The notes under the pieces were generated by a model. That model saw only the letters and a list, made by a program, of their open reading frames with translations, was not told where the DNA came from and searched no databases. The position numbers and the translations under genes were made by a program. Below are positions 1 through 64,000 of a stretch of DNA of 64,000 nt, piece by piece. Numbering within the stretch: position 1 is the stretch's first letter; every line of letters begins with the position of its first letter. The stretch is from positions 1-64,000 of the forward strand of contig CALJAM010000001.1 of assembly GCA_938027685.1 (NCBI GenBank). The letters run 5' to 3'. This stretch comes from an uncultured Bryobacteraceae bacterium (GTDB lineage Bacteria > Acidobacteriota > Terriglobia > Bryobacterales > Bryobacteraceae).

Positions 1-213
1 GCTCCCGGCGAAAACGATGCAGTGGCTTGCAACTTCGAGCCAATCAGCCATGGCCCCTCTGGCGGCCTCGACCGGGTCGTGCTCGGCGGCGCCGCGCCCC
101 ACCGCTTCAGGAGGCGCTTCCAGCGTCCGTTTCACCGCTTCAGGCACCCCGGGAGCTTTGGGCCATCCCTCCGCAGCGTTATTCAGGTACGCCGCCACGT
201 CCACAACTACCAA
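1..213 (-). CDS. Possible hypothetical protein, 3' end beyond the window
   Basis: One minus-strand frame stays open from about position 375 down to the window edge. Its codon use looks coding (G-rich first positions, G/C-rich third positions) and it contains a plausible beta-strand segment reading LVVVDVAAYL. No ATG occurs before the left edge. A TTG at 213 or a GTG at 204 are the first usable starts that do not run into the divergent oxidoreductase gene. No family was recognised. All three plus-strand frames are also open here, so the stretch could equally be non-coding GC-rich DNA. The rest of the region up to 288 holds the promoter side of the next gene: a TAGAAT hexamer at 264-269 and a GGAG ribosome-binding site before the GTG at 289. 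Confidence 0.25.
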   Translation of the reverse strand, partial: MVVVDVAAYLNNAAEGWPKAPGVPEAVKRTLEAPPEAVGRGAAEHDPVEAARGAMADWLEVASHCIVFAGS

Positions 214-288
214 ATCGGTGTGCCGCCCCTTATGCTTTAGCGCCCAGGCAGAGGCGCTTGAGATAGAATCTTTGAGCGGAGCAGCAAC

Positions 289-1458
289 GTGATCGATCAG
301 GATCGTCGTGAATTTCTGTTTGCGGCCGGCCTCCTCACGCTCCAGCCCGCAACCGTCTTCGGCACGCAGGCCAATTCAGCCATCGAGATCGGCATCATCG
401 GCTGCGGCGGCCGCGGCGTATACATCGGCAACTTCTTTCAGGAGTACGCCGGGGCACGCATCGTCGCGCTGCACGATCCTTTCTCCGACCGCCTGGAGAA
501 CATCCAGCAAAAGCTGAAACTCAGCGGCCCCCGTCTTTATCGCGGCCTGGAGGGCTACCGCGAATTGGTCAGCTCCAGGCTCGACGCCGTGGTTATCGAA
601 AGTCCTCCCTACTTTCACCCCGAGCAGGCCGAGGCCGCCGTGGCCGCCGGCAAGCACGTCTTCCTGGCCAAGCCGGTGGCGGTGGACGTCGCCGGTTGCC
701 TGCGAATCCGCGAAGCCGGCCGGCGCGCTCGCGGAAGGCTCAGTTTCCTAGTGGACTTTCAGACCCGCGCCCAGCCCGCCTTCCAGGAGGCCGCGCGCCG
801 CGTGCACGAGGGCGCCGTCGGGACGCTGGTGATGGGCCACGTCTACTACCACACGGGCCGCCTGCGACCGCAGTCCAAACCCGGCATGGCGCCTGACGAA
901 GCTCGCCTGCGCGATTGGGTCTTCGATAAAGTGCTCTCCGGCGACATCATCGTCGAACAGCACATCCACGTCCTGGATGTAGCGAACTGGTACACGCGCG
1001 CCCATCCCGTGCGGGCGTTCGGAACTGGCGGTCGGAAGGCTCGCACCGACGTGGGCGACTGCTGGGATCATTTCCTCGTGCAGTACTGGTATCCCGACGA
1101 CGTGAAGGTCGACTTCAGCTCGAACCAGTTCCTGAAAGGCTTCCACGACATGTGTATCCGCTTTTACGGTACGGCCGGTACGGTCGACTCGCACTACGGC
1201 GGCTACGTCCGCATCACGGGCGACAACCCCTGGCCCGGGGTCGAAAAGGACGATACCTTCCGCGAGGGAGCCATCGCCAACGTGAGGCGGTTTGTCGAAA
1301 GCCTGCGCACCGGCAATTACCTCAACAACGTGGAAGAAAGCGTCGACAGCAACCTCACCGCGATCCTCGGCCGCATGGCGGCCTATCGGGAGCGTGTAGT
1401 GACCTGGGACGAGATGATGCGCTCAGGCGAAAAGCTGGAGGCGCGCCTGAAGCTTTGA
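289..1458 (+). CDS. Tat-exported Gfo/Idh/MocA-family oxidoreductase
   Basis: 389 residues, a usual length for the family. The N-terminus is a Tat-type signal (RR at residues 6-7, then a hydrophobic stretch ending about TQA at 26-28), so the protein is predicted periplasmic or lipid-anchored. The Rossmann dinucleotide-binding motif GCGGRG is at 38-43. The family EKP motif near residue 127 reads AKP (GKHVFLAKPVAVD), a variant I associate with exported members in Acidobacteriota and Planctomycetes. The C-terminal half has the mixed alpha/beta character of the substrate domain. The substrate is not predictable; NAD(P)-dependent oxidation of a sugar or cyclitol is typical of the family. The start is GTG, seven bases after a GGAG. 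The gene is followed 54 bases later by another Tat-exported sugar-enzyme-like protein on the same strand, so the two may act together. Confidence 0.85.
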   Translation: MIDQDRREFLFAAGLLTLQPATVFGTQANSAIEIGIIGCGGRGVYIGNFFQEYAGARIVALHDPFSDRLENIQQKLKLSGPRLYRGLEGYRELVSSRLDAVVIESPPYFHPEQAEAAVAAGKHVFLAKPVAVDVAGCLRIREAGRRARGRLSFLVDFQTRAQPAFQEAARRVHEGAVGTLVMGHVYYHTGRLRPQSKPGMAPDEARLRDWVFDKVLSGDIIVEQHIHVLDVANWYTRAHPVRAFGTGGRKARTDVGDCWDHFLVQYWYPDDVKVDFSSNQFLKGFHDMCIRFYGTAGTVDSHYGGYVRITGDNPWPGVEKDDTFREGAIANVRRFVESLRTGNYLNNVEESVDSNLTAILGRMAAYRERVVTWDEMMRSGEKLEARLKL

Positions 1459-1512
1459 GAGTCGTTCACGTGCGATAATCCAAGTCCGGAGTCCCGTCGA
1501 GGAGGAGTCGCC

Positions 1513-3036
1513 ATGTCATGTCCGCTCGTGTCTGCCGGTTGCCGCGCATGTACCGCAGCGACCCGCCGCCAATTCCTTGGCGCGCTGGCAGGCGCTCCGA
1601 TGGTTCTCTCTTCCGCAGGAGCCCGCAGGCTTCGCGCTGCTCAGCCCGCAAGGCAGCCGCCGGTCCGTGTGGCGCTCAAGGCACAGCCAGTGCTGGTTTA
1701 TTCGCTGTCGAAGCGCAAGGAAGCGTGGAGCTGGCGTCCCTGGGGAGGGCTGCACACCGAGGCCGACGTCGCCGCCGAGAAGGAACGTATCGGGCGCGAA
1801 CTTGCGGCCATGGCCCGCCAGGCGGATTTTCCGCTGGAGCTTTTGCCGTTGGCCGAGGCACGTAGCCCCGCCGAGGCCGAGGCCGTTGCCCGCAACAGCT
1901 ACGACGCGACGATCATGTTCGCGGCGAGCGGGCCGCTGAGCGCGTTGGAAGCCTTGGCCAGGGCGCACCGCTGGAACCTCATGTTCGTGCGCCATCGCTC
2001 AGGGCCTGTCTACTTGTGGTACGAGATCGCCCATCCGCGCTTTCTGCGTAAGACCGTCGACTACTACGGGCAACCCAACATGGGCGTGGACGACGTGGTG
2101 GTCGACAGCTACGCGGAACTACTGTGGCGGCTGCGCGCGCTGGCCGGGCTCAAGAACGCCCTCGGGAAGCGCATCGTGGCCGTGGGCGGACCCAGCGGCT
2201 GGGGCGCGGGCGGTAAACTGGCGCCGCAACGCTCGCGCGAGGTCTTCCAGCTCGACATCGTCACGGTGCCGTACAGCGATCTGGGTGAGCGGATCAAGCG
2301 CGCGCGCTCCGATGATAGTTTGGTGCGCCGCGCGCACGCGGCCGCCGAAGAATACCTCGGGCAGAAAGGCGTGCGCCTGGAGACCGACAAGAAGTTCGTG
2401 CTGAACGCTTTCGTCCTCAACGAGGTTTTCCACGACCTGCTGGACGAGGCCCGCACCGACGCCATCACGATCAACCAGTGCATGGGCACGATCATGCCGC
2501 TGGCGGAAACGACCGCCTGCCTGCCGCTCTCGGTGCTGAACGACGCCGGCTACATGGCCTTTTGCGAATCGGATTTCGTCGTGATTCCCTCAGGCATTCT
2601 GCTGCACTACATCTCGGGCAGACCCGTCTTCCTGAACGATCCTACCTGGCCGCACGACGGCGTGGTCACCATCGCGCACTGCACGGCGCCGCGCAAGATG
2701 GATGGCAAGACGCCCGAGCCGGTACGCATCCTGACTCACTTCGAATCCGATTACGGCGCCGCTCCCAAAGTGGAAATGAGGAAGGGGGCGCTGATGACCA
2801 ATCTGATCCCGGATTTCAACTTCCGCCGCTGGCTGGGCTTCAAGGGACAGATTGTAGACGTGCCCTTCCTGGACATCTGCCGCAGCCAGGTGGACCTATC
2901 GGTTCAAGGCGACCTCGCCCGCCTGGTGCGGGAGATGGTCGGATTCCATTGGATGAGCTGCTACGGGGACTACCTGAAAGAGACGGGCTACGCCCTCGCC
3001 AAGCTCGGCATCGAGTGGACGAACGTCTCGGCCTGA
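1513..3036 (+). CDS. Tat-signal protein, L-fucose/arabinose isomerase-like
   Basis: 507 residues. The N-terminus carries a twin-arginine signal (RRQFLGALAG from residue 18) and a preceding Cys-rich leader of 17 residues. The body has the alternating sheet/helix pattern of the fucose-isomerase fold. The C-terminal third holds conserved-looking blocks (INQCMGTIMPLAE, FCESDFVVIPSG, ILTHFESDYGAAP) that resemble the metal-binding C-terminal region of sugar isomerases. I infer a ketose/aldose isomerase-like enzyme acting outside the cytoplasm, but catalytic residues cannot be assigned by eye. The start is well supported by GAGGAGGAG five bases upstream of ATG 1513. The stop TGA at 3034-3036 directly abuts the stop of the convergent thioredoxin-like gene. 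It is probably co-transcribed with the oxidoreductase before it. Confidence 0.6.
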   Translation: MSCPLVSAGCRACTAATRRQFLGALAGAPMVLSSAGARRLRAAQPARQPPVRVALKAQPVLVYSLSKRKEAWSWRPWGGLHTEADVAAEKERIGRELAAMARQADFPLELLPLAEARSPAEAEAVARNSYDATIMFAASGPLSALEALARAHRWNLMFVRHRSGPVYLWYEIAHPRFLRKTVDYYGQPNMGVDDVVVDSYAELLWRLRALAGLKNALGKRIVAVGGPSGWGAGGKLAPQRSREVFQLDIVTVPYSDLGERIKRARSDDSLVRRAHAAAEEYLGQKGVRLETDKKFVLNAFVLNEVFHDLLDEARTDAITINQCMGTIMPLAETTACLPLSVLNDAGYMAFCESDFVVIPSGILLHYISGRPVFLNDPTWPHDGVVTIAHCTAPRKMDGKTPEPVRILTHFESDYGAAPKVEMRKGALMTNLIPDFNFRRWLGFKGQIVDVPFLDICRSQVDLSVQGDLARLVREMVGFHWMSCYGDYLKETGYALAKLGIEWTNVSA

Positions 3037-3288
3037 TCACGAGCCCGCCTGACGCAAGGCGGACAGCAGGCGCTTCAGCTCTTCGACCGTAGGCACTTTG
3101 CCCGACACCAGCACCTTGCCATCCACGACCACGGCGGGCGTCATCCGCACGCCCAGCGCCGCGAACTGGCGCGGATCGTTCACGTGCGAGATGTCCGCCG
3201 CCAGATCGAGCTCCGCACACGCGTTGATCACGTTGCGTTCCGTGGCATGACAACGGTAGCAACCGGGACCCACGACCTGAATCTTCAT
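3037..3288 (-). CDS. Miniature thioredoxin-like redox protein (CxxC)
   Basis: 83 residues, the length of the small thioredoxin/glutaredoxin-fold proteins called redox-active disulfide protein 2. The active-site CYRC is at residues 10-13, directly after the first strand, and the cis-Pro segment MTPAVVVDGK follows near residue 52, so the fold is complete but lacks the helical extensions of normal thioredoxin. No signal peptide is visible, so it should act in the cytoplasm as a dithiol donor or metal/metalloid shuttle. An in-frame ATG exists at 3303, but GAGGTGA five bases upstream of ATG 3288 fits the shorter form. It is the last gene of the ArsR-controlled operon, four bases after the permease. 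This pairing with a DUF318-type permease is a recurrent one from general knowledge. Confidence 0.85.
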   Translation of the reverse strand: MKIQVVGPGCYRCHATERNVINACAELDLAADISHVNDPRQFAALGVRMTPAVVVDGKVLVSGKVPTVEELKRLLSALRQAGS

Positions 3289-3292
3289 GGTC

Positions 3293-4345
3293 TCACCTCG
3301 CAAAAACGAAATTTCCGAAAACCCACCCCACTAGCGTGCCCAGCACGACGATCGTCCCCACGTAGACGGCGGCTTTCCGAACGCCGAAGACGCGGGCGAC
3401 GGCCAGCCAGTTGGGCAGGCTCAAACCTGGGCCGGTCAGCAGCAGCGCCAGCGCGGGCCCGGATCCCATGCCCAGCTTCATCAGCGTGTCGACGAAAGGC
3501 GCCTCGGTCATGGTGGCGAAGTAGCTCACGGCGCCGATCAGCGTGGCCAGGAACGAAGCCCGCAGGCTGCTGCCGCCCAACCAGGTGCGGATCCACTGCT
3601 CAGGAAGCAACTTCCCGATCACGCCCACCACGAACACGCCGGCCAGCAACAGGGGGAAGATGATGCGCACGAACCACCATGTTTCGCGCAGCCAGGCGGC
3701 GATCTCCTCCCGCGGCGCCGTTCGCCAGGCGTAAAGCGCCACCACCGCGGTCAACGCCGCCCAGACCAAGACCTTGTAAACATACGCGCCCGTGCGCACC
3801 ACGTAATTGGGAGCCAGCAGCGATACCACGACCAGACCCAACAGCACGAGTCTTTCACGGGCGATGATCGGGCTGCGCTGGGCCTGCGCCGCTACGGGAG
3901 CCGGCCGCGAGCCCTGCTCCCGGAAGGCCAGCGACATGACCATCCCTACGAGGAAGGCCATCGCCAGGGCGGCCGTCACGCGCGAAACCACCATCGCGGC
4001 GCCCAGTATGCCGCCAGTGTACACCAATGCCAGAATATTGGTGGCCGGAGCGACCCAGAGCACGATGAACGCGGCGCCGATGCCCGCACCGCCGTAGTAA
4101 AGGCCGCTGGCCACGGGAATTACCGTGCAGGAGCACGCCGCCACGAAGAAACTGGCGCCGGCCGCCAGCGGGAAACTCTTCCATTTACTCGCCTGCTCGC
4201 CCAGGTAATCGAGGATCACTTCCCGGCTCATGAAAGCCACGATCCCGCCTGCCAGCAGAAAGGCGGGCACCAGGCAAGTGAGCACGTGCGTAGCGATGTA
4301 ATCCCGGAGAGCATTCAATCCGGCCAACAGCAGCTCGCCCATCAT
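3293..4345 (-). CDS. ArsP/DUF318-type membrane permease
   Basis: 350 residues, with about eight to ten hydrophobic spans in two halves, as expected for the PF03773 (predicted permease/ArsP) family. The signature region around residues 65-95 reads FVAACSCTVIPVASG, with a CSC pair inside a membrane segment; related cysteines in ArsP have been implicated in binding trivalent organoarsenicals. The second half has a matching LTGPGLSLPNWLA segment. A polar linker near residues 145-160 divides the halves. The start ATG overlaps the stop of the FmdE-like gene (ATGA), so translation is coupled. The substrate is inferred: arsenical, thiol-bound metalloid or another soft anion. The ArsR-type repressor at the head of the operon favours a metalloid or thiol-reactive ligand. 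I do not assign arsP because sequence identity to the tested proteins cannot be measured here. Confidence 0.8.
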   Translation of the reverse strand: MMGELLLAGLNALRDYIATHVLTCLVPAFLLAGGIVAFMSREVILDYLGEQASKWKSFPLAAGASFFVAACSCTVIPVASGLYYGGAGIGAAFIVLWVAPATNILALVYTGGILGAAMVVSRVTAALAMAFLVGMVMSLAFREQGSRPAPVAAQAQRSPIIARERLVLLGLVVVSLLAPNYVVRTGAYVYKVLVWAALTAVVALYAWRTAPREEIAAWLRETWWFVRIIFPLLLAGVFVVGVIGKLLPEQWIRTWLGGSSLRASFLATLIGAVSYFATMTEAPFVDTLMKLGMGSGPALALLLTGPGLSLPNWLAVARVFGVRKAAVYVGTIVVLGTLVGWVFGNFVFAR

Positions 4346-5112
4346 GGCTTATCCTCCGCCGCATCCTTGCGCGGCATGTGCTTGTTGATGATGTCTCCGC
4401 GCTCGCCGAACAGGTCTGTGGGGCGGAACCGGTAGCCCGGAATCGACTTCAGATCGAGCAAGGAGGCGGGCGGCGCGGTGAGGATCCGGCGGCTGGTCTG
4501 CTCGGCCATACGCTCGACCTCGTCGATCTCATCCGCCGTGACCGGCTGACCTGCCGCCCGGCGCGCTCGGATGCGTTCCTCAAGCGCGGCCTGCTCGGCG
4601 GGGAACACACCCGGCCTCAGCCGCACCTCCCAGGCTTCTCCATTCGAGATTCGCTGAATGATGAAGCCGTCACCCACGCTGTTGTCGATGCGCAAGGTCT
4701 GGAAGTTGATGCGCGCTCCGGTCAAATACATGGCCGCGTCCACCCAGCAGGGACCGTTCTTCGCCACCGCCCGCAAATCCGTGCGATCCACCACTCCCCC
4801 CGGAAACAGCTTCTCCAGGGCTGCCTTGATCTGGACGAAGGCGATGACCAGGCCGTCGCAGAGGTGACCATGAAAGCGTGCCAGGTCCTTCAATCCCACT
4901 TCTTTGGTGAACCGGTCGTATCGGCCGAGCGCGCTTTCGGTGTCGCGCACCCGGATGGGACGTGCGTTAGGGGCGCGCGCAACCCATTCGGGGAAGAACC
5001 AGTCCGGCGCGAGATCGGTGCATCCCCGGCATGTGTTGGTCTGAGGCACGCTGGACCCCAGCGCGCCGAGGCTCAGCAGTTCACGTCGAGTGAGTTGCCG
5101 GAGCAGGCTCAT
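4342..5112 (-). CDS. FmdE-domain protein with Tat-like leader
   Basis: 256 residues. The N-terminus has a twin-arginine-like leader (TRRELLSLGALG from residue 8) followed by a CRGC pair at 28-31, so the protein may be exported or use that pair for metal binding. The core is the FmdE fold (subunit E of formylmethanofuran dehydrogenase and its stand-alone relatives). Its hallmark appears as HGHLCDG at 81-87, where relatives usually have HGHxCPG. The second metal-region block reads NGPCWVDAAMYLTGARI, lacking the Cys normally found after the TG. The C-terminal zinc finger of larger FmdE proteins is absent; a charged helical tail ends in KHMPRKDAAEDKP. There is no methanogenesis gene nearby. One base separates it from the upstream TSUP gene and its stop overlaps the permease start. 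Function unknown; a metal-binding periplasmic or membrane-face partner is inferred. Confidence 0.75.
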   Translation of the reverse strand: MSLLRQLTRRELLSLGALGSSVPQTNTCRGCTDLAPDWFFPEWVARAPNARPIRVRDTESALGRYDRFTKEVGLKDLARFHGHLCDGLVIAFVQIKAALEKLFPGGVVDRTDLRAVAKNGPCWVDAAMYLTGARINFQTLRIDNSVGDGFIIQRISNGEAWEVRLRPGVFPAEQAALEERIRARRAAGQPVTADEIDEVERMAEQTSRRILTAPPASLLDLKSIPGYRFRPTDLFGERGDIINKHMPRKDAAEDKP

Positions 5113-5113
5113 A

Positions 5114-5851
5114 TCAACCCAGAAGCGTGAAGATCTTGTAGGCCGTCATGACCACGATGAGGACGCCGAACATCTGTCGCAGCCGTCCGCCGGCCACGTA
5201 GACGCTGGTGACGCGCGCGCCAAGGAACGACCCGACGAAGCCCGCCACAACCAGGGTCGCGGCCAGGTGAGCCTGAACCCGAGCTGAACCCACGTGGGGA
5301 ATCAGAGCCGAGAACGATGGCGGGGTGATGGCCAGCGCATTCATACCCGCGGCGCGCTTGGGTTCGAAGCCCACCAGGATCAGCGTGGGCAGGAGCAGGA
5401 AGCCGGGACCCACGCCGAGCAAACCGCTCAGCACCGAAATCGGTGCGGCCAGCAGCAGGGCCGTACGGAATTTCTCTGCGCCCGGCCGCGCGCTCACAGG
5501 ACGGAACAATCGCCATGCCAAATAGATCACGGACGCAAAATAAACCAGCCAGATCTCGAATTGCGGCACGTGCTGAGCCGCCCAGGCGCCCAGAGGCGCA
5601 AAGACGGTCGTTGTAACGGCCAGGATTGCCCCACGGCGCCACTCGACGTACCCGCTGCGGGCGAAACCCAGCGTGGACGCCAGGCCGGTGAGACCGTTCA
5701 GCAGAAGGCTGAGCGGTTGAACCTCGTGGACCAGATCCTGCATGAACAATCCCAGGAATGGAATGGCGGCGAAAGCCACTCCCAAGCCGAGCATTCCGGA
5801 GACAAAGGCAAGCACCAACAGGCCGACCGTCAGGATGAGATTCTGGCTCAT
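5114..5851 (-). CDS. TSUP (TauE/SafE) family membrane permease
   Basis: 245 residues with seven to eight hydrophobic spans arranged as an inverted repeat: FVSGMLGLGVAFAAIPFLG near the start and LSGLLGVGPGFLLLPTLIL near residue 135 are the paired glycine-rich motifs of the TauE/SafE (TSUP) family. Members move sulfite, sulfonates, thiosulfate or other small organic and inorganic anions across the inner membrane. A longer reading frame extends upstream to 6178, but it is only the shadow of the ArsR gene. ATG 5851 overlaps the ArsR stop (ATGA), which fixes the start. In sulfur- and persulfide-handling operons this family often follows an ArsR-type regulator of the BigR/SqrR kind, which is an alternative reading of this cluster. 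Confidence 0.85.
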   Translation of the reverse strand: MSQNLILTVGLLVLAFVSGMLGLGVAFAAIPFLGLFMQDLVHEVQPLSLLLNGLTGLASTLGFARSGYVEWRRGAILAVTTTVFAPLGAWAAQHVPQFEIWLVYFASVIYLAWRLFRPVSARPGAEKFRTALLLAAPISVLSGLLGVGPGFLLLPTLILVGFEPKRAAGMNALAITPPSFSALIPHVGSARVQAHLAATLVVAGFVGSFLGARVTSVYVAGGRLRQMFGVLIVVMTAYKIFTLLG

Positions 5852-6201
5852 GATGGTCTTTTGCGGACAAGCGCGGTACGCCCTGCTCGGGCCGCCGCCG
5901 GCGTCGCACCGGCAGCCCGGCCTCGCTCGCGCCACGCGGTGCGCAGGGAGGCGATGAATCGGGCCGCGACGCGCCCCGGCGCACTCAAGCGGCAGTAGAC
6001 TCGGCGGCCCCGCCGCTGGTCGGCAATCAAGCCTGCGTTGCGGAGGCAAGTCAAATGGCGGGAGACGTTCGACTGCGTCAAGCCCAGCGCCGCCTGGATC
6101 TCGCAGCCACAGCGAGGCCCTTTGACGAGCAGCTCCACGATGCGAAGCCGGTTGGGATCCGACAGGGCGCGGAACCAATCGGCCAGGAGATCCGGCTCCA
6201 T
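5848..6201 (-). CDS. ArsR-family metalloregulator, operon repressor
   Basis: 117 residues from the chosen start. The winged helix-turn-helix is complete: FRALSDPNRLRIVELLV at 10-26, LGLTQSNVSRHLTCLRNAGL at 39-58 (recognition helix), and the wing RRGRRVYCRLS. A CGC pair at 31-33 occupies the place of the As(III)-sensing ELCVCDLC box of ArsR; two of the three cysteines are present. DNA release on binding As(III), Sb(III) or a thiol-reactive ligand is therefore inferred. An upstream ATG at 6219 would add MYDHNL, but it lies inside the promoter spacer, so the message should start near 6204 and be nearly leaderless at ATG 6201. The C-terminal tail after residue 85 is low-complexity, rich in Ala and Arg. 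It heads the five-gene operon and should be autoregulated. Confidence 0.9.
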   Translation of the reverse strand: MEPDLLADWFRALSDPNRLRIVELLVKGPRCGCEIQAALGLTQSNVSRHLTCLRNAGLIADQRRGRRVYCRLSAPGRVAARFIASLRTAWRERGRAAGATPAAARAGRTALVRKRPS

Positions 6202-6210
6202 CAAATTATG

Positions 6211-6240
6211 ATCATACATTCATGTATCCTCTGCTGTCAA
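6211..6240 (-). promoter_or_regulatory. Sigma70-type promoter of the ArsR operon
   Basis: On the minus strand TTGACA (6240-6235) is followed after 18 bases by TATGAT (6216-6211), nearly consensus for both boxes. The predicted start of transcription is about 6204, three bases before ATG 6201. The alternative ATG at 6219 falls inside the spacer and could not be translated from this promoter. Confidence 0.7.
6214..6227. promoter_or_regulatory. Perfect inverted repeat, probable ArsR operator
   Basis: ATACATGAATGTAT: two perfect six-base arms (ATACAT/ATGTAT) around a GA centre. It covers the end of the promoter spacer and half of the -10 box. A dimeric ArsR protein bound here would block RNA polymerase, which fits simple autorepression. 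Confidence 0.6.
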
Positions 6241-6597
6241 GCGAGCGCCGAGGCGATGCAGCGGATGCTTGCCGCTAAGACCGCAGTATGCAACCCGGGA
6301 CGACTCACCGCGGATCTTGCTTAGGCAGTCCTCGAGCCGTACCTTCTCCAGGCCGTCCCGAGCGCTCTCCGTCCGTGGGAAGGCTACTGGGGGCGTCGTG
6401 GGGATTGCCGCCTTCGGTTGGCACGACCCGCGCCATCAAGGCATTCCGGGACCTTCGAGAGCCGGGCTGAAAGGCAGCCGCCGCGAATTCTGCGGCCGGC
6501 GTTTGCTTGCGCCCGGCGCGCGTAAGGCTCGAGCTCTCGCAGGCGAGCTGCTCGCCGCCTTGTCACCGAAAGGACATACGACCCCGCAGGTCTGGCA
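6241..6597. other. Intergenic region between the ArsR promoter and the sulfatase 3' end
   Basis: No convincing gene was found. Short open frames here have no supporting start signal or recognisable product. The only structure noted is the hairpin at 6542-6556. Confidence 0.5.
6542..6556 (-). terminator. Hairpin downstream of the receptor-sulfatase operon
   Basis: A perfect six-base stem, GGCGAG/CTCGCC, with a three-base loop lies about 40 bases past the sulfatase stop codon. There is no T-tract, so it would be a weak or Rho-assisted terminator at best. Confidence 0.3.
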
Positions 6598-8121
6598 TCA
6601 GCCCGCGTGAGGGCCGATGAGCACGGTCTCGAAGGAACCCCGGGTGATCTCCCAACCCCGCTCCACGTAGGCGCGAAGGTACTCCCGTAGCTCCTTGGCG
6701 AGCGAAGGATGCTGGGCGACGACGTTGTGTAACTCTTCGGGGTCGCGCCGGAGGTCGTAAAGTTCCTCGAATGCAGGACCCCGGCTCCATCGACCGATGT
6801 AGCAGAACTCCGGCGTGCGGACGGCGGCGTGTTCCCCCCAGCCCGTAACGATCCGCTCCCCGTTGGGCGAACGCTCGTTGCGTTCGATCATGCCTACCAG
6901 GCTGTGACCGGTGACGCGTTTGGGCACAGCGACTCCGAGCAGCTCGAGGACCGTCGGCATCACATCGGTATGCAAGGCGAAACCCTTGACCCGCTTCCCG
7001 GCCCACGCCTTTCCGGGATGGTAGATCAGCAGGGGCACGCGCGTGACCTGTGTGCGGATCCTTTGCTCTCCCTTATGAATCTGTCCTTGCTGACCCATCA
7101 TGGTGCCATGATCCGCGGTCAACACGATCACCGTGTTCTTGTCGAGACCGAGCTCTTCCACCTTGCGCAAGAAGCGGCCGATGCGATCGTCGACGAAGGT
7201 GACGAAGCCGTTATACAGAGCCCGCACATGTTCCACTTCGAGCGGACTCAGGTTCTTCGTGCCGGCGGGCGGGGCGATCAGCCGGGGACCGCGGTAATCC
7301 GCCTTCATGTACAGGCGGTAGTAAGCTTCCGGCGGATCCCAGTACTCATGGGGAGAGAAAGACTCGACATGGAGATAGAAGGGTTGGCTTTCGTCCGCAT
7401 TGTCCTCCAACCATTGGGCCGCCTCGTTGAAGACGCGTGCGGCCAGCCAGTCCTCCTCGCTCTTCCACCCACTCCGGTTAGTCAGGTACTGCAACACCCC
7501 CGGAGCCGCGCTGGGCAGAGCCATGGCGGAGACTTCCCAGCTCGTGCCGGTCAACTGGGAGGGGTGCATGTAGCGGCTAAGGTCGATCTGTTTCCGCGGT
7601 CCGCTGGCCCAGCGATCGGCTTCCTGTCCCCGGACGTAACGCCAGCAATCGAAGCCGCGGTGGAAGTTCTTCCCGGGCTTGAACTGGTGATAAACGTCGC
7701 TGATCCATGCGGTCATGTAGCCGGCGGCGCGGAGCGTTTCCGAAAGAGTGATGTCCTCTTCGTACAAGGGATGCCAGCCGCGGATCCTGACCGGATCGTC
7801 CCGCTGCCGCACCAGGTAGGAGGGAAAGACCTGCCGTCCGGTGTACAGCGCACGTCTGGCCGGCAAGGTCGGAAGAGCTTCCGCAAAAGCCTCCTCGAAC
7901 ACCGCTGACTTGGCTGCCAGGGCGTCCACGTGCGGCGTTCGCACCTCCTGGTTACCGTAGCATCCGTACCAATGGGCGCCCCACGTGTCCACGACGATGA
8001 CGATCAGATTCCATCGGCTGGGCGCCGCTTTGTGTTCTCGGGCCTCGGGGCGGCCGCTCTGCGCACTGGCAGCTGCGGCGAGTCCTGCGCCGCCCAACCA
8101 TGTGCGACGGGACATTTGCAT
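6598..8121 (-). CDS. Tat-exported sulfatase-like hydrolase with Thr at the nucleophile site
   Basis: 507 residues with an exported N-terminus (SRRTWLGGAGLAAAASAQ at 4-21). The alkaline-phosphatase-superfamily core is clear: VIVVDTWG with metal-ligand Asp 45, TADHG in the second half, and a C-terminal DLRRDPEELHN block typical of type I sulfatases. The signature C/S-x-P-x-R, whose Cys or Ser becomes formylglycine, reads TLPAR at 85-89 followed by RALYTGR, so Thr replaces the modified residue. Formylglycine chemistry is therefore not expected; a direct Thr nucleophile, as in related phosphodiesterase or phosphonate hydrolases, is possible. ATG 8121 has AGGAGG eight bases upstream; the longer frame to 8415 is receptor antisense/overlap. 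It starts 29 bases after the TonB receptor stop, so the two form an operon. Confidence 0.8.
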   Translation of the reverse strand: MQMSRRTWLGGAGLAAAASAQSGRPEAREHKAAPSRWNLIVIVVDTWGAHWYGCYGNQEVRTPHVDALAAKSAVFEEAFAEALPTLPARRALYTGRQVFPSYLVRQRDDPVRIRGWHPLYEEDITLSETLRAAGYMTAWISDVYHQFKPGKNFHRGFDCWRYVRGQEADRWASGPRKQIDLSRYMHPSQLTGTSWEVSAMALPSAAPGVLQYLTNRSGWKSEEDWLAARVFNEAAQWLEDNADESQPFYLHVESFSPHEYWDPPEAYYRLYMKADYRGPRLIAPPAGTKNLSPLEVEHVRALYNGFVTFVDDRIGRFLRKVEELGLDKNTVIVLTADHGTMMGQQGQIHKGEQRIRTQVTRVPLLIYHPGKAWAGKRVKGFALHTDVMPTVLELLGVAVPKRVTGHSLVGMIERNERSPNGERIVTGWGEHAAVRTPEFCYIGRWSRGPAFEELYDLRRDPEELHNVVAQHPSLAKELREYLRAYVERGWEITRGSFETVLIGPHAG

Positions 8122-8150
8122 CCACATTACCTCCTGAGGAGCCGCTCTTC

Positions 8151-11100
8151 CTACCACAGCAGCTTCAATCCAACGAAGATACGCCGTTCTTCCTGCCCGG
8201 TTTGAGTGGCGGTCACGCGGCCGAAGAGGGTGCTGGTCGGCGTGGTGTTTGGTGCGGCGAAATTGGGTGTGTTCATCGCTCCCTCGGCTTCGCCGCGCAG
8301 CTGGAGCGTCAAGCGCTCCCAGATCCTGAAGTTCTTGTGCGCGGAGAGATCCCAAATGTTCATGCCGTCGGCACGCACGCAGGCAAAGCGGCTGGGCAGC
8401 GTGCGGATGTTCCAAGCAAGCTGCCTCGCCGCGCTGCGTTCGAACCCCTCCGTGTTGAACCAGCGGTCAATGCTGCGCACGTCCGAGGGGAGCTTCAGAT
8501 CCCGGTACCGCCCGCTGTAGATGACGTTGCCGAAGGCGAGCCCCGGACCGCTTTGCGCCTGATAGATGGCGTGAACCTGCCATCCGCCAACAATGTGGTT
8601 CAACAGACCGGTCGCCTGGCCGGCAAAGCGCTTGCCTTTGCCGAAAGGCAGCTCGTAGAGAGCCGAAACCGTCAGGCGGTGCGGGCGGTCCAAGTTGCTT
8701 ATCACGTGCTCAGGGATGGGATCGGTGGGGTTGAGATAACTGACAGCCTCCATGGTTTTGGACCAGGTGTAGTTAGCCTGGAGCTGAAGGCCGCTGGTCA
8801 GTCGGCGCTCGAAGCGCACCGTAAGCGCATGGTACCAGCTGCTGCCCGCCGGCAGCGCCGTACCCAGACCGTCCGAGAAGTGCGGGTAAGGCAGCAACAG
8901 TTGCGCCCGCGTGGTGTTCGCACCTGCATAAAACGCAGTCCCTTCAAAGCCCCGGATGCCCCGAAACGGGTTGACCACGCGGGCCGAAAGGAAGTCGATC
9001 ACCGGCTGGTCGCGCACGGGCAGCGTGCTGAGGTACTGTCGGGGCACCGGATTCATCGCGGTGGAGACGCGCAAGCGCGTGCCGCGCGAACCGATGTAAC
9101 CCAACTCGAAGACCGAGCGCGCCATGGGTTCGAATTGAATCGAATAACTCCAGCGCTGCGTGTAGGGCCGTCGTCCGTCAGCCGCGAAGAACCCGGGGGC
9201 GCGCCCAAGGAAGGTCCGCATGCCACCCGCAGCGCCGAGCGGCTTTTCGAGCCCGAAGGGGAAGGGGTTGGCAATCGAAGCAATATAGGTCTGACCGTTA
9301 TCGAGCGAGGCGACGATGTTAGTGCGCAGGTTAAACCCCGGCTGCGCGGCATCGCTGTAATCGGCGCCCAGCAGCCCGAAGAAGATTCCGTAGCCGCCGC
9401 GCACCACCAGCCGATCTCTCAATTGCCAAGCGAAGCCGAAGCGCGGCATCAAAGCCCGGTAGTAGGGGTCGCGGATCCCCCGCGGGTTGCCGCCTACGCC
9501 GAGAAACGTCAAGCCGCCTATGGTGCGGAACTGCTGCAGGGGCACCTCCGGGATGGGGGCCCGCGCATAATTGGCGCGGGCCTCGGGCTCGATCGGGTTG
9601 GGCGTCGCGAAATCGAAATCCCGCGAGGAACGATTGAACCGCTCCGTGAGCGGTCCCTCATACTCCCAGCGCAAACCGAGGTTGAGCGTCAGGCGACGGG
9701 CGACGCGCCAGTCGTCTTGCAGGAAGAATGAAACGAACCGAGACGATTCGGCACGCGAATCATTCAGGTCCACTCCTCCCCCCGTCGGGATACCGAACAA
9801 CAGGCTGGCCAAGCTTTGGCCGGAGCCGGGCGCACCGGGGGAATTGTCCAGCGGTCCGCGGGTGTAAGTGTCCCCGAAGCTGTATGCAGGCGAAACGTTG
9901 CCATAGTTCTTGGAGTTCTCCATCATGAGACGGCCGTCGAAACCCCACTTCAGGCTGTGCGTGCCCCGGCTCCAGTTCGTAACCATTAAGAGCGAGTGCG
10001 TGTAATACTTCTGCGAAAAACCGCCGTCGTTGCCCAATGGCAACATGCCGCTCACGCTGATTTGCGGGAAAGAGATGCCGCGCGGATCCAGTTGGGCAAT
10101 CAGCGAATCCGGGAGGCCGAATTCCTTCAGGTTCCAGCCCATGTTGTCGAAGCTCTGGAACTCCTGAAACCAGGTGAACCCGTACCGCACATCCAGAACC
10201 ATCCGCGGACTCAAAACCAGGACGTTATCCAAAGCGACGCCGCGGTGGGGACGTCGCCGCCGGCGTCCGCGCACTTTGCTGTCCGGAATGAGCTGATCGA
10301 AGTGGCCGTAGAAATCCGAGTGCGAGTATCTGCCGAATAGGCGGTGCCTCTCGCCGAAATTGTGATCCACGCGCGCCACGGGCTGGTAGAGATCCTGGCT
10401 CTCCCGGCGGGTGCGGGCGTAGTTGTTGAGGAAATCGGCAGTGCCCGCCTGATTTGGCGGTGGAAAGTATCTAAGGATGTTCCTGGCTGCGGGGTCTATC
10501 CGGCTCGGGGGGACGATGTTGCCGGGCAGCGGATCGCGCTGGAAGCGCGCAGCGCCGAAAGGCCGCGTCGTGAACGGGTCGTAGATCTGGTATTGCGAGC
10601 CTAGGGCGAGCAGCGCCGAGAAGTCCCCGCGCGCTTGCTCAGGGGTGGGTACCGTGTGGACCGTAGCCACAGGCCGCCTGCGATTGTGCGTCTGGTAGCC
10701 GAACTGCCAGAAGGTCCGGTTGCGGCCGTCGTAGAGTCTCGGAATGTAGATCGGCCCGCCCGCCGAGGCGCTGTAACGCAGCCAGCGTGTGGAGGGCGTG
10801 TTGGCCTTGATCTTCTCGGGCGTTATCGGTCCAGTGGTGGGGTCGAAAATAAAGCGGTTAGTGAAGAAGTTACGCGTCATCATGGGACCCGAAGATAGGA
10901 AGGTGGCCAGGGTTCCGCGGAATGCGTTGGTGCCTGATTTTAGGCTCACGTTCACCGAAGCCCCTGCTGAATGGCCGATGGACGCATCGTAAGCAGCCGT
11001 GTCGACGCGCACCTCGGCCACCATGTCCGGCGGGGGAACGAACGCGGTGCCTCCACCGTAGGAGTTATTGCTGACGCCGTCCACCGTGAACTCCATCCCT

Positions 11101-11675
11101 AGCCCGCGCGGGGTGCCTGCAATAGCGATGTTGGAGGACTGATCGATGTTCCAAGGTCCGTCGTAGGGCAGAGCGGTCCACACGGTCGCGGGCGACATCG
11201 AGTACAGCCAGGCGATCGAACCCGATCGCATGGGCATGTCGGCAAAGGTCTTGCTGTCCAGTACCTGCCCGATGTGGCCGGTGGAGGCTTCCAGCACCGG
11301 CGCCTGCGCCACGACCTCTACGGTCTCGGCCATGTTGCCCAGTTCGAGCTGAATGTCCACCCGAAGGCGGTCCCCGATGCGCAGTTCCACAGGCGGGCGC
11401 GTCCAGGTCTTGAATCCCGCCATCTCGGCTGTGATGCGGTAAGCGCCCGTAGGCAGGTAGTGCGCCTCGTATACGCCCTGCTCGTTGCTGACCGCGGTGG
11501 CGGTAAAGCCCGTTTCCACGTGCGTCAGCTTCACCGCGACACCCGGCACGACGGCGCCGGTCGAATCCGTGACCAAACCCACGATGCTGCCCCGCGGGTC
11601 CTGCGCCCACAGGTGGGCGAGCGCAGTGAGCCCGAGCAGGCACGCGTACAGTTCAACGCCCAACGCCTTCTTCAT
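8151..11675 (-). CDS. Oar-like TonB-dependent receptor with carboxypeptidase-regulatory domain
   Basis: 1174 residues, typical for the giant receptors of Acidobacteriota. A signal peptide ends near residue 24 (LAHLWAQ), followed by a carboxypeptidase-regulatory-like beta-sandwich at about 28-110 (GSIVGLVTDSTGAVVPGVAV, then YRITAEMAGFK). A plug domain follows (VEVVAQAPVLEAST and then NVSLKSGTNAFRG around residue 240). The rest is beta-barrel strands ending in RRIFVGLKLLW, with the terminal aromatic residue needed for outer-membrane insertion. It should import a large ligand, perhaps an oligosaccharide or peptide, using TonB energy. It is followed by the sulfatase-like gene, suggesting linked uptake and processing of a substituted glycan. 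ATG 11675 has GAGGTG eight bases upstream, and a good promoter lies at 11697-11725. Confidence 0.92.
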   Translation of the reverse strand: MKKALGVELYACLLGLTALAHLWAQDPRGSIVGLVTDSTGAVVPGVAVKLTHVETGFTATAVSNEQGVYEAHYLPTGAYRITAEMAGFKTWTRPPVELRIGDRLRVDIQLELGNMAETVEVVAQAPVLEASTGHIGQVLDSKTFADMPMRSGSIAWLYSMSPATVWTALPYDGPWNIDQSSNIAIAGTPRGLGMEFTVDGVSNNSYGGGTAFVPPPDMVAEVRVDTAAYDASIGHSAGASVNVSLKSGTNAFRGTLATFLSSGPMMTRNFFTNRFIFDPTTGPITPEKIKANTPSTRWLRYSASAGGPIYIPRLYDGRNRTFWQFGYQTHNRRRPVATVHTVPTPEQARGDFSALLALGSQYQIYDPFTTRPFGAARFQRDPLPGNIVPPSRIDPAARNILRYFPPPNQAGTADFLNNYARTRRESQDLYQPVARVDHNFGERHRLFGRYSHSDFYGHFDQLIPDSKVRGRRRRRPHRGVALDNVLVLSPRMVLDVRYGFTWFQEFQSFDNMGWNLKEFGLPDSLIAQLDPRGISFPQISVSGMLPLGNDGGFSQKYYTHSLLMVTNWSRGTHSLKWGFDGRLMMENSKNYGNVSPAYSFGDTYTRGPLDNSPGAPGSGQSLASLLFGIPTGGGVDLNDSRAESSRFVSFFLQDDWRVARRLTLNLGLRWEYEGPLTERFNRSSRDFDFATPNPIEPEARANYARAPIPEVPLQQFRTIGGLTFLGVGGNPRGIRDPYYRALMPRFGFAWQLRDRLVVRGGYGIFFGLLGADYSDAAQPGFNLRTNIVASLDNGQTYIASIANPFPFGLEKPLGAAGGMRTFLGRAPGFFAADGRRPYTQRWSYSIQFEPMARSVFELGYIGSRGTRLRVSTAMNPVPRQYLSTLPVRDQPVIDFLSARVVNPFRGIRGFEGTAFYAGANTTRAQLLLPYPHFSDGLGTALPAGSSWYHALTVRFERRLTSGLQLQANYTWSKTMEAVSYLNPTDPIPEHVISNLDRPHRLTVSALYELPFGKGKRFAGQATGLLNHIVGGWQVHAIYQAQSGPGLAFGNVIYSGRYRDLKLPSDVRSIDRWFNTEGFERSAARQLAWNIRTLPSRFACVRADGMNIWDLSAHKNFRIWERLTLQLRGEAEGAMNTPNFAAPNTTPTSTLFGRVTATQTGQEERRIFVGLKLLW

Positions 11676-11696
11676 GACCGGTGCACCTCTGGGGAC

Positions 11697-11725
11697 ATAT
11701 TAGGCCTATCCGGGAGCAAGATCAA
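11697..11725 (-). promoter_or_regulatory. Promoter of the TonB receptor-sulfatase operon
   Basis: On the minus strand TTGATC (11725-11720), a 17-base spacer and TAATAT (11702-11697). Spacing is optimal and each box differs from consensus at two positions. The leader to ATG 11675 would be about 15 bases and includes the ribosome-binding site. Confidence 0.6.
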
Positions 11726-12419
11726 GGGACCTGGCGGCACCTGAGGGTTTGAGCACTCTTTGTCGAAAATGCCCGGAGAGTTACGAAGCGCAGATCTCCG
11801 GAGATGAGTCCGAGCCGCGGGCCGGCGTTTTCGAACGAGGGATGTCCTCTCCGCGATTTCACTACGCAAGCGAGAGAGGACAAGCGCCCCGCGCCCAACC
11901 CGCAAGAACGTGGGACGATTGGCAGGGGAACCGCCGGATGCCTTCGCCACTACCGCTGTCCCACACCAGCGTGCGATGATCTAGGCCCCAGCGGCTCGAA
12001 GGCGAGGTGAGCCCACATAAGATAGGCGCGCGGAATGACTGGCGGCGGCTCGCCGAGGCGCCGATCGTCGCGGGCACGAACGTATAAGCGTGTCGGATCA
12101 CCTTGTCCAAGACCCGACGTGCGCCGATCGAGGTCGGTGCGCCGCGCAGGGCTCAGTCACGGCAGCGCTGCGGACGGCGCTGTGGCTCCCCACTGCCCGC
12201 ACGCGTCGGGTGCTGCTCAGCGATACTGGCCGGACGCGATAGAGCGGCAGGAACCGTTGACTGCCGCGGACTCGCGCAGGGGGCGTGCAGCGGCCCAGCG
12301 GGTGGAGCGGCCCTGTCTGCGGCGCCACGGAGCGCCATGACGCGATTCTCAGCCGGTGCAGCCGGTGGGCCGGCTCGGAAACCTCGGCGCCTGGCGTGGT
12401 AACATCGGCCTCACGGGCC
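11726..12419. other. Long divergent intergenic region with a 12-bp palindrome
   Basis: About 700 bases separate the receptor operon from the divergent sulfatase. No reading frame with protein-like composition or a start signal was found. A perfect palindrome ATCTCCGGAGAT lies at 11794-11805, about 70 bases upstream of the receptor -35 box, and could be a regulator site. On the other side an extended -10 (TGG then TAACAT at 12400-12405) lies 14 bases before the sulfatase ATG. Confidence 0.45.
11794..11805. promoter_or_regulatory. Perfect 12-bp palindrome upstream of the receptor promoter
   Basis: ATCTCCGGAGAT is fully self-complementary. Its position about 70 bases upstream of the -35 box suits an activator site, but a 12-bp palindrome can also occur by chance in a 700-base region. 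Confidence 0.3.
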
Positions 12420-13862
12420 ATGCTTCAACCCCGGCGGCGAGACCTGCTGACGGCCGCGGCGGCTATGGCCCCGCGCATCCGCCTACCCCGTCCTCCCAAC
12501 GTGCTGTTCGTCTTCCCTGATCAAATGCGCGCGCACGCGCTGGGCGCCATGGGCAACCCGGACGTGCGCACGCCGCATCTGGACAAGCTGGCGAGCCAAG
12601 GAATACTTTTCGAGAACACGCTGGCCAATTCGCCGGTCTGCTCGCCGGCCCGCGCTGTGATGCTCACCGGCAGGTATGCCCATCGTAACGGCATGGTGGC
12701 GAACGACCTCAGATTGCGCGAGGGCGAGATCACGCTCGCCGAGCTTTTCGCCGCCGCGGGCTACCGGACCGGCTTCGTCGGCAAGTGGCATCTGGACGGG
12801 GGTCCCCGTTTGCCCGGCTTCGTGCCGCCTGGTCCCCGGCGGCAGGGCTTCCAGTTCTGGGCGGCCAACGAATGCAGCCACCGCCATTTCGATAACACCT
12901 ACTTCCGCGACGCGCCCACGCCGATCCGAACCGACCGTTTCGAGCCCGAGGTCTGGACCGACCTGGCCCTAGAGTTCCTGACCGATGCCGCACAACGCCG
13001 CCAACCATTCTTCTTGATGATTGCCATGGGTCCGCCGCACGATCCCTACGGGGCGCCGGAGCGATACATGCGGATGTATGATCCGGCGCGCCTGACCATG
13101 CGTGCCAACTGGCGTGCTGCGCCCGGTGTTCCCGGCCCGAAGGAAATCGCAGCCTATTACGCGGCGGTGACCGCCATCGACGATCAGATCGGGCGCCTGC
13201 TGGAAGGGCTCGAACGACTAGGCATGGCGGAAGAAACCATTGTCTGGTTCACGTCCGATCACGGCGACATGCTCGGTTCCCACGGCCTGCGGCTCAAGCG
13301 GAAACCCTATGAGGAATCCATCCGGGTGCCCGGCATCCTGAGATACCCGGCGCGGGTCGGCCGCCCGAGGCGGGTGCCGGCCCTGTTCAGTCACGTGGAT
13401 TTCGCCCCTACGTTGCTCGCTTTGTGCGGCCTGCGCGTTCCGCGCAGGATGCAAGGTTCCGACCTTTCACGGATCATCCTGCACGGCGAGGGCTCCGGCC
13501 CCGATTCCGCCTACTTCCAGATTTTCGGTCCCTACGCACCCGGGGCGGTGCCAGCAGGCTGGCGCGGCGTTCGTACGCAGCGCTACATGTACGCCCGCTT
13601 CCAGGATCGGCCGTGGGTCTTGTTCGACCTAGAGAACGACCCCTTCGAGGTGAAGAACCTGGCCGAGGATCCCGGGGTGCGGGAACTCGTTCGCGACTTG
13701 GAGCAGCTTCTGGCAGCTTGGATGCGGCGCACGGGCGACTCATGGAAGTTCAATTGGACCGAGCCGGTCGAAGAAGGGGGCCGCCTTTATCGCGAGCGGG
13801 CATTCTACACTGTCGACGAGTACCTACGGTACGCGCGCGCCCGAGGCGCAGCGCAAAAGTAA
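12420..13862 (+). CDS. Sulfatase with canonical formylglycine motif
   Basis: 480 residues from ATG 12420. The N-terminus (PRRRDLLTAAAAMAPRIR) is a short Tat-like leader. The catalytic core starts with NVLFVFPDQMR (metal ligands at about 34-35), and the modification site is CSPARAVMLTGR with Cys 74, the normal C-x-P-x-R signature of formylglycine sulfatases. GKWHLDG near residue 124 and TSDHGDMLGSHG near 280 are the expected metal and substrate blocks. The C-terminal part (LFDLENDPFEVKNLAEDP) is standard for type I enzymes. It should hydrolyse a sulfate ester outside the cytoplasm after conversion of Cys 74. It is divergent from the receptor operon and contrasts with the Thr-type sulfatase there. 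No sulfatase-maturing enzyme was recognised in the window. Confidence 0.9.
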   Translation: MLQPRRRDLLTAAAAMAPRIRLPRPPNVLFVFPDQMRAHALGAMGNPDVRTPHLDKLASQGILFENTLANSPVCSPARAVMLTGRYAHRNGMVANDLRLREGEITLAELFAAAGYRTGFVGKWHLDGGPRLPGFVPPGPRRQGFQFWAANECSHRHFDNTYFRDAPTPIRTDRFEPEVWTDLALEFLTDAAQRRQPFFLMIAMGPPHDPYGAPERYMRMYDPARLTMRANWRAAPGVPGPKEIAAYYAAVTAIDDQIGRLLEGLERLGMAEETIVWFTSDHGDMLGSHGLRLKRKPYEESIRVPGILRYPARVGRPRRVPALFSHVDFAPTLLALCGLRVPRRMQGSDLSRIILHGEGSGPDSAYFQIFGPYAPGAVPAGWRGVRTQRYMYARFQDRPWVLFDLENDPFEVKNLAEDPGVRELVRDLEQLLAAWMRRTGDSWKFNWTEPVEEGGRLYRERAFYTVDEYLRYARARGAAQK

Positions 13863-14015
13863 CTGCGCGACGGAGCCTATTTAACGATTTATTGAAAAAC
13901 GGGTCGGCCCGCCAACACTGCGACTTAGTACGGTCCGCAAGTTGTGAGTTCACGGAATCGAGCGGGGCAGAGGACTGCACTTTCGGCGCGGTTGCCAGGC
14001 CTCGTGAACAAACTC

Positions 14016-15224
14016 CTACAAGCCTGCTTCTTCCAGCATCCGCCACGCCGCCGGCCAACTGAAGGACCTTAGGCAGAGCTCGCGTCCGGCCCGGCCCAGC
14101 GCTGCTCGGCGCTCGGGCGATTCGAGCAGTTCCAGCACGGCGCTTGCGAAAGCGGCCGCATCGTCCGCCAACAGGAGGTGCTCGCCGTGGCGGGCCCCGA
14201 GTCCTTCGGCGCCCACCGTGGTCGACACCACGGCGCGTCCGGCCGCCCATGCCTCGAGAATCTTGAAACGCGTGCCGCTGCCCGCGAGCACCGGCACTAC
14301 CACCACACGCGCCGCCGCCAGGGCGGAAACGGCATCTTCTACCGGACCCACGAGCTCGATCCGGGGATCGCCTTCCAGTTCCCGCGCGACCGCTTGAGGG
14401 TTCTTGCCGATGACGCGCCAGACGAGCTGCGGCCTGCGCTCGCGCAACAGGGGCCAGATCCTGCGATGAAAAAATCGCACGGCGCCCACGTTGGGCTGGT
14501 ACTCGAGGTTGCCAGAGAATGCGACGACCTCCTGTTCGGCTACCTCGGGCACAGGCGTCGCGGGGAGCGCGTTCGGATAAACACGGACGTGCGCCTCAGG
14601 CTCGAGAGCGCGTACGCGCGCCGCGTCCTCTTGCGACGCAACGAGGATAAGGTCGAATGCCGGCAACCAGCGTCGCTCCAGGCGCCGAAGGCAGCCTTCG
14701 AAGCGACGGAAAACGGGGCGCAACGGCAACGGCTCGCTCTCGGCCAAGCGTCGGTAGAGCTGCGATTCGATATTGTGCATGTCGAGCACCAGACGCCTTG
14801 TCGCCGGACGCAGGATCCGCGCGTAGCCCGCGCACCAGAAGTGTTCGATCACCGCCAGCTCGTAGCGCCGGCCCCCGATCCACTGGGCGATCGAGTCTGC
14901 GAACCCGTCGAAGCGGTCATTGAGCGGCGGACGGCCGCGCAACATCCGGCGCAGATTGCGCAGGAGGCGCGCTGCCCGGTGGTGTGCGTGCGGAGGCAAG
15001 TCCAAGACGGCGACGCGCGAGAAGCCGCAGTCGGGTAGCGCCGCGCGCGGATCCGGCTCACCCGGCTCGCGGAAAACGACGAGGTCCACACGGTAACGGC
15101 GCCTCAGATACTCCAACAGGGAAGCCGTGCGCAGGGCGCCGCCGCCGACCGGCGGATACGGCGCCTCCGGGCAGAGCACGAGGACGCACCCTTCAGCGGG
15201 CGTGTCTTCGCAGGGCTTCGACAT
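14016..15224 (-). CDS. Glycosyltransferase, GT4/GT1 type (GT-B fold)
   Basis: 402 residues from ATG 15224. The N-terminal half holds the acceptor domain with the glycine-rich loop PYPPVGGGALR near residue 20. The C-terminal half has the nucleotide-sugar domain, with VAFSGNLEYQPNVGAVRFF, a G-T-R-F-K-I-L-E-A-W-A-A-G block and AVVSTTVGAEGLG, in which the Glu of ILEAW is the expected donor-binding residue. It probably adds a sugar to a lipid-linked glycan at the cytoplasmic membrane. The gene overlaps the end of the previous glycosyltransferase by about 30 bases, so both are translated from one message with the rml genes. A longer frame to 15371 is only the overlap with the neighbour. Confidence 0.85.
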   Translation of the reverse strand: MSKPCEDTPAEGCVLVLCPEAPYPPVGGGALRTASLLEYLRRRYRVDLVVFREPGEPDPRAALPDCGFSRVAVLDLPPHAHHRAARLLRNLRRMLRGRPPLNDRFDGFADSIAQWIGGRRYELAVIEHFWCAGYARILRPATRRLVLDMHNIESQLYRRLAESEPLPLRPVFRRFEGCLRRLERRWLPAFDLILVASQEDAARVRALEPEAHVRVYPNALPATPVPEVAEQEVVAFSGNLEYQPNVGAVRFFHRRIWPLLRERRPQLVWRVIGKNPQAVARELEGDPRIELVGPVEDAVSALAAARVVVVPVLAGSGTRFKILEAWAAGRAVVSTTVGAEGLGARHGEHLLLADDAAAFASAVLELLESPERRAALGRAGRELCLRSFSWPAAWRMLEEAGL

Positions 15225-16257
15225 AGGCCTCACGCGTGAGCCGCGCCGTGGTTTCCCAGTTGAATTGAGCTGCCCTGCGCAGGGCTCGCTCGCGCCAGAA
15301 AGCACGCAGGTCGAGTCGTTCGACGAGAGCGCCCATGGCCTGCGCCCAGCCTCGCACATCGGTCGCCTCAATCAGCAGCGCCCCGTCGCCCGCCACCTCC
15401 CGGATTGCTGCATCCCGCGAGGCGATCACCGGTGCCCCGCACTGCATCGCCTCCAGCACCGGCAGGCCGAAGCCTTCATAAAGGGACGGATAAACGCAGG
15501 CCAGCGCACCCGAGTACAAGCGGCGCAATTCCTCGTCGGAGACTTCCCCGGCGCAGATCAATCCCTCGCAGGCCGGTAAGCTGGGGCAATCTGCTCGTCT
15601 GCGGCCCGCAAGAATCAAATCCACGTCGTAACGTTGACGCACCCGTAGAAAGGCTTCCACGAGCACCGACAGGTTCTTGCGCGGCTCGAGCGTGCCCACA
15701 AAAAGGAAGTAGGGGCGGCGTGCCGGAACAGATTCGGTCGGACGGAAAAACGCGGCCGCAGCCAGCGGCACGGCGACCACGCGTGAACCGTCGACGCGAA
15801 AGCGTTCGATGATCTGACGGCGCACGGCCTGGGTGTGCGTGACAATCATGTCGGCGCACCCGAGCCGAATCAGCCAGGGCGTCCTTCGGCGGACGCGATC
15901 CGCCGGGGGCCGCCAGTCAGCATCCAGCCAGGGCGACAGGTCGTGCAGCGTGAGCACGGCCGGCCTGCGACGCAACCAGGGAACTTCAAAGTTCGTTCCA
16001 TGAAACACATCGACGCTGAGTTGTTCGATTGCGCGCGGCAGCCCAACCAGCCACCAGCGACGCTCGAGCGGGCCGGCCGGCGGTCCGCCGCAGCGAAGAT
16101 TGCCGGGGCCAGCCGGAGCCGGGAAAGGCTGGTCGGAGAGAAGCCAGTATTCGTCCTCGGGAAAGCAGCGGGCCAGCGCGCGCGCCATCTCCTCCACGTA
16201 CCGACGCAAGCCGCCGCTCGAAAGCGTCAGCGGTGTGGCATCCAGCGCCACGCGCAT
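15193..16257 (-). CDS. Glycosyltransferase family 4 (mannosyltransferase-like)
   Basis: 354 residues from ATG 16257 (MRVALDATPLTLSSGGLRRY), which gives a proper first strand and glycine-rich loop; the longer frame overlaps the rmlB stop. The donor site is textbook GT4: YFLFVGTLEPRKNLSVLVEA near residue 183 and YPSLYEGFGLPVLEAMQCG near 265, with the E-x7-E pair (Glu in EGFG and Glu in LEAM). An internal VFHGTNFEVP block resembles GT4 enzymes that use GDP- or NDP-hexoses in O-antigen or exopolysaccharide assembly. It starts five bases after the rmlB stop and overlaps the next glycosyltransferase, so it is part of the sugar-polymer operon. Donor and acceptor cannot be told from sequence. Confidence 0.9.
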   Translation of the reverse strand: MRVALDATPLTLSSGGLRRYVEEMARALARCFPEDEYWLLSDQPFPAPAGPGNLRCGGPPAGPLERRWWLVGLPRAIEQLSVDVFHGTNFEVPWLRRRPAVLTLHDLSPWLDADWRPPADRVRRRTPWLIRLGCADMIVTHTQAVRRQIIERFRVDGSRVVAVPLAAAAFFRPTESVPARRPYFLFVGTLEPRKNLSVLVEAFLRVRQRYDVDLILAGRRRADCPSLPACEGLICAGEVSDEELRRLYSGALACVYPSLYEGFGLPVLEAMQCGAPVIASRDAAIREVAGDGALLIEATDVRGWAQAMGALVERLDLRAFWRERALRRAAQFNWETTARLTREAYVEALRRHAR

Positions 16258-16262
16258 CGGGT

Positions 16263-17303
16263 TTAGCAGCGGATCAAACGCCGGATCTCGGCCTCGCGGT
16301 TCAGGTAGTTCTGCTCGTAGTAGCCGCGGTACTCGCCCGAAAGGACGCGCCCCACCCAACCTGCGTTTTCTTGGTACCAGCGCACGGTGCGGCGGAGGCC
16401 CTCCTCGAAATCGGTCGCGGGGCGCCAGCCGGTCTCCTCCCGGATCTTGCGGCTGGAAAGCGCGTATCGCCGATCATGGCCGGGACGGTCGGCCACGAAG
16501 CGGATCAGACTCTCGGGCTTGCCGGTAATGCGCAGGATGCGCCGTACGACCTCCAGGTTGGGCAGCGCGCAGGTCCCGCCGATATTGTAGATCTCGCCCA
16601 CCCGCCCTTTTTCGAGCAGCAGCGCGAGCGCACGGCAATGATCCTCGACGTACAGCCAGTCGCGGACGTTGCCGCCGTCCCCGTAAACCGGCAGCGGTCT
16701 GTCCTCCAGCGCATGCGCGATCATGAGCGGGATGAGTTTCTCGGGGAACTGGTAGGGACCGTAGTTGTTCGAGGCGCGCGTGACGATGACCGGCACCCGA
16801 TAGGTGGCGAAGTAGGAAAGCGCCAGCAGATCGGCGCCCGCCTTGCTGGCCGAGTAAGGACTGCTCGGCCGCAAGGGGAAGTTCTCGTCGGCCTCCAGGG
16901 GTTCGGGCAGGCTGCCGTAAACCTCGTCGGTCGAGACGTGCAGGAACAACCCCAGGCCGTGCTTGCGCGCCGCCTCCAAGAGCACGAAGGTACCGCGCAG
17001 GTTGGTCTCGAAAACAGGCTCCGGCGAAAGAATGCTGCGGTCCACATGGGATTCGGCGGCGAAATGCACGATGGCGTCAGGCCGGAAGCGGTCCAGGAGC
17101 TGGTCGACCAGGTCCGCGTCGCAGACATCGCCGCGCACGAACCGGTAGCGCGGGTCTGCCGCCACCGGCGCCAGATTCTCGAGGTTGCCCGCGTACGTCA
17201 ATTTATCGAGTACGAGCAACTCGCGCACCGGCTCCCCCGTCAACATCAAGCGGACGAAAGCCGAACCGATGAAGCCCGCACCTCCGGTCACAAGCAGTTT
17301 CAC
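16263..17303 (-). CDS. rfbB: dTDP-glucose 4,6-dehydratase
   Basis: 346 residues, the usual length. An extended short-chain dehydrogenase: TGGAGFIGSAF at residues 6-16 (NAD-binding), STDEVYGSL with the catalytic Thr-Asp-Glu, and YSASKAGAD with the Tyr-x3-Lys pair. It converts dTDP-glucose to dTDP-4-keto-6-deoxyglucose in the cytoplasm. It follows the rmlC-like gene by 15 bases and precedes two glycosyltransferases, giving the order rmlA, rmlC-like, rmlB, GT, GT. No rmlD (final reductase) is present in the window, so the end sugar may not be dTDP-rhamnose or rmlD lies elsewhere. Confidence 0.93.
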   Translation of the reverse strand: MKLLVTGGAGFIGSAFVRLMLTGEPVRELLVLDKLTYAGNLENLAPVAADPRYRFVRGDVCDADLVDQLLDRFRPDAIVHFAAESHVDRSILSPEPVFETNLRGTFVLLEAARKHGLGLFLHVSTDEVYGSLPEPLEADENFPLRPSSPYSASKAGADLLALSYFATYRVPVIVTRASNNYGPYQFPEKLIPLMIAHALEDRPLPVYGDGGNVRDWLYVEDHCRALALLLEKGRVGEIYNIGGTCALPNLEVVRRILRITGKPESLIRFVADRPGHDRRYALSSRKIREETGWRPATDFEEGLRRTVRWYQENAGWVGRVLSGEYRGYYEQNYLNREAEIRRLIRC

Positions 17304-17318
17304 AGGTGCCCTCTCCGG

Positions 17319-17897
17319 TTATTTATGTTGTAACTCCCAGTCGTAATTGATGCCCGCGTCGTTGTAAGGCAGCCGGCCCTCGTCATTGGGATCGTAAAAG
17401 CGGTCCGTGACGTAGACGAGCAGCGCCGGCGTATCCCCGATGACCTTATAGCCGTGCGCCACACCCGGCGGGATCAGTAGCTGCCACGGCCGCAGGACGC
17501 CGAGGTACAGCGTGTTGCGTGCGCCAAAGGTGCGCGAGCCCCGACGCAGATCGACCAGCGCCACTTGCAGCATCCCCGTCGCCACCGTCCACAGGTCCCA
17601 CTGTTTGAGGTGGTAGTGGAATGCCTTGATGGCGCCGGGATAGGTCAGCGAGGCCGAGACCTGCATGCTGGCCGGCGCGAAGCCTGCCAGCAGCGACTGA
17701 CCGGCCCGTCCCACCTCGAGAAAGTAACCGCGGTCATCGGGCCAAAGGGCCACCGGCGCCAGCCGGACGCCTTCGATCAGAGAGGCCTCGTCCGGTTGCC
17801 GAATCACGGTGCCGATTCCGTACCGGCAGGCCGGCCGGCACAACTCCAGCCCCTCCGCCGCCGCGATTCGTTCCACGCCTGTCGCCGCTCCGCTCAT
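17319..17897 (-). CDS. RmlC-like dTDP-4-keto-6-deoxyhexose epimerase
   Basis: 192 residues with a cupin-type double-stranded beta-helix. The active-site block reads GAIKAFHYHLKQWDLW instead of the classic LRGLHYQ, and the C-terminus reads GVAHGYKVIGDTPALLVY followed by DWELQ. This pattern belongs to a distinct RmlC-related subgroup that I recall from other Acidobacteriota. The catalytic His is kept in FHYH. It should act on the 4-keto sugar made by the neighbouring dehydratase, but whether it epimerises C3 and C5, or only one centre, is open. The start ATG overlaps the rmlA stop (ATGA), so the two are translationally coupled. Confidence 0.75.
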   Translation of the reverse strand: MSGAATGVERIAAAEGLELCRPACRYGIGTVIRQPDEASLIEGVRLAPVALWPDDRGYFLEVGRAGQSLLAGFAPASMQVSASLTYPGAIKAFHYHLKQWDLWTVATGMLQVALVDLRRGSRTFGARNTLYLGVLRPWQLLIPPGVAHGYKVIGDTPALLVYVTDRFYDPNDEGRLPYNDAGINYDWELQHK

Positions 17898-18664
17898 AGC
17901 CTTCCGGGCGATTCACCCGAGTGCGCGGCCGCTTTCTCCCGCTGCCTGCGTCGCTGCTCCGCCACCAGATTCGCGGCGCGCAACAGCGAATCGAAGGTGC
18001 CCGCGTCGGTCCACCAACCTTCCAGGAACGAGAACGTCATTGTGCCTTCCTGGATGTACATGTTATTGACGTCGGTGATTTCCAACTCGCCGCGGGCCGA
18101 AGGAACCAGCCGGCGAATCTTGTCAAAAACCGTATTGTCGTACATATAGATGCCGGTTACGGCGTAACGCGATTTCGGGTGTTTGGGCTTTTCCTCGATG
18201 CCCACGATGCGATCGCCGCGGATTTCCGCCACGCCGAACCGTTCTGCGTCGGGTACCTCCTTGAGCAGGATGCGGGCGCCGCGCGGCTGGCGAAGGAACT
18301 CCTCCACGGCCCCGCGGATGGAACCTTCGATGAGATTGTCGCCCAGCACCACGCAAATCCTCTGACCGTCGGCGAAATGCTCGGCCAGCGAGAGTGCTTC
18401 GGCAATGCCGCCTTCACCCTCCTGGTAAGTGTAGTTCAGGTGGGAGAGACCGAACTGCTTGCCGTTGCCCAGCAGGCGCAGGAAGTCGCCCGCGTTCCGC
18501 CCGCCAGTGACGATGAGTATGTCCCGGATGCCGGCCTCGACCAGCATTTCGATGGGGTAGAAAATCATCGGCTTGTCATAGACCGGCAGCAGGTGCTTGT
18601 TGGTGATCTTGGTCAGCGGATAGAGCCTGCTCCCCGTACCGCCCGCCAGTACGACTCCCTTCAT
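17894..18664 (-). CDS. rfbA: Glucose-1-phosphate thymidylyltransferase
   Basis: 256 residues, the short form lacking the C-terminal extension of the E. coli enzyme. The nucleotidyltransferase signature VVLAGGTGSRLYPLTKITNK is at residues 4-23, with KHLLPVYDKPMI following, LGDNL near residue 107 (metal Asp) and GIEEKPKHPKS near 160. It makes dTDP-glucose from dTTP and glucose-1-phosphate and is the first gene of the sugar operon. A GGAAAGG lies three bases before ATG 18664, and TATCAT (18692-18687) is a plausible -10 that overlaps the -10 of the divergent gene. Confidence 0.92.
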   Translation of the reverse strand: MKGVVLAGGTGSRLYPLTKITNKHLLPVYDKPMIFYPIEMLVEAGIRDILIVTGGRNAGDFLRLLGNGKQFGLSHLNYTYQEGEGGIAEALSLAEHFADGQRICVVLGDNLIEGSIRGAVEEFLRQPRGARILLKEVPDAERFGVAEIRGDRIVGIEEKPKHPKSRYAVTGIYMYDNTVFDKIRRLVPSARGELEITDVNNMYIQEGTMTFSFLEGWWTDAGTFDSLLRAANLVAEQRRRQREKAAAHSGESPGRL

Positions 18665-18685
18665 GGACCTTTCCCGAGAACTCTT

Positions 18686-18692
18686 TATGATA
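18686..18692. promoter_or_regulatory. Overlapping divergent -10 elements, rmlA / membrane glycosyltransferase
   Basis: The heptamer TATGATA reads TATGAT on the plus strand (18686-18691) and TATCAT on the minus strand (18692-18687). Each is one base from the TATAAT consensus. No good -35 boxes were found. If used, the plus-strand gene should start at ATG 18708, not at the ATGs at 18663 or 18687. Confidence 0.35.
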
Positions 18693-18707
18693 ACCCTGGA
18701 TAGGTGG

Positions 18708-20267
18708 ATGCGACTCGCCGGCCATGCCAGCCTCGCCGGGAGCTTTTCAGCGGAGAACTCACGCCTGGGGACTCCGCGCCCGGGGGTGCTCCGGCCCGGG
18801 GCTCTCCATGCCGCGGCCGCGCTCTGGATTGCCTTTCTGGCTGGGCTCGGCGTCTATCGGGCGGCCGCGCAGTCCATCACGGCTGACGAAGCCTTCACCT
18901 ATAACCACTTCGCCGGCGGCGACGAGCCTGTCCGAGTTTTCGACGCCAACAACCACGTGCTGTTCACCTGGCTGGCGAGGCTTTCGGTGGCCGCTTTCGG
19001 ACTGTCGGAGTTCAGCTTGCGGCTTCCCAGCGTCCTGGCGGGCTGGGCGTACCTGGCGTTTGTCTTTGTTTTGGCGCGGCGCTGGTTTACCCAGTCATGG
19101 CTGTTCGCCCTGGCTGTGATCGCCCTCACTCTAAACCCTTTCGTGCTCGATTTTCTCTCGGCCGCCCGCGGCTACGGACTGGCGCTAGCCTTTTTCGCGT
19201 GGGCCATATACTGGGCGGCGCGCGATCTTGAGGATGCCGAATCGTCGCGTGCGCGACGGCTGGGAATTGCCGCCTGCCTGGCTTTGGCGGCCGCGGCAAA
19301 CCTGAATTTCGTCGTGCCGGGAGCAGCCCTGGTCGCAGCCTTTTCGCTGCTCACCGCTTTAGCGAAGCCGCCCGCTGCCAAACGCGCGGTGGAGCTGGCT
19401 CGCGGGCTTGTGCTCCCTGGCCTGGCCCTTGCTGCAGCGATCCTGATCCGTCCTCTGCGCACAGCGGGGCGTGAGGCGTTCTACTACGGCGTCGAAACGC
19501 TGCGGCAAACGGTTGATGGCCTGGCCTTTTACTCCTTCTTCTACCGGCCCGCTGAAAATCCGACGCCCCTGCAAAAGCTGTTATGGGGTTTCACGCCGTA
19601 TTGGGTGGCTGCGGTCCTCGCGGCGGCCGCGGCGAGCGTGGCGGTGCTGGCCCGCGTGGTCCGGCGAAAAACGGGGGCTTGGGCACGCGGCGAGGGTCTG
19701 TGCATGCTGCTCGCCCTGACGGCCTGGCTCGCGCTGGGCTTGCTCGTCTTGCTGAAAAAGTTGTTCGGACTGAAATACCCCGTGGATCGAACCGCGCTGT
19801 ACTGGATCCCGCTGCTCACACTGACGGCCCTGGCGCTCACCGCCACGGCCCGAGGCCGGCTTGCTCGACTGCCGGCTCTGTGTCTGACCGCGTTCCTGGC
19901 GGCAGCCTGCGCGCAGTATGCCATGGAGTTTGACACGCGCTATTACGCGCAGTGGTCCTACGATGCGGGGACGAAACGGATGGTCGAATTCCTCGTGCAG
20001 CGTGAGGCGCGCCAGCCGCGGGGCCGCGTGCGCATCGGCGCAAGCTGGCTGTTTGAGCCTAGCCTGAACTTTTACCGTCAGCGTTTCGGGCTCAAATGGC
20101 TTCAGAAGATCACGCGTGACGGCCCGCGCGGCGATTACGATTACTATCTACTCATTTGGGACGATATCCGGTTGGTGGAAGAGATGAACTTAGAAGTGCT
20201 GCGGCGCGATCCGCTTTCGGGCGCGGTGCTGGCCGTGCCACGCTCCGTGGTACAATCCCGGCGATGA
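18708..20267 (+). CDS. Polytopic membrane glycosyltransferase (GT39/ArnT-like)
   Basis: About 519 residues with roughly eleven hydrophobic spans. After the first span (LWIAFLAGLGVYRAA, near residue 38) comes SITADEAFTYNHF, carrying the acidic DE pair of the first periplasmic loop found in the protein-mannosyltransferase/ArnT class, whose members use polyprenyl-phosphate sugars. LRLPSVLAGWAYLAFVFVLA and FVLDFLSAARGYGLA are further family-like blocks. The C-terminal 100 residues are a soluble periplasmic domain. Other possible starts are ATG 18663 and 18687; 18708 is preferred because a -10 candidate overlaps the earlier ones. Position next to the rml block suggests a role in surface-glycan or glycolipid assembly. 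Confidence 0.7.
   Translation: MRLAGHASLAGSFSAENSRLGTPRPGVLRPGALHAAAALWIAFLAGLGVYRAAAQSITADEAFTYNHFAGGDEPVRVFDANNHVLFTWLARLSVAAFGLSEFSLRLPSVLAGWAYLAFVFVLARRWFTQSWLFALAVIALTLNPFVLDFLSAARGYGLALAFFAWAIYWAARDLEDAESSRARRLGIAACLALAAAANLNFVVPGAALVAAFSLLTALAKPPAAKRAVELARGLVLPGLALAAAILIRPLRTAGREAFYYGVETLRQTVDGLAFYSFFYRPAENPTPLQKLLWGFTPYWVAAVLAAAAASVAVLARVVRRKTGAWARGEGLCMLLALTAWLALGLLVLLKKLFGLKYPVDRTALYWIPLLTLTALALTATARGRLARLPALCLTAFLAAACAQYAMEFDTRYYAQWSYDAGTKRMVEFLVQREARQPRGRVRIGASWLFEPSLNFYRQRFGLKWLQKITRDGPRGDYDYYLLIWDDIRLVEEMNLEVLRRDPLSGAVLAVPRSVVQSRR
20251..20256 (+). promoter_or_regulatory. Extended -10 element before the cupin gene
   Basis: TGG followed by TACAAT, ending seven bases before ATG 20264. 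That is the exact distance expected for a transcript beginning at the start codon. There is no recognisable -35, as is common for extended -10 promoters. The same TGGTACAAT string recurs before infC. Confidence 0.45.
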
Positions 20268-20611
20268 GGCTCTACCGCTGGAGCGAACTGAACAGGGAGC
20301 AGATGAATCCGGCGATCGCGCGCCAGGTGATTCACACCGAGCAGATGACGGTGGCCCGCGTGCATCTGGCCAAGGGTGGTGTCGTGGCGGGGCATCGCCA
20401 CGCCAGCGAGCAATGCACGCTGCTGGAAAGGGGGCGATTGCGCTTCACGGTGGAGGGAACGAGTGTGGAGTTGGAGCCCGGCTGCGTACTTCACATCCCG
20501 GCCAACGCCTTCCATACGGTGGAGGCCCTAGAAGAGAGCGTGGCCGTGGACGTCTTCACGCCCCGACGCGAGGACTGGATCCGTGGGGAGGACTCTTATT
20601 TGCGCGGTTGA
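20264..20611 (+). CDS. Single-domain cupin protein
   Basis: 115 residues. Cupin motif 1 is complete: GHRHASEQCTLLERG at about 45-59, with the two His and the Glu that bind a metal. Motif 2 reads PANAFHTVEAL near residue 79, with the last His ligand. One compact cupin domain and no extra domain; such proteins include small isomerases, dioxygenases and sugar-binding regulators, so no reaction is assigned. The ATG overlaps the stop of the upstream glycosyltransferase (ATGA), so it can be translated by coupling. It also has its own extended -10 placed for a leaderless message. Confidence 0.85.
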   Translation: MRLYRWSELNREQMNPAIARQVIHTEQMTVARVHLAKGGVVAGHRHASEQCTLLERGRLRFTVEGTSVELEPGCVLHIPANAFHTVEALEESVAVDVFTPRREDWIRGEDSYLRG

Positions 20612-20644
20612 CGCCGTCGATACGCGGGAAAACATCGCGGCATG

Positions 20645-20671
20645 TTGACAGCGGCCGGGATCTGGTACAAT
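20645..20671 (+). promoter_or_regulatory. Promoter of infC
   Basis: Perfect TTGACA (20645-20650) and an extended -10, TGG then TACAAT (20666-20671). The spacer is only 15 bases, which the extended TG may compensate for. The start of transcription would be near 20678, giving a leader of about 220 bases. Confidence 0.55.
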
Positions 20672-20677
20672 CACGAC

Positions 20678-20901
20678 GTGCGAACTGTCTTGGCAGCCGG
20701 CGCCGGGAGTGCAGGGGGTCCCGGGCCGCGCCATGCGATCCCGCCTTCGGATCGCCGTGTCAGTGATGCCGGGAGGCGTCTCCCGGCCGTCCTATGAAGG
20801 ACTCGTGGGGTTGATGATCCGCGCCGGGGAGCCGAGTACCATGAGGGGCCCACTAGCCGTTTGCGTACCGGCAGCCCCGGTTGCCTCGAGAATCCGATTG
20901 C
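20678..20901 (+). promoter_or_regulatory. Structured infC leader
   Basis: About 224 bases without a convincing reading frame. Two strong hairpins stand out: GCGATCC/GGATCGC at 20735-20741 and 20749-20755 with a seven-base loop, and GCCGGGAG/CTCCCGGC at 20768-20775 and 20780-20787 with a GCGT tetraloop. A long structured leader before infC recalls the ribosomal-protein autoregulatory leaders of infC-rpmI-rplT operons, but rpmI and rplT do not follow here, so the ligand is unknown. Confidence 0.45.
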
Positions 20902-21519
20902 ATGTTTCCAGGAAGACCATCGTTTCCACCGCGCAAACTTAAAGTTCGTGAGAACGTCAACGAGGGCATCCGGGCCCGCGAGGTCCGCGCCGTATTTCCC
21001 GACGGCACGGTCGAGATCATGCCGACCGCAGCAGCCATCCGCAAGGCCCAGGAAATGGGACTGGACTTGATCCTGGTTGCGCCGACCGCCGACCCGCCCG
21101 TGGCCAAGGCCATGGACTGGGGCCAATGGCAATACGAGCAGAAAAAGAAGCAGCAGGAAGCCAAGAAAAAGCAGCACATCATCCAGGTCAAGGAGCTGAA
21201 GTTCCGCCCGAATACAGACGAGCACGACTACCAGTTCAAGAAAAACCACGCCATCCGGTTCCTGCAGGAGGGCAACCGGGTCAAGGCGGTGGTGCAGTTC
21301 CGCGGCCGCGAGATCGCTCACGTCGAGCTCGGACAGCGCTTGCTGGAACGCTTCGCCAAGGACTTGGCTGCGTACGGCACGGTCGAAGGCCAGCCGCGGC
21401 TCGAGGGGCGCAACATCCACATCATCCTCGCGCCTGTCAAGGCGCAGAAGCAGAAACAGCCGCCTGCCGCGCCGTCGGCGGCGCAGCCGGGAACTTCCGA
21501 AAAAGCTGCGCAAGGGTGA
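20902..21519 (+). CDS. infC: Translation initiation factor IF-3
   Basis: About 205 residues. The N-terminal domain begins VRENVNEGIRAREVRAVFPDG (two fragments of the family signature) and continues DLILVAPTADPPVAKAMDWG. A lysine-rich linker (YEQKKKQQEAKKKQ) joins it to the C-terminal domain with VKELKFRPNTDEHDYQFK and HVELGQRLLERF. An Ala/Pro-rich tail of about 25 residues is unusual. The start is uncertain: ATG 20902 is used, TTG 20881 is in frame upstream, and no strong ribosome-binding site precedes either; unusual start signals are common for infC. Unlike the usual infC-rpmI-rplT operon, the gene is followed by convergent genes. Confidence 0.93.
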   Translation: MFPGRPSFPPRKLKVRENVNEGIRAREVRAVFPDGTVEIMPTAAAIRKAQEMGLDLILVAPTADPPVAKAMDWGQWQYEQKKKQQEAKKKQHIIQVKELKFRPNTDEHDYQFKKNHAIRFLQEGNRVKAVVQFRGREIAHVELGQRLLERFAKDLAAYGTVEGQPRLEGRNIHIILAPVKAQKQKQPPAAPSAAQPGTSEKAAQG

Positions 21520-21557
21520 GCCGCCTCGACAAGGCCCCATACCCCGTAGCCCGCGGG

Positions 21558-21579
21558 CGCTGAGTCCCTCCGCTCAGCG
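21558..21579. terminator. Hairpin between convergent infC and HNH genes
   Basis: A perfect seven-base stem, CGCTGAG (21558-21564) and CTCAGCG (21573-21579), with an eight-base loop, located 38 bases after the infC stop and 38 bases before the HNH stop. No T-run on either side, so it would be a weak bidirectional or Rho-assisted terminator. Confidence 0.35.
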
Positions 21580-21616
21580 GCGCCTCGGCATCCTGAATGG
21601 CTGCTTCGGGGAGACC

Positions 21617-22144
21617 TCAGTAGAACAGATACTTCCGCCAACGCTCTTCGCTGCGTCCGAGAAGACGCATGATGTGGCGGCTGGTGTGCAGGGTGAAGGG
21701 CCGCGGCGGTCGGGCCAACTTCATGCCGGCTTCCTCAGGCGTCCGGTTCCCCTTGCGGTTGTTGCACTCCAGACAGCAGGTGACCAGGTTTTCCCAGGTC
21801 GTCTCTCCCGAACGCGAGCGCGGGATCACGTGATCCAGAGTCAGCTCCGAGGAGGGAAGCGTGCGAAGACAGTACTGGCAGGTGTAACGATCGCGCATAA
21901 GAATGTTCTTGCGCGATAACGCCCTGGTTTGCTGCGGGATGCGCCGGTACTCCAGCAGCCGGATTACGGAGGGCAGCGGTATGCTCTGGCGCGCCGAGCG
22001 CAGCACCTGCGGCGAATACTCCTCCGGGGTGGCTACTCCTTTCAGCACCAGCACCAGCGCCCGCCGCGCCGCGCAGATGTTGATGGGCTCGTAGCTGGCA
22101 TTGAGCACCAGCACCGGCGTGTCAATGCCGTTGCGGCCGGCCAT
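21617..22144 (-). CDS. HNH endonuclease family protein
   Basis: 175 residues. An N-terminal domain ([22 protein letters not shown]) typical of stand-alone chromosomal HNH proteins precedes the nuclease: zinc-binding CQYC at 89-92, the HNH core [11 protein letters not shown] from 103, and [11 protein letters not shown] near 123-133. These proteins are common single-copy chromosomal genes of unclear role (possibly DNA repair or defence). No intron or mobile element surrounds it. ATG 22144 lies one base after the comF stop, so the two genes are co-transcribed. The C-terminal helix rich in Arg ([21 protein letters not shown]) is typical for this group. Confidence 0.85.
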
Positions 22145-22145
22145 C

Positions 22146-22991
22146 TCAAGCCGCCTCCTTTCCGGCGGTGGCGGGGAGAAGCGGGCGTCGGTCGGCGCGC
22201 GCGAGCGTCAGCACCGCGACATACCGGGCGCCCGCCTGCTTCAGGGCGCGCGCGCAGGCGGTGGCCGTGGCCCCCGTGGTCATGACGTCATCGACCAGCA
22301 GCACCCGTTGGCCCTCGAGCGAAATGCCCTTGCGGGTGCGGAAGGCGCCTGCGACGTTGGCCCGCCGTGCGGAGTGGCTCAGGCCTGCCTGCACCGCGGT
22401 CGCGCGGACGCGGCGCAGCAGGCCTTCCGGCTTCTTCCCGAAGCGGCGTGCCACTTGCCGGGCCAGCAGTTCCGCTTGATTGAACCCTCGCCGCAGGCGG
22501 CGCCTCCAATGCAGGGGTGTGGGGACGATGCGGTCGAAACTCAGCTCGCGCGGCATCGCCAGCGCCATCCACTCCCCCAGGACTTTCCCCAGCGGGCGCA
22601 CACCACCGTACTTGAACAGGTGAATGAGCTCGCGCAGTCGGCCTTCGTAAGCACCCCAGGAATACGCCGCGTCGAAAGCACGCAGGCCGAGCCGGCAGAG
22701 TCGGCAGCGCCCCTGTTCATCGAGCGGAGCGCGATTCAGGAAGGGCGTCCGGCAGCATGCGCAGAAATAGTCGGCGCTCAACGGCTCGGGCGGCCGCAAG
22801 CAGCTTCCGCAAACCGGAATTCTGGTTGCCTTGCCAAGGGGCTCGCCGCAGATCCGGCATTCATCCGGGAAGACCAACCACACCAGCGGCGCAACGATCT
22901 CCCCAGCGATCCCGGCGAGACGTTGCGGGAGCGCGCCCGCCAAGCGACTACTCGCGAAGACGCACCTCCTGAACTTTCCAGTGTATATCAT
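22146..22991 (-). CDS. comF: ComF-family phosphoribosyltransferase-like protein
   Basis: About 281 residues. The N-terminal double zinc ribbon is complete: [23 protein letters not shown] and CRLCRLG. The C-terminal phosphoribosyltransferase domain ends with [18 protein letters not shown], the PRPP-binding loop, and [13 protein letters not shown] is the usual ComF block. It is linked to DNA uptake in competent bacteria, but the biochemical activity is unknown; other competence genes are not in the window. The start is uncertain. ATG 22991 is used; it sits within a TATGAT string that could itself be a -10, and a TTG at 22943 is an alternative. AGGAGG lies in between without a well-spaced start codon. 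Confidence 0.85.
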
Positions 22992-23167
22992 ACGGGCGGT
23001 CAGGGCTCGGCCGCCCTCCCTCCAGGGCGTGGCTTCTTGATGTATATTGCCAGCGTTGACGCGACGGGCTCCTGCCCTCCGGGCGCACATTGGGCCAGTT
23101 CGGCACCCGGCTCGACGGCGCCCGCAGCCGGTTGCTCTGGGCAGGTCGTCGCGCCGGGCAGCCTCAA

Positions 23168-24703
23168 ATGATTACGCGGCGTTCGTTCGTGAGTCTTTCC
23201 GTGACGGCGTGGGGCGTCCGCCGAGCGCGGGCGCAGGGGTCGGCACTGCAAAAGGTCGTCATAGAGCCGGGCGAGGCGATCGGCGTGATCCGTCCCGAAC
23301 TGCACGGACACTTTGCCGAGCACCTGGGCACCTGCATTTACGGCGGTCTCTGGGTGGGCAGAAATTCCCCCATCCCGAACATCAACGGCCACCGCAAACA
23401 GGCCGTCGAGTGGTTGCGCGCGCTCGGCATCCCGGTATTGCGCTGGCCCGGCGGTTGCTTCGCTGACGATTATCACTGGCGTGACGGCATCGGGCCGCCC
23501 GAGAAACGGCCCAGACGAGTGAACATTCACTGGGGCAATTACACCGAGGACAACAGCTTCGGTACGCACGAGTTCATCGAACTCTGCCGCCTGATCGGCG
23601 CCGAGCCTTACATCGCGGGCAACGTGGGCAGCGGCACCCCGCAGGAGATGCGGGACTGGGTCGAGTATTGCAATTATCCCTCAGGCAGCACGCTGGCGGA
23701 AGAACGCGCCGCCAACGGTTCCCCTGAGCCGTTCCGCGTCCGTTACTGGGGCGTCGGTAACGAGAACTGGGGTTGCGGCGGCAACATGACGCCCGAGGAG
23801 TACGCCGCGCACTATCGCCGGTTCGCCACCTATCTGCGCGACTTCGGCGATACGCGTCTCTTCCTGATCGCCTGCGGGCCCGGCGGGAACAACCTGGAAT
23901 GGACGCGCCGCTTCATGGAGGCCATGCCCCGGCGCACGCGCATCCACGGCTATGCGATGCACTACTACTCCTCCGGAAAGAATCAAGCCGCCAAATTCAC
24001 CGTAGAGAACCTGCGCGCACAGTTGGCCACATTCTGGGAAATGGAGAAGGCCGTGCTTGAGCAGCGCGCCATGCTCGACCGCTACGACAAGGACCGACGC
24101 ATCGGCTTGCTGGTGGACGAGTGGGGCGTTTGGGACCGCATGGATCCCGAAGAAGAGAAGCGCTACGGGCGGCTCTTCCAGCAGGTCACGATGCGCTCGG
24201 CCCTGGCGGCCGCATTGGGTCTGAACGTCTTCCATCGCCAGGCCGACAAGCTCGTCATGTGCAATCTGGCGCAGACCGTCAACGTGCTGCACGCATTATT
24301 GCTGGCCGACGGGCCACGCTGCATCCGCACGACGACGTACTATGCCTTCGAGCTGATGAAGCCGCATCGGGGAGCCACGGCCCTTCGCGCGCACGTGCCT
24401 GAAGCGCCGCCGCCTTCCCTTTCGGTTTCGGCTTCGCGCCGCCAGGACGAGCTGATGGTGACGCTGGTGAACCCTAAACACGATGCGAGCGTCGAGGTCG
24501 AATGCGTACTTACCACCGGGTCGGTTACGCCGGCGCGGGCGCGGATCCTTCATCACCCCGACTTCAATGCGGCCAACACCTTCGATGCGCCCGATCAGAT
24601 CGTCCCGCGCGATCACGCGGTCACAGCCGCCGGAGCGACGCTACGCGTGACGCTGCCGCCGCTCAGCATCGTAACGGTTCAGGCGCGCCTCGCGGGCGTC
24701 TGA
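23168..24703 (+). CDS. Alpha-L-arabinofuranosidase, GH51 family
   Basis: 511 residues from ATG 23168. A short exported leader (TRRSFVSLSVTAWGVRRARAQ) suggests Tat secretion. The TIM-barrel domain shows PELHGHFAEHLGTCIYGGLW, VLRWPGGCFADDYHW, WGVGNENWG with the acid/base Glu near residue 200, and LVDEWGVW with the nucleophile Glu near 317. A C-terminal beta-sandwich (VTLVNPKHDASVEVECVL onwards) completes the GH51 fold. It removes terminal arabinofuranose from arabinoxylan, arabinan or arabinogalactan. It stands alone, convergent with the SPFH gene, but fits the window's other glycan-processing proteins (sulfatases, TonB receptors). A longer frame begins at 23090 but runs through non-protein-like sequence. 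Confidence 0.93.
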   Translation: MITRRSFVSLSVTAWGVRRARAQGSALQKVVIEPGEAIGVIRPELHGHFAEHLGTCIYGGLWVGRNSPIPNINGHRKQAVEWLRALGIPVLRWPGGCFADDYHWRDGIGPPEKRPRRVNIHWGNYTEDNSFGTHEFIELCRLIGAEPYIAGNVGSGTPQEMRDWVEYCNYPSGSTLAEERAANGSPEPFRVRYWGVGNENWGCGGNMTPEEYAAHYRRFATYLRDFGDTRLFLIACGPGGNNLEWTRRFMEAMPRRTRIHGYAMHYYSSGKNQAAKFTVENLRAQLATFWEMEKAVLEQRAMLDRYDKDRRIGLLVDEWGVWDRMDPEEEKRYGRLFQQVTMRSALAAALGLNVFHRQADKLVMCNLAQTVNVLHALLLADGPRCIRTTTYYAFELMKPHRGATALRAHVPEAPPPSLSVSASRRQDELMVTLVNPKHDASVEVECVLTTGSVTPARARILHHPDFNAANTFDAPDQIVPRDHAVTAAGATLRVTLPPLSIVTVQARLAGV

Positions 24704-24730
24704 GCCCTCCCGGGACCCCGTTCCTCCGCG

Positions 24731-25708
24731 TTACTCGCCGCCACCCTGGTCAGCGATCTGCTTCTTACTGCCTTCCATCAGGTCGAGGAAACGCTCGAAA
24801 ATGCGCGAAAGCGTGTAGCCCAACTCCGCGTCCGAGGAACCGATGGAAACGATGGTGCGGGCGTTCTTCAGAGTCTGGCTGGCCTCGGCCAGACGCGCAG
24901 CCTGCGGCGTCAACAATAGGAGCTCGGGATTGCTTTTGAGCAGAGCCATCTCTTCTTTCTCGAAAGCCAGCCGCATGCGGCTGCGTTTGAGCTCGTCTTC
25001 CGTTCGTCTTTCGGCCAGCGCTGATTCCTGCTCGAGCTGCTGCCGCTTCAGCTCCAGCTTTTTCAGCTCGAGCTGGTGCTCGGCCAGCGCGATCTGCTCC
25101 TCCGCCTCGACACGCGCACGCGCCGCCGATACTCGGGCCTGCTGCTGTAGTTGCTCGGTTTCTTCGAGAATTCTCGCCGATTCGCGTTGCCGCAGAGCCT
25201 CGGCGATGGCGGGATCGGCCGGTTCGATAGTCTGTACCGACAGCGCGACGATCTCGAGCCCGAACCGCGCCGCTTCGCGGCCGAGGCGATCCTGCAGGTG
25301 TGCGGCTAGAGCTTCTCCGGAGAGTTGTTCCACCGGTCGCGGCTCCGTATAGGCGGCCACTGCGCCCTGGATGACGGTCTCGAAGGCCTGGGCCGCCTTG
25401 GCGATCGCATCCGCCTGCCAGCCGCCCGCGCGCACCAGCCCGGCGATGTGTTCCCGCGACGCCGCAAGCGTCACCGCAAGACGGACCCGCACCGCGATGG
25501 CTCCGCGGGAGGTGCTCTCGACGGTCAGCTCGATCTGGTGGGTCGCGGCCGGTATCGCCAGGCTGAAATGACGCGGGTAAAAAAGCCCGGTATGCAAGCG
25601 GATCTCGCCCCGCGATTCTCGCAGAACAAGTTGATCGGGCTTGCGCAGCCGGAGCTCGAACAGCGCCAGCGCGATCACCGCCAGCAGGATCAGGCCGACT
25701 ATCCACAT
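24731..25708 (-). CDS. SPFH/Band 7-type membrane protein
   Basis: About 325 residues. One N-terminal membrane span (WIVGLILLAVIALALFEL) is followed by an SPFH/Band 7 domain at about 25-165 (LTVESTSRGAIAVRVRLAVTL, FGLEIVALSVQTIEPADP). A long Glu/Arg/Gln-rich coiled coil (about 170-265) and a C-terminal assembly segment (ARTIVSIGSSDAELGYTL) complete it. Members oligomerise into membrane microdomain scaffolds or protease regulators. The usual partner NfeD or FtsH-type genes are not adjacent. ATG 25708 has GGGAG eight bases upstream; an in-frame ATG at 25738 has no such site. It lies downstream of the radical SAM gene on the same strand, 143 bases away. Confidence 0.75.
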   Translation of the reverse strand: MWIVGLILLAVIALALFELRLRKPDQLVLRESRGEIRLHTGLFYPRHFSLAIPAATHQIELTVESTSRGAIAVRVRLAVTLAASREHIAGLVRAGGWQADAIAKAAQAFETVIQGAVAAYTEPRPVEQLSGEALAAHLQDRLGREAARFGLEIVALSVQTIEPADPAIAEALRQRESARILEETEQLQQQARVSAARARVEAEEQIALAEHQLELKKLELKRQQLEQESALAERRTEDELKRSRMRLAFEKEEMALLKSNPELLLLTPQAARLAEASQTLKNARTIVSIGSSDAELGYTLSRIFERFLDLMEGSKKQIADQGGGE

Positions 25709-25851
25709 CTCTGGAACTCCCTGGGGCGCATCCGTCATCCGCGGAGTACACTACGAAAGGTCCTCACAGGCTGACACGAGTACCGGAAAGCGCCCGAGTA
25801 AGAAGTATATCGCAGCCGTTCGCGCGACCAGGCTAGCGGCGGGTTGCGCCT

Positions 25852-27822
25852 TCACAGCGCCCGCGTCATCAAGGCCAGGAGGAATCCGACCGCCAGCCGG
25901 AACTCACGAGCTGCGTACCACGCGATCTCGTGCGGACGAAGCAGTGCCTTGACCGGGCGGTGCCGGAGGCGCCAGCGCAGGCGGAGCCAGAACTTCGTCA
26001 GATCGCGGCGTGTTGCTCGGAGTCGACCCACGTGCCATAGCGAGACCCTCTGCCAGGCAAGCTGGAGGCGTGAGGGAACCTCCACCGTCGGCAAACCGGC
26101 CTTCACCTTGCGGTACGCAACTCGCAAATCCTCGATGCGCACGCCTCGGCGCAAGCCGGCCGCCACGCGAGCGGTTTCCTCGAGGACGCGCTTTTCGATT
26201 TCGGAACGAGGCCGAGTCGCCAGCCACACTTCCTCCATTTCCAGCGCCAGTCGGGCGACCCCGACCAGGTAGCGGCTGATTTCGCGTACGCGTCGGGCGA
26301 AGTGGGCAACGCGCCCCTGGCGCGTAAAACCGGGACGTCGGCTGGTGCGGTCCTTCAGACGGAAAATTCCCGTGAGCATCGGGTGCGCGGCCTCGTTGAC
26401 CACGGAATGGCGATACCAGAAAAGGTTGAGGAATAGATCCCAGTACCGGTTCGGCGGAGTACGGCTGAGAATCGCCTTCAGGTTCTCCAGACTGTAAAAC
26501 TCACGCCATGCGTGCTCGTAAGCCTCCCGCCATTCTGCCGCGCTCATGCGGGGGTGAGGCATGCAGGCGTGGCAGGAATCGTACTTGTTGTAGTCCGGAT
26601 CGAGCGGAACACCCTGCTGGACCAGGCGGCGGTGATCCTCGGAGCCGGGCAGCGGAACCATCATGAAGAAGCTGGCTTGATCGGGCTGCACTTCGCGGAT
26701 CAGGCGCTCGACGTCTTCGCGCACACTCTCCGCCGTGTCGTCCGGGAAACCGATGATGTAGCCGACGTGCGTGCGGATGCCCGCCTGCCGCCAGGCCGAG
26801 ATCATGCGCGCGTAATCGTCGGCGCGGTTCTGGGTCTTGCCGGCCTGCGCCAGGTTGCGCGGATTCACGCTTTCCATTCCGATGAAGACGGTCGAACAGC
26901 CGGCCCGTGCAGCCTTCTCCAGGAAGCGGGGAATGCGGTAAGCCGCGACGTCGACTTGCATGACGAATTCCACGCGCAGACCCTCACGTTCGCGCAAGGC
27001 GATCAGACCGTCGAATATCTGCTCCCAGACGGGGTTGCGCGCGAAGTTGTCGTCGGTGAAGAAGTACACCCGGATGCCGTGATCACGGTAGCGCGTGCGG
27101 ATGGAGGCGAGCACGCATTCCGGCGAACGGCAGCGCATTTTGCGTCCCTGCACGTTGATGATGGTGCAGAACGAGCAGCGGAAGGGGCAGCCCCGGCTGC
27201 AATCCAGCGTCGCGTAATCGGCCGAGAGGAATCGCCGCAGCAGGTGGGCATGCACGCGCGGCGGCGGCGCATCCCAGAGGTCGGGCGGCTCTTCCAGGAA
27301 GCGGTAGACCGACTGCAAACGGTCCTCCGCCACGTCTCGCAGCAGCTCAGTCCACCGTCCCTCGATTTCCCCGGCGACCACGCTGACGCCGGCATCGGTC
27401 AGGCGGCGAATCTCCGGCGAGCCATCGGGAAACATGGCCAGCATGCCGCTGACGTGGAAGCCGCCGATCATCACGGGCACGCTTTGGCGCCGCAAGGCCA
27501 GCGCGATGTCCGCGGCGCGTTCGAATTGGTTGCTCTGGACTCCGACCAAGCAAGCCACCGCGCGCTCGCGGGGAGGCCGGTGCGAGCGCACGATTTTGCG
27601 GAGGGGCACCTTGCTTACCGTTTCGTCCACGGCGTGAACCCTAAGCTCCAGCGGCGCCAACGCGCCGCTTTCGCGCACGTGCTCGGTCAAACCGTAAAGA
27701 CAGGCCAGTGTGTTGCTCGGTACGATGCCGCGCCAATGACGGATGACGTAACCTTCGTCGTCGTACTTGGAGGGCTTTATGAGATAAACGTGCAGGATCG
27801 ATCGACTTGCCAGGGACTTCAC
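25852..27822 (-). CDS. B12-binding-type radical SAM protein
   Basis: 656 residues. The N-terminal 170 residues look like a cobalamin-binding Rossmann domain (LHVYLIKPSKYDDEGYVI, VPVMIGGFHVSG, VSVVAGEIEGRW). The radical SAM barrel follows with CSRGCPFRCSFC at about 205-217, holding the CxxxCxxC cluster ligands, then YFFTDDNFARNP, VFIGMESVNPRN and HVGYIIGFPDDT. A C-terminal domain of about 200 residues is Arg/Leu-rich and ends in two amphipathic or membrane-associated helices. Such proteins methylate or rearrange unactivated carbons of lipids or natural products; the substrate is unknown. The start is GTG 27822. The gene is third in a run with a HAD phosphatase and a methyltransferase, suggesting a common modified metabolite or lipid. 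Confidence 0.85.
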   Translation of the reverse strand: MKSLASRSILHVYLIKPSKYDDEGYVIRHWRGIVPSNTLACLYGLTEHVRESGALAPLELRVHAVDETVSKVPLRKIVRSHRPPRERAVACLVGVQSNQFERAADIALALRRQSVPVMIGGFHVSGMLAMFPDGSPEIRRLTDAGVSVVAGEIEGRWTELLRDVAEDRLQSVYRFLEEPPDLWDAPPPRVHAHLLRRFLSADYATLDCSRGCPFRCSFCTIINVQGRKMRCRSPECVLASIRTRYRDHGIRVYFFTDDNFARNPVWEQIFDGLIALREREGLRVEFVMQVDVAAYRIPRFLEKAARAGCSTVFIGMESVNPRNLAQAGKTQNRADDYARMISAWRQAGIRTHVGYIIGFPDDTAESVREDVERLIREVQPDQASFFMMVPLPGSEDHRRLVQQGVPLDPDYNKYDSCHACMPHPRMSAAEWREAYEHAWREFYSLENLKAILSRTPPNRYWDLFLNLFWYRHSVVNEAAHPMLTGIFRLKDRTSRRPGFTRQGRVAHFARRVREISRYLVGVARLALEMEEVWLATRPRSEIEKRVLEETARVAAGLRRGVRIEDLRVAYRKVKAGLPTVEVPSRLQLAWQRVSLWHVGRLRATRRDLTKFWLRLRWRLRHRPVKALLRPHEIAWYAAREFRLAVGFLLALMTRAL

Positions 27823-27897
27823 AGTAGCATCCCGATTCCCTCTAGCGTACTACATCGCGGACGCCTGCGGCAGGAAATTTTTCGGATTTTCTCGAGC

Positions 27898-29349
27898 TCA
27901 CTCGCGCGGCGCTAACCGGATCATGCTGAGGTTCACGGTGAAGATCCGGTCGTCACCCTCAGCTCGCCATGCCGGGCCGGCGCGGATCTCCAGCAGGTAT
28001 TCATCCGCCGAGGGCAGGTCGGCCTCGTAAATGAACAGACCCGGCCGCTCGAGCGTCTTGCGCGGCAGTGCCCGGTCGCCGACGCGCACCGCGACCCAAA
28101 CCGGCTTGCCGCTGCGGAAGGCCTCCGGATGCGCGTACCCGCGAATCCGCAGACGCTGCGGCCGCGGATCCTGCCGCACCAGGCGGGCACGGGCTCGCTC
28201 GCCCATCCACCGGTACCGGTTGCCGAAAACGCCTTCCAGCTGGTAAAACCCTTCGCCCAAAAGCCGTTCGTGTCCCGGCCTGGAAAAGTCGATCATATCG
28301 TCGCGATCCTCGGGATAGAGCTCTTTCTTTTCCGCCGAGGGCAACAGATTGTAGACGCCTCCCTCGAGTGCCGCCCGGTAACCGCACTGGCGACAGACCA
28401 GGGTCTCCTGTTCGTCGCGTTTGAACTCGCCGCGGCAGTCCGGACACTGGAGCAACCGCTCGAAGCAGTCCTGCGACCACGGGACTGGCTCTCGCGAGCC
28501 TGCCTTCCTGCACACGGCGGCCAGCGTGCCACCCAGCAAATGCGCTGCTCGCCAAAGCGAACGGTACGGGTCGAGGCGAACGGCGAGTCGTTTCAGCCCT
28601 CTCTCGAGCGGACCGTTCTCGGGTACGAGGATTTCGGACCGGCATTCGGCGAAGTGCCGCGCAAGCATCCGGCTCCAATCCCGTAGATACAGGGAGTGAT
28701 TCTGGCGGATGCCGAAGCTCTCTTCCTGCTCGGCGCCGATCACGTCGCGCACCAGGAAACCGAGCAGGCCCCAGTGATAGAGCCGCCGCTCCCACGGCTT
28801 CATGCGGTCGTAGTAGGGGCAGCGGTACAGGCGCAACGAAAGCAGCCGGCGCAGGGGCTCCTCAGCGAACACGAAAACACCGCCGGGAGCCAGCACGCGC
28901 TTCACCTCCAGGATGACGGCCTCGATATCCATGAACTGACTGAGCATCTGGAAGGCCGCGACCACGCGCAGAGCGCCGTCGCGAAAAGGGAGGCGAACCG
29001 CGTCACCGGCCACGCGCACAGGTGCGCGCGCCAGGCCCCAGTATTCCTGTAAGGCCACGCCCCACCGTAGGGCGTCGGCGGAGAGGTCCAGCGCGAAGCC
29101 TTCCGCCCCGAATTCGTTCACCAGCAGGTAGCTGGTGTGACCGACGTTGGCGCCGATCTCAAGAAAGGGCGAGGCGGGAGCGATCCATTCCCAGTGCCGA
29201 CGCAGAAAATCGCCGCGCCTTTGATTCTCTTCTTGGTAGACGTTGAGGGCCCGCTCGGGTTCGCCCAGCGAAGCGAAGTTGTGAAACTCGACCTCGGCGC
29301 GCTTGACCGCCAGACTTTGCGCTTCCCGGGACCGAGGCGGTTGGCTCAT
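27898..29349 (-). CDS. SAM methyltransferase with zinc ribbon and beta-rich tail
   Basis: 483 residues in three parts. First, a class I methyltransferase at about 60-180 (LEIGANVGHTSYLL as the SAM loop, then VAAFQMLSQFMDIE and LAPGGVFVFAEEPL). Second, a Trm112-like zinc ribbon near 310-340 (CPDCRGEF, CRQCGYRAALEGGVYNLLP). Third, a beta-rich C-terminal domain (LRIRGYAHPEAFRSGKPVWVAV, then YLLEIRAGPAWRAEG) that looks like a small immunoglobulin-like sandwich. The ATG overlaps the HAD gene stop (ATGA) and the radical SAM gene follows after 75 bases. Substrate unknown; glycan or lipid methylation is inferred from the extra domain. The second methyltransferase at 54880-56184 has a comparable tail. 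Confidence 0.8.
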   Translation of the reverse strand: MSQPPRSREAQSLAVKRAEVEFHNFASLGEPERALNVYQEENQRRGDFLRRHWEWIAPASPFLEIGANVGHTSYLLVNEFGAEGFALDLSADALRWGVALQEYWGLARAPVRVAGDAVRLPFRDGALRVVAAFQMLSQFMDIEAVILEVKRVLAPGGVFVFAEEPLRRLLSLRLYRCPYYDRMKPWERRLYHWGLLGFLVRDVIGAEQEESFGIRQNHSLYLRDWSRMLARHFAECRSEILVPENGPLERGLKRLAVRLDPYRSLWRAAHLLGGTLAAVCRKAGSREPVPWSQDCFERLLQCPDCRGEFKRDEQETLVCRQCGYRAALEGGVYNLLPSAEKKELYPEDRDDMIDFSRPGHERLLGEGFYQLEGVFGNRYRWMGERARARLVRQDPRPQRLRIRGYAHPEAFRSGKPVWVAVRVGDRALPRKTLERPGLFIYEADLPSADEYLLEIRAGPAWRAEGDDRIFTVNLSMIRLAPRE

Positions 29350-30026
29350 CGCAACAACGCCTCCACCTCCAGTTGCCTTAAATCATCCAGCAGCAGATCT
29401 GGTCGGAGGGCGGCCAGCTCCTGCTTGGGCGTAACCCCCGTGGCGACGGCTACAGCCCGGATGCGATTGGCTCGAGCCGCTTCGATATCGGCCGGAGCGT
29501 CGCCCACCAGGCTGACCGGTTCTCCGCGCCGCCACAGGCCGCGTCGCCGGGCCTCCACGAGCGCGAGCCTCGCCAGACCGGCTCGCGTTCTGCTCATTTC
29601 GCCGAAGGCCCCAAAACGGAAATAGCGCCGCAGACCTGCGCGCTCCATCTTCTTCCAGCCGATGCGCGTCAGGTTGCCGGTCACCAGTCCCATCGCAGCG
29701 CCCCGCGCCTCGAGCGCCGCCAGCAGCCGACGTACCCCGGGGCAAGTCTTACGGCTCAGGTCGGGGCAGGATCGCACATAGATGGCTTCCGCCGTGCGCA
29801 GAATCTGAGGCATCGCCTCCCGGATGAGGCGCGCAGGGGCAGCGGCCTGCCGCAACATGCGCGCGATGATGTCCGGATCGAGCATGCCGTGTAGCGGGAT
29901 GTGGTCGGTCGTGGTCGTGATACCCGTGACGCGGCGGACGGCTTCGATCAGCGCGAGGCGATGATGGGGACCGGTGCGTCGCAGCAGGGTTCCGTCGATA
30001 TCGAACAGCACCAGCGCCGAGGACAC
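29346..30026 (-). CDS. HAD-superfamily phosphatase (phosphoglycolate phosphatase-like)
   Basis: 226 residues from GTG 30026, the first start codon before the catalytic motif; the longer frame to 30551 is antisense to the macro-domain gene. HAD motif I is FDIDGTLL at 8-15 with both catalytic Asp residues, motif II is LVTGN near 117, and motif IV is VSLVGDAPADIEAA near 175. A helical cap sits between motifs I and II. It should hydrolyse a small phosphate ester. It is first in a minus-strand run with the methyltransferase and radical SAM genes, and divergent from the macro-domain gene with only 21 bases between the starts. Confidence 0.85.
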   Translation of the reverse strand: MSSALVLFDIDGTLLRRTGPHHRLALIEAVRRVTGITTTTDHIPLHGMLDPDIIARMLRQAAAPARLIREAMPQILRTAEAIYVRSCPDLSRKTCPGVRRLLAALEARGAAMGLVTGNLTRIGWKKMERAGLRRYFRFGAFGEMSRTRAGLARLALVEARRRGLWRRGEPVSLVGDAPADIEAARANRIRAVAVATGVTPKQELAALRPDLLLDDLRQLEVEALLR

Positions 30027-30035
30027 ATCTACTAA

Positions 30036-30043
30036 GATATAAC
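30036..30043. promoter_or_regulatory. Shared divergent -10 region, HAD / macro-domain genes
   Basis: GATATAAC in a 21-base divergent gap. On the plus strand TATAAC ends four bases before ATG 30048; on the minus strand TTATAT ends about ten bases before GTG 30026. Both messages would be leaderless or nearly so. Confidence 0.35.
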
Positions 30044-30047
30044 TGCC

Positions 30048-30605
30048 ATGGAGCGACGGTTCCCGGGCGGCAAGGTGCTCAGACTGGTGATCGGCGACAT
30101 CACGCGCGTGCCCGCCGACGCGATCGTCAACGCGGCCAATTCCGCCCTTCGCGGCGGAGGCGGGGTGGACGGCGCGATCCACCGTGCGGGCGGACCTTCG
30201 ATCATGCAAGAGTTGGACGAAATCCGGGCTCGGCAGGGCGGGTGTCCCACTGGTAGCGCGGTGGTGACGGGCGCGGGCAATTTGCCCGCGCGCTACGTCT
30301 TCCACGCAGTAGGACCGATCTGGCGCCGAGGCACGCACAACGAGCCGGCCCTGCTGGCCTCCTGCTATCGCACCTGCCTTGCTCTGGCCGAGGAACGCGG
30401 CCTGAGTACAATCAGCTTCCCCTCGATCTCCACCGGCGCCTATGGTTATCCCGTGCGGGAAGCCGCCTCGATAGCCATCCAGGAGGTCTGCCGGCACCTC
30501 GAGCGGCCCGAGACACGCCTGCGCGAGGTGACTTTCGTGCTCTTCGACCAAGCCACCTGGGAGGCTTACGCCGAGGCTTTACGGCAGCGTGCGCCTGTAG
30601 AATAG
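30048..30605 (+). CDS. Macro-domain protein (ADP-ribose binding/hydrolase)
   Basis: 185 residues, a stand-alone macro domain of the MacroD/YmdB type. The key block IVNAANSALRGGGGVDGAIH (residues 26-45) has the Asn-Ala-Asn and the catalytic Gly-Gly-Val-Asp-Gly loop of O-acetyl-ADP-ribose and mono-ADP-ribosyl hydrolases, and FPSISTGAYGYP near 125 is the second ligand loop. It should act in the cytoplasm on ADP-ribose derivatives. No ADP-ribosyltransferase or sirtuin was recognised nearby. The last codons and stop lie inside a 21-bp tandem duplication, so the end of the gene is also the promoter region of the next. Confidence 0.93.
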   Translation: MERRFPGGKVLRLVIGDITRVPADAIVNAANSALRGGGGVDGAIHRAGGPSIMQELDEIRARQGGCPTGSAVVTGAGNLPARYVFHAVGPIWRRGTHNEPALLASCYRTCLALAEERGLSTISFPSISTGAYGYPVREAASIAIQEVCRHLERPETRLREVTFVLFDQATWEAYAEALRQRAPVE

Positions 30606-30629
30606 CTACGTGCGCCTGTAGAATAGCTA
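30588..30629. repeat. Perfect 21-bp tandem duplication across a stop codon and -10 box
   Basis: Two identical adjacent 21-base copies, 30588-30608 and 30609-30629. The first contains the macro-domain stop codon. Each copy contains TAGAAT, which resembles a -10 hexamer; the second ends nine bases before ATG 30634 and is well placed to drive the next gene. The exact identity of the copies indicates a recent duplication. Confidence 0.85.
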
Positions 30630-30633
30630 TTGG

Positions 30634-31134
30634 ATGCAGGTCGTCCAGGCCGGGCAGCACAAGTACATCTGGCTCGAGCTCGATCCCAACGTTCTGGCCG
30701 ACGTCGCACGGCAGGCCGGTTTCCAGTGCCAGGTGCAGGAGCTGAAACGCGCCCTAGCCATGTCGCTTTCCACGCCGGGACGCAAAGCGCCCCTGCTGCT
30801 GTTTGACGCTTCCGACCCGGGCAACCTCGGCTGGTTCTCACGTTGCCAGTTTTACGTGGACGGGCAGACGGGGGTGGTGCTCCAGACGCCTCTGCTGATC
30901 GCCAACTGCCGTGACCCCTCCGGCCGCATTCTGCGCGACGCGATTCGCGTGCAGGTGCTCAAGGAGCTGCCGGTAAGCTTTCGGCTGCCCGGCCGACAAC
31001 CGGTAACCGAACAGATGGTCTACGCCCTGGTTTACAATTTTCTGCACGCCTTGTTGAACGTCGGCGTGGGCGTCTGCGGCGGCCCCGTGGTCAAACCGCT
31101 GGCCGGCCGCACCGAAAGCGTCACGTCGGCCTGA
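30634..31134 (+). CDS. Hypothetical protein, family not recognised
   Basis: 166 residues, soluble, with mixed strands and helices. Codon use is like its neighbours and the composition is protein-like. Visible features are a Trp-Leu-Glu start (HKYIWLELDPN), LLLFDASDPGNLGWFSR near residue 54, and a C-terminal Gly/Val-rich stretch with one Cys (LLNVGVGVCGGPVV) that could be a short hydrophobic helix. No catalytic motif was identified. No ribosome-binding site is visible, but a TAGAAT hexamer nine bases upstream supports a leaderless start at this ATG. It lies between the macro-domain gene and a convergent cupin. Confidence 0.7.
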   Translation: MQVVQAGQHKYIWLELDPNVLADVARQAGFQCQVQELKRALAMSLSTPGRKAPLLLFDASDPGNLGWFSRCQFYVDGQTGVVLQTPLLIANCRDPSGRILRDAIRVQVLKELPVSFRLPGRQPVTEQMVYALVYNFLHALLNVGVGVCGGPVVKPLAGRTESVTSA

Positions 31135-31157
31135 CGGCCCTGCCCGCGCCGTGCAGT

Positions 31158-31502
31158 TCAACTCTTGCCGCTCTTGATCAACAGCAACAGTACGACCGCG
31201 TCCGTGCGCGCAACGAGACTATGCGGCAACTGCGCGGACATCCATACCCAGGCGCCAGCCTGGGCCTCCCGCCGCTCGGAGCCCAGCGTTAAACCCACCT
31301 GCCCTTCCAAGACGTGGAGCACCGCGGGCGAGGAGGCCGTGTGCTCGGAAAGCTCCTGGCCGGCGGCGAAACCGAACAGCACCACCTTGAGCTGCGCGTC
31401 ATCGTGCAGTGTCCGGCTCAGAATGCCATCCTTGGGGATGGTGACTTGCTCCCGCAGATCCTCGATGAAACGGTAGTTCACGCCTCTGTCCTCCGCCCGC
31501 AT
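31158..31502 (-). CDS. Small cupin-like protein
   Basis: 114 residues from ATG 31502. The beta-barrel pattern of one cupin domain is present (LKVVLFGFAAGQELSEHTASSPAVLHVLEG in two halves, then MSAQLPHSLVARTDAVVLL). Only some metal-ligand positions are kept: His in EHTAS and His in LPHSL, whereas the Glu of motif 1 is not in the usual place. This variant is common in stress- or energy-related small cupins whose chemistry is unknown. The longer frame from 31541 overlaps the divergent priA gene. The start is only a few bases from that of priA, so the two promoters must overlap. Confidence 0.75.
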   Translation of the reverse strand: MRAEDRGVNYRFIEDLREQVTIPKDGILSRTLHDDAQLKVVLFGFAAGQELSEHTASSPAVLHVLEGQVGLTLGSERREAQAGAWVWMSAQLPHSLVARTDAVVLLLLIKSGKS

Positions 31503-31542
31503 TAGGATGGAAGAAGGCTGCCGGCGAGCCGCACACCGCATT

Positions 31543-34005
31543 ATGGCAGAAACTCAAGGGCAGGTCGCAGCGGTTGCCTCCAGCGAGCCCGCGCGACCCC
31601 TCTATTGCGACGTGAGCCTTCCCGTTCCGCTCGATCAGGCTTTCACCTACTCCCTGCCGCAGACCCTGCGCCATCGCGTGCGCCCGGGATGCCGGCTGCT
31701 GGTCCCTTTCGGCAGGCGCAAGCTGGTGGGCTTCGTCCTGCGCTGCCACGACGAGCGGCCGGGGGTTCCCGTCCGCGAGGCCCTCCGCTTGCTGGATGAG
31801 GAGCCTGCGCTCGAAGAGCACCTGATCGAGCTCGGCCGCTGGATCGCGTCCTACTACTGCGCTCCCCTGGGCGAAACGCTGCGCGCCATGGCGCCATTGG
31901 CGGGCGAAGTCCGCCGTGGAAAAATCTATTCGCTCACCGACACCGGCCGCGAGGCCTTGCGGCGGCTGACAGGCGCCTCCGAAGATTCGAGCCCCGCCGT
32001 CCGGATCATGCGCCTGCTTGAATTTCGTCCTCTGGCCGCCTCCACGATCGCGCGCAAGGTGCTCGACGCCGATGCCGCGCTGCGCGCGCTCGAGCGGCGC
32101 GGCTTCGTGCAGGCCGAGGACGTCGAAGCGCTCCGGGACCCGTTGCGCTCGCCCTCGGAGCGCTTGCGGGTCGAGCTGACGGGATCCCGTCCGGAGGGCA
32201 AGTTCCGCAAAGCGGAGAGGGAACTGCTGGCATACCTGGAGCTGCACCCGGGCAGCCACAACCTGCGCGAGCTCGAACGGAAGATGCCGCAGGCAGGATC
32301 CGCCGCCCGCGCCCTGGCCCGCCGGGGTCTGCTACGCATCTCCATGGAGACGCCGCTGAGCGCGACTGCGCCGGCCGGACCCCGGCACGTGCTGAACCCG
32401 CACCAGCAGACCGCCTTCGAGGCGATCCGAGCGTCCATCCAGGAAAAACAATTTCGCGTGTTCCTGTTAGAAGGCGTGACCGGTTCGGGCAAGACCGAGG
32501 TCTATCTAAGGGCCATCGAAGCGGCGCTGGCCCTGGGACGCGGCGCCCTGCTGCTGGTGCCGGAGATCGCGCTCACTCCTGCCGTCGCCGCCCAGTTCTT
32601 CCAGCGCTTCGGCGACCGCGTCGCCATCCTGCACTCGGCTTTCAGCGACGCGGAACGCGCCGATCAGTGGCGTCGCATCCGCTCCGGCGCGGCCGCCGTC
32701 GCCGTCGGCACCCGCTCGGCGGTTTTCGCTCCGGTGCGCGAGCTCGGGCTCGTCGTGGTCGACGAGGAGCACGACCACAGCTACAAACAGCAGGAGACCC
32801 CACGCTATCACGGCCGTGACGTGGCGATCGTGCGGGCGCAGGCATCCGGAGCCTGCGTGGTGCTGGGCTCGGCCACACCCAGCCTGGAAAGCCGGTACAA
32901 CGCGGACCGCGGCAAGTACACGCTGCTCAGGCTTCCCGAACGCATCGAGCGGCGGCCTTTGCCGCGCGTCGAAATCGTCGACATGCGCGCCGAGTTTCTC
33001 GAAACTCGCAAGCAGGCGACCTTCTCGCGCCGGCTGCTGGAGGAAATCGGCGCGCGCCTGGAAAGCGGCGAGCAGACCATGCTGTTGCTCAATCGCCGCG
33101 GTTTCGCCTGCTTTGCCGCGTGCCGGGCCTGCGGCCACCGCATGGAATGCGTCAACTGCGCGGTCACCCTCACCTGGCACCGGCGCGACCAGCGCTTGCT
33201 CTGCCATTACTGCAACTACGCCGAGCCCCCGCCCGCTGTCTGCCCGAAGTGCGGGAGCGAGCACATCTACTACATCGGGGTCGGTTCCGAGCGCGTGGAA
33301 GAGGAACTGCACCGTTACTTTCCGAAGGCGCGTATCGCGCGAATGGACCGCGACACAATCACCGGCCGCCGCCAGTACGAAACCATCCTGGCCGGCTTCC
33401 GAGAAGGCCGCTTCGACATCTTGGTCGGCACGCAGATGATCGCCAAGGGCCACGACATCCCGAACGTGACTCTGGTAGGCGTGGTTTCGGCCGACGTGGG
33501 ACTGGGGGTTCCGGATTTCCGTGCTGCCGAGCGTACCTTCCAACTGCTGACGCAGGTGGCCGGGCGCGCCGGGCGCGGGGAGTTGCCCGGTCTGGTCATC
33601 ATCCAAACGATCAACCCTGATCACTACGCCATCCGGTTCGCTGCCGCACAGGATTACGAGCTTTTCTACCAAAAAGAACTGCAGTTCCGGCGCATGATGC
33701 GCTACCCGCCCTTCTGTGCAATGGCTGCCGTGCTGCTGCGCAGCCGCAGGCAGGAAGAGGCTTTTCGAATGGGTGCGGAGCTGGGCCGGTTCCTGACGCC
33801 GCCGCCCGAAGGGATCAAGATCCTGGGACCCTCCGAGGCGCCCGTGCCCAAGCTCCGGAACGAGTACCGGTATCAACTGCTGTTGAAGGCAGCCGGCCGC
33901 AAGAAGTTGGGCGAGACGCTGGCCGCCATCCGCGCTTTTGCCCGGCAACAGGAGTGGCCGGAGACCGCGCTCGTCATAGACGTGGATCCCGTCACCCTGC
34001 TATGA
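31543..34005 (+). CDS. priA: Primosomal protein N', replication-restart helicase PriA
   Basis: About 820 residues, within the family range. The N-terminal DNA-binding domain starts YCDVSLPVPLDQAFTYSLP, and PGCRLLVPFGRRKLVGFVL is the usual first block. Helicase motifs: [12 protein letters not shown] (Walker A) near 325, VVDEEHDHSYKQ (DEEH box) near 415, and RDTITGRRQYE and VGTQMIAKGHD in the second RecA-like domain. Eight zinc ligands are clear in CRACGHRMEC, CVNC, CHYC and CPKCG. It restarts stalled replication forks. ATG 31507 is also in frame, but it nearly coincides with the divergent cupin start, so ATG 31543 is preferred; neither has a good ribosome-binding site. A GNAT gene follows after ten bases. 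Confidence 0.95.
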   Translation: MAETQGQVAAVASSEPARPLYCDVSLPVPLDQAFTYSLPQTLRHRVRPGCRLLVPFGRRKLVGFVLRCHDERPGVPVREALRLLDEEPALEEHLIELGRWIASYYCAPLGETLRAMAPLAGEVRRGKIYSLTDTGREALRRLTGASEDSSPAVRIMRLLEFRPLAASTIARKVLDADAALRALERRGFVQAEDVEALRDPLRSPSERLRVELTGSRPEGKFRKAERELLAYLELHPGSHNLRELERKMPQAGSAARALARRGLLRISMETPLSATAPAGPRHVLNPHQQTAFEAIRASIQEKQFRVFLLEGVTGSGKTEVYLRAIEAALALGRGALLLVPEIALTPAVAAQFFQRFGDRVAILHSAFSDAERADQWRRIRSGAAAVAVGTRSAVFAPVRELGLVVVDEEHDHSYKQQETPRYHGRDVAIVRAQASGACVVLGSATPSLESRYNADRGKYTLLRLPERIERRPLPRVEIVDMRAEFLETRKQATFSRRLLEEIGARLESGEQTMLLLNRRGFACFAACRACGHRMECVNCAVTLTWHRRDQRLLCHYCNYAEPPPAVCPKCGSEHIYYIGVGSERVEEELHRYFPKARIARMDRDTITGRRQYETILAGFREGRFDILVGTQMIAKGHDIPNVTLVGVVSADVGLGVPDFRAAERTFQLLTQVAGRAGRGELPGLVIIQTINPDHYAIRFAAAQDYELFYQKELQFRRMMRYPPFCAMAAVLLRSRRQEEAFRMGAELGRFLTPPPEGIKILGPSEAPVPKLRNEYRYQLLLKAAGRKKLGETLAAIRAFARQQEWPETALVIDVDPVTLL

Positions 34006-34015
34006 AGCCCAGGCC

Positions 34016-34849
34016 ATGAAGAACTCGGACACGTCCCCCCTGGGCACGCCGGCGGGCCTCCCGGTTCCCTTCGAATTGTTGGAACTGAATCTTCGCGCCA
34101 CCCTCGGGGTTTTTGCCCGCGCGCATCCCACGGGCGAGGTGGTCAGCCGGCCCGGCCTCGAGCTGGTTTGTGCGGGAGTTCCTTTCAGCACCTTCAACGC
34201 CGTCCTGCTGACCGATCCTGCCGATAAGCCGGCGGATCTGTTGCGGCGACTGGAGGCGGCACGCGAGTATTTCCGCGCCCGTAATCTTCCTTGGTCGCTC
34301 TGGCTTTGCGAAGGTTGGCTGGCGAAGGGTCTGCGCCGCAGGCTCTCTGCGATCGCGGCGGCGGCCGGCTTGGCGCTCATGTCCCGCATGCCCGGCATGG
34401 TCGCCCACGAGTTGCGTCCCCCGGCGCGGGCCCTGCCGCAGCTCACGTTTCACACGGTGCAAAACGAGCGGGAGCGCCGGGCTTTCGAGCTGCTCATGAC
34501 TGCCGCGTTCGGCGTGCCTTCGCTCATCGCGCGCCAAATCTACGGCGCCGAGGCCACGTGGCGCGAGGGATTGACGGGCTGGCTCGGCTACTGGGGCGAT
34601 ACTCCGGTCACCAGCGCTGCCACCCGAATCGCCGCCGGGGTGATCGGACTCTACGCGGTGGCGACTCTGCCGGCCTTTCGCGGGCAGGGCTGCGCCGAGG
34701 CCATCGTGCGGCACGCCGTACAGCAGGCACGCGACGCCTCAGGCCTCCGCACAATCGTGCTTCAGTCCACGACGCAGGCTCGCGCTCTTTACGAAAGGCT
34801 AGGCTTCCGCATCGTGACCGCGTACGAGATCTATACGGCCTGGCCCTGA
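34016..34849 (+). CDS. GNAT-family N-acetyltransferase
   Basis: 277 residues, longer than a single GNAT domain. The first 130 residues form an extra domain that looks like a degenerate GNAT half (FSTFNAVLLTDPADKP, LPWSLWLCEGW), as in tandem GNAT proteins. The C-terminal domain has the acetyl-CoA loop RGQGCAEAIVRHA near residue 223 and LYERLGFRIVTAYEIY at the end. It transfers an acetyl group to an unknown amine. It is ten bases after priA and very likely co-transcribed. The stop is close to that of the convergent TonB receptor. Confidence 0.85.
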   Translation: MKNSDTSPLGTPAGLPVPFELLELNLRATLGVFARAHPTGEVVSRPGLELVCAGVPFSTFNAVLLTDPADKPADLLRRLEAAREYFRARNLPWSLWLCEGWLAKGLRRRLSAIAAAAGLALMSRMPGMVAHELRPPARALPQLTFHTVQNERERRAFELLMTAAFGVPSLIARQIYGAEATWREGLTGWLGYWGDTPVTSAATRIAAGVIGLYAVATLPAFRGQGCAEAIVRHAVQQARDASGLRTIVLQSTTQARALYERLGFRIVTAYEIYTAWP

Positions 34850-34858
34850 GTCCGCGCG

Positions 34859-37114
34859 TCAGAACTCCAGCAGGAAACCCGCCGAGGGAATGACGGGGAA
34901 CATCTTATCGAGGGTGATGAAAGCCTGTCCGGTCCTCGCACTGTAGCCATTGAAGCTGTCGAAGCGATAGTTGCCGTGGTTGGTCAGATTGATGACTTCC
35001 CCGTAGAGAGTAAGCTTCCAGCGGTCGAATACGAACGCCTTGTTGATGCGAAAATCCCCGCGGTGGTAGGCGGGCAGGCGCGTGCGGTTGCGCTGCTCGG
35101 CGAGGAAGTAACGATCGCCGTCACGGCGCAGAAAGCCTGGGATCGGGAAGCCGCTGCCGTAGATCCATCGCATGCTGAGATGCACGGTGGGGCGCACCCG
35201 GTAGCCGAGGTACAGGTTGACCCCGTGCTTTTGATCGAAATCCGCCGGGAACTCGTGCCCGGTCGCCGTATCCCGCATCCAGGTGCGGCCGTAGGCGTAG
35301 GAGATCCATCCCGTCAGGCGGTTCGCGGTTCTTTGCTGGAGCAGAATTTCAAAGCCCTGCGCCCGGCCGCGCAGGGAATTCAACACGGGTGCGTCCAAGC
35401 GCTGCGGCAGGATCCTGCCGCCGGCCAGTCGGGCTTCGTAGAGCGGACGAAACAGCAGCTCGCGGTCCTCGCGCCGGTAGAACTCGAGGCGAACCCTGGA
35501 ACGTTCGCCGATCCGCTGCTCGAGCGCCGCAGTATAATGCGTAGCCCGCTCCGGCCGCAGGCCGCGACCGCCCAAAAAGGAGTAGAGCCAGTGCAGATCG
35601 GGAAATTGCGCGTACCGTCCCCAGCCCAGGTGGATGCGCGTGGTGGCACGCGGCAGTAGAGCCAGGGACGCCGTCGGGGACCACGGAGCCGGATCGACGG
35701 CGCCGTGGCGGTCCCAGCGTCCGCCCGCCGTCAATTGCAGGCGCCCGTGCCAGGGCCGCAGCGACTGCTGCAGGTAGCCGCCGCTACGCACGGCCGAGCC
35801 CCGGTACTCATCGAGCCGCCGGACGAGGAAAGGATTGAATTGGTAGCGGTAGACGAAGCCGTCAGCGCGGAGGCGGCGTGCCGAAGCTCCGATCTCCACC
35901 GGAGCTTCGTCGCGCCACATCCAGGTGAGGTGTCCTGTTGAGGACCATTCGCCGTAATAGCCGCCGGCCAGCGGCAGTTCATCCCGGCTGAGGTTGTCGA
36001 AGCGCTCGCGCATCCAGGCTGCGCGGCCGGTGACGAGCAGCCGTGCGGGCGGCGTGTAACGCCAGCCGAGGCTTGCCAGGGTTATGTGGTTGTCGGCCAG
36101 CATGACCGAGTTGGCGCCCAGTCGCGGACGGGAGCGCGTGCGATCCAGATCGGCGTAGCCTTCCATCACCGCCAGGTTCACGTGATGGTTGGTCGTCAGG
36201 TCGTAACTCAGCTTACCCTGCGCGTCCGTGAATCCGAAAGCCAGCGTGGGCTCATTAGTAGCCGTACGCCGGATAATGTACTGGAAGTAGCTCTTGCGCG
36301 CGCTGGCCAGCCAGGAGCCGCGCCGGCTGCGCCCCAGCGGCCCCTCGGCCATGATCGCGGCGTTCGAAGCGCTGGCCGTGATGCGCACGCCCCGTTGCAT
36401 GCGATCGCCTTCCCGCGTGGTCACCTCCAGAATGCCGCCGGTGCGATCGGCGAAGCGGGCCGGCGGGACCGCAGCGTGCAGAGCCAGCATCTCGACCATG
36501 TCGCCGTTGAAAACGGCCATGGAGCCGGTGGCCGACTCGCCTTGCAGCGTGTGAAACGGCACGTGCAGCAACACGTCGTCCAGATACAGGCCGATTCTCT
36601 CCCAGGAAGCGCCCCGCAGAGAGAATCGACCGTCGAAATCGTCGTTGGAGCTGACGCCCGGCAGGGCTTGCGCGGCGCGCAGCGGGTCGTCAGCAAGTAC
36701 GCTGCCCAGATTCTTGACCTCGCTGCCCGACATGGTGACCTCGGACGGGCTTTCCGCCCTCATGGGCTCGAACGGGTCGGCCCTGACCTCGATCGAGTCG
36801 ACCTGCCGGAAGGTCTCGGGACTGAGCAGGATCTCGAACTCGATCGACTGCCCCTCGCCCAGGGTAAAACTCCTGCGCACCATGCGATAGCCGACGGTGA
36901 CGGCTTGCAGCGTGTATTGGCCTGCGGGGACGGATCTTAGCTCGAAGCGGCCCTCGACGTCAGTCCGAGCCTGCCACGGCGTGCCCAGCAGCACGATGCG
37001 CACTCGTGCCAGCGTTTCGCCAGTTCGCGCATCGCGCACGACGCCCGTGATCACGCTTTCGGTTCGAGCGAAGATCCAGCCGCCCAGAATCAGACCGCAC
37101 AGAAGCACGCGCAC
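34859..37114 (-). CDS. TonB-dependent receptor, short form with regulatory-like domain
   Basis: 751 residues. A signal peptide (LLCGLILGGWIFA) is followed by a carboxypeptidase-regulatory-like domain at about 20-105 (ITGVVRDARTGETLARVRI) and a plug (GSVLADDPLRAAQALPGV, RFSLRGASWERIGLYLDDV). The barrel ends in SAGFLLEF with the terminal Phe. This is the classical-length receptor group, distinct from the giant Oar-like ones. GTG 37114 is used; TATAAT lies eight bases upstream, so the message should be leaderless. It lies 76 bases downstream of the frameshifted receptor on the same strand. Substrate unknown; no transport ATPase or TonB gene is nearby. Confidence 0.88.
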   Translation of the reverse strand: MRVLLCGLILGGWIFARTESVITGVVRDARTGETLARVRIVLLGTPWQARTDVEGRFELRSVPAGQYTLQAVTVGYRMVRRSFTLGEGQSIEFEILLSPETFRQVDSIEVRADPFEPMRAESPSEVTMSGSEVKNLGSVLADDPLRAAQALPGVSSNDDFDGRFSLRGASWERIGLYLDDVLLHVPFHTLQGESATGSMAVFNGDMVEMLALHAAVPPARFADRTGGILEVTTREGDRMQRGVRITASASNAAIMAEGPLGRSRRGSWLASARKSYFQYIIRRTATNEPTLAFGFTDAQGKLSYDLTTNHHVNLAVMEGYADLDRTRSRPRLGANSVMLADNHITLASLGWRYTPPARLLVTGRAAWMRERFDNLSRDELPLAGGYYGEWSSTGHLTWMWRDEAPVEIGASARRLRADGFVYRYQFNPFLVRRLDEYRGSAVRSGGYLQQSLRPWHGRLQLTAGGRWDRHGAVDPAPWSPTASLALLPRATTRIHLGWGRYAQFPDLHWLYSFLGGRGLRPERATHYTAALEQRIGERSRVRLEFYRREDRELLFRPLYEARLAGGRILPQRLDAPVLNSLRGRAQGFEILLQQRTANRLTGWISYAYGRTWMRDTATGHEFPADFDQKHGVNLYLGYRVRPTVHLSMRWIYGSGFPIPGFLRRDGDRYFLAEQRNRTRLPAYHRGDFRINKAFVFDRWKLTLYGEVINLTNHGNYRFDSFNGYSARTGQAFITLDKMFPVIPSAGFLLEF

Positions 37115-37122
37115 CGCCGCTC

Positions 37123-37128
37123 ATTATA
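37123..37128 (-). promoter_or_regulatory. Consensus -10 before the short TonB receptor
   Basis: TATAAT on the minus strand (37128-37123), eight bases before GTG 37114. No -35 with good match was found. Its position predicts transcription starting about at the start codon. Confidence 0.45.
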
Positions 37129-37190
37129 TAAGTCGCGACCGTTCCCGCGGAGGCCCGGCGCGCTCACCGGACCCGCCGGGAACCGCGTGG

Positions 37191-40100
37191 TCAGAAATGA
37201 ACGCGGCCCGTGTACTGCACCTCGCGCCCATAGTTGCCGCCGGCCAGCGTGGTGCTTTTTCCGAAGTTCGCGCTGGTGACGCTGGTGTTGGGTTGGCCGG
37301 GCATAAACACGTTGGGGAAGTTGAAGAACTCCATGCGGAGTTCGAAACGCACCCGCTCGCTGATGCGGAAGTACTTGACCGCCGTGGCGTCCCAGTTCCA
37401 AAAGCCGGGACCGCGTAAGCCGTCGAAGTACCACGGGTTGGTGCGCGGCGTATAGGGCTCGGCCTGGCGGCACTTCGAAGTGTCGAACCCCTGTGAAACA
37501 GTGGGCTTTGCCAGTTTCGGATTGCCGTCGCAAATCATCTGGCCGAAGGTGAGCAGTGGGCCGCTGTTCCATAAGAACATGTGGCTGGTGGCCCAACCGC
37601 CGATCAATGCGTCCAACAGGCGACTGACGTTCGCGCCGTAGAGCCGGCCGCGACCGAAGGGCAGCTCCCAGGTCCCCGCGAGGCGGATGTAATGCCGCGG
37701 CTCGCGCGTGTCGATCATGGTGAACTTCTTGTTGTAAGTGTCGATGTCGTTGAAGAATTCATCGCGCGCCTCGCGGCTGTAGTTGTAGCCGAAGGTGAAG
37801 GCCAGCCCCTTCGCCATCGGCCGCTCGGCTTTGAACTGCACCGAATGATAGTGGTTATCCTTGCCACGCAGGAAACGCTCGGTGATGTTGCCGTAATGGG
37901 GGTAAACCCTTAAGAGGCTGCCCACGCTGACCGTGGGCTGATTCCGCAGCACCCCGGGCATTTTATCGGCGGGCAGCAGCCGGTAGAAGGGATTGGGAAC
38001 GGCCTTCGTCGTGGCTCCCTTGTAAGTGTAGCCGTAGTTCGGGTCCACCATGTTGAGGTTATAGGTGTAATCGCCGCCCCACATGCTGGTGTCCTGCACG
38101 TTGCGTCCCAGATTCATGAAGTAAGTGGTTTCGGTCAGAATCCGGAACGGCAACTGGCGCGAGAGCGTGACGTTATAACGGTCGTTGATGGGATGGATCA
38201 TGTTCTGCGGGAAGAATGTCAAGCTATCACCCAGATTGGTATAGCGGCCCAGCGACTTGCCCACCGGCAACAGCAGAGGGTTGCTTCCGGAGGGGAAGGG
38301 ATCGCTGATCAGGGTCCGCGGTACGCCCTCGATGGGTCCCAGAGCCGTGGTGGTGCGCGAGAAGCCGTCCTTGGGCCAATAGTTGGTCTCGGGGTAGATC
38401 GTCACCCAGGGTGCGGCATATCGGGCAAAGCCCACCCGCAGCGCGGTCAGGTCATTGATCCGGACGGCCGCGCCCACCCGCGGCAGGAAAAGGTTCTTCT
38501 GCGAGTCGAACACGCCCGGGTGCTTGTCGTCGGTGAAGATCCAGGCGCCCGTCCACTTATAAGGAATTCGGGCGATGGCCAGAACCTCATCGGGCATGTT
38601 TGGGGGGTTGTTGGCCAGTTCCGGGATCGGATCGTTCAGATCGAGGTAGCGCGAGTACATGCGGTTGTACTCAGAGGGCGCCGTTTCCAGCTCGTAGCGA
38701 AGGCCATGATTGAGGGTCAGCCGGCGAGTCAGTTTGATGTCATCCTGGAAAAAGAAGGCCCACATCTGCTGGTGGGAGTCGACCATGGGCATGATGCGGG
38801 CCGTGCCGCTGTTGACCACGCCGAGTAGTAGGGAAGCGAACATATTTCCAGACTCTTTCGCGTTGAATTTCAGGAAGCTATAGCCGGTGTCAATGGCGTT
38901 GAACGTGAAGCTGCCGGGCCCCGGACTGCCGTTCTGATCGTACTGGTAACGCAGCATCCAGCCGGCTTTCATATGGTGAATGCCGCGGTCATGTGTCACG
39001 CTGACGTTGCCGTTATGCGAGTGGCCCCGCACCAGCCACCAGCTCGCCACCCCCGTGCTTACGCTGCCGTTGCCGGTGATCGTGAAAGCGGGGTAGTAGA
39101 CGCCGGGCAGCGGTGCCAGGATCGGCTTGTACCACCCGTTGGGCCAGAGATTGGCCCAGACCGACTCCGGGACCTTGGCCCACTGCGAGTCGTAATCGTC
39201 CTCTACGTACACCGCTCCGCAGCGCATGTTGATCACCGTACGCGGGCTCACCATGTAGAGTGCGTCCGCCACCGCGTTCAAGGCGTCCATCAGGCCGCCG
39301 TTATCCGAGCGAACGGCGATCGTGCCGCCGTGATTGGGGTTGTCCAGGCGCGTCTCGTACTTGGAAAACCGCGTGTACATTCGCCACTTGTCGCTGAGGT
39401 TGTAATCCACGCGATTCGAAATGTTCCAATACTTCAACCACCAGGCGTAAGTAACCTTGTAGTTGTCGATCCCGGAAGGATCGTTGCCTGGATTGTTGGG
39501 TTTCCATAAATCATTCATGATCTTCTGGCCGGTGGGATTGATCCGAGCCTTGGGCAGAATATTGCCCGGGAAGGGCTGCCGGGTCACGACGGCCGTCGCG
39601 GGATCGAATTTGGTGGTGAAGGGATCGTAAATGAGGCGGAGAGCCCCGGTCGGCGTCAGCGAGCGGGAGAAATCTCCGCCGCGTTCCAGATCGGTGGGCA
39701 GCGTATAAGTCCGCGTCTGCGGCTGCGTGCTCTTCCACTGTTCGTAGGTCTGGTAGAAGAACAAGCGATTCTGGCGGATGGGGCCGCCCACCGTCCCTCC
39801 CCAGATGTGGTTGCGCACCACGCTGAAGCCCCTGGTGATGCGGTTCGTGATGGCGTTCAGGCGAGGATTGCGCCCGAAGTAGTACGCCGTCCCGTGGTAC
39901 TCGTTGGTGCCGGACTTCATGGAAACGTTCAGGACGCCGCCGGCGCTGAAGCCGTACTCCGCGTCCACCGCGTTCTGGGCACCACCACCTCCTGGACGCC
40001 GTCCATCGAAGGCATGTAGGAGCCGCGCGCGGAAACGCCCAGCGCCGCCCCGTCGAGCAGCATGTCGTTCTTGCCGCCCGTGCGCCCGCCGACGTCAAGC

Positions 40101-40633
40101 CCGTTCGAAGACCACATGTAGAACGGGTTCCGGTGGGCTATGTCCCGGTAACAATTGATCACCGCGGGATTGAGCAGCGCCAGGGTGAACGGGTTCCGCG
40201 CCAGCACGGGTATGTCGCGCAGCATGTTGCCTTGCACGGTCGTGCTCATGGTGCCGGTGTTGAACTGCACGCCGGCGACGACCTCCGTCACCGTGATCTG
40301 CTCGCTCAGCGTCCCCACCGTCAACTGCACGTTGACGGTTACGTCGCCGCGTGTCAACACGGTGATGTTTTCTTGGACGAAGCGGTTGAATCCCGCCGCC
40401 TCCACGGTGAGCGTGTAAGCGCCCGGCTGCGCGAAGTCGAACAGGTAACGACCCGTGGAATCGGTCTCGCGCGTGGCTTCGATTCCCGTGTTGACGTTGC
40501 GCAAGGTAACCTTGGCGCCCACCACCGCAGCCTGGCTGGGATCCGTCACCAGACCCTGGACCCGACCGCGGTACTCCTGCGAAAGCGCACAGGCCACGAA
40601 CACACCAAGCCACGCAAGGCTTCGCAACTTCAT
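37191..40633 (-). pseudogene. Oar-like TonB-dependent receptor split by a frameshift
   Basis: Two reading frames together make one receptor of about 1147 residues. The first (40633 to about 39980) holds a signal peptide (SLAWLGVFVACALSQ), the carboxypeptidase-regulatory-like domain (VQGLVTDPSQAAVVGAKV) and the start of the plug, up to SMDGVQEVVV. The second continues at QNAVDAEYGFSAGG, with NVSMKSGTNEYHGTAYYF and a complete barrel ending in GREVQYTGRVHF. Other receptors of this type read straight through this junction. One base appears to be missing between 39977 and 39990, at a GGG/ACCACCACC stretch. It is a recent pseudogene or a sequencing error; both halves are otherwise intact. ATG 40633 has AAGGAGG seven bases upstream and a good promoter at 40749-40777. 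Confidence 0.8.
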
Positions 40634-40748
40634 GGGGCCCCCTCCTTGGCGGTATAAGCGGCGCCCGGACGTGCGTGGGGTTCGCGCGGGTTCCCTCGAG
40701 TCGGTCGACCCTGCCCCCGGACCCATCTCCCGGCTCCGTTACGGCGGG

Positions 40749-40777
40749 TTTATAACTCCCGGCCCTAGCGGGGTCAA
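40749..40777 (-). promoter_or_regulatory. Promoter of the frameshifted TonB receptor
   Basis: On the minus strand TTGACC (40777-40772), a 17-base spacer and TATAAA (40754-40749). Each box is one base from consensus. The transcript would start near 40742, giving a leader of about 110 bases before ATG 40633. The leader has no obvious structure. Confidence 0.65.
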
Positions 40778-40971
40778 CCGAAAATCGGGCCGTTTATCCG
40801 GGGTTCCGCGGTCGCGTGGTTCTCGGAGGGCTCGCCGGCCGGACCCAGCCGTCGGCGCGCGCCGGAAGGGTGGTTATCGCGGGAGCCGCGGCGCGACCAT
40901 GGCCCACTGCTTCCTTCGAGTTTCCGGCGCTTCTCGGCTCGGGCTGGCTTGATTTGGCCGACGGGAGCCGC

Positions 40972-41047
40972 TGGTGGGCCCTGCAGGATTCGAACCTGCG
41001 ACCGACGGATTATGAGTCCGCTGCTCTGACCGCTGAGCTAAGGGCCC
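40972..41047 (-). tRNA. tRNA-Ile2 (anticodon CAU, lysidine type)
   Basis: A full cloverleaf on the minus strand: acceptor GGGCCCT/AGGGCCC, D stem GCTC/GAGC, anticodon stem GCGGA/TCCGT with loop CTCATAA (anticodon CAT), T arm GCAGG-TTCGAAT-CCTGC, and an encoded CCA (40974-40972). A CAT anticodon could mean elongator Met or minor Ile. The acceptor-stem C4-G69 and C5-G68 pairs, the TTAGCTCAG block and overall likeness to E. coli ileX favour Ile2, whose C34 is modified to lysidine by TilS to read AUA. Confidence 0.9.
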
Positions 41048-41416
41048 AGACCTGTGTTCCCGGAGTCTGGATTACCGAGCGGGACGCTCGGCTTGGAAGA
41101 CGCCCGCCGGTACGAGTGTAGCACGATTCCGGTGAGGTGTTCGGATCACGTGCGCCCCGCACTACGGAGCCTGAAAGCTCCACGGCGCACCAAAAGCGCC
41201 GGCCGCGAACGGGACCTCCCACCGCGCTGAGTACGCCGCCCCAGGCGTCCAGCGGTGTGTGCCTCACCGGGCGGGGCTTGCTGTTTCGGACCGCCGGCCG
41301 GCCCAGCCCGGCTGCACGTCCGCCCCAACCAGCGCCTTCCGGAAACAGGGTTGCGCCTCAAGGGCTCCTCGGGATGCAGTTGGGACAGCGGCGTCGCCCG
41401 CAGGACAAAAAACGTA
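41048..41416. other. Region between the two tRNA genes with hairpins
   Basis: 369 bases with no credible protein gene. An extended -10 for tRNA-Ile2 (minus-strand TGC then TACACT, 41120-41115) lies about 65 bases before the tRNA. A perfect 7-bp hairpin with a GGA loop (41075-41091) would lie in its 5' leader, and a nested double hairpin lies at 41150-41190. The part from 41191 to 41416 shows nothing clear. Confidence 0.5.
41150..41190. other. Nested inverted repeats between the tRNA genes
   Basis: Outer arms GTGCGCC (41150-41156) and GGCGCAC (41184-41190) enclose inner arms GGAGC (41166-41170) and GCTCC (41177-41181) with a six-base loop. Both pairs are perfect. It could terminate the tRNA-Arg transcript or be a small structured RNA element; no T-tract is present. 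Confidence 0.35.
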
Positions 41417-41493
41417 TGGCGCGCCTGGAGAGACTCGAACTCCCGACCTTCTGGTTCGTAGCCAGACGCTCTATCCAGCTGAGCTACAGGCGC
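41417..41493 (-). tRNA. tRNA-Arg (anticodon ACG)
   Basis: A full cloverleaf on the minus strand: acceptor GCGCCTG/CAGGCGC, D arm GCTC/GAGC around AGCTGGATA, anticodon stem TCTGG/CCAGA with loop CTACGAA (anticodon ACG), T stem GGGAG/CTCTC with one G-U pair, discriminator G, and an encoded CCA (41419-41417). The ACG anticodon is deaminated to ICG in bacteria and reads CGU, CGC and CGA. Confidence 0.95.
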
Positions 41494-41512
41494 GCCGGCG
41501 TACCCTGATTTC

Positions 41513-41542
41513 AATCTAACGATTGGCGGCCCAGGGTGTCAA
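41513..41542 (-). promoter_or_regulatory. Promoter of tRNA-Arg
   Basis: On the minus strand, a perfect TTGACA (41542-41537), an 18-base spacer and TAGATT (41518-41513). Transcription would begin near 41506, about 13 bases before the mature tRNA. It is divergent from the uvrB promoter. Confidence 0.65.
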
Positions 41543-41657
41543 GGCCCCCGCACCTAGACAAACCCTCGACCAGCGCACCTGGCGCAACTGGGGTCGGGCA
41601 TCGTAACCCCCAGGCCCTTTGCTGCCGACCCGTTTCTGTACCCCGCGGACGCGCCGT

Positions 41658-41663
41658 TATACT
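41658..41663 (+). promoter_or_regulatory. -10 element of uvrB
   Basis: TATACT, one base from consensus, ending ten bases before ATG 41674. No clear -35 and no LexA-like palindrome was seen. The transcript leader would be only a few bases. Confidence 0.4.
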
Positions 41664-41673
41664 GAGAACAGGG

Positions 41674-43692
41674 ATGGGCTTCCGGCTCGCCGTCAACTAC
41701 CAGCCGCGTGGCGATCAGCAACAGGCCATCGACCAGCTGGTGCGCGGTCTGCTCGAGGGCGAGCCGCATCAGGTCCTGCTGGGCGTCACCGGCTCGGGCA
41801 AGACCTTCACCATGGCGAAGGTCATCGAACGCGTCAATCGGCCGGCCTTGGTGCTCGCCCACAACAAGACCCTCGCCGCGCAACTCTACCACGAATTCAA
41901 GACTTTCTTCCCTTACAACGCGGTCGAGTATTTCGTCAGTTATTACGATTACTATCAGCCGGAGGCTTACATTCCGGCCACGGATACTTACATCGAGAAA
42001 GAGGCTACTATCAACGACGAGCTCGACAAGCTCCGCCTCTCGGCTACGCGCTCGTTGTTCGAACGGCGCGACTGCATCATCGTCGCCAGCGTGAGCTGCA
42101 TTTATGGGCTGGGTTCGCCTGAGGCCTACTACGGAATGCTCCTCATGCTGGAACGGGGGCAGCGCATCAAGCGCGAGCAGATCGTGCGCAGGCTGGTCGA
42201 GATTCTCTACGAGCGCAACGACGAGGACTTCCGCCGCGGCTATTTTCGGGTGCGCGGCGACGTGATCGAAGTGTTCCCCACTTACGAAGACTACGCCTAC
42301 CGGATCGAGCTCTGGGGCGACGAGATCGAAAGCCTGGCGCGCATCGATCCGCTGGACGGGCGGGTGCTGGAGACGTACCAGCGTCTGCCGATTTACCCCA
42401 AGTCGCACTACGTGATGACGGCCGAGACGCGCGAGCAGGCGCTGGCTTCGATCGAAGCCGAGCTGAAGTGGTGGCACGGCGAACTGATCAAGCAGGGCAA
42501 GCTCGTGGAGGCGCAGCGGCTCTGGCAGCGCACCATGTTCGATCTGGAGATGATCCGCCAGATCGGCTACTGCCACGGGATCGAGAATTACTCGCGGCAC
42601 TTTTCGGGGCGGCTGCCCGGCGAGGCGCCGCCCACCCTGCTCGACTATCTGCCGCACGACGCGGTGGTCTTCATCGATGAGAGCCACCAGACGATTCCGC
42701 AGCTCCACGGCATGTACCACGGCGACCGCTCGCGCAAGGAAACACTCGTGGAGTACGGATTCCGGCTGCCCAGCGCGCTCGATAACCGTCCCCTGACCTT
42801 CGAGGAGTTCGAGAACCGGGTCAACCAGGTCATCTACGTCTCCGCCACCCCCGGGCCGTACGAGCTCACCAAGTCGGGCGGGGCGGTGGTGGAGCAGATC
42901 ATCCGTCCCACCGGGCTGGTGGATCCCGAAGTCGAGGTGCGGCCCAGCAAGGGGCAGGTCGATGATCTGCTGAACGAAATCCGTCAGCGGGCGGAGCGTA
43001 ACGAGCGCGTGCTGGTGACCACGCTGACCAAGCGCATGGCCGAGGATCTGGCCGAGTACTACACCGAAGTCGGGGTCCGCTGCCGGTACTTGCACTCGGA
43101 GATCGAAACGCTGGAACGCGTCAAGCTCTTGCGTGACCTACGGCGGGGCGAGTTTGACGTCCTCATCGGAGTCAACCTACTGCGCGAGGGACTCGATCTG
43201 CCTGAAGTCTCGCTCGTGGCCATTCTGGATGCCGACAAGGAAGGGTTCCTGCGCTCCAGCGGAGCCCTCATCCAGACCATCGGGCGCGCGGCGCGTCACA
43301 TCCACGGCAAAGCGATTCTATACGCCGACACGATCACGGACAGCATGCGCACCGCGATCGAAGAAACCAACCGGCGCCGCCGCATCCAGATGCAGTACAA
43401 CCTGGAGCACAACATCACCCCGCAGTCCATCGTGAAACCGATTGACATGAGCCTGGTGGCGGTGGCCGAAGCCGACTATGTGACCGTCCCGGCCGAACCG
43501 GAGATCCCCGAGGCCGAGTTGAGCCCGGAGGAGCTGGAACGGACGATCCGGGAGCTCGAAGCTCGCATGCGCGAGGCCGCCCGCCAGTTCGAGTTCGAGA
43601 AAGCTGCCGAGCTGCGGGATCGAATCAAGGCATTGAAGGCGCGGCTGGTCCTGGAGCCGGTAGGCGTGCTTTCGGGGAGTGAACCCCGGTGA
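41674..43692 (+). CDS. uvrB: Excinuclease ABC subunit B
   Basis: 672 residues, the standard length. [16 protein letters not shown] near residue 37 is the Walker A motif, and [17 protein letters not shown] with [16 protein letters not shown] gives the beta-hairpin that grips damaged [15 protein letters not shown] holds the DEAD-type box; [19 protein letters not shown] and [10 protein letters not shown] are helicase motifs V and VI. The C-terminal UVR motif ([20 protein letters not shown]) binds UvrC. It verifies lesions in nucleotide excision repair. ATG 41674 gives the conserved N-terminus [17 protein letters not shown]; a longer frame to 41536 is not supported. GTGA overlap couples it to the next gene. 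Confidence 0.97.
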
Positions 43693-44582
43693 AACCCCGG
43701 CCCATCGGCCTGGTCGGTGCAGGATCCCTCAGCCGGTCTTTCCTGGCGCGCTTGCCGGCCCTGCACGAGCGATTGGGACCGGTTCTAGCTCCCTCGCAGC
43801 GTCTGGCCAGCCGCCTCGTGAACGTGCTGCGGGCAGGCCGGGCGGTCGAACGCTATGAGGAACTGGAAGACTCGTCCGTGGTGCTGGTCGCTGTCCCCGA
43901 CAGTCTGCTGCCGCAGGTGGTGGCCGGTTTGGCGGCGGGTGTCTCGGACTGGACCGGCAGGACAGTCCTGCTCTGTGACACTCGCGAAGACTGCCTTGTG
44001 CTGCAAGATCTTGCGAAGCGCGGCGCCGCTACGGCTTCGTTGACCCCCCTTGCCGGCCCCAAGCCGCGCTATATCGTCGAAGGCGACCGGCGAGCCGTGC
44101 GCGAGGCCCGATCGTTGGTTCATGGCAGCGGCGCGCAAGTGTGGGAGATGCCGTGCGGCAACAAACCCTTTTTTTTCGCTGCGCTGACCTTCAGCAGCGG
44201 GGTGCTGCCGGTGGCTGACGCTGCGGCACGCTGCCTGCGGGCTGCGGGTCTACCTGCGCCCGCCTGCACCAGCCTTAACCAGGAGCTACTGGATCGAACT
44301 CTGAGAGCTTACCTGCACGGCGGCCGTAAAGCTTGGGGCGGCGTAGTGGCCGACGGCGACGCTGCACAGGCAGCGCGCGAACTGGCCGCGCTGGAGGGGG
44401 CCGATCCCAGCCTGGCGCGCGCCTACCGTCAACTGGCGCGTTTCGCCCTCGAATGGTTCGAAAGAGACGGGACCTGGTTCGAGCGGATCGCCGCCCCCGG
44501 TTCGCCCCATCCGCTTCGGGGCGCCAGGAAGCCCCGGCCCAGTGGGCAAGCTTGTGCGACCCCTTACGATAGCTCACAATGA
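43689..44582 (+). CDS. Rossmann-fold protein with DUF2520-like C-terminal domain
   Basis: 297 residues. An N-terminal dinucleotide-binding fold ([18 protein letters not shown] at residues 6-23, then [18 protein letters not shown]) is joined to an all-helical C-terminal domain ([18 protein letters not shown], then [13 protein letters not shown]) like the DUF2520 partner of ProC/NADP-oxidoreductase-related proteins. The second-strand loop is short, and the nucleotide preference is not clear. The family function is unknown; a reductase or NAD(P)-binding regulator is inferred. The start is GTG 43689, overlapping the uvrB stop, so translation is coupled. Its stop lies 43 bases before the radical SAM gene. 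Confidence 0.75.
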
Positions 44583-44625
44583 AGGAAAGGGCTGGCGACG
44601 AAGCACAGCCGGCGGGAGGACAGCG

Positions 44626-45690
44626 TTGCCGACAGATTTCAGTCAGGCTCCGTGGCTCGTCATCTGGGAAGTGACCCGCGCCTGCGATCTGGCCTGCGTG
44701 CACTGCCGCGCCTCGGCCGATCCCATGCGTCATCCCCTCGAACTGGACACCCGGGAAGGCTTCCGGCTGCTCGAGCAAATCCGCCAGTTTGGCGATCCGC
44801 TCATGATTTTTACTGGGGGCGACCCGCTGAAACGCCCCGACCTTTTCGACCTGCTCAGCTACAGCGTCGGGCTCGGACTGCGGACCACCGTGTCGCCGAG
44901 TCCCACGCCCCTGCTTACGGCGGCGGCTGTCGAGCGCTTCCGCGCCTGCGGGGTGGCGCGCATCTCCATCAGCGTCGACGGGCCGGACGCGGAAAGCCAT
45001 GACGGCTTCCGCCGCGTGCCTGGCTCGTTCGCCCGCGCGATGGGCGCGCTGGAAGTGGCGCGAAAAGTCGGGCTCTCCACGCAGATCAACACCACGGTGA
45101 GCCGCCATAACTGGCGCCGCCTGGACGAAATGGCCGACCTGGTCGAACGCTGCGGCGCCCAGATGTGGGACGTGTTCTTCCTGGTGCCGACCGGTCGCGC
45201 GCAGGCCTCCGACGAGCTCACAGCTGCTGAATACGAGCAAGTCTTCGCCTTCCTCTACGAGCGCAGCAAACGCTCGCCCTTCGTGATCAAGACGACGGAG
45301 GCCATGCACTACCGCCGCTACGTCGCTCAGCGGCGCAAGGCAGAGGGCGAAAAACGCCCGCAGCACAGCGACGACAATCCGCTGCACCGTTCCTTGGGCA
45401 TCAACAGCGGCCGCGGATTCGTGTTCATATCGCGGACGGGCGAGATCTATCCGAGCGGCTTCCTGCCCGTCTCCGCGGGCAATGTGCGCCGCCACTCGCT
45501 GCCGGAAATCTACCGCGATTCGCCCCTATTTCACACGCTGCGCGACGTATCCCTGCTGCGCGGCAAGTGCGGACGCTGCCAGTTCAAGACCCTCTGCGGA
45601 GGCTCCCGTTCGCGAGCTTACGCCTTGACGGGCGACTATCTGGGGGAGGACCCGCGCTGCGCCTGGGAGCCCGGCGGCCCCCGCGCCTGA
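44626..45690 (+). CDS. Radical SAM/SPASM-domain protein (TIGR04053-like)
   Basis: 354 residues from TTG 44626, which has GGAGG six bases upstream and gives an N-terminus (PTDFSQAPWLVIWEVTRACDL) typical of this group; an in-frame GTG at 44542 lies within the previous gene. The radical SAM cluster is CDLACVHC near residue 18-25, followed by MIFTGGDPLKRPDLF and ISISVDGPDAESHDGFR. The C-terminal SPASM-type segment has CGRCQFKTLCGG and a final Cys in DPRCAWEP, suggesting one auxiliary Fe-S cluster. Relatives include haem d1/heme-synthesis-like and peptide-modifying enzymes, so the reaction stays open. It follows the uvrB-DUF2520 pair on the same strand, and the SurA-like gene is convergent five bases away. 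Confidence 0.82.
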   Translation: MPTDFSQAPWLVIWEVTRACDLACVHCRASADPMRHPLELDTREGFRLLEQIRQFGDPLMIFTGGDPLKRPDLFDLLSYSVGLGLRTTVSPSPTPLLTAAAVERFRACGVARISISVDGPDAESHDGFRRVPGSFARAMGALEVARKVGLSTQINTTVSRHNWRRLDEMADLVERCGAQMWDVFFLVPTGRAQASDELTAAEYEQVFAFLYERSKRSPFVIKTTEAMHYRRYVAQRRKAEGEKRPQHSDDNPLHRSLGINSGRGFVFISRTGEIYPSGFLPVSAGNVRRHSLPEIYRDSPLFHTLRDVSLLRGKCGRCQFKTLCGGSRSRAYALTGDYLGEDPRCAWEPGGPRA

Positions 45691-45695
45691 GGCGA

Positions 45696-46718
45696 TCACT
45701 TCATCTTGCCCTTGGTCTCCGTAATGCGCCGGGCCAGGTAATTGACCACGCGTGCCTCGTTGCGCGCCACCTCATAATAAGCAGCCCGCAGCAGCTGATC
45801 CTTCCGGTTGAGCAGCGTTTCGCGGATCTCCTGCTGCACGCGGGGGTCGTTGAGATCCCGCTGTCCGGCCGGCTCGCGCGCGATCAGGCGTATGATGCGG
45901 TAGCCTTCGGGCGTGCGGATGATGGGCGAGATCTCGCCGGGCTTCAGGGAGAACAGGATCTTGCGCAGCTCAGCGTCTGCCTTCTCGAAGGCGGACTCGG
46001 GAATGTAACCCACCTCGCCCCCGTTGGCCGCGCTGTTGGGATCCTCGGAGTAATACTGAGCGAGCATGGCGAAATCCTCGCCCGCTTTCAGGCGCGCGGC
46101 GATCATCTCAATTTTCTTGCGGGCCTCGAGCTCGTTCTGGGCCTTGTCGTTCTTGAGATTGCGGACGTTCGGGTCCGGGTAGGGCGTGACCAGGATCTGC
46201 GCCAGCCGGTACTGCGGCTCGGGGCGGTTGAAGCTGGCCTTGTTGGCCTCGTAAAAGTCAGCCACTTCCTTGTCGCTGATCGAGATGTGCGAAGTGATCT
46301 CTCGGTTGAGCAGTTTCTGGATCGACAGGTCGCGGCGCAACTGTCGGCGCAGCTCGTCGAGGGTGAGATGCCGATCGCGAAGCTGCTTTTCGAACTCCTC
46401 TTGGGTCAGACCCGCCCGCAGCTCGTTGACCTTCGCATCCACGTCGGCATCGACGGCCAGCAGGCCCAGTTTCTCGGCGCGCTGAAGCATGATTTCGTTG
46501 TCGATCAGGATGCGCAGCAGTTCGAGTTTCTGGTACCAGATCTGCTCCTCGCTGGCCTGCTCGGGCGGGCTGGGAAACTGGATGCGATAGAAGCGCTCCA
46601 GCTCGTCGTAAGTGATCGCGCGGTCGTTGACCGTGGCCGCGACGCTGGCCGGAGGCGAACGCCGGCAGCCCGCCGCCAGTATAAGCACGATGAGCGCACC
46701 GCTAAGCCAGCGCAGCAC
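45696..46718 (-). CDS. SurA/PpiC-type peptidyl-prolyl isomerase lipoprotein
   Basis: 340 residues. A lipoprotein signal ends with LAAGC (Cys 18), so it should be membrane-anchored in the periplasm. The SurA N-terminal chaperone domain follows ([19 protein letters not shown], then [21 protein letters not shown] in two pieces), and one parvulin domain lies at about 165-280 ([36 protein letters not shown] in two pieces). It helps outer-membrane proteins fold, which is pertinent given the large TonB receptors in this genome. The start ATG overlaps the fabD stop by 17 bases, so the two are coupled. A basic C-terminal tail ([11 protein letters not shown]) follows the last helix. Confidence 0.9.
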
Positions 46719-47634
46719 GGATCTCCTCCAGTTGGGCTGCCTCCGCGAACCGCCAGCAGGGCTTGTCGGGTGCGATGCTGCGCAGCAGGCCGGTCAACAC
46801 GCTGCCCGGGCCCACCTCGACGAAGCGCCCTGCGCCCTTGCTGATGACAGCCTGCACCGACTGTGTCCAGCGCACCGGGCGGACTACCTGCTCGATGAGC
46901 CCCTCGCGTGCTTCCGTTCCGGTGTGGACTTCGCGCGCCTGCCAGTTGTTGATCAAGGGGAAACGCAGGTCGTCGAAGGGGGTCGCGTTCAGGTCCGCCG
47001 CGAGCCTTTGCTGCGCGGGTTTCATGAGCGGGCAGTGGAAGGGTGCGCTGACTGGCAACAGCACGGCGCGCTTGGCGCCGGCCGCGCGCGCCAGCTCCAT
47101 AGCCCGCTGCACCGCACCGGCGTGTCCTGAGATGACGACCTGGTCGGGCGCGTTGAAATTGGCTGCCGTAACCAACTCCAACTGAGACGCCTGCGCCAGG
47201 ATGCTCTCCAGCTTGCCGTCGGGCAGACGGATCAACGCGGCCATCGCACCTACCCCCGGCGGCACGGCCTCCTGCATGTAGCGACCGCGATTGCGCACTA
47301 GTCGCAGCGCGTTGGCGAAAGTGAGACTGCCGGCGGCGACCAGGGCAGAGTACTCGCCGAGACTATGGCCAAGCACGTAATCGGGCAGCAGTCCGTTGTG
47401 TTCGAGCACGCGAAAGGCGGCCACCGAGACGGTCAAGATGGCTGGCTGGGTGTTTTCGGTCAAGCGGAGCTGCTCCTCCGGCCCCTCGAAGCAAAGCCGT
47501 GAGAGGGGAAACCCGAGAACCTGGTCCGCCTCTTCGAACACAGCCCGTGCGACGGGGAAGGTCTCGTAAAGGCTCCTGCCCATCCCCACTTGCTGGGAGC
47601 CCTGACCGGGGAACAGGAAGGCAATCTTGGACAT
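46702..47634 (-). CDS. fabD: Malonyl-CoA-ACP transacylase
   Basis: 310 residues from ATG 47634 ([18 protein letters not shown]), the standard length and N-terminus. The nucleophile is Ser 91 in [10 protein letters not shown], the catalytic His is in the SAPFHCPLM block near residue 199, and the malonyl-binding Arg lies in [10 protein letters not shown] near 117. It loads malonyl onto acyl-carrier protein for fatty-acid synthesis. Other fab genes are not adjacent; instead it precedes a SurA-like gene with a 17-base overlap. TACAAT (47650-47645) lies ten bases before the ATG. The frame extends to 47670 but the earlier starts lack support. Confidence 0.95.
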
Positions 47635-47644
47635 GCCGCCAACC

Positions 47645-47650
47645 ATTGTA
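47645..47650 (-). promoter_or_regulatory. -10 element of fabD
   Basis: TACAAT on the minus strand, ten bases before ATG 47634, with no clear -35 box and no ribosome-binding site in between. Confidence 0.4.
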
Positions 47651-47719
47651 CGATGCCAATGGGTAACCACCAGGCAGGGCTCAGCGCCTGAATTGGTAGT
47701 CTGCCCAGGAGGCCTCGAA

Positions 47720-50700
47720 GTGCGGCTGACGGAGATTTGCGTTCAGCGGCCGGTGTTCGCGTCCATGCTGATCCTGTTCATCACCGTGCTGGGCGTGTTC
47801 AGTTTCTTCCAGCTCGGCGTGGACCTGTTCCCGCGCACCGACCCGGCCACGGTTTACGTTCGCGTGCGCCTGCCCGGCGCCAGCCCCGAAGAGATGGTCT
47901 CCCAGGTCGTCATGCCGCTCGAGGAAGCCATTTCTTCGGTGAGCGGCATTGACGAGATGCGGGCTATGGTCACCGAGGGCAGCGCCAACCTCATCGTGAC
48001 CTTTGTGCTCGAGCGGGACATCGGCGAGGCGGCTGAGGACGTGCGCGAGAAGGTTGCCGGCGCCATGCGCCGCCTGCCGCCGAACGTGCTGCCGCCGGTG
48101 GTCCAGAAGGCGGATCCCGACCGGGATCCCATCGTCACGCTGGCCGTCAGCGGCCGGCGCAGCCCCAGGGAGCTGACCGAAATCGCCGACAAACAGGTGC
48201 GGCGGGCGCTGGAGACGGTGGACGGCGTCGCTGCCGTGGACATTTCCGGTGGGCGGTACCGGCAGGTCAACGTGTTTGTCGACCTCGACAAGCTGGCGGC
48301 TTACAACCTGACGCCGCAGGACGTCGAGCGCGCCCTCATCGCCGAGAACGTAGAGGCGCCGGGCGGGCGGATCGTGCGCGGTCCTACCGAGGTGGGCGTC
48401 CGTACGCTGGGCCGGGTACAGCACGTGTCGGAGTTCAACGACATCATCGTCAAGAACGTGGCCGGCGCACCCATCCGCATTCGGGATATCGGTCACGCCG
48501 AAGACGGCATGAGCGAGAAGCGCAGCTTCGCCTACCTGAACGACGCGCCGGCGGTGATCCTCGAGGTTCGCCGCCAAGCGGGCACCAATACGGTCAAGGT
48601 GGTGGATGCAGTGCTGGCGCGGCTCAGGACGATCGAGCGGGAGCTGCCGGGCGGCGTCAAGCTCACCGTCGTCCGCGAGCAGGCCACTTACATCCGTAAC
48701 TCGGTCAAGGCCCTCGAGGAACACCTGCTGCTGGGCGCCCTGTTCGCCTCGCTCATCGTGTTTCTGTTCATTCGGGATTTGCGCACCGTGCTGATCGCCG
48801 CGGTGGCCATCCCGACCTCGATCATCGCGAGCTTCACCGTCTTAAAGGCGGCCAATTTCACGCTGAACTCGATGACCCTGTTGGGGCTGACCCTGGCGGT
48901 GGGCATCGTCATCGACGACGCCATCATCGTGCTGGAAAACATATACCGGCACATTCAGGAGAAGGGTTTGCCGGCGCGCGAGGCTGCCATCCACGCCACG
49001 AAAGAGATCTCTCTGGCGGTGATGGCCACCACGCTCTCGCTGGTGATCATCTTCGTGCCCATCGCTTTCATGACAGGCTACGCGCGCCGCTACCTGAATG
49101 AATTCGGCTGGACCATGGCGGCGGCCATCATGATTTCGATGCTGGTGGCCTTCACGCTCACTCCCACGCTGAGCGCGCGTGTGCTCAGGCGCGTGCGCCC
49201 GGCCGACGTCCCCGCCCATGGCGCGCACAGGGGAAGTTTCATCGACCGTCACTACGTCGGCATCCTTTCCTGGTCGCTCGATCACCGCTGGGTGATTGTC
49301 GGTGCGGCGGTCCTCACCTTCGCCTCCACCTTCGTGCTCAATCGCATGATCGGTCGCGACTGGATGCCGCAGGAGGATCAGAACGAGTTGTATGTCTCCC
49401 TGGAGCTGCCCGAAGGTTCCTCGATCGAGGAGACCGAGCGCGTAACCCGTGAGATGGCCCGTCGCATCGCGCGCATCCCCGGCGTCACCACCGTGATCCC
49501 CGCCAGCATGGGCTTCATTGACCGCGTCACCATGGCCCAGATCGGGGTGCTGCTGAAGCCCGCAAGCGAGCGCGAGGACATCAGCACCATGGGGCAGCGG
49601 GTGCGCGAGGCCATCCGCGAATTTGCCTATACGAGGCCGCGCATCAGCTTTCCCAACGCCCTCGGCGGGCGCGAAACCTTTGCTCCCGTGCGAGCCATGC
49701 TGCTCGGCCCGGAGATGGAGACGCTCTTCAACGTGGCGCGGCAGGTGAACCAGGAACTGCTTCAGGTGCCCTCGATCGTCGACGTCAAGGTCAACCTGAA
49801 CCTCAACAACCCCGAACTCCAAGTAGCCATCGATCGTACGCGCGCCTCCGACCTCGGCGTACGCGTCTCCGACATTGCTCGCGCGGTGCGCTTGCTCATG
49901 TCCGGCGACGACGAGATTTCAACCTATAAAGAAGGCTCCGAGCAGTACCCCGTGACGATGCGCCTCCTACCGGGTCAGCGCGACGATCCCGCGGTACTGA
50001 ACCGCATCCTCGTCCCCTCGTCGAGACTCGGCCTCGTCCGACTGGACTCGGTGGCGAAGCTGGAAAGGGGGTTGGGACCCAGCCGCATTGACCGCTTCAA
50101 CCGCCAGTTCGCGGTGAGCCTTTACGGCAACGTGGCTCCCGGGTACAACCTGGATCGCGCAGCCGCCGACACTCAGGCCGCGGTGCAACGAGTCGGCCTG
50201 CCGTCCGGCTACGGACTGGCCTTTTCGGGGCAGGTGAAGATCCTTGAGGAAACCACGACCAACATGATCCTGGCCATCTCGCTGGCCTCGATCTTCATGT
50301 ACATGGTGCTGGCAGCGCAGTTCGAAAGCCTCGTCCACCCGTTCATCATCCTGCTGGCGCTGCCCCTTTCGATCCCCTTCGCCCTGATCTCACTGCTGGC
50401 TACGGGGCGCTCGCTGAACTTGTTCAGCGCCGTGGGAGTGCTTCTGCTATTGGGCATCGTCAAGAAGAACGGCATCCTCCAGATTGACTACATGAACCGG
50501 CTTTACGGTTCGGGCATGCCGCTGCGCGATGCGATTCTCGAGGCTAACCGCGTCAGGCTGCGTCCCATTTTGATGACAACCTTTTCCATCGTCGCCGGCC
50601 TGATACCGACCGCCATCGGCTTCGGCGCCGGTGCGGCGCAGCGCTCGGCCATCGCCGTCACCATCATCGGCGGTCAGACGCTGTGCCTGTTGCTTACCCT

Positions 50701-50800
50701 GCTGATCGTGCCGGTGGCTTACTCGCTGGTGGAGGACGTCAAGGTCTGGCTCGCCGCGCGGCGGGCCGTGCGCGTGCCGGCGCCGGCTCCCGGCGATTGA
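47720..50800 (+). CDS. RND-family efflux permease (AcrB/MdtB-like)
   Basis: 1026 residues, the standard RND length. It has twelve membrane spans in two repeats, each with a large periplasmic loop. Signature blocks are [20 protein letters not shown] at the N-terminus, [20 protein letters not shown] near 395 with the proton-relay Asp-Asp, [12 protein letters not shown] near 472, and [19 protein letters not shown] near 913 with the relay Lys. GTG 47720 has AGGAGG seven bases upstream and is preferred over earlier in-frame codons. It exports drugs, lipids or other hydrophobic compounds by proton antiport. The usual membrane-fusion and outer-membrane channel genes are not adjacent, so partners must be encoded elsewhere. 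Confidence 0.95.
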
Positions 50801-50801
50801 G

Positions 50802-51812
50802 TCACTTGCGGAACCAGTAGAGCAGGATGCCGTAGCCCACGCCGGCTTCATCGGCGGTGCGGGCCAGCTGGAAGGCCATGAATCGCCCGTCGGTCGAGAC
50901 CACGCCGTTGGAGGCCTTGTAACCTTCGAAGTCGTTGAAATAGGTCAGGCGCACGAAATCCTTGCCGGTGCCGTCCAGCCGCAACTTCCAGAGATCGATC
51001 TCACGGAATCCCCCCTTGCGGCCCTGTTGGTGGGCTTGACGGTCGGCCTCGACCAGCGTGTAGCGGCCGTCAGGAAATATCCCTTCGGGCTCGTTGTAGG
51101 TCCCGGGAGCCTGAGAGTGATTGCGGACCTCGCCGGTTTCCAGGTCTATGACCATCACCGAAGCGCAGTCGTTGGGTTCGTAGCAGGTGAAGGTCATCTT
51201 GCGGTCCTCGTCGAAGAAGTCTTGTGCCTCGATTACACAGCTCCGGTCTTTGCTTTCGAAGACGACGCGCCGGTTGATGAGTCGCGGCCCTTCGGGTCCC
51301 GGATCCAGCTCAGCCACCACCAGTCGCGAGGATCCCGGCGGCATCTGGGGGAACTGCGCGCTGGTTTCGGCGAAGCCGATTTTGAGGCTCCGCTTGGAGA
51401 CCGCAGCACCCTCGCTCATTTTCTGGTTGAGCCGAATGGGCCGGGAACCCGGCTGTTTACTCAGGAACCAAAGTTCGTTGTCCCGGGAGCGGCTCGTGCG
51501 AATGTCCTGAAACCGCTCGGGGCCGATCAGAAGATAGTCACCCGTGACCAGATGCATCACGCGCAGGAAAGCCGCGCCGGGAAGGTTGCAGGTCAGACAG
51601 CGGATGATCCGCGTCTTGAGATCGATCACCATGGCGTCGCCGAAGCTCTTGGCCATGAAAGCAACGCGCTGGTTGTCCGGCGAAATGTCGGCGCGTTCGC
51701 CGAAGTAAGTCAGGATTTCGATGTTCGGCGGCAGGGCATCAAGCGGGTTGCCGGTCTTGCGCTGAGCAACCGCCATCGTCGTGCAAGCCAGTAACGCTGC
51801 AAGACTTCGCAT
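50802..51812 (-). CDS. Secreted PD40/TolB-like beta-propeller protein
   Basis: 336 residues from ATG 51812. A short signal peptide (SLAALLACTTMAVAQ) is followed by repeats of the PD40/WD40-like kind: ADISPDNQRVAFMAKSFG, VVSTDGRFMAFQLAR and EPEGIFPDGRYTLVEAD. Together with RLNQKMSEGAAVSKRSLKIG these form an incomplete or atypical propeller. Cys residues in CLTC and CYEPNDC may be disulfide-bonded. Exported TolB-like proteins bind peptides or sugars; no enzyme motif was seen. TATAAT six bases before the ATG predicts a leaderless transcript. The longer frame to 52007 overlaps the divergent gene. It is convergent with the RND pump, with one base between the stops. Confidence 0.7.
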   Translation of the reverse strand: MRSLAALLACTTMAVAQRKTGNPLDALPPNIEILTYFGERADISPDNQRVAFMAKSFGDAMVIDLKTRIIRCLTCNLPGAAFLRVMHLVTGDYLLIGPERFQDIRTSRSRDNELWFLSKQPGSRPIRLNQKMSEGAAVSKRSLKIGFAETSAQFPQMPPGSSRLVVAELDPGPEGPRLINRRVVFESKDRSCVIEAQDFFDEDRKMTFTCYEPNDCASVMVIDLETGEVRNHSQAPGTYNEPEGIFPDGRYTLVEADRQAHQQGRKGGFREIDLWKLRLDGTGKDFVRLTYFNDFEGYKASNGVVSTDGRFMAFQLARTADEAGVGYGILLYWFRK

Positions 51813-51818
51813 GTCGCC

Positions 51819-51826
51819 ATTATAGT
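51819..51826. promoter_or_regulatory. Overlapping divergent -10 elements, PD40 / DinB-like genes
   Basis: ATTATAGT: minus strand TATAAT (51824-51819), six bases before ATG 51812; plus strand TATAGT (51821-51826), 22 bases before ATG 51849. The two hexamers overlap by four bases, so the promoters should exclude each other. Confidence 0.45.
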
Positions 51827-51848
51827 GGCCTTGCGCTAAGCTGGCGGC

Positions 51849-52370
51849 ATGGAGGCCGAACTGGCGCATTTGTTCCTGGATTTCTCCGTGCGCAAGCTCG
51901 AGCAATATGCGGCCCGCATCCGCGACTGCCTGGGGCGGCTCTCCGGGGAGCAGATCTGGCGCCGCGGCGGCGAACACGAAAACGCCGTCGGCAACCTTGT
52001 GCTGCATTTATGCGGAAACTTGCGACAGTGGATCGGGCACGGGGCGGGCGGTCTCGCCGACGTGCGGGAGCGGCCCGCGGAGTTCGCCGCGCGCAGCGGC
52101 CTGTCGCGCGAAGAGCTGGCGGCGCGCTTGGATGAGACCGTTCGCGAGGCGACGGCCGTCTTGCGCGCGCTAACGCCGGCCCGGCTGCTGGAGACTTTGG
52201 TCCTTCAGGGCTATCAGGTCACAGTGCTGGAGGCCGTCTACCACGCCGTGGAGCACTTCTCGCATCACACCGGACAGATCCTTTACGCCACCAAGCAGCT
52301 CACGGGCGAAGATCTCGGATACTATCGCCATCTGGACGTGCCCGGCGCAGCCGGCGATCGCACTCCGTAA
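51849..52370 (+). CDS. DinB-like/DUF1572 four-helix-bundle protein
   Basis: 173 residues, all helical. The metal-site residues of the DinB/YfiT-like superfamily are visible: a His in NLVLHLCGNLRQWI near residue 58 and HAVEHFSHHTGQI near 137-149, in which the HxxEHFSHHTGQ pattern is characteristic of the DUF1572 branch. Members act as metal-dependent thiol transferases (bacillithiol or mycothiol type) or have unknown roles. No relation to DNA polymerase IV, also called dinB. The start is ATG 51849; the predicted -10 lies 22 bases upstream. The C-terminus ends in a Pro/Gly-rich tail. Confidence 0.85.
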   Translation: MEAELAHLFLDFSVRKLEQYAARIRDCLGRLSGEQIWRRGGEHENAVGNLVLHLCGNLRQWIGHGAGGLADVRERPAEFAARSGLSREELAARLDETVREATAVLRALTPARLLETLVLQGYQVTVLEAVYHAVEHFSHHTGQILYATKQLTGEDLGYYRHLDVPGAAGDRTP

Positions 52371-52382
52371 GCTGCGCGACTG

Positions 52383-52398
52383 TGTGACTGCGGTCACG
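52383..52398. promoter_or_regulatory. CRP/FNR-type inverted repeat before the polyferredoxin gene
   Basis: TGTGA, six bases, TCACG: nine of ten positions match the CRP-family consensus half-sites (TGTGA-N6-TCACA), with exact inner arms GTGAC and GTCAC. It lies about 35 bases upstream of ATG 52433. Plausible for redox-dependent control of an electron-transfer protein. Confidence 0.45.
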
Positions 52399-52432
52399 GC
52401 GCAAGGACGCGGCTCCGCCTAGCCTGAAATTG

Positions 52433-53488
52433 ATGGCGGCCGTTTCCCAGCAGGCTCCGCGGCAGTCGCCGCGAGTGAAAAAGACGGTCGTGCGCCGAGT
52501 GTCGGACCGCTCTCAGCTCCTCCGACGCGTCTTCCAGTTCTTTTTTATCGCGCTGAATCTCTGGATCGGCGCGGAGTTTTATCTCTTCGTCCGGTACTGG
52601 GAGAGCGGTGGAAAGTCGCCTTTCGTGGCTCGCCCGCCGGGCGTCGAGGGTTGGTTGCCCATCGCGGGCCTGATGAATCTACGGGCGTGGATCGAAACAG
52701 GGCGCGTTCCGGCCGTTCACCCGGCCGCCGCGGTGCTCCTCGCTGCCTTTCTGCTGATTTCGTGGCTGTTCCGCAAGAGCTTCTGCAGCTGGCTTTGTCC
52801 CGTCGGGACGCTCTCGGAGTACCTGTGGCGTTTCGGACGGCGCATTCTTGGGCGCAACTTTCGCCTGCCGCGTTGGGCGGACATCCCCTTGCGCGGCCTG
52901 AAATATCTGCTGCTCGGATTCTTCGTGTGGGCCATCGGCGGAATGAGCGTTGCGGCGATCGAAGCCTTCATGCGGAGTCCCTACGGGCTGATTGCGGATG
53001 TGAAGATGCTGAACTTCTTCCGCTACCTGAGCACGACTGCCGCAGTGGTCCTCGCTACGCTCGTCGTGCTGAGCCTCCTGGTGCAAAATTTCTGGTGCCG
53101 CTATTTGTGCCCGTACGGCGCGCTTGTCGGTCTGGCAGCGCTGCTCAGTCCGCTACGCATCCGGCGCAATCCTGCCACCTGCATCGACTGTGCGAAGTGC
53201 GCGAAGGTCTGCCCGGCGTGGCTGCCGGTGGACAGACTCCTTCAGGTACGCTCGGCCGAGTGCACGGCCTGCCTGGAGTGCATCGCAGTCTGTCCTGTGG
53301 CGGACGCCCTCGAATTGAGCGCGCCGCGCAAGGGCCGCGTGCCCGCGTGGGCGATGGCGGCGGGGATCGCGTTGCTGTTCGCCGGGATCGTGGGCTGGGC
53401 GAAGTTCTCCGGCCACTGGGAGACGCACCTGCCGGACGAGGTCTACCGCACGCTCGTTCCCCGTGCCCACGAATTCCGGCATCCGTGA
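52433..53488 (+). CDS. NapH/CcoG-like membrane polyferredoxin
   Basis: 351 residues with about five membrane spans. Two redox motifs face the membrane ends: FCSWLCPVGTLSEYLW near 118 and FWCRYLCPYGALVGL near 220, each with the CxxxCP pair found in NapH, CcoG and RdxA-type proteins. Two classical 4Fe-4S sites follow: CIDCAKCAKVCP near 244 and CTACLECIAVCP near 273. A last span and a short periplasmic tail end the protein. It should move electrons from quinol or the cytoplasm to a periplasmic or membrane acceptor; the partner is not nearby. ATG 52433 follows an in-frame TTG. The CRP/FNR-type site upstream suggests redox control. Confidence 0.88.
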   Translation: MAAVSQQAPRQSPRVKKTVVRRVSDRSQLLRRVFQFFFIALNLWIGAEFYLFVRYWESGGKSPFVARPPGVEGWLPIAGLMNLRAWIETGRVPAVHPAAAVLLAAFLLISWLFRKSFCSWLCPVGTLSEYLWRFGRRILGRNFRLPRWADIPLRGLKYLLLGFFVWAIGGMSVAAIEAFMRSPYGLIADVKMLNFFRYLSTTAAVVLATLVVLSLLVQNFWCRYLCPYGALVGLAALLSPLRIRRNPATCIDCAKCAKVCPAWLPVDRLLQVRSAECTACLECIAVCPVADALELSAPRKGRVPAWAMAAGIALLFAGIVGWAKFSGHWETHLPDEVYRTLVPRAHEFRHP

Positions 53489-53572
53489 GGCTGGAAGGGG
53501 AGGAGCTGCCGCCGGCCTGAAGAGACCGGACGACCGCAATAGCCGTGCGGACGCCCCGGTTGCGAAAGATTC

Positions 53573-54883
53573 CTATTCGTCCGCGCAGCGGTTGGCCGTG
53601 ATACGGTTCTTTTCCCGCTCCACGCCGGGGGCCGCGACGATGCAGCGCCGGCTCATGCCGAAGCCCCGGATCGTGTTGCGAGCGATGAGGCTTCCCTCCG
53701 CCGGCGACGGTCTGGAAACGCCGCGGCCCAGGTAGATTCCCGCGCTCAAGAGTTCCGGTTGATCCGCCCAGTAGACGCAGCCCGGCTTGCCCGGCTCGCA
53801 GCGCGCCAGATTCAGGCGGACGAAGATGTTGCCCGTCACGCGGTGGCCCCGGCCGATCAGAAACAGTCCGCCGAAGACCGCGCCCTCGATGCGGTTGTCC
53901 GCGATCACGATGTTCTGGGAGCGCATGTCGGGGTTGGTGTCGTTGACCACGATGCCGAACTGCCCGTGCGGGTAGTCTTCGCGTCGCCCGCGATTGACGC
54001 AAGAGTTACCCCGCACCTCGCCGTCGTGGAAGCCGTCAAGGTCGATGCACTTGCCGTTGACTTCCTCGAAGCGGTTCCACGCGTAGAGGCAATGGTCGGT
54101 ATCCCCCGCCGTGTCGAGCGCCACCGGCGTAGCCTCGGGATCCACCTCGTGCGGCGGGTAGCCGATCCTGCGGCCGCGATTGCGCACCACGCGCACGCGC
54201 GTAGCGTGACCCACCTGGACGGCGTCGCGAGCCAGCTCCTCGAAGTAATTGTCCTCGACCAGCCCGTCACTGTTGCGCGGCGAGGTGTAGAGCGAGTGGG
54301 TCCAGACGCCGTTGCCGCGCACGCGCAGGAAGCGGCCCGCGCGCACACTGAACTCGGCCGTGCCTTCCTCGAACAGAATGCCGCCGGTGGTGTTGTTGCG
54401 GCCGCGCTCGTCCAGCGATCCGCTGTCGCGGACCTCGACGCGCTCGATATGAACGCGGCGGGATCGGGCGACCAGCACGGCGAAGCCCGCGACGCCGTGG
54501 AAGCGGGCATCCTCGATCCTCACGTCTTCGGAATCGAGCACGAGCACGCCGTTGTTGGCGGTGAAGGCGAAGAAAGGAACATTCGCCGGCGGCAGGCCCT
54601 GAGGCCGTTCCAACAGATCGCGGCGTCCGTGGAAAACCAAGTTCCGTATGCGCACGGCGCGAGCTTGTTCGACTACGAGCAACGCCCGCCCGCGGAATTC
54701 CGATCCCGCCCTGAGCACGGTCCCCTGGGGGTGGCCTTGAATCTCGAGCTCGTGCGCGCCGGCCGGAACTACCAGCTCGTGCGCCAGCTCCCACACGCCG
54801 GGCGGCAGGCTCAACGTACCGCTGTTCGGGACCGCGACCTGCGTCGGCCATAGCCACGCGGCCAGCGCCAGCAGCGCCGTCAC
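53573..54883 (-). CDS. Secreted right-handed parallel beta-helix protein
   Basis: 436 residues from GTG 54883. A signal peptide (TALLALAAWLWPTQVA) precedes repeated coils of about 22-25 residues: DVRIEDARFHGVAGFAVLV, RVHIERVEVRDSGSLD, GLVEDNYFEELARDAVQVG, NIVIADNRIEGAVFGGLFL and GSLIARNTIRGFGMS. This is the Asn-ladder style of the pectate-lyase/NosD/DUF1565 class. It may be a polysaccharide lyase or a non-catalytic binding protein; no confirmed active site was identified. Cys residues (SCVN, CEPGKPGC, RRC) could make disulfides. The GTG overlaps the stop of the methyltransferase (GTGA), so a secreted beta-helix protein is translated straight after a cytoplasmic methyltransferase. Confidence 0.85.
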   Translation of the reverse strand: MTALLALAAWLWPTQVAVPNSGTLSLPPGVWELAHELVVPAGAHELEIQGHPQGTVLRAGSEFRGRALLVVEQARAVRIRNLVFHGRRDLLERPQGLPPANVPFFAFTANNGVLVLDSEDVRIEDARFHGVAGFAVLVARSRRVHIERVEVRDSGSLDERGRNNTTGGILFEEGTAEFSVRAGRFLRVRGNGVWTHSLYTSPRNSDGLVEDNYFEELARDAVQVGHATRVRVVRNRGRRIGYPPHEVDPEATPVALDTAGDTDHCLYAWNRFEEVNGKCIDLDGFHDGEVRGNSCVNRGRREDYPHGQFGIVVNDTNPDMRSQNIVIADNRIEGAVFGGLFLIGRGHRVTGNIFVRLNLARCEPGKPGCVYWADQPELLSAGIYLGRGVSRPSPAEGSLIARNTIRGFGMSRRCIVAAPGVEREKNRITANRCADE

Positions 54884-56184
54884 GCCGCCACCTCGAGAGT
54901 GATAGGCGGGAACCGCCTGCCACCGAGCCGGATCTCGAGCGGGTGCTCGCCCGGACCGACCGCGGCGGGCAGCACGAAACTTACCTGATGGATCGGAGTG
55001 CGCGGCTCCACGCAAACGATCTCCCGCGCCTCGATCGCCCGGCCACCCACCAGCACCTCCAAGCGCTCCGGGTGCTCGACCTCTTCCAGGACCACGCGCA
55101 CGGTGCGGCTGCTGATGTGCGGGCCCGCCAGCAGGTCGATGCCGTCGGAAACCTCAGTCACGCGCGGAACCGGCGGCGGTGGCGGGATCACCCGCAGAAA
55201 AACGCGCGGCGCCAGAGAGCGTCCCAGCCAGAACAATTCGACCGGCTGGAGGCCGCTGGAGATCCCCCGAGGCAGCTCGATATTGAACTGCACCAGACCG
55301 TACTGCGGCGGCCCGAGGTAAGCGCCGCGGGCCTCCTTGCCCGCCACGAGCGCCAGCAGCGTGTTCAGATCACAATCTTCCGGCAGCTCCTCCAGCCACA
55401 GGGAGACCGCGGCGAAGCGACCCCGGGAGGCGGCCACCGGTTCCGAGGCGTACGCGTTCGTAATGCGGCGGACGTGGACGGATCCTTGGGTCTGGACGCG
55501 GGCGAGCGAGGCATACCAACCTGCCGGCCGCTTGCGAAGGGTCACCCACTGGTATTGGGTGCCCACGCCCTCGAGCGCCAGCAGTTGAAAGTCGTTTTCG
55601 CGCGCGAACCAGGCGATCTCTTCGGCCGGGATCGAGACGCCGCACCAGGTGTCGCCGCTCTCGGGCATGCCCGGCAGCCCGTTGACCTGGAACCGGAAGA
55701 TGCCGCCGGGCTTCAGCACACGCCGGGCTTCCTTCAGGTAGGCGAAGACGATCTGGCGGGAGGGTATGTGCTGGAAGACCGCATACGAGTAGACGAAGTC
55801 GAAAGAATCGTCGGCGAACGCCGCCAGATCTGCGCCCCGGTTGACGTGCACGTGTGCGTGGGGGATGGCAGCCAACTTCTCGCGCGCCAGGCGCACCATC
55901 TCGTCGGAGACATCCACTCCGTGGATCTCACCGAACCAGCACGCCAGGTGCCGCATCAGCCGCCCCAGTCCGCAGCCGATCTCAAGAGCGCGGCGGGCGC
56001 GCGGATTGCCCGCGGGCAAGCGTTTCAGCTCGCGCGCGAGCGCCTGTGCGAGCTCCAGGCCGCTGGCGAAGAATTCGTCGTCGTCCTGTCCGCGCCGGCC
56101 AAAGGCCACATAGTACCTGGCATCCTCGCGGGCGCGACGGTTCCAGTCCTGGCGCATCCACTCGCAAAGATCGCGTTCCGCCAT
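54880..56184 (-). CDS. SAM methyltransferase with beta-sandwich-like C-terminal extension
   Basis: 434 residues. The class I methyltransferase domain lies at about 45-185: ALEIGCGLGRLMRHLACWFG (motif I), IHGVDVSDEMVRLA, FDFVYSYAVFQHIPS, and LKPGGIFRFQVNG. The remaining 240 residues are beta-rich, Pro-containing (PPPPPVPRVTEVSDG) and end in LEIRLGGRRFPPITLEV, which reads like an immunoglobulin- or Soli-type C-terminal domain of Solibacter proteins. It should methylate a small molecule or glycan; the substrate is unknown. It follows the thiE-like gene by six bases and is coupled to the beta-helix gene. Compare the methyltransferase at 27898-29349, which also carries a beta-rich tail. Confidence 0.82.
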   Translation of the reverse strand: MAERDLCEWMRQDWNRRAREDARYYVAFGRRGQDDDEFFASGLELAQALARELKRLPAGNPRARRALEIGCGLGRLMRHLACWFGEIHGVDVSDEMVRLAREKLAAIPHAHVHVNRGADLAAFADDSFDFVYSYAVFQHIPSRQIVFAYLKEARRVLKPGGIFRFQVNGLPGMPESGDTWCGVSIPAEEIAWFARENDFQLLALEGVGTQYQWVTLRKRPAGWYASLARVQTQGSVHVRRITNAYASEPVAASRGRFAAVSLWLEELPEDCDLNTLLALVAGKEARGAYLGPPQYGLVQFNIELPRGISSGLQPVELFWLGRSLAPRVFLRVIPPPPPVPRVTEVSDGIDLLAGPHISSRTVRVVLEEVEHPERLEVLVGGRAIEAREIVCVEPRTPIHQVSFVLPAAVGPGEHPLEIRLGGRRFPPITLEVAA

Positions 56185-56190
56185 TGACGG

Positions 56191-56772
56191 CTATTCTAGC
56201 GGGGCCTCCTGCGACTGGAAAACGGTGATGCCCGCGACACCCGCCGCGCCGGCCTCAAGGCATGCGCGCGCATTGTCGCGCGTGATGCCCCCCAGCGCGA
56301 ACACAGGCAGACGGCTCGCACGCGCTGCCTCGCGCAGTCGTTCCAGGCCGAGCGGCGGGCGTGACGAAGTTTTGGATAGCGGCGCGAAGACGGGTCCGAA
56401 CACTACGAAATCGGCGCCCTCGCGCTCGGCGCGGATGACCTCTTCGACGCTGTGACAGGAGACGCCGATGAGGAAGCCGGGAGGCGTGATGGAGCGCAAG
56501 CCGTGGGGCGGCGGGGCGTCGGCAGGCAAGTGTACGCCGTGTGCTCCGGCCGCCAGCGCTAGATCCGTGCGCTCGTTGACCAGGAAGCGCGTGCCGTGCG
56601 GGTTGGGCAGCGCCAAGGCGCGCCGCACGAGCGCGAGCAGTTCGCGTGCCGTGAGATCCTTCTCGCGGATCTGGATCATCTCCACGCCGGCGGCCAGATT
56701 GCGCGCGATCGCCGCCAGCAGCGGCTCGATTCCCCCGGCGAGCTTGCGGTCCGTGATGTAGCAGCGTCTCAT
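56191..56772 (-). CDS. Thiamine phosphate synthase/TenI-like protein
   Basis: 193 residues from ATG 56772, slightly short for ThiE. The TIM-barrel motifs are present: [19 protein letters not shown] near 29-47 with the pyrophosphate-binding Arg and Lys, [10 protein letters not shown] near 80, and [19 protein letters not shown] near 155. The canonical GPVFPTxTK loop reads [12 protein letters not shown], so one Thr of the phosphate-binding site is changed; together with the short length this leaves a TenI-like (thiazole tautomerase) role possible. ATGA overlap with the dinB stop couples the two. No other thiamine genes and no TPP riboswitch were seen. Confidence 0.75.
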
Positions 56773-58007
56773 GCGCGTTTGCTCCCCCCGCGCGAAGGCC
56801 GCCGCGCCGGATTCTCGTGTGCGCGCTCGCGCCAGAGCCCCTCGAGTGCGGAACCCAGTTCCAGGGCCTCCTCGCCGTAGCGGTCGCGTACGCGATCGGC
56901 GGCAGCCAGAACACGGCGCCAGCGTTCCCGGCGCGGCTCTTCGAGCAGGCTGAGCTGTCCTTCGTGGGATTGTAGATTCGTCGCAGCGATTCCGAGTAGC
57001 CGTACCGGCTGGTTCTCCCGCCAATTGGCGCGGAACAGGCGTCGCACCTCGGCGAGCAGCTCGGCATCGAGCTGCGTGGCGCGATCCAGAGTCCGCTCGC
57101 GCGTGATCGTAGTGAAGTCGTGAAAGCGTAGCTTGAGCCGCACGGTGCGAGCGAACAGGCCGTATTCGCGCAACCGGCGCGCCACCATGCTTGCCAGCCG
57201 GGCCAGAGTGGCTTCGAGCAGGCGCGGGTCACGGATGTCGCGGTCGAAGGTGTGCTCGTGGCTCACCGATTTGGGCGGCGCCTCGATGCCCACCTCCTCG
57301 TCGAACCATCCGCCCGCGTCGAGGCCGCGCGCCTTGCCCGCCAGGGCCAATCCCCATCGGCCGAAGTGCTCTTGCAGGAGGGATTCCTCGAGCCTGGCGA
57401 GGTCACCGACGCGGCGGACGCCCAGGCTGCGCAGGCGTTCCTCGGTCACCTTGCCGACTCCCGGTATGCGGCTGACATCCAACGGCGCCAGGAATCGCGC
57501 CTCGAGTCCTGGCAACACCCACAGGATTCCGTTCGGCTTGGCCAAATCGGAGGCCACCTTCGCCACCAACCGCGAAGTGGCGATGCCGATCGAGCAGTTC
57601 AGCCCCGTGCGCTGCCGTATCTCTTCGTGCAGTCGGTGAGCTGCTTTCAGCGGGGGTCCGAACAGCCGCTCGCTGCCGGTCATGTCCAGACAAGCCTCGT
57701 CAATCGAGGCCATTTCGACGGCGGGCGAGAACTCGCACAGGATGCGGCGGACCTTCTCCGAGTACTCGCGATACCGTTCCGGACGGCCTTCGAGAAAGAT
57801 CGCCTGCGGGCACAGCCGCGCGGCGGTGCGTAACGGCATGGCGGACCGGACTCCGTATTTGCGGGCCTGGTAGGAAGCCGCTGCCACCACCCCGCGCTCG
57901 TCGGGGCGTCCGCCGACCACGACCGGCTTGCCCTTGAGTGAGGGATCGAACAGCTCCTCCACGGAAACGAAGAACGCGTCCATATCGACGTGGAAGAACG
58001 TTCTCAT
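56769..58007 (-). CDS. dinB: DNA polymerase IV (Y-family)
   Basis: 412 residues from ATG 58007. The catalytic palm motifs are [15 protein letters not shown] (residues 4-18, first metal Asp) and [14 protein letters not shown] near 100 (Asp-Glu pair). The finger region [24 protein letters not shown] (in two blocks) and the little-finger domain ([19 protein letters not shown]) follow. The C-terminal QLSLLEE resembles the beta-clamp binding motif. It performs translesion synthesis. The gene overlaps the prmC stop (ATGA) and the thiE-like gene start, so it is not under its own SOS promoter here; no LexA-like box was seen. A longer frame to 58436 is antisense/overlap with prmC. Confidence 0.94.
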
Positions 58008-58843
58008 GACGCTTCCCGCAGACGCCGCGCCGCCAGCACCCGGGGCCTGCCCGCCAGATCCGGCCACACGCGCGGTTCCTCCCAGCCCGTCTCGAGCATG
58101 GCGGTCACCGGCTCCAAGGCGTTCCAGCCCAGCTCGACTACCAACCAGCCGCCCGGTCGGAGCACGCGCGCCGCCTCGCTGACGAGGCGGCGGTAAACAG
58201 CCAGGCCGTCCGGTCCCCCCAGGAACGCGATCGACGGCTCGTGCTCCCGCACTTCGCGCGGCAAGGCTTGAGCTTCTTCCTCCCCGATGTAAGGGGGATT
58301 GGATACCACCAGCTCCATACTCGCTGCCGCGAAGGCCGACGCCAGATCGCAGGCCACCAATTCGACCTGCGCAGCGTGTCGCCGGGCATTCTCCGCGGCC
58401 ACAGCGAGGGCGGGCAGCGAAATGTCCGTGGCCCAAACCTTGCGCTTCATTTCCAAGCTCAGCGTTACGGCGATCGCGCCGGAGCCGCAGCCCACGTCCA
58501 CCGCGCGCCGAGCTTCGAATGCGACCGCCAACGCCGCCTCGATCACGTGCTCGGTCTCCGGGCGGGGAATGAAGACGTCAGGCGTCACCAGGAACTCGCG
58601 CCCGTAGAACTCCTGCCTGCCTGTGATGTATTGCAGCGGTCGGCCCGCCGCGCGTTCGGCGATCAGGGCTTCGTAGCTCGCCGCGAGCCCGTCGGGAAGA
58701 GTCTCTTCCGGATGCGCGAAGAGGTAGGACCGCGGCCGATCCAGCAGCGCCGACAGCAGGACCTCCGCCGTCAGGCGGGGCGCGGCGACGCCCGCCTGCT
58801 CAAGACGCCGGGAGGCTTGCCGGAGCGCCGTCGCGAGGTCCAT
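58004..58843 (-). CDS. prmC: Release factor glutamine methyltransferase
   Basis: 279 residues, the usual length. The N-terminal five-helix domain ([21 protein letters not shown]) is followed by [20 protein letters not shown] in two blocks, then the SAM loop [17 protein letters not shown] near 115 and the catalytic [16 protein letters not shown] near 180. It N5-methylates the Gln of the GGQ motif of release factors. The adjacent upstream gene is prfA, its substrate, a pairing known from many bacteria. The two overlap by 44 bases, and prmC in turn overlaps dinB (ATGA). Confidence 0.96.
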
Positions 58844-59933
58844 CGAGAGCCACCACCGGCTCGATCTCTTGCTTGAGCCGCTCCGCCTGGTAGTAAGTGG
58901 TCAGCGCATCGATGAGCGGATCCAAATGCCCGTCCAGGATGCTGTCCAGCTGATAGAGGGTAAGTCCGATTCGGTGGTCGGTAACTCTGTTCTGCGGAAA
59001 ATTGTAAGTGCGGATCTTCTCGCTGCGATCGCCGGTACCCACCATGCTGCGCCGCTCAGCGCCGATTTCGGCGCGCTGTCGCTCGAGTTCGCGCTCGTAG
59101 AGTCGCGAGCGCAAGACCCGCATGGCCTTGGCCTTGTTCTTGATCTGCGACTTCTCGTCCTGGCAGGTTACGACCAACCCGGTGGGCAGGTGGGTGATGC
59201 GGACCGCCGAGTAGGTCGTGTTGACCGACTGTCCGCCCGGGCCCGAGGAGCAGAAGGTATCGATGCGCAGCTCCTTGGGGTCGATTTCGACCTCGACCTC
59301 GTCCGGTTCGGGAAGGACGGCCACGGTCACCGCCGAGGTGTGAATACGCCCCTGCGCTTCCGTCTCGGGTACGCGCTGGACCCGGTGCACGCCGCTTTCG
59401 TACTTCAGCTTGCTGTAAACTTTGTCCCCGCTGACCAGCGCGATGATCTCTTTGTAGCCGCCCACTTCCGACTCGCTTACCGAGGAAATTTCCACCCGCC
59501 AGCCCTGCGATTCCGCGTAGCGCGCATACATGCGGAAAATCTCGGCGGCGAACAGCGTGGCTTCGGCCCCGCCCGTGCCGGCGCGGATTTCCAGCAGCAC
59601 GTTCTTCTCGTCGTTGGGATCCTTGGGCAGGAGGAGAATCTTCAGCTCCTGCTCGACCCGCGCCATCTCGCGCTGGAGGCGCTCGACCTCCTCGGCCGCC
59701 AGCTTGCGCAGATCCTCGTCAGGCTCCGCGAGCATCTGGCGAGCCTGGGCGAGCTCTGCGTCCAGTTTCTTCCAATCGCGGTATCGAGCGACAATGGGCT
59801 CCAGGTCGCGGTGGGCCTTGGCCGTCTTGCGATAGCGCTCGGGATCCTGCACGGTGGCGGGATCCGCCATCTGGCGCGTCAGCTCTTCGAACCGCGTCTC
59901 GATTTCGTCGAGCTTGCGAGTATATTGTTTCAT
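58800..59933 (-). CDS. prfA: Peptide chain release factor 1
   Basis: 377 residues; slightly longer than usual at the C-terminus, where the last residues overlap prmC. The N-terminal coiled-coil region leads into [20 protein letters not shown], and the catalytic [20 protein letters not shown] holds the GGQ near residue 231. The following basic stretch ([16 protein letters not shown]) is typical. It recognises UAA and UAG stop codons. The tail ending in GAPASLPAS is atypical. Second gene of the seven-gene minus-strand run, eight bases after DUF1385. Confidence 0.96.
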
Positions 59934-59941
59934 CGCTTCGC

Positions 59942-60934
59942 TCAGGCAATGACGGGACGGCCGCCCTGGGCCTGCTCAAGCGCAAGCGCCCGCTCCAGCG
60001 CCCGTATGGCCACCGCCACCTGCTCATCGCAGGGAGGCCGGGTCGTAATACGCTGAAGCCACAGACCCGGCGCCGCTACGGCCGAAAACAGGCGTCTGCG
60101 GCCCCGCGCCGCAGCGCGAATCACTTCATAGCTTACACCTGCGATCAACGGCAGCAGCAGCACGCGCGCGGCGAAGCGGCTGCCGAAGTCTTCGAAGGGC
60201 AGCAACGCGTAGGCGGCGATTGAGACCAGCATCACGACCAACAGGAAGCTGGTGCCGCAGCGCGGGTGCAGGGTGCTGAAACGCTGCGCATTCTGTACCG
60301 TCAGCGGACCCCCGGCCTCGAACGCGAAAACCACGCGGTGTTCGGCGCCGTGGTATTCGAAGACCCGGCGAATGTCTTTCCAGCAGGAGATGGCAAGCAG
60401 GAAGCCCACGAACAGCGCGATCCGGATCAGGCCATCCGCCAGATTGAATCCGATGCGGCCCTCGATGGCGGGCCACCACGCACCCAGCCGGGTCGTCAGA
60501 TACAGCGGCACGAATTTGTAGAGGAAAATGAAGAAACCCAGCGACAGGGCTAGGTTCACAGCCATCAAGGCCGGGGTGACCTCTTTTTTCCGGCCCGCCC
60601 CCCCGTCTTCGGGCAGAGCTGCGTTGGCCGAAAAACGCAGGGCCTTCATGCCGAGCCACAACGCCTGCCCTAGCGTCCCTACGCCGCGCAACACGGGCCG
60701 GCCCCACCAGCGCGAGCACTCCGAGAGCTTTCTCAAAGCGCTCTCCTCCGTCACCAGTTCGCCGTCGGCGCGACGCACCGCGACGCAATAGCTGTGCGGG
60801 CAGCGCATCATGACGCCCTCGATGACAGCCTGGCCGCCGATCAAAATCTCATCCTCGCTCTGGGCAGCCAGATGCTGCTGCAAGAGCAGACGCAACAGGA
60901 TCATGGGACGCAAGCGGGAGGACGCTCCTCTCAT
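59942..60934 (-). CDS. DUF1385/YqhQ-family membrane protein
   Basis: 330 residues. The family signature [23 protein letters not shown] in two blocks (about residues 32-54) is followed by four or more membrane spans ([33 protein letters not shown]) and the conserved [15 protein letters not shown] and [13 protein letters not shown] blocks. The role is unknown; the family sits next to prfA and prmC in many genomes, as here. An in-frame ATG at 60904 is a possible alternative start. ATG 60934 is used because TATACT lies five bases upstream, consistent with a leaderless message. It is the first gene of the run to 53573. Confidence 0.9.
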
Positions 60935-60939
60935 TTCCG

Positions 60940-60945
60940 AGTATA
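60940..60945 (-). promoter_or_regulatory. -10 element of the DUF1385-prfA-prmC operon
   Basis: TATACT on the minus strand (60945-60940), five bases before ATG 60934, with no clear -35. It would start transcription at or within one or two bases of the ATG. Confidence 0.35.
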
Positions 60946-60973
60946 GCTCCGCGTCACGAGCGGCCCGGCCGCC

Positions 60974-63268
60974 TCAGACTTGCGGGTCCGAAGCCGCTTC
61001 GTCGAGCCACTCCGGACGGCGCAACACCGGCCTCGGCTTGGAGCCGTCGGGAGGCCCGATGATGCCTTCGCGCTGCATGCGGTCCAGAATGCGCGCTGCC
61101 CGTCCGTAGCCCAGCCGCAATCGCCGCTGCAAGGTGGAAGTGGACGCCTTTCCCAACTCGCAAACGATGCGTACGGCGTCGCGGTAGAGCGGATCCTCTT
61201 CCATTTGAGCCTCGGCGCCCTCGGCGTTCTCCTGCTCCGAGGGCGGGGCGATCAGGTAGGAAGGATCGTACTCCGGCGCGGCCTGCGCCTTCCAGAACTC
61301 GACTACGCGGTTGATTTCCGCCTCGGTGACCAGAGGGCCGTGGACGCGGGTCAGCCGTGAGCTGCCCGGCGGCAGGAAGAGCATGTCGCCGCGCCCCAGC
61401 AGGTGTTCGGCGCCCATCACGTCGAGGATGGTCCGCGAGTCCACGCGCGTGGCCACGCGGAAGCTGATGCGCGCCGGAAAATTGGCCTTGATGACGCCCG
61501 TGATCACGTCCACGCTGGGTCGCTGCGTGGCCAGCACCAGATGCATCCCCACCGCGCGCGCCATCTGCGCCAGCCGCATCACGGACTGCTCGACGTTGTG
61601 CCCCTCCACGATCATCAGATCCGCCAGCTCATCGATCACGATGAGCACGTAGGGCAGCGGTTCGGGCCCTTCCTCCTCGCCGAACAGCGCGCCGCCCTGC
61701 TGTTGGTACTGCGCGAACTTGCGCTGGTACTGCTCGATGTTACGGACGCCGTGATCCGAGAGCACGCGGAACCGTCGCTCCATCTCCAACACCGCGTTGC
61801 GCAGCGCGTTGGCGGCCTTGCGCGCATCGGTGATCACCGGCGTGAGCAGGTGCGGGATGCCCTCGTACAGGCCAAGCTCCAGCCGTTTGGGGTCCACCAG
61901 GATCATGCGCACTTCATCCGGAGTGGCCTTGTAAAGCACGGACATGATCAGGCAGTTCAACAGGACGCTCTTGCCGGACCCCGTGGAGCCTGCGATGAGC
62001 AGGTGCGGCATGGCTTCCAGCGGCGTCACCTTGATGCGCCCCGCCACGTCCTTGCCGAGCGGCAAGGTCAAACGCGACGGCGAGCGCTGAAATTCTTCGG
62101 ACTCCAGCACCTGCCGGAGCACGATCAGCTCGCGTTTCGCGTTGGGGACTTCGATTCCGACGGTGGGACGTCCAGGAATGCGCTCAATCAGGATGGACTC
62201 GGCCTGCAAGCCCAGGCAAAGGTCTTCGGTGAGGGTAACGATGCGGCTGTACTTGATGCCGGCCTCGGGCTTGAACTCGAACGTGGTGACCACGGGGCCG
62301 GGGTTGATCTGCACCACCGACCCCAGAACGCCGAACTCCTTGAACTTGGCTTCGATGCGCGCCGCGATTTCCTGCAGTTCCTGGCCGTCATAGCTGCCCC
62401 GTCCCGGCCCCTCGTTGAGCAGGTCGAGCGGCGGAAGTCGATATTGCGGTCGGCTGGGTCGCGGCCCGGGTGCGTCCGCCTCGCTCGGGACTGCTTCCTC
62501 GGCGACTGTGGCCTCCGGTTCGGGCGCCGGCACTAACTCCGGTTCAGGTTCGGGCAGGTCTTCGAGAGTGCGGATGGGAATCTCGCGGACCGCGGTCGGC
62601 GTTGACGAAGCAGCCGTCTCGGATTCTTCGATGGCGACCGGCGCCTCCCTTCCGGCCGGTGCAGCGTCCGGCGGTTCGGGCGTGCGGCGCTGCTTGCTCG
62701 CTCGCGGGCGAGCTCGCAGTTGCCGCCACCAGCCGCCGATCCGGCGGACCCGCGGCGCCAGACCTGCGAACGAAAAGCCGGAAACCATGTATAACGAAGC
62801 CACGCCGGACGCGGCCAGCAGGATGGCCGCGCCGGTCGTGTTGAAGGAAGCCGTCAGCCACTCGGCCAGCAGCACACCGACCGCGCCGCCGGCGGGAAAG
62901 CCGGCCACCTGCCACGCGGGGGCCAGCCCGAGGGCAGCGCAGCCCGCCAGCACCAGCACCAGGAAGCCCGCGGCACGCAGCGGCGGCAACGCGGGCTTGC
63001 GTCGCCTCACGAGGTTCCAAGCCGTCACCACCATCAGCACGGGCAACGGGAAGGCGACCGCGCCGAAAATCTGAAGGGCGAGGTCTGCAAGATGGGCGCC
63101 GACCGGGCCGATGAGGTTCCGCGCCCGCTCGCCGGTCGCCGTATTCCAGGACGGATCAGCCTCGTGGTACGAAACCAGGCTGAGCCAAATCAGCAGTGCG
63201 CCGGTGAGGATGAGAAAGCCGGCCAACTCGCTTCGGCGCGTGTGGGGGCTTGATTCCGGTTCTCGCAT
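60974..63268 (-). CDS. ftsK: DNA translocase FtsK/SpoIIIE
   Basis: 764 residues, the compact form. Four membrane spans occupy the first 170 residues (FLILTGALLIWLSLVSY is the first). A Pro/Glu-rich linker of about 110 residues follows. The motor domain has IEVPNAKRELIVLRQVL, LIAGSTGSGKSVLLNCLI (Walker A near 425), MILVDPKRLELGLYEG, VLIVIDELADLMI (Walker B) and MARAVGMHLVLATQRPSVD. The C-terminal gamma domain (VRIVCELGKASTSTLQRRLRLGYGRA in two parts) would recognise polar DNA sequences. It moves chromosome termini through the division septum. ATG 63268 has AGGAG six bases upstream; uppP ends nine bases upstream, so the two share a transcript. Confidence 0.96.
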   Translation of the reverse strand: MREPESSPHTRRSELAGFLILTGALLIWLSLVSYHEADPSWNTATGERARNLIGPVGAHLADLALQIFGAVAFPLPVLMVVTAWNLVRRRKPALPPLRAAGFLVLVLAGCAALGLAPAWQVAGFPAGGAVGVLLAEWLTASFNTTGAAILLAASGVASLYMVSGFSFAGLAPRVRRIGGWWRQLRARPRASKQRRTPEPPDAAPAGREAPVAIEESETAASSTPTAVREIPIRTLEDLPEPEPELVPAPEPEATVAEEAVPSEADAPGPRPSRPQYRLPPLDLLNEGPGRGSYDGQELQEIAARIEAKFKEFGVLGSVVQINPGPVVTTFEFKPEAGIKYSRIVTLTEDLCLGLQAESILIERIPGRPTVGIEVPNAKRELIVLRQVLESEEFQRSPSRLTLPLGKDVAGRIKVTPLEAMPHLLIAGSTGSGKSVLLNCLIMSVLYKATPDEVRMILVDPKRLELGLYEGIPHLLTPVITDARKAANALRNAVLEMERRFRVLSDHGVRNIEQYQRKFAQYQQQGGALFGEEEGPEPLPYVLIVIDELADLMIVEGHNVEQSVMRLAQMARAVGMHLVLATQRPSVDVITGVIKANFPARISFRVATRVDSRTILDVMGAEHLLGRGDMLFLPPGSSRLTRVHGPLVTEAEINRVVEFWKAQAAPEYDPSYLIAPPSEQENAEGAEAQMEEDPLYRDAVRIVCELGKASTSTLQRRLRLGYGRAARILDRMQREGIIGPPDGSKPRPVLRRPEWLDEAASDPQV

Positions 63269-63277
63269 CAGGCGCTC

Positions 63278-64000
63278 CTAAGGGAGCGCGGTCAATGCCA
63301 GGGCAATCACCATTATGCCAAAGGCCACGCGATAGTACACGAAAATTCGTAAGGTGTGCCTGCGCAGAAATCGTAGGAAAAAGGCAATTACCAACCAGCC
63401 TGTGACTGCGCTCACGACGATTCCTACCACGAAAGGCAACTGCATCGCCGGTTCGATACCCCCGGCGGCGGCGACATCGAGAGCTTCTTTCACGGCTGCA
63501 CCGAGCAAAGCCGGCGTGGACAGCAGGAAAGAGAAACGGGCCGCCGCCGGGCGGTTCAAGTCGCGCAGCAGCGCCGCGGTAATCGTTATGCCGCTGCGGG
63601 AGACCCCGGGGACGATAGCGACAGCTTGCGCCAGCCCGATCCAGAGGGCGTCAGCCCAACTCAGTCGCGCCAGATCGCGACGCCCTTGGCTGCGGCGGTC
63701 GGCCCAATACATCAGGATGCCGATCGAGATCAGCATCGCCCCCATGAGCAGGGGGCTGCGCCAGCTCTGCTCTGCGTAGCTTTTGAAGAAATAGCCCGTA
63801 AAGCCCACCGGCAAGGTGGCCGCCGCCAGCATCCACAGGAGGCGCCGGTTGGCGCCAAGTTCGGGGTCATGGTTGAAACGCGACGAGCCGAAGCCTTGCG
63901 CGGCCAGTTGCAGCCAGTCCCTTAGGAAATAAGCGAGCAGGGCGGCCACCGTGCCCAGATGCAGTGCGATGTCGAAGGAGAGCCCGGGATCCCGCCATCC
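63278..64000 (-). CDS. uppP: Undecaprenyl-diphosphatase UppP/BacA, 5' end beyond the window
   Basis: At least 241 residues; the start lies outside the right edge. The frame continues upstream of the internal GTG at 63949 through PGLSFDIALHLGTVAALLAYF, which matches the second conserved region of the family, so only the first few dozen residues are missing. Visible are about seven membrane spans, the motif VPGVSRSGITITAALL with the catalytic Ser-Arg-Ser-Gly, and a typical C-terminal span. It dephosphorylates undecaprenyl diphosphate to recycle the lipid carrier for peptidoglycan and surface glycans, which suits the nearby polysaccharide genes. It precedes ftsK by nine bases. Confidence 0.94.
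   Translation of the reverse strand, partial: GWRDPGLSFDIALHLGTVAALLAYFLRDWLQLAAQGFGSSRFNHDPELGANRRLLWMLAAATLPVGFTGYFFKSYAEQSWRSPLLMGAMLISIGILMYWADRRSQGRRDLARLSWADALWIGLAQAVAIVPGVSRSGITITAALLRDLNRPAAARFSFLLSTPALLGAAVKEALDVAAAGGIEPAMQLPFVVGIVVSAVTGWLVIAFFLRFLRRHTLRIFVYYRVAFGIMVIALALTALP

Follow-up and report, generated by a model that had tools for sequence, protein, structure and literature searches.

An FmdE-domain protein encoded between two permease genes in an ArsR-type operon of an uncultured Bryobacteraceae bacterium, and the recurrence of its relatives beside arsenic resistance genes

The window (the whole stretch of DNA that was analysed, 64,000 nucleotides) contains a five-gene operon encoding an ArsR repressor, a TSUP permease, an FmdE-domain protein, an ArsP_1 permease and a mini-thioredoxin. 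The initial annotation had suggested that such an operon handles a soft metalloid, and this idea was supported, with arsenic as the metalloid, as was the joining of FmdE with ArsR, ArsP and a mini-thioredoxin, which recurs in many phyla. At the sequence level the arsenic link of the FmdE-containing operon is well supported. We consider it somewhat probable that the operon confers (organo)arsenical resistance, with an exported FmdE handling arsenic outside, beyond the ArsP exporter, the role of FmdE on arsenicals being one that we infer.

Gene order, promoter and repressor

All five genes lie on the minus strand, in the order ArsR/SmtB repressor (5848-6219, 123 amino acids; HTH_5, 62.9 bits, passing the Pfam gathering score), TSUP (TauE/SafE) permease (5114-5851, 245 amino acids with no cysteine; TauE PF01925, 116.1 bits against a gathering score of 32.6), FmdE-domain protein (4342-5112, 256 amino acids with a Tat-like N-terminus; PF02663, 82.3 against 22.9), ArsP_1/DUF318 permease (3293-4345, 350 amino acids; PF03773, 246.2 against 32.3) and mini-thioredoxin of the MTH895/ArsE family (3037-3288, 83 amino acids with the CxxC motif GCYRC; Thioredoxin_3, 83.3 bits, passing the gathering score). 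The ArsR and TSUP genes share a 4-base ATGA overlap, as do the FmdE and ArsP_1 genes, while gaps of one base and four bases separate TSUP from FmdE and ArsP_1 from the mini-thioredoxin. The tightly joined five-gene arrangement that had been read from the letters was thus confirmed by coordinates and Pfam. A Pfam scan of the FmdE neighbours found, besides the four operon partners, a Gfo/Idh oxidoreductase and a sulfatase, with one further gene matching no Pfam family; since the catalytic Fmd/Fwd subunits were not among the scanned neighbours, a methanogenesis-type FmdE was rejected by context. Terminator-like sites numbered 3, against a chance mean of 2.8. An ArsM-like gene exists elsewhere in the genome, frame-broken and unlinked to the operon.

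A strong promoter-like site at 6211-6240 (minus strand) consists of a -35 hexamer TTGACA (6240-6235, its first base being coordinate 6240), an 18-base spacer and a -10 hexamer TATGAT (6216-6211), and has 11 of 12 consensus matches; one such site was found against a mean of 0.5 in shuffles. Between the hexamers, overlapping the start of the -10, lies a perfect inverted repeat, ATACAT-GA-ATGTAT (6214-6227), predicted to be the probable ArsR operator. This palindrome had a single match in the 3.93-Mb genome with up to one mismatch allowed, and in the absence of a second copy a wider ArsR regulon was rejected. The listed ArsR start at 6219 falls within the promoter-like site, and the methionine at 6201 seems the likelier start.

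The repressor passed the ArsR/SmtB metalloregulator model NF033788 (95.8 against a cut-off of 55). Its C37/C39 pair (CxC) aligns with the CVC pair of the other ArsRs aligned, a CxC being kept in 26 of 29 rows as counted by eye, and its other cysteines are C58 and C76. The type-1 As(III) site is described in the available text of PMC11868830 as Cys32, Cys34 and Cys37 of R773 ArsR, a protein absent from our alignment, whose site was taken from that source. At the third of these positions, three residues past C39, the window ArsR has glutamine and therefore lacks the three cysteines of a type-1 (R773-like) As(III)-responsive ArsR. Two cysteines are reported in the same source to be enough for a methylarsenite response.

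Recurrence of FmdE beside ars genes

We counted as ars markers ArsR, ArsP, ArsE-type thioredoxin, Acr3, ArsA/D, ArsC, ArsM and ArsF in the neighbourhoods of FmdE relatives, many of whose flanks are shortened by contig ends. The core set of 15 comprised 13 loci found by patterns of the window FmdE, plus G002 and G203; it includes L019, which is cut by its contig, and L039, whose FmdE frame is broken in two, both of them excluded from the tree. The next tier of 13 comprised all nine further matches at E<=1e-20, the two strongest matches after G159 of another search, and two plasmids. At least one marker was present in 12 core loci and 11 next-tier loci, and in three of the eight loci of a weaker tier, which was drawn from the 12 matches still left in that last search; one of the three, L081, counts through a 27% ArsA match alone. 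Markers were found in none of nine loci of distant FmdE paralogues (seven of the eight weak matches of one search, a fragment being left out, and two of three of another) and in none of 12 TSUP-paralogue stretches from eight genomes, which cover at most 15 of the 20 TSUP matches from outside the operon's own genome. The core and next-tier total of 23/28 against 0/21 controls gives a Fisher p of 2.9e-9. Since the marker seeds were drawn partly from core loci, self-matches occur there; the independent test is the next tier after removal of its seed locus, L025, in which 10 of 12 loci had markers against 0 of 9 for the distant FmdEs (p = 2e-4).

The gene content of these loci varies. Curated models scored above cut-off for ArsM in L012 and L048, for ArsF and ArsG in L018 and for Acr3 in L007. 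Two loci from the phylum of the window, L047 and L048, have the order ArsR-thioredoxin-CcdA-ArsE-FmdE-ArsP, and plasmid p1 of Alicyclobacillus SO9 is annotated as arsD-ArsA-ArsA-hypothetical-FmdE-ArsR-arsenic transporter-ArsC-arsC-trxB. Three loci (L010, L012 and L074) had a single marker each in the first stretch examined. The three core loci without a marker (L006, L008 and L009, the last two on contigs of 4.1 and 4.4 kb) adjoin HGD-D genes, L006 having selenium/sulfur genes as well, and the two such next-tier loci (L024 and L046) adjoin, or are fused to, phosphatase-type proteins.

The joint conservation of all five genes that the initial annotation had proposed as a check holds, across several phyla and with markers in 23 of 28 loci, for FmdE, ArsR, ArsP and the mini-thioredoxin, and breaks down for TSUP. 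Across the 28 other FmdE loci of the core set and the next tier, TSUP had no match at 1e-5, and none was found in G001 and G002, two genomes of the same genus; the contig of G002 begins within FmdE, so a gap may lie behind the absence there. TSUP was rejected as a conserved partner, and the idea that FmdE is an intermediate between two permeases was not supported. A survey table of ars-operon transporters (PMC4435449, in the part available) names no TSUP among its entries and lists eight hypothetical transporters, whereas the window operon has a TSUP.

The TSUP gene itself would fit an operon for the sensing and transport of reactive sulfur or selenium species, the ars genes being secondary, which we regard as unlikely. 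Also in its favour, FmdE occurs in L006 with a YedE-type transporter and a selenium/sulfur carrier (TusA, SelB and SelD there were named by eye), L014 has a YedE-type gene and a rhodanese, L073 and L074 have rhodaneses, and in L047 a YedE-type gene follows ArsP. However, YedE-type genes were seen in three loci (L006, L014 and L047), whereas 23 of the 28 have ars markers, and the window ArsR falls below the sulfite-sensing BigR sulfur-sensor model NF040642 (41.1 against a cut-off of 155). With that score, and with no cysteine past residue 76, persulfide sensing by this ArsR is not indicated.

In the FmdE tree, the ars-type FmdEs fall on one side of a branch (35 rows, 98/95) and the core forms a clade (100/99), although L025 and L053 have long branches and the joins between long branches are uncertain. 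The tree is discordant with the organisms, and FmdE therefore probably moves between lineages; it is also rare, with two strong matches in 151 genomes. Both observations would be expected of a passenger of ars islands with no part in resistance. That reading seems to us highly improbable, since FmdE is kept with its site motif, with tight joins in several loci, and with differing ars neighbours across phyla. Viral carriage was rejected, none of 47 pattern stretches being a relative. In the collection of papers that we searched, no publication naming FmdE as an ars determinant was found.

The FmdE protein and its metal site

The predicted model of the window FmdE (mean pLDDT 83.1) has the alpha+beta core of the family: a fold search recovered 2glz (Z 13.7, rmsd 2.7, 144 residues aligned), 2gvi (12.5) and 3d00 (12.4), the next row scoring 6.1, whereas PDB sequence searches gave weak matches alone and none to FmdE entries. 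The site defined for these PF02663 structures (Axelrod et al. 2010, PMC2954224, in the part available) is intact in the sequence as the putative metal-ligand motif FHGHxC...C, with F80-H-G-H-L-C85 contributing H81, H83 and C85 (4872-4858, minus strand) and the later cysteine being C122 (4749-4747, minus strand). The HxHxC and second cysteine are retained in all core and next-tier FmdE rows that cover those positions. The window protein differs from the solved structures in having no cysteine after C122, in having methionine and arginine at +6 and +12, counted from the second site cysteine, in place of glutamine and threonine, and in its ars context and mostly leader-bearing relatives.

Of the cysteine motifs that had been singled out (CGC, HGHLC, CSC, CYRC and CRGC), all are present. 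CRGC (FmdE residues 28-31) was not supported as a functional element; among the alignment rows printed it is unique to the window protein, and it was rejected as a conserved metal motif. The Tat-like N-terminus likewise exists but is weak, with a best 12-residue hydropathy of 1.37 against at least 2.2 in 22 of 25 relatives, and with no Pfam TAT match at 0.01. An export-type leader is present in most relatives, while the FmdEs of L011 and L025 have no hydrophobic leader.

In PMC2954224 the site binds zinc or nickel in crystals and most PF02663 genes are reported to adjoin metal-ion transporters, and a cation diffusion facilitator lies near FmdE in L007, in L025 (annotated) and in L041 and L042 (by eye). 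These facts would suit ordinary copper, zinc or nickel homeostasis, with ArsP_1 as the metal exporter and FmdE as its periplasmic chaperone. We find this quite unlikely, as the window ArsP falls below the SO_0444 Cu/Zn efflux model NF033936 (75.1 against 300) and SaoE (92.8 against 325), and several FmdE loci contain arsenic-specific genes.

Known arsenic systems and a proposed mechanism

The window ArsP combines PF03773 with a C(S/T)C motif, carrying CSC and HVLTCLVPAFLLAG, which are close to the "cluster 1" ArsP motifs as defined in PMC4435449. In these respects, and in being ArsR-linked, it resembles the ArsP methylarsenite permease (PMC6205960 and PMC4435449, both in part), with transport by the window protein being predicted; no PDB sequence match was found for it at 0.1. 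The mini-thioredoxin passed the MTH895/ArsE model TIGR00412 (82.8 against a cut-off of 62) and matched the MTH895 structure 1ilo (E 1.2e-11). A published system, as far as its available text describes it, shares three features with the window operon: genes linked to ArsR, a permease for arsenic and a small thioredoxin-like protein. A CcdA match occurs in L040-L045, L047 and L048, and a second thioredoxin (Pfam) in L040 and L047. The main text of that paper, as available, has no occurrence of FmdE or TauE, whereas the window encodes both FmdE and TSUP, with no match to CcdA.

ArsEFG (Chen, Zhang and Rosen 2019, cited in PMC9144182; NCBIfam names) is a system reported for roxarsone and nitarsone. 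The window thioredoxin belongs to the ArsE family, and in L018 ArsE-, ArsF- and ArsG-type genes directly precede fmdE. No ArsF-like or CcdA/ArsG seed match stands beside ArsE or anywhere else in the 64-kb window (E 1e-4). By analogy with ArsEFG on nitro-arsenicals, FmdE could act as a reductase and not as a binder, catalysing the last step of a thiol-redox relay that runs from ArsE through CcdA/ArsG and an exported thioredoxin, a possibility that we hold to be doubtful. The FmdE genes of L016 and L018 start within four bases of an ArsG-type gene, with arsE- and arsF-type genes ahead of it (confirmed by curated models for L018 alone), CcdA/ArsG-type matches occur in 14 of 28 loci (5/15 core, 9/13 next tier), and PMC2954224 describes the FmdE core as a thioredoxin-like fold in circularly permuted form. 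However, the other 14 loci have no CcdA match, the conserved part of FmdE has no CxxC in the alignment, and without ArsF or CcdA in the window the relay would be broken here.

Under the arsenical resistance reading, the operon would be directed against arsenicals that are trivalent and probably organic. ArsR would sit on the palindrome between the -35 and -10 and be released once an arsenical binds its cysteines, and ArsP, by its family, would export trivalent (organo)arsenicals. FmdE would be exported and its His-x-His-x-Cys...Cys site would bind or transform the arsenical at the outer face of the membrane, keeping it from re-entry or from poisoning envelope thiols. The ArsE-type thioredoxin may supply reducing power in the cytosol. 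Half of the related loci also encode a CcdA/ArsG-type membrane protein, which could pass electrons outward and keep the FmdE thiols reduced, a branch that the window operon does not have. TSUP may be a local addition, and one might speculate that it transports a sulfur anion. The missing third type-1 cysteine of ArsR, the lack of a CcdA or ArsF match, a leader that is only Tat-like, the broken and unlinked state of the ArsM-like gene and the five core and next-tier loci without an ars marker are points against this scheme.

More tentatively, and with the chances against it, the exported FmdE may be an unrecognised ars enzyme and no passive binder, a metal-thiolate protein that chemically converts arsenicals outside the membrane and has been carried across phyla together with ArsP, ArsE and CcdA. 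Released trivalent organoarsenicals or thioarsenicals are candidate substrates for such an enzyme. The structures solved for FmdE proteins contain a metal site, yet in the text available to us no activity is assigned to these proteins, and this reading, if true, would assign a function to a bacterial FmdE-fold protein. A mostly exported FmdE clade tied to arsenic resistance in several phyla offers a concrete and cheap functional test, which would help to replace the label "formylmethanofuran dehydrogenase subunit E family" on such proteins. FmdE is an added candidate gene in a well-studied resistance system, in which arsenic handling may extend past the inner membrane.

Operon layout and upstream region

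The genes encoding ArsR (5848-6219), TSUP (5114-5851), FmdE (4342-5112), ArsP_1 (3293-4345) and a thioredoxin (3037-3288) run on the minus strand from 6219 to 3037 with successive joins of -4, +1, -4 and +4 bases, and all five proteins scored above their own Pfam gathering scores. The thioredoxin is a member of the MTH895/ArsE family, with a structure match to 1ilo (MTH895). The single promoter-like site upstream of the operon, TTGACA-18-TATGAT, is at 6240-6211 on the minus strand, with a perfect 6-2-6 palindrome, ATACAT-GA-ATGTAT, at 6214-6227. Allowing up to one mismatch, this palindrome occurs once in the 3.93-Mb genome; it is absent from two same-genus assemblies, one of which (G002) is without the corresponding stretch. 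No break in GC content was seen.

The plus-strand gene at 1513-3036 directly abuts the stop of the thioredoxin gene. It is convergent with the operon, and its product of 507 aa carries an RRQFL leader and matched no Pfam family at 0.01. In G002 (locus L019), a partial FmdE gene, ArsP and thioredoxin are followed by genes resembling, by eye, the two that flank the operon in the window, and a look-alike of the 507-aa protein lies beside the operon there. ArsP and thioredoxin are 85% and 77% identical, respectively, between G002 and the window.

Association of FmdE with ars genes

Relatives of the window FmdE with 53-66% identity were encoded at 13 public-genome loci whose record titles name Bacillota, Syntrophobacterales, Syntrophus, Sporomusa, Methylocystis, Nitrospirae, Gastranaerophilales, Melainabacteria, Cyanobacteria, Deltaproteobacteria, Fusobacterium and one uncultured bacterium. 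These loci, together with those of G002 (L019) and G203 (L039), form a core set of 15. Using tblastn (E<=1e-5) with seeds taken partly from core loci, we searched for ArsR, ArsP, ArsE, Acr3, ArsB, ArsA, ArsD, ArsC, ArsM and ArsF. At least one of these markers was present in 12 of the 15 core loci (at least two in 10), in 11 of 13 next-tier loci (at least two in 10) and in 3 of 8 loci with weaker FmdE relatives (at least two in 2). At the same threshold no marker was found in nine loci with distant FmdE paralogues, or in 12 stretches around TSUP paralogues in eight of the genomes. The co-conservation check suggested in the initial annotation is positive for FmdE with ars genes, including ArsR, ArsP and ArsE, but not for TSUP, which had no match at E 1e-5 in any of the 28 loci that make up the core set and the next tier. 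TSUP also had no match in the same-genus genomes G001 and G002, although the G002 contig starts within FmdE.

Matches above NCBIfam cut-offs identified ArsM (L012, L048), ArsF with ArsG (L018) and Acr3 (L007) in FmdE loci, and Pfam confirmed ArsA in L007 and ArsD in L011. On Alicyclobacillus SO9 plasmid p1 the annotated order is arsD, ArsA, ArsA, hypothetical, FmdE, ArsR, arsenic transporter, ArsC, arsC and trxB. Two loci from the window's phylum, L047 and L048, have the gene order ArsR, thioredoxin (assigned by eye in L048), CcdA, ArsE, FmdE and ArsP, with Acr3, ArsC and ArsM additionally upstream in L048. The first Sporomusa stretch (L010) had ArsR as its sole ars marker; in a wider one (L115) an ArsP/ArsE pair and ArsM (10232-12107, minus strand) lie some 8 kb away from FmdE, and another wider stretch, L116, adds ArsM. 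RND-type efflux genes, named by eye, stand between this L115 group and FmdE. The core-type FmdE of L039 (5965-6770) is split into two frames in a locus full of ars genes. Outside the window, contig 12 of the same genome has an ArsM-like gene with a broken frame (53882-54621), and no further ars marker was present in the 16 kb scanned there.

The contexts of FmdE in L006, L008, L009, L024 and L046 count against a purely arsenic role. HGD-D genes lie near FmdE in L006, L008 and L009; in L006 (1317-12401) two of them flank FmdE, next to BadF, a YedE-type transporter and a Se/S carrier, with TusA, SelB and SelD (by-eye names) also near. In L024, a Sulfuricella plasmid, FmdE is near ATP synthase, phosphodiesterase-type and rhodanese-type genes, and in L046 (91-2253, minus strand) alkaline phosphatase (PF00245) and FmdE domains are fused in one 720-aa frame. 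The phosphodiesterase-type protein of L024 comes after FmdE. Rhodanese-type proteins precede FmdE in L014 (4210-10788), L073 (3959-10314) and L074, and in the first two a PhnD-type binding protein follows it, together with an apparent sensor kinase and an apparent response regulator.

Phylogeny and rarity of FmdE

A tree of 44 FmdE rows, for which the tool warned of long branches, gave the core clade 100/99 support, and a 98/95 branch parted 35 rows, including all 25 ars-linked rows, from the distant paralogues. The ars label requires 7 changes on this tree, compared with a shuffled mean of 14.5 and with none of 500 shuffles as low, a test that addresses only the clustering of the label. The window FmdE grouped with the Methylocystis row with weak support (83/59). 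Since organisms in the core clade do not sort by phylum, transfer of FmdE between lineages is likely. The gene is rare: matches occurred in 5 of 151 genomes, strong only in the window's own genome and G002, and in 3/200 (threshold 1e-25), 1/17, 1/146, 4/150, 7/347 and 15/242 (all 1e-20) of further sets, counts that include the centre genomes and weaker tiers.

Predicted sites and proposed function

In place of the CVC found in most ArsRs of FmdE loci, the window ArsR carries C37-G-C39. By eye, 26 of 29 ArsR rows contain CxC, which is missing from L011, from L013 and from one of the two ArsRs in L018; the 29 include rows of L078 and L080, loci of the weaker tier. The site alignment used 13 of the 29 rows, every one picked for CxC. 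According to PMC11868830, the R773 (type-1) site consists of Cys32, Cys34 and Cys37, the ArArsR site of the first Cys of the pair and two later cysteines, and methylarsenite sensing requires two cysteines only. The third R773 cysteine is missing in the window ArsR, which therefore does not have the classical type-1 site; it may sense methylarsenite or form a mixed site with C58 or C76. The window ArsP contains HVLTCLVPAFLLAG and CSC, close to the cluster-1 motif of PMC4435449, and TPFCSC-type ArsPs also accompany FmdE in L007, L013, L039-L041, L043, L045, L047 and L048. The window TSUP has zero cysteines.

PF02663 matched residues 80-219 of the window FmdE. A fold search with its AlphaFold model (mean pLDDT 83.1; alignment of 15 relatives as input) gave clear matches only to 2glz (Z 13.7), 2gvi (12.5) and 3d00 (12.4), the next row being 6.1. 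According to Axelrod et al. 2010 (PMC2954224), His15, His17, Cys19 and Cys55 of 2glz hold a Zn/Ni ion. The window FmdE has the corresponding F80-H81-G-H83-L-C85 and C122, and an Asp at +3 matches the published motif, whereas the Gln (+6) and Thr (+12) of the second motif are Met and Arg. HxHxC and the second Cys were kept in all core and next-tier rows covering those positions. Among 25 core and next-tier rows with a usable N-terminus (the window, L019, L039 and fused L046 set aside), the 12-residue mean hydropathy was at least 2.2 in 22, the others being L011 (0.22), L025 (0.83) and L045 (1.68). The window FmdE has a short twin-arginine-like leader with a mean of 1.37. Taken together, these values make export likely for the family but only plausible for the window protein.

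Axelrod et al. state that the majority of PF02663 genes adjoin metal-ion transporters. FmdE had no occurrences in the parts of Castillo and Saier 2010 and Yang et al. 2015 (PMC4435449) available to us, and full-text searches listed one paper each (FmdE with arsenic, PMC10831059; "formylmethanofuran dehydrogenase subunit E" with arsenic, PMC12524180). On this basis the arsenic link of the ars-type FmdE clade appears to be undescribed in the searchable literature, whose coverage mostly excludes subscription papers. We propose that an arsenical, the putative inducer, would be sensed, that ArsP may export an arsenical as its presumed substrate, that FmdE may handle the arsenical beyond the inner membrane, and that ArsE would supply thiol reduction.
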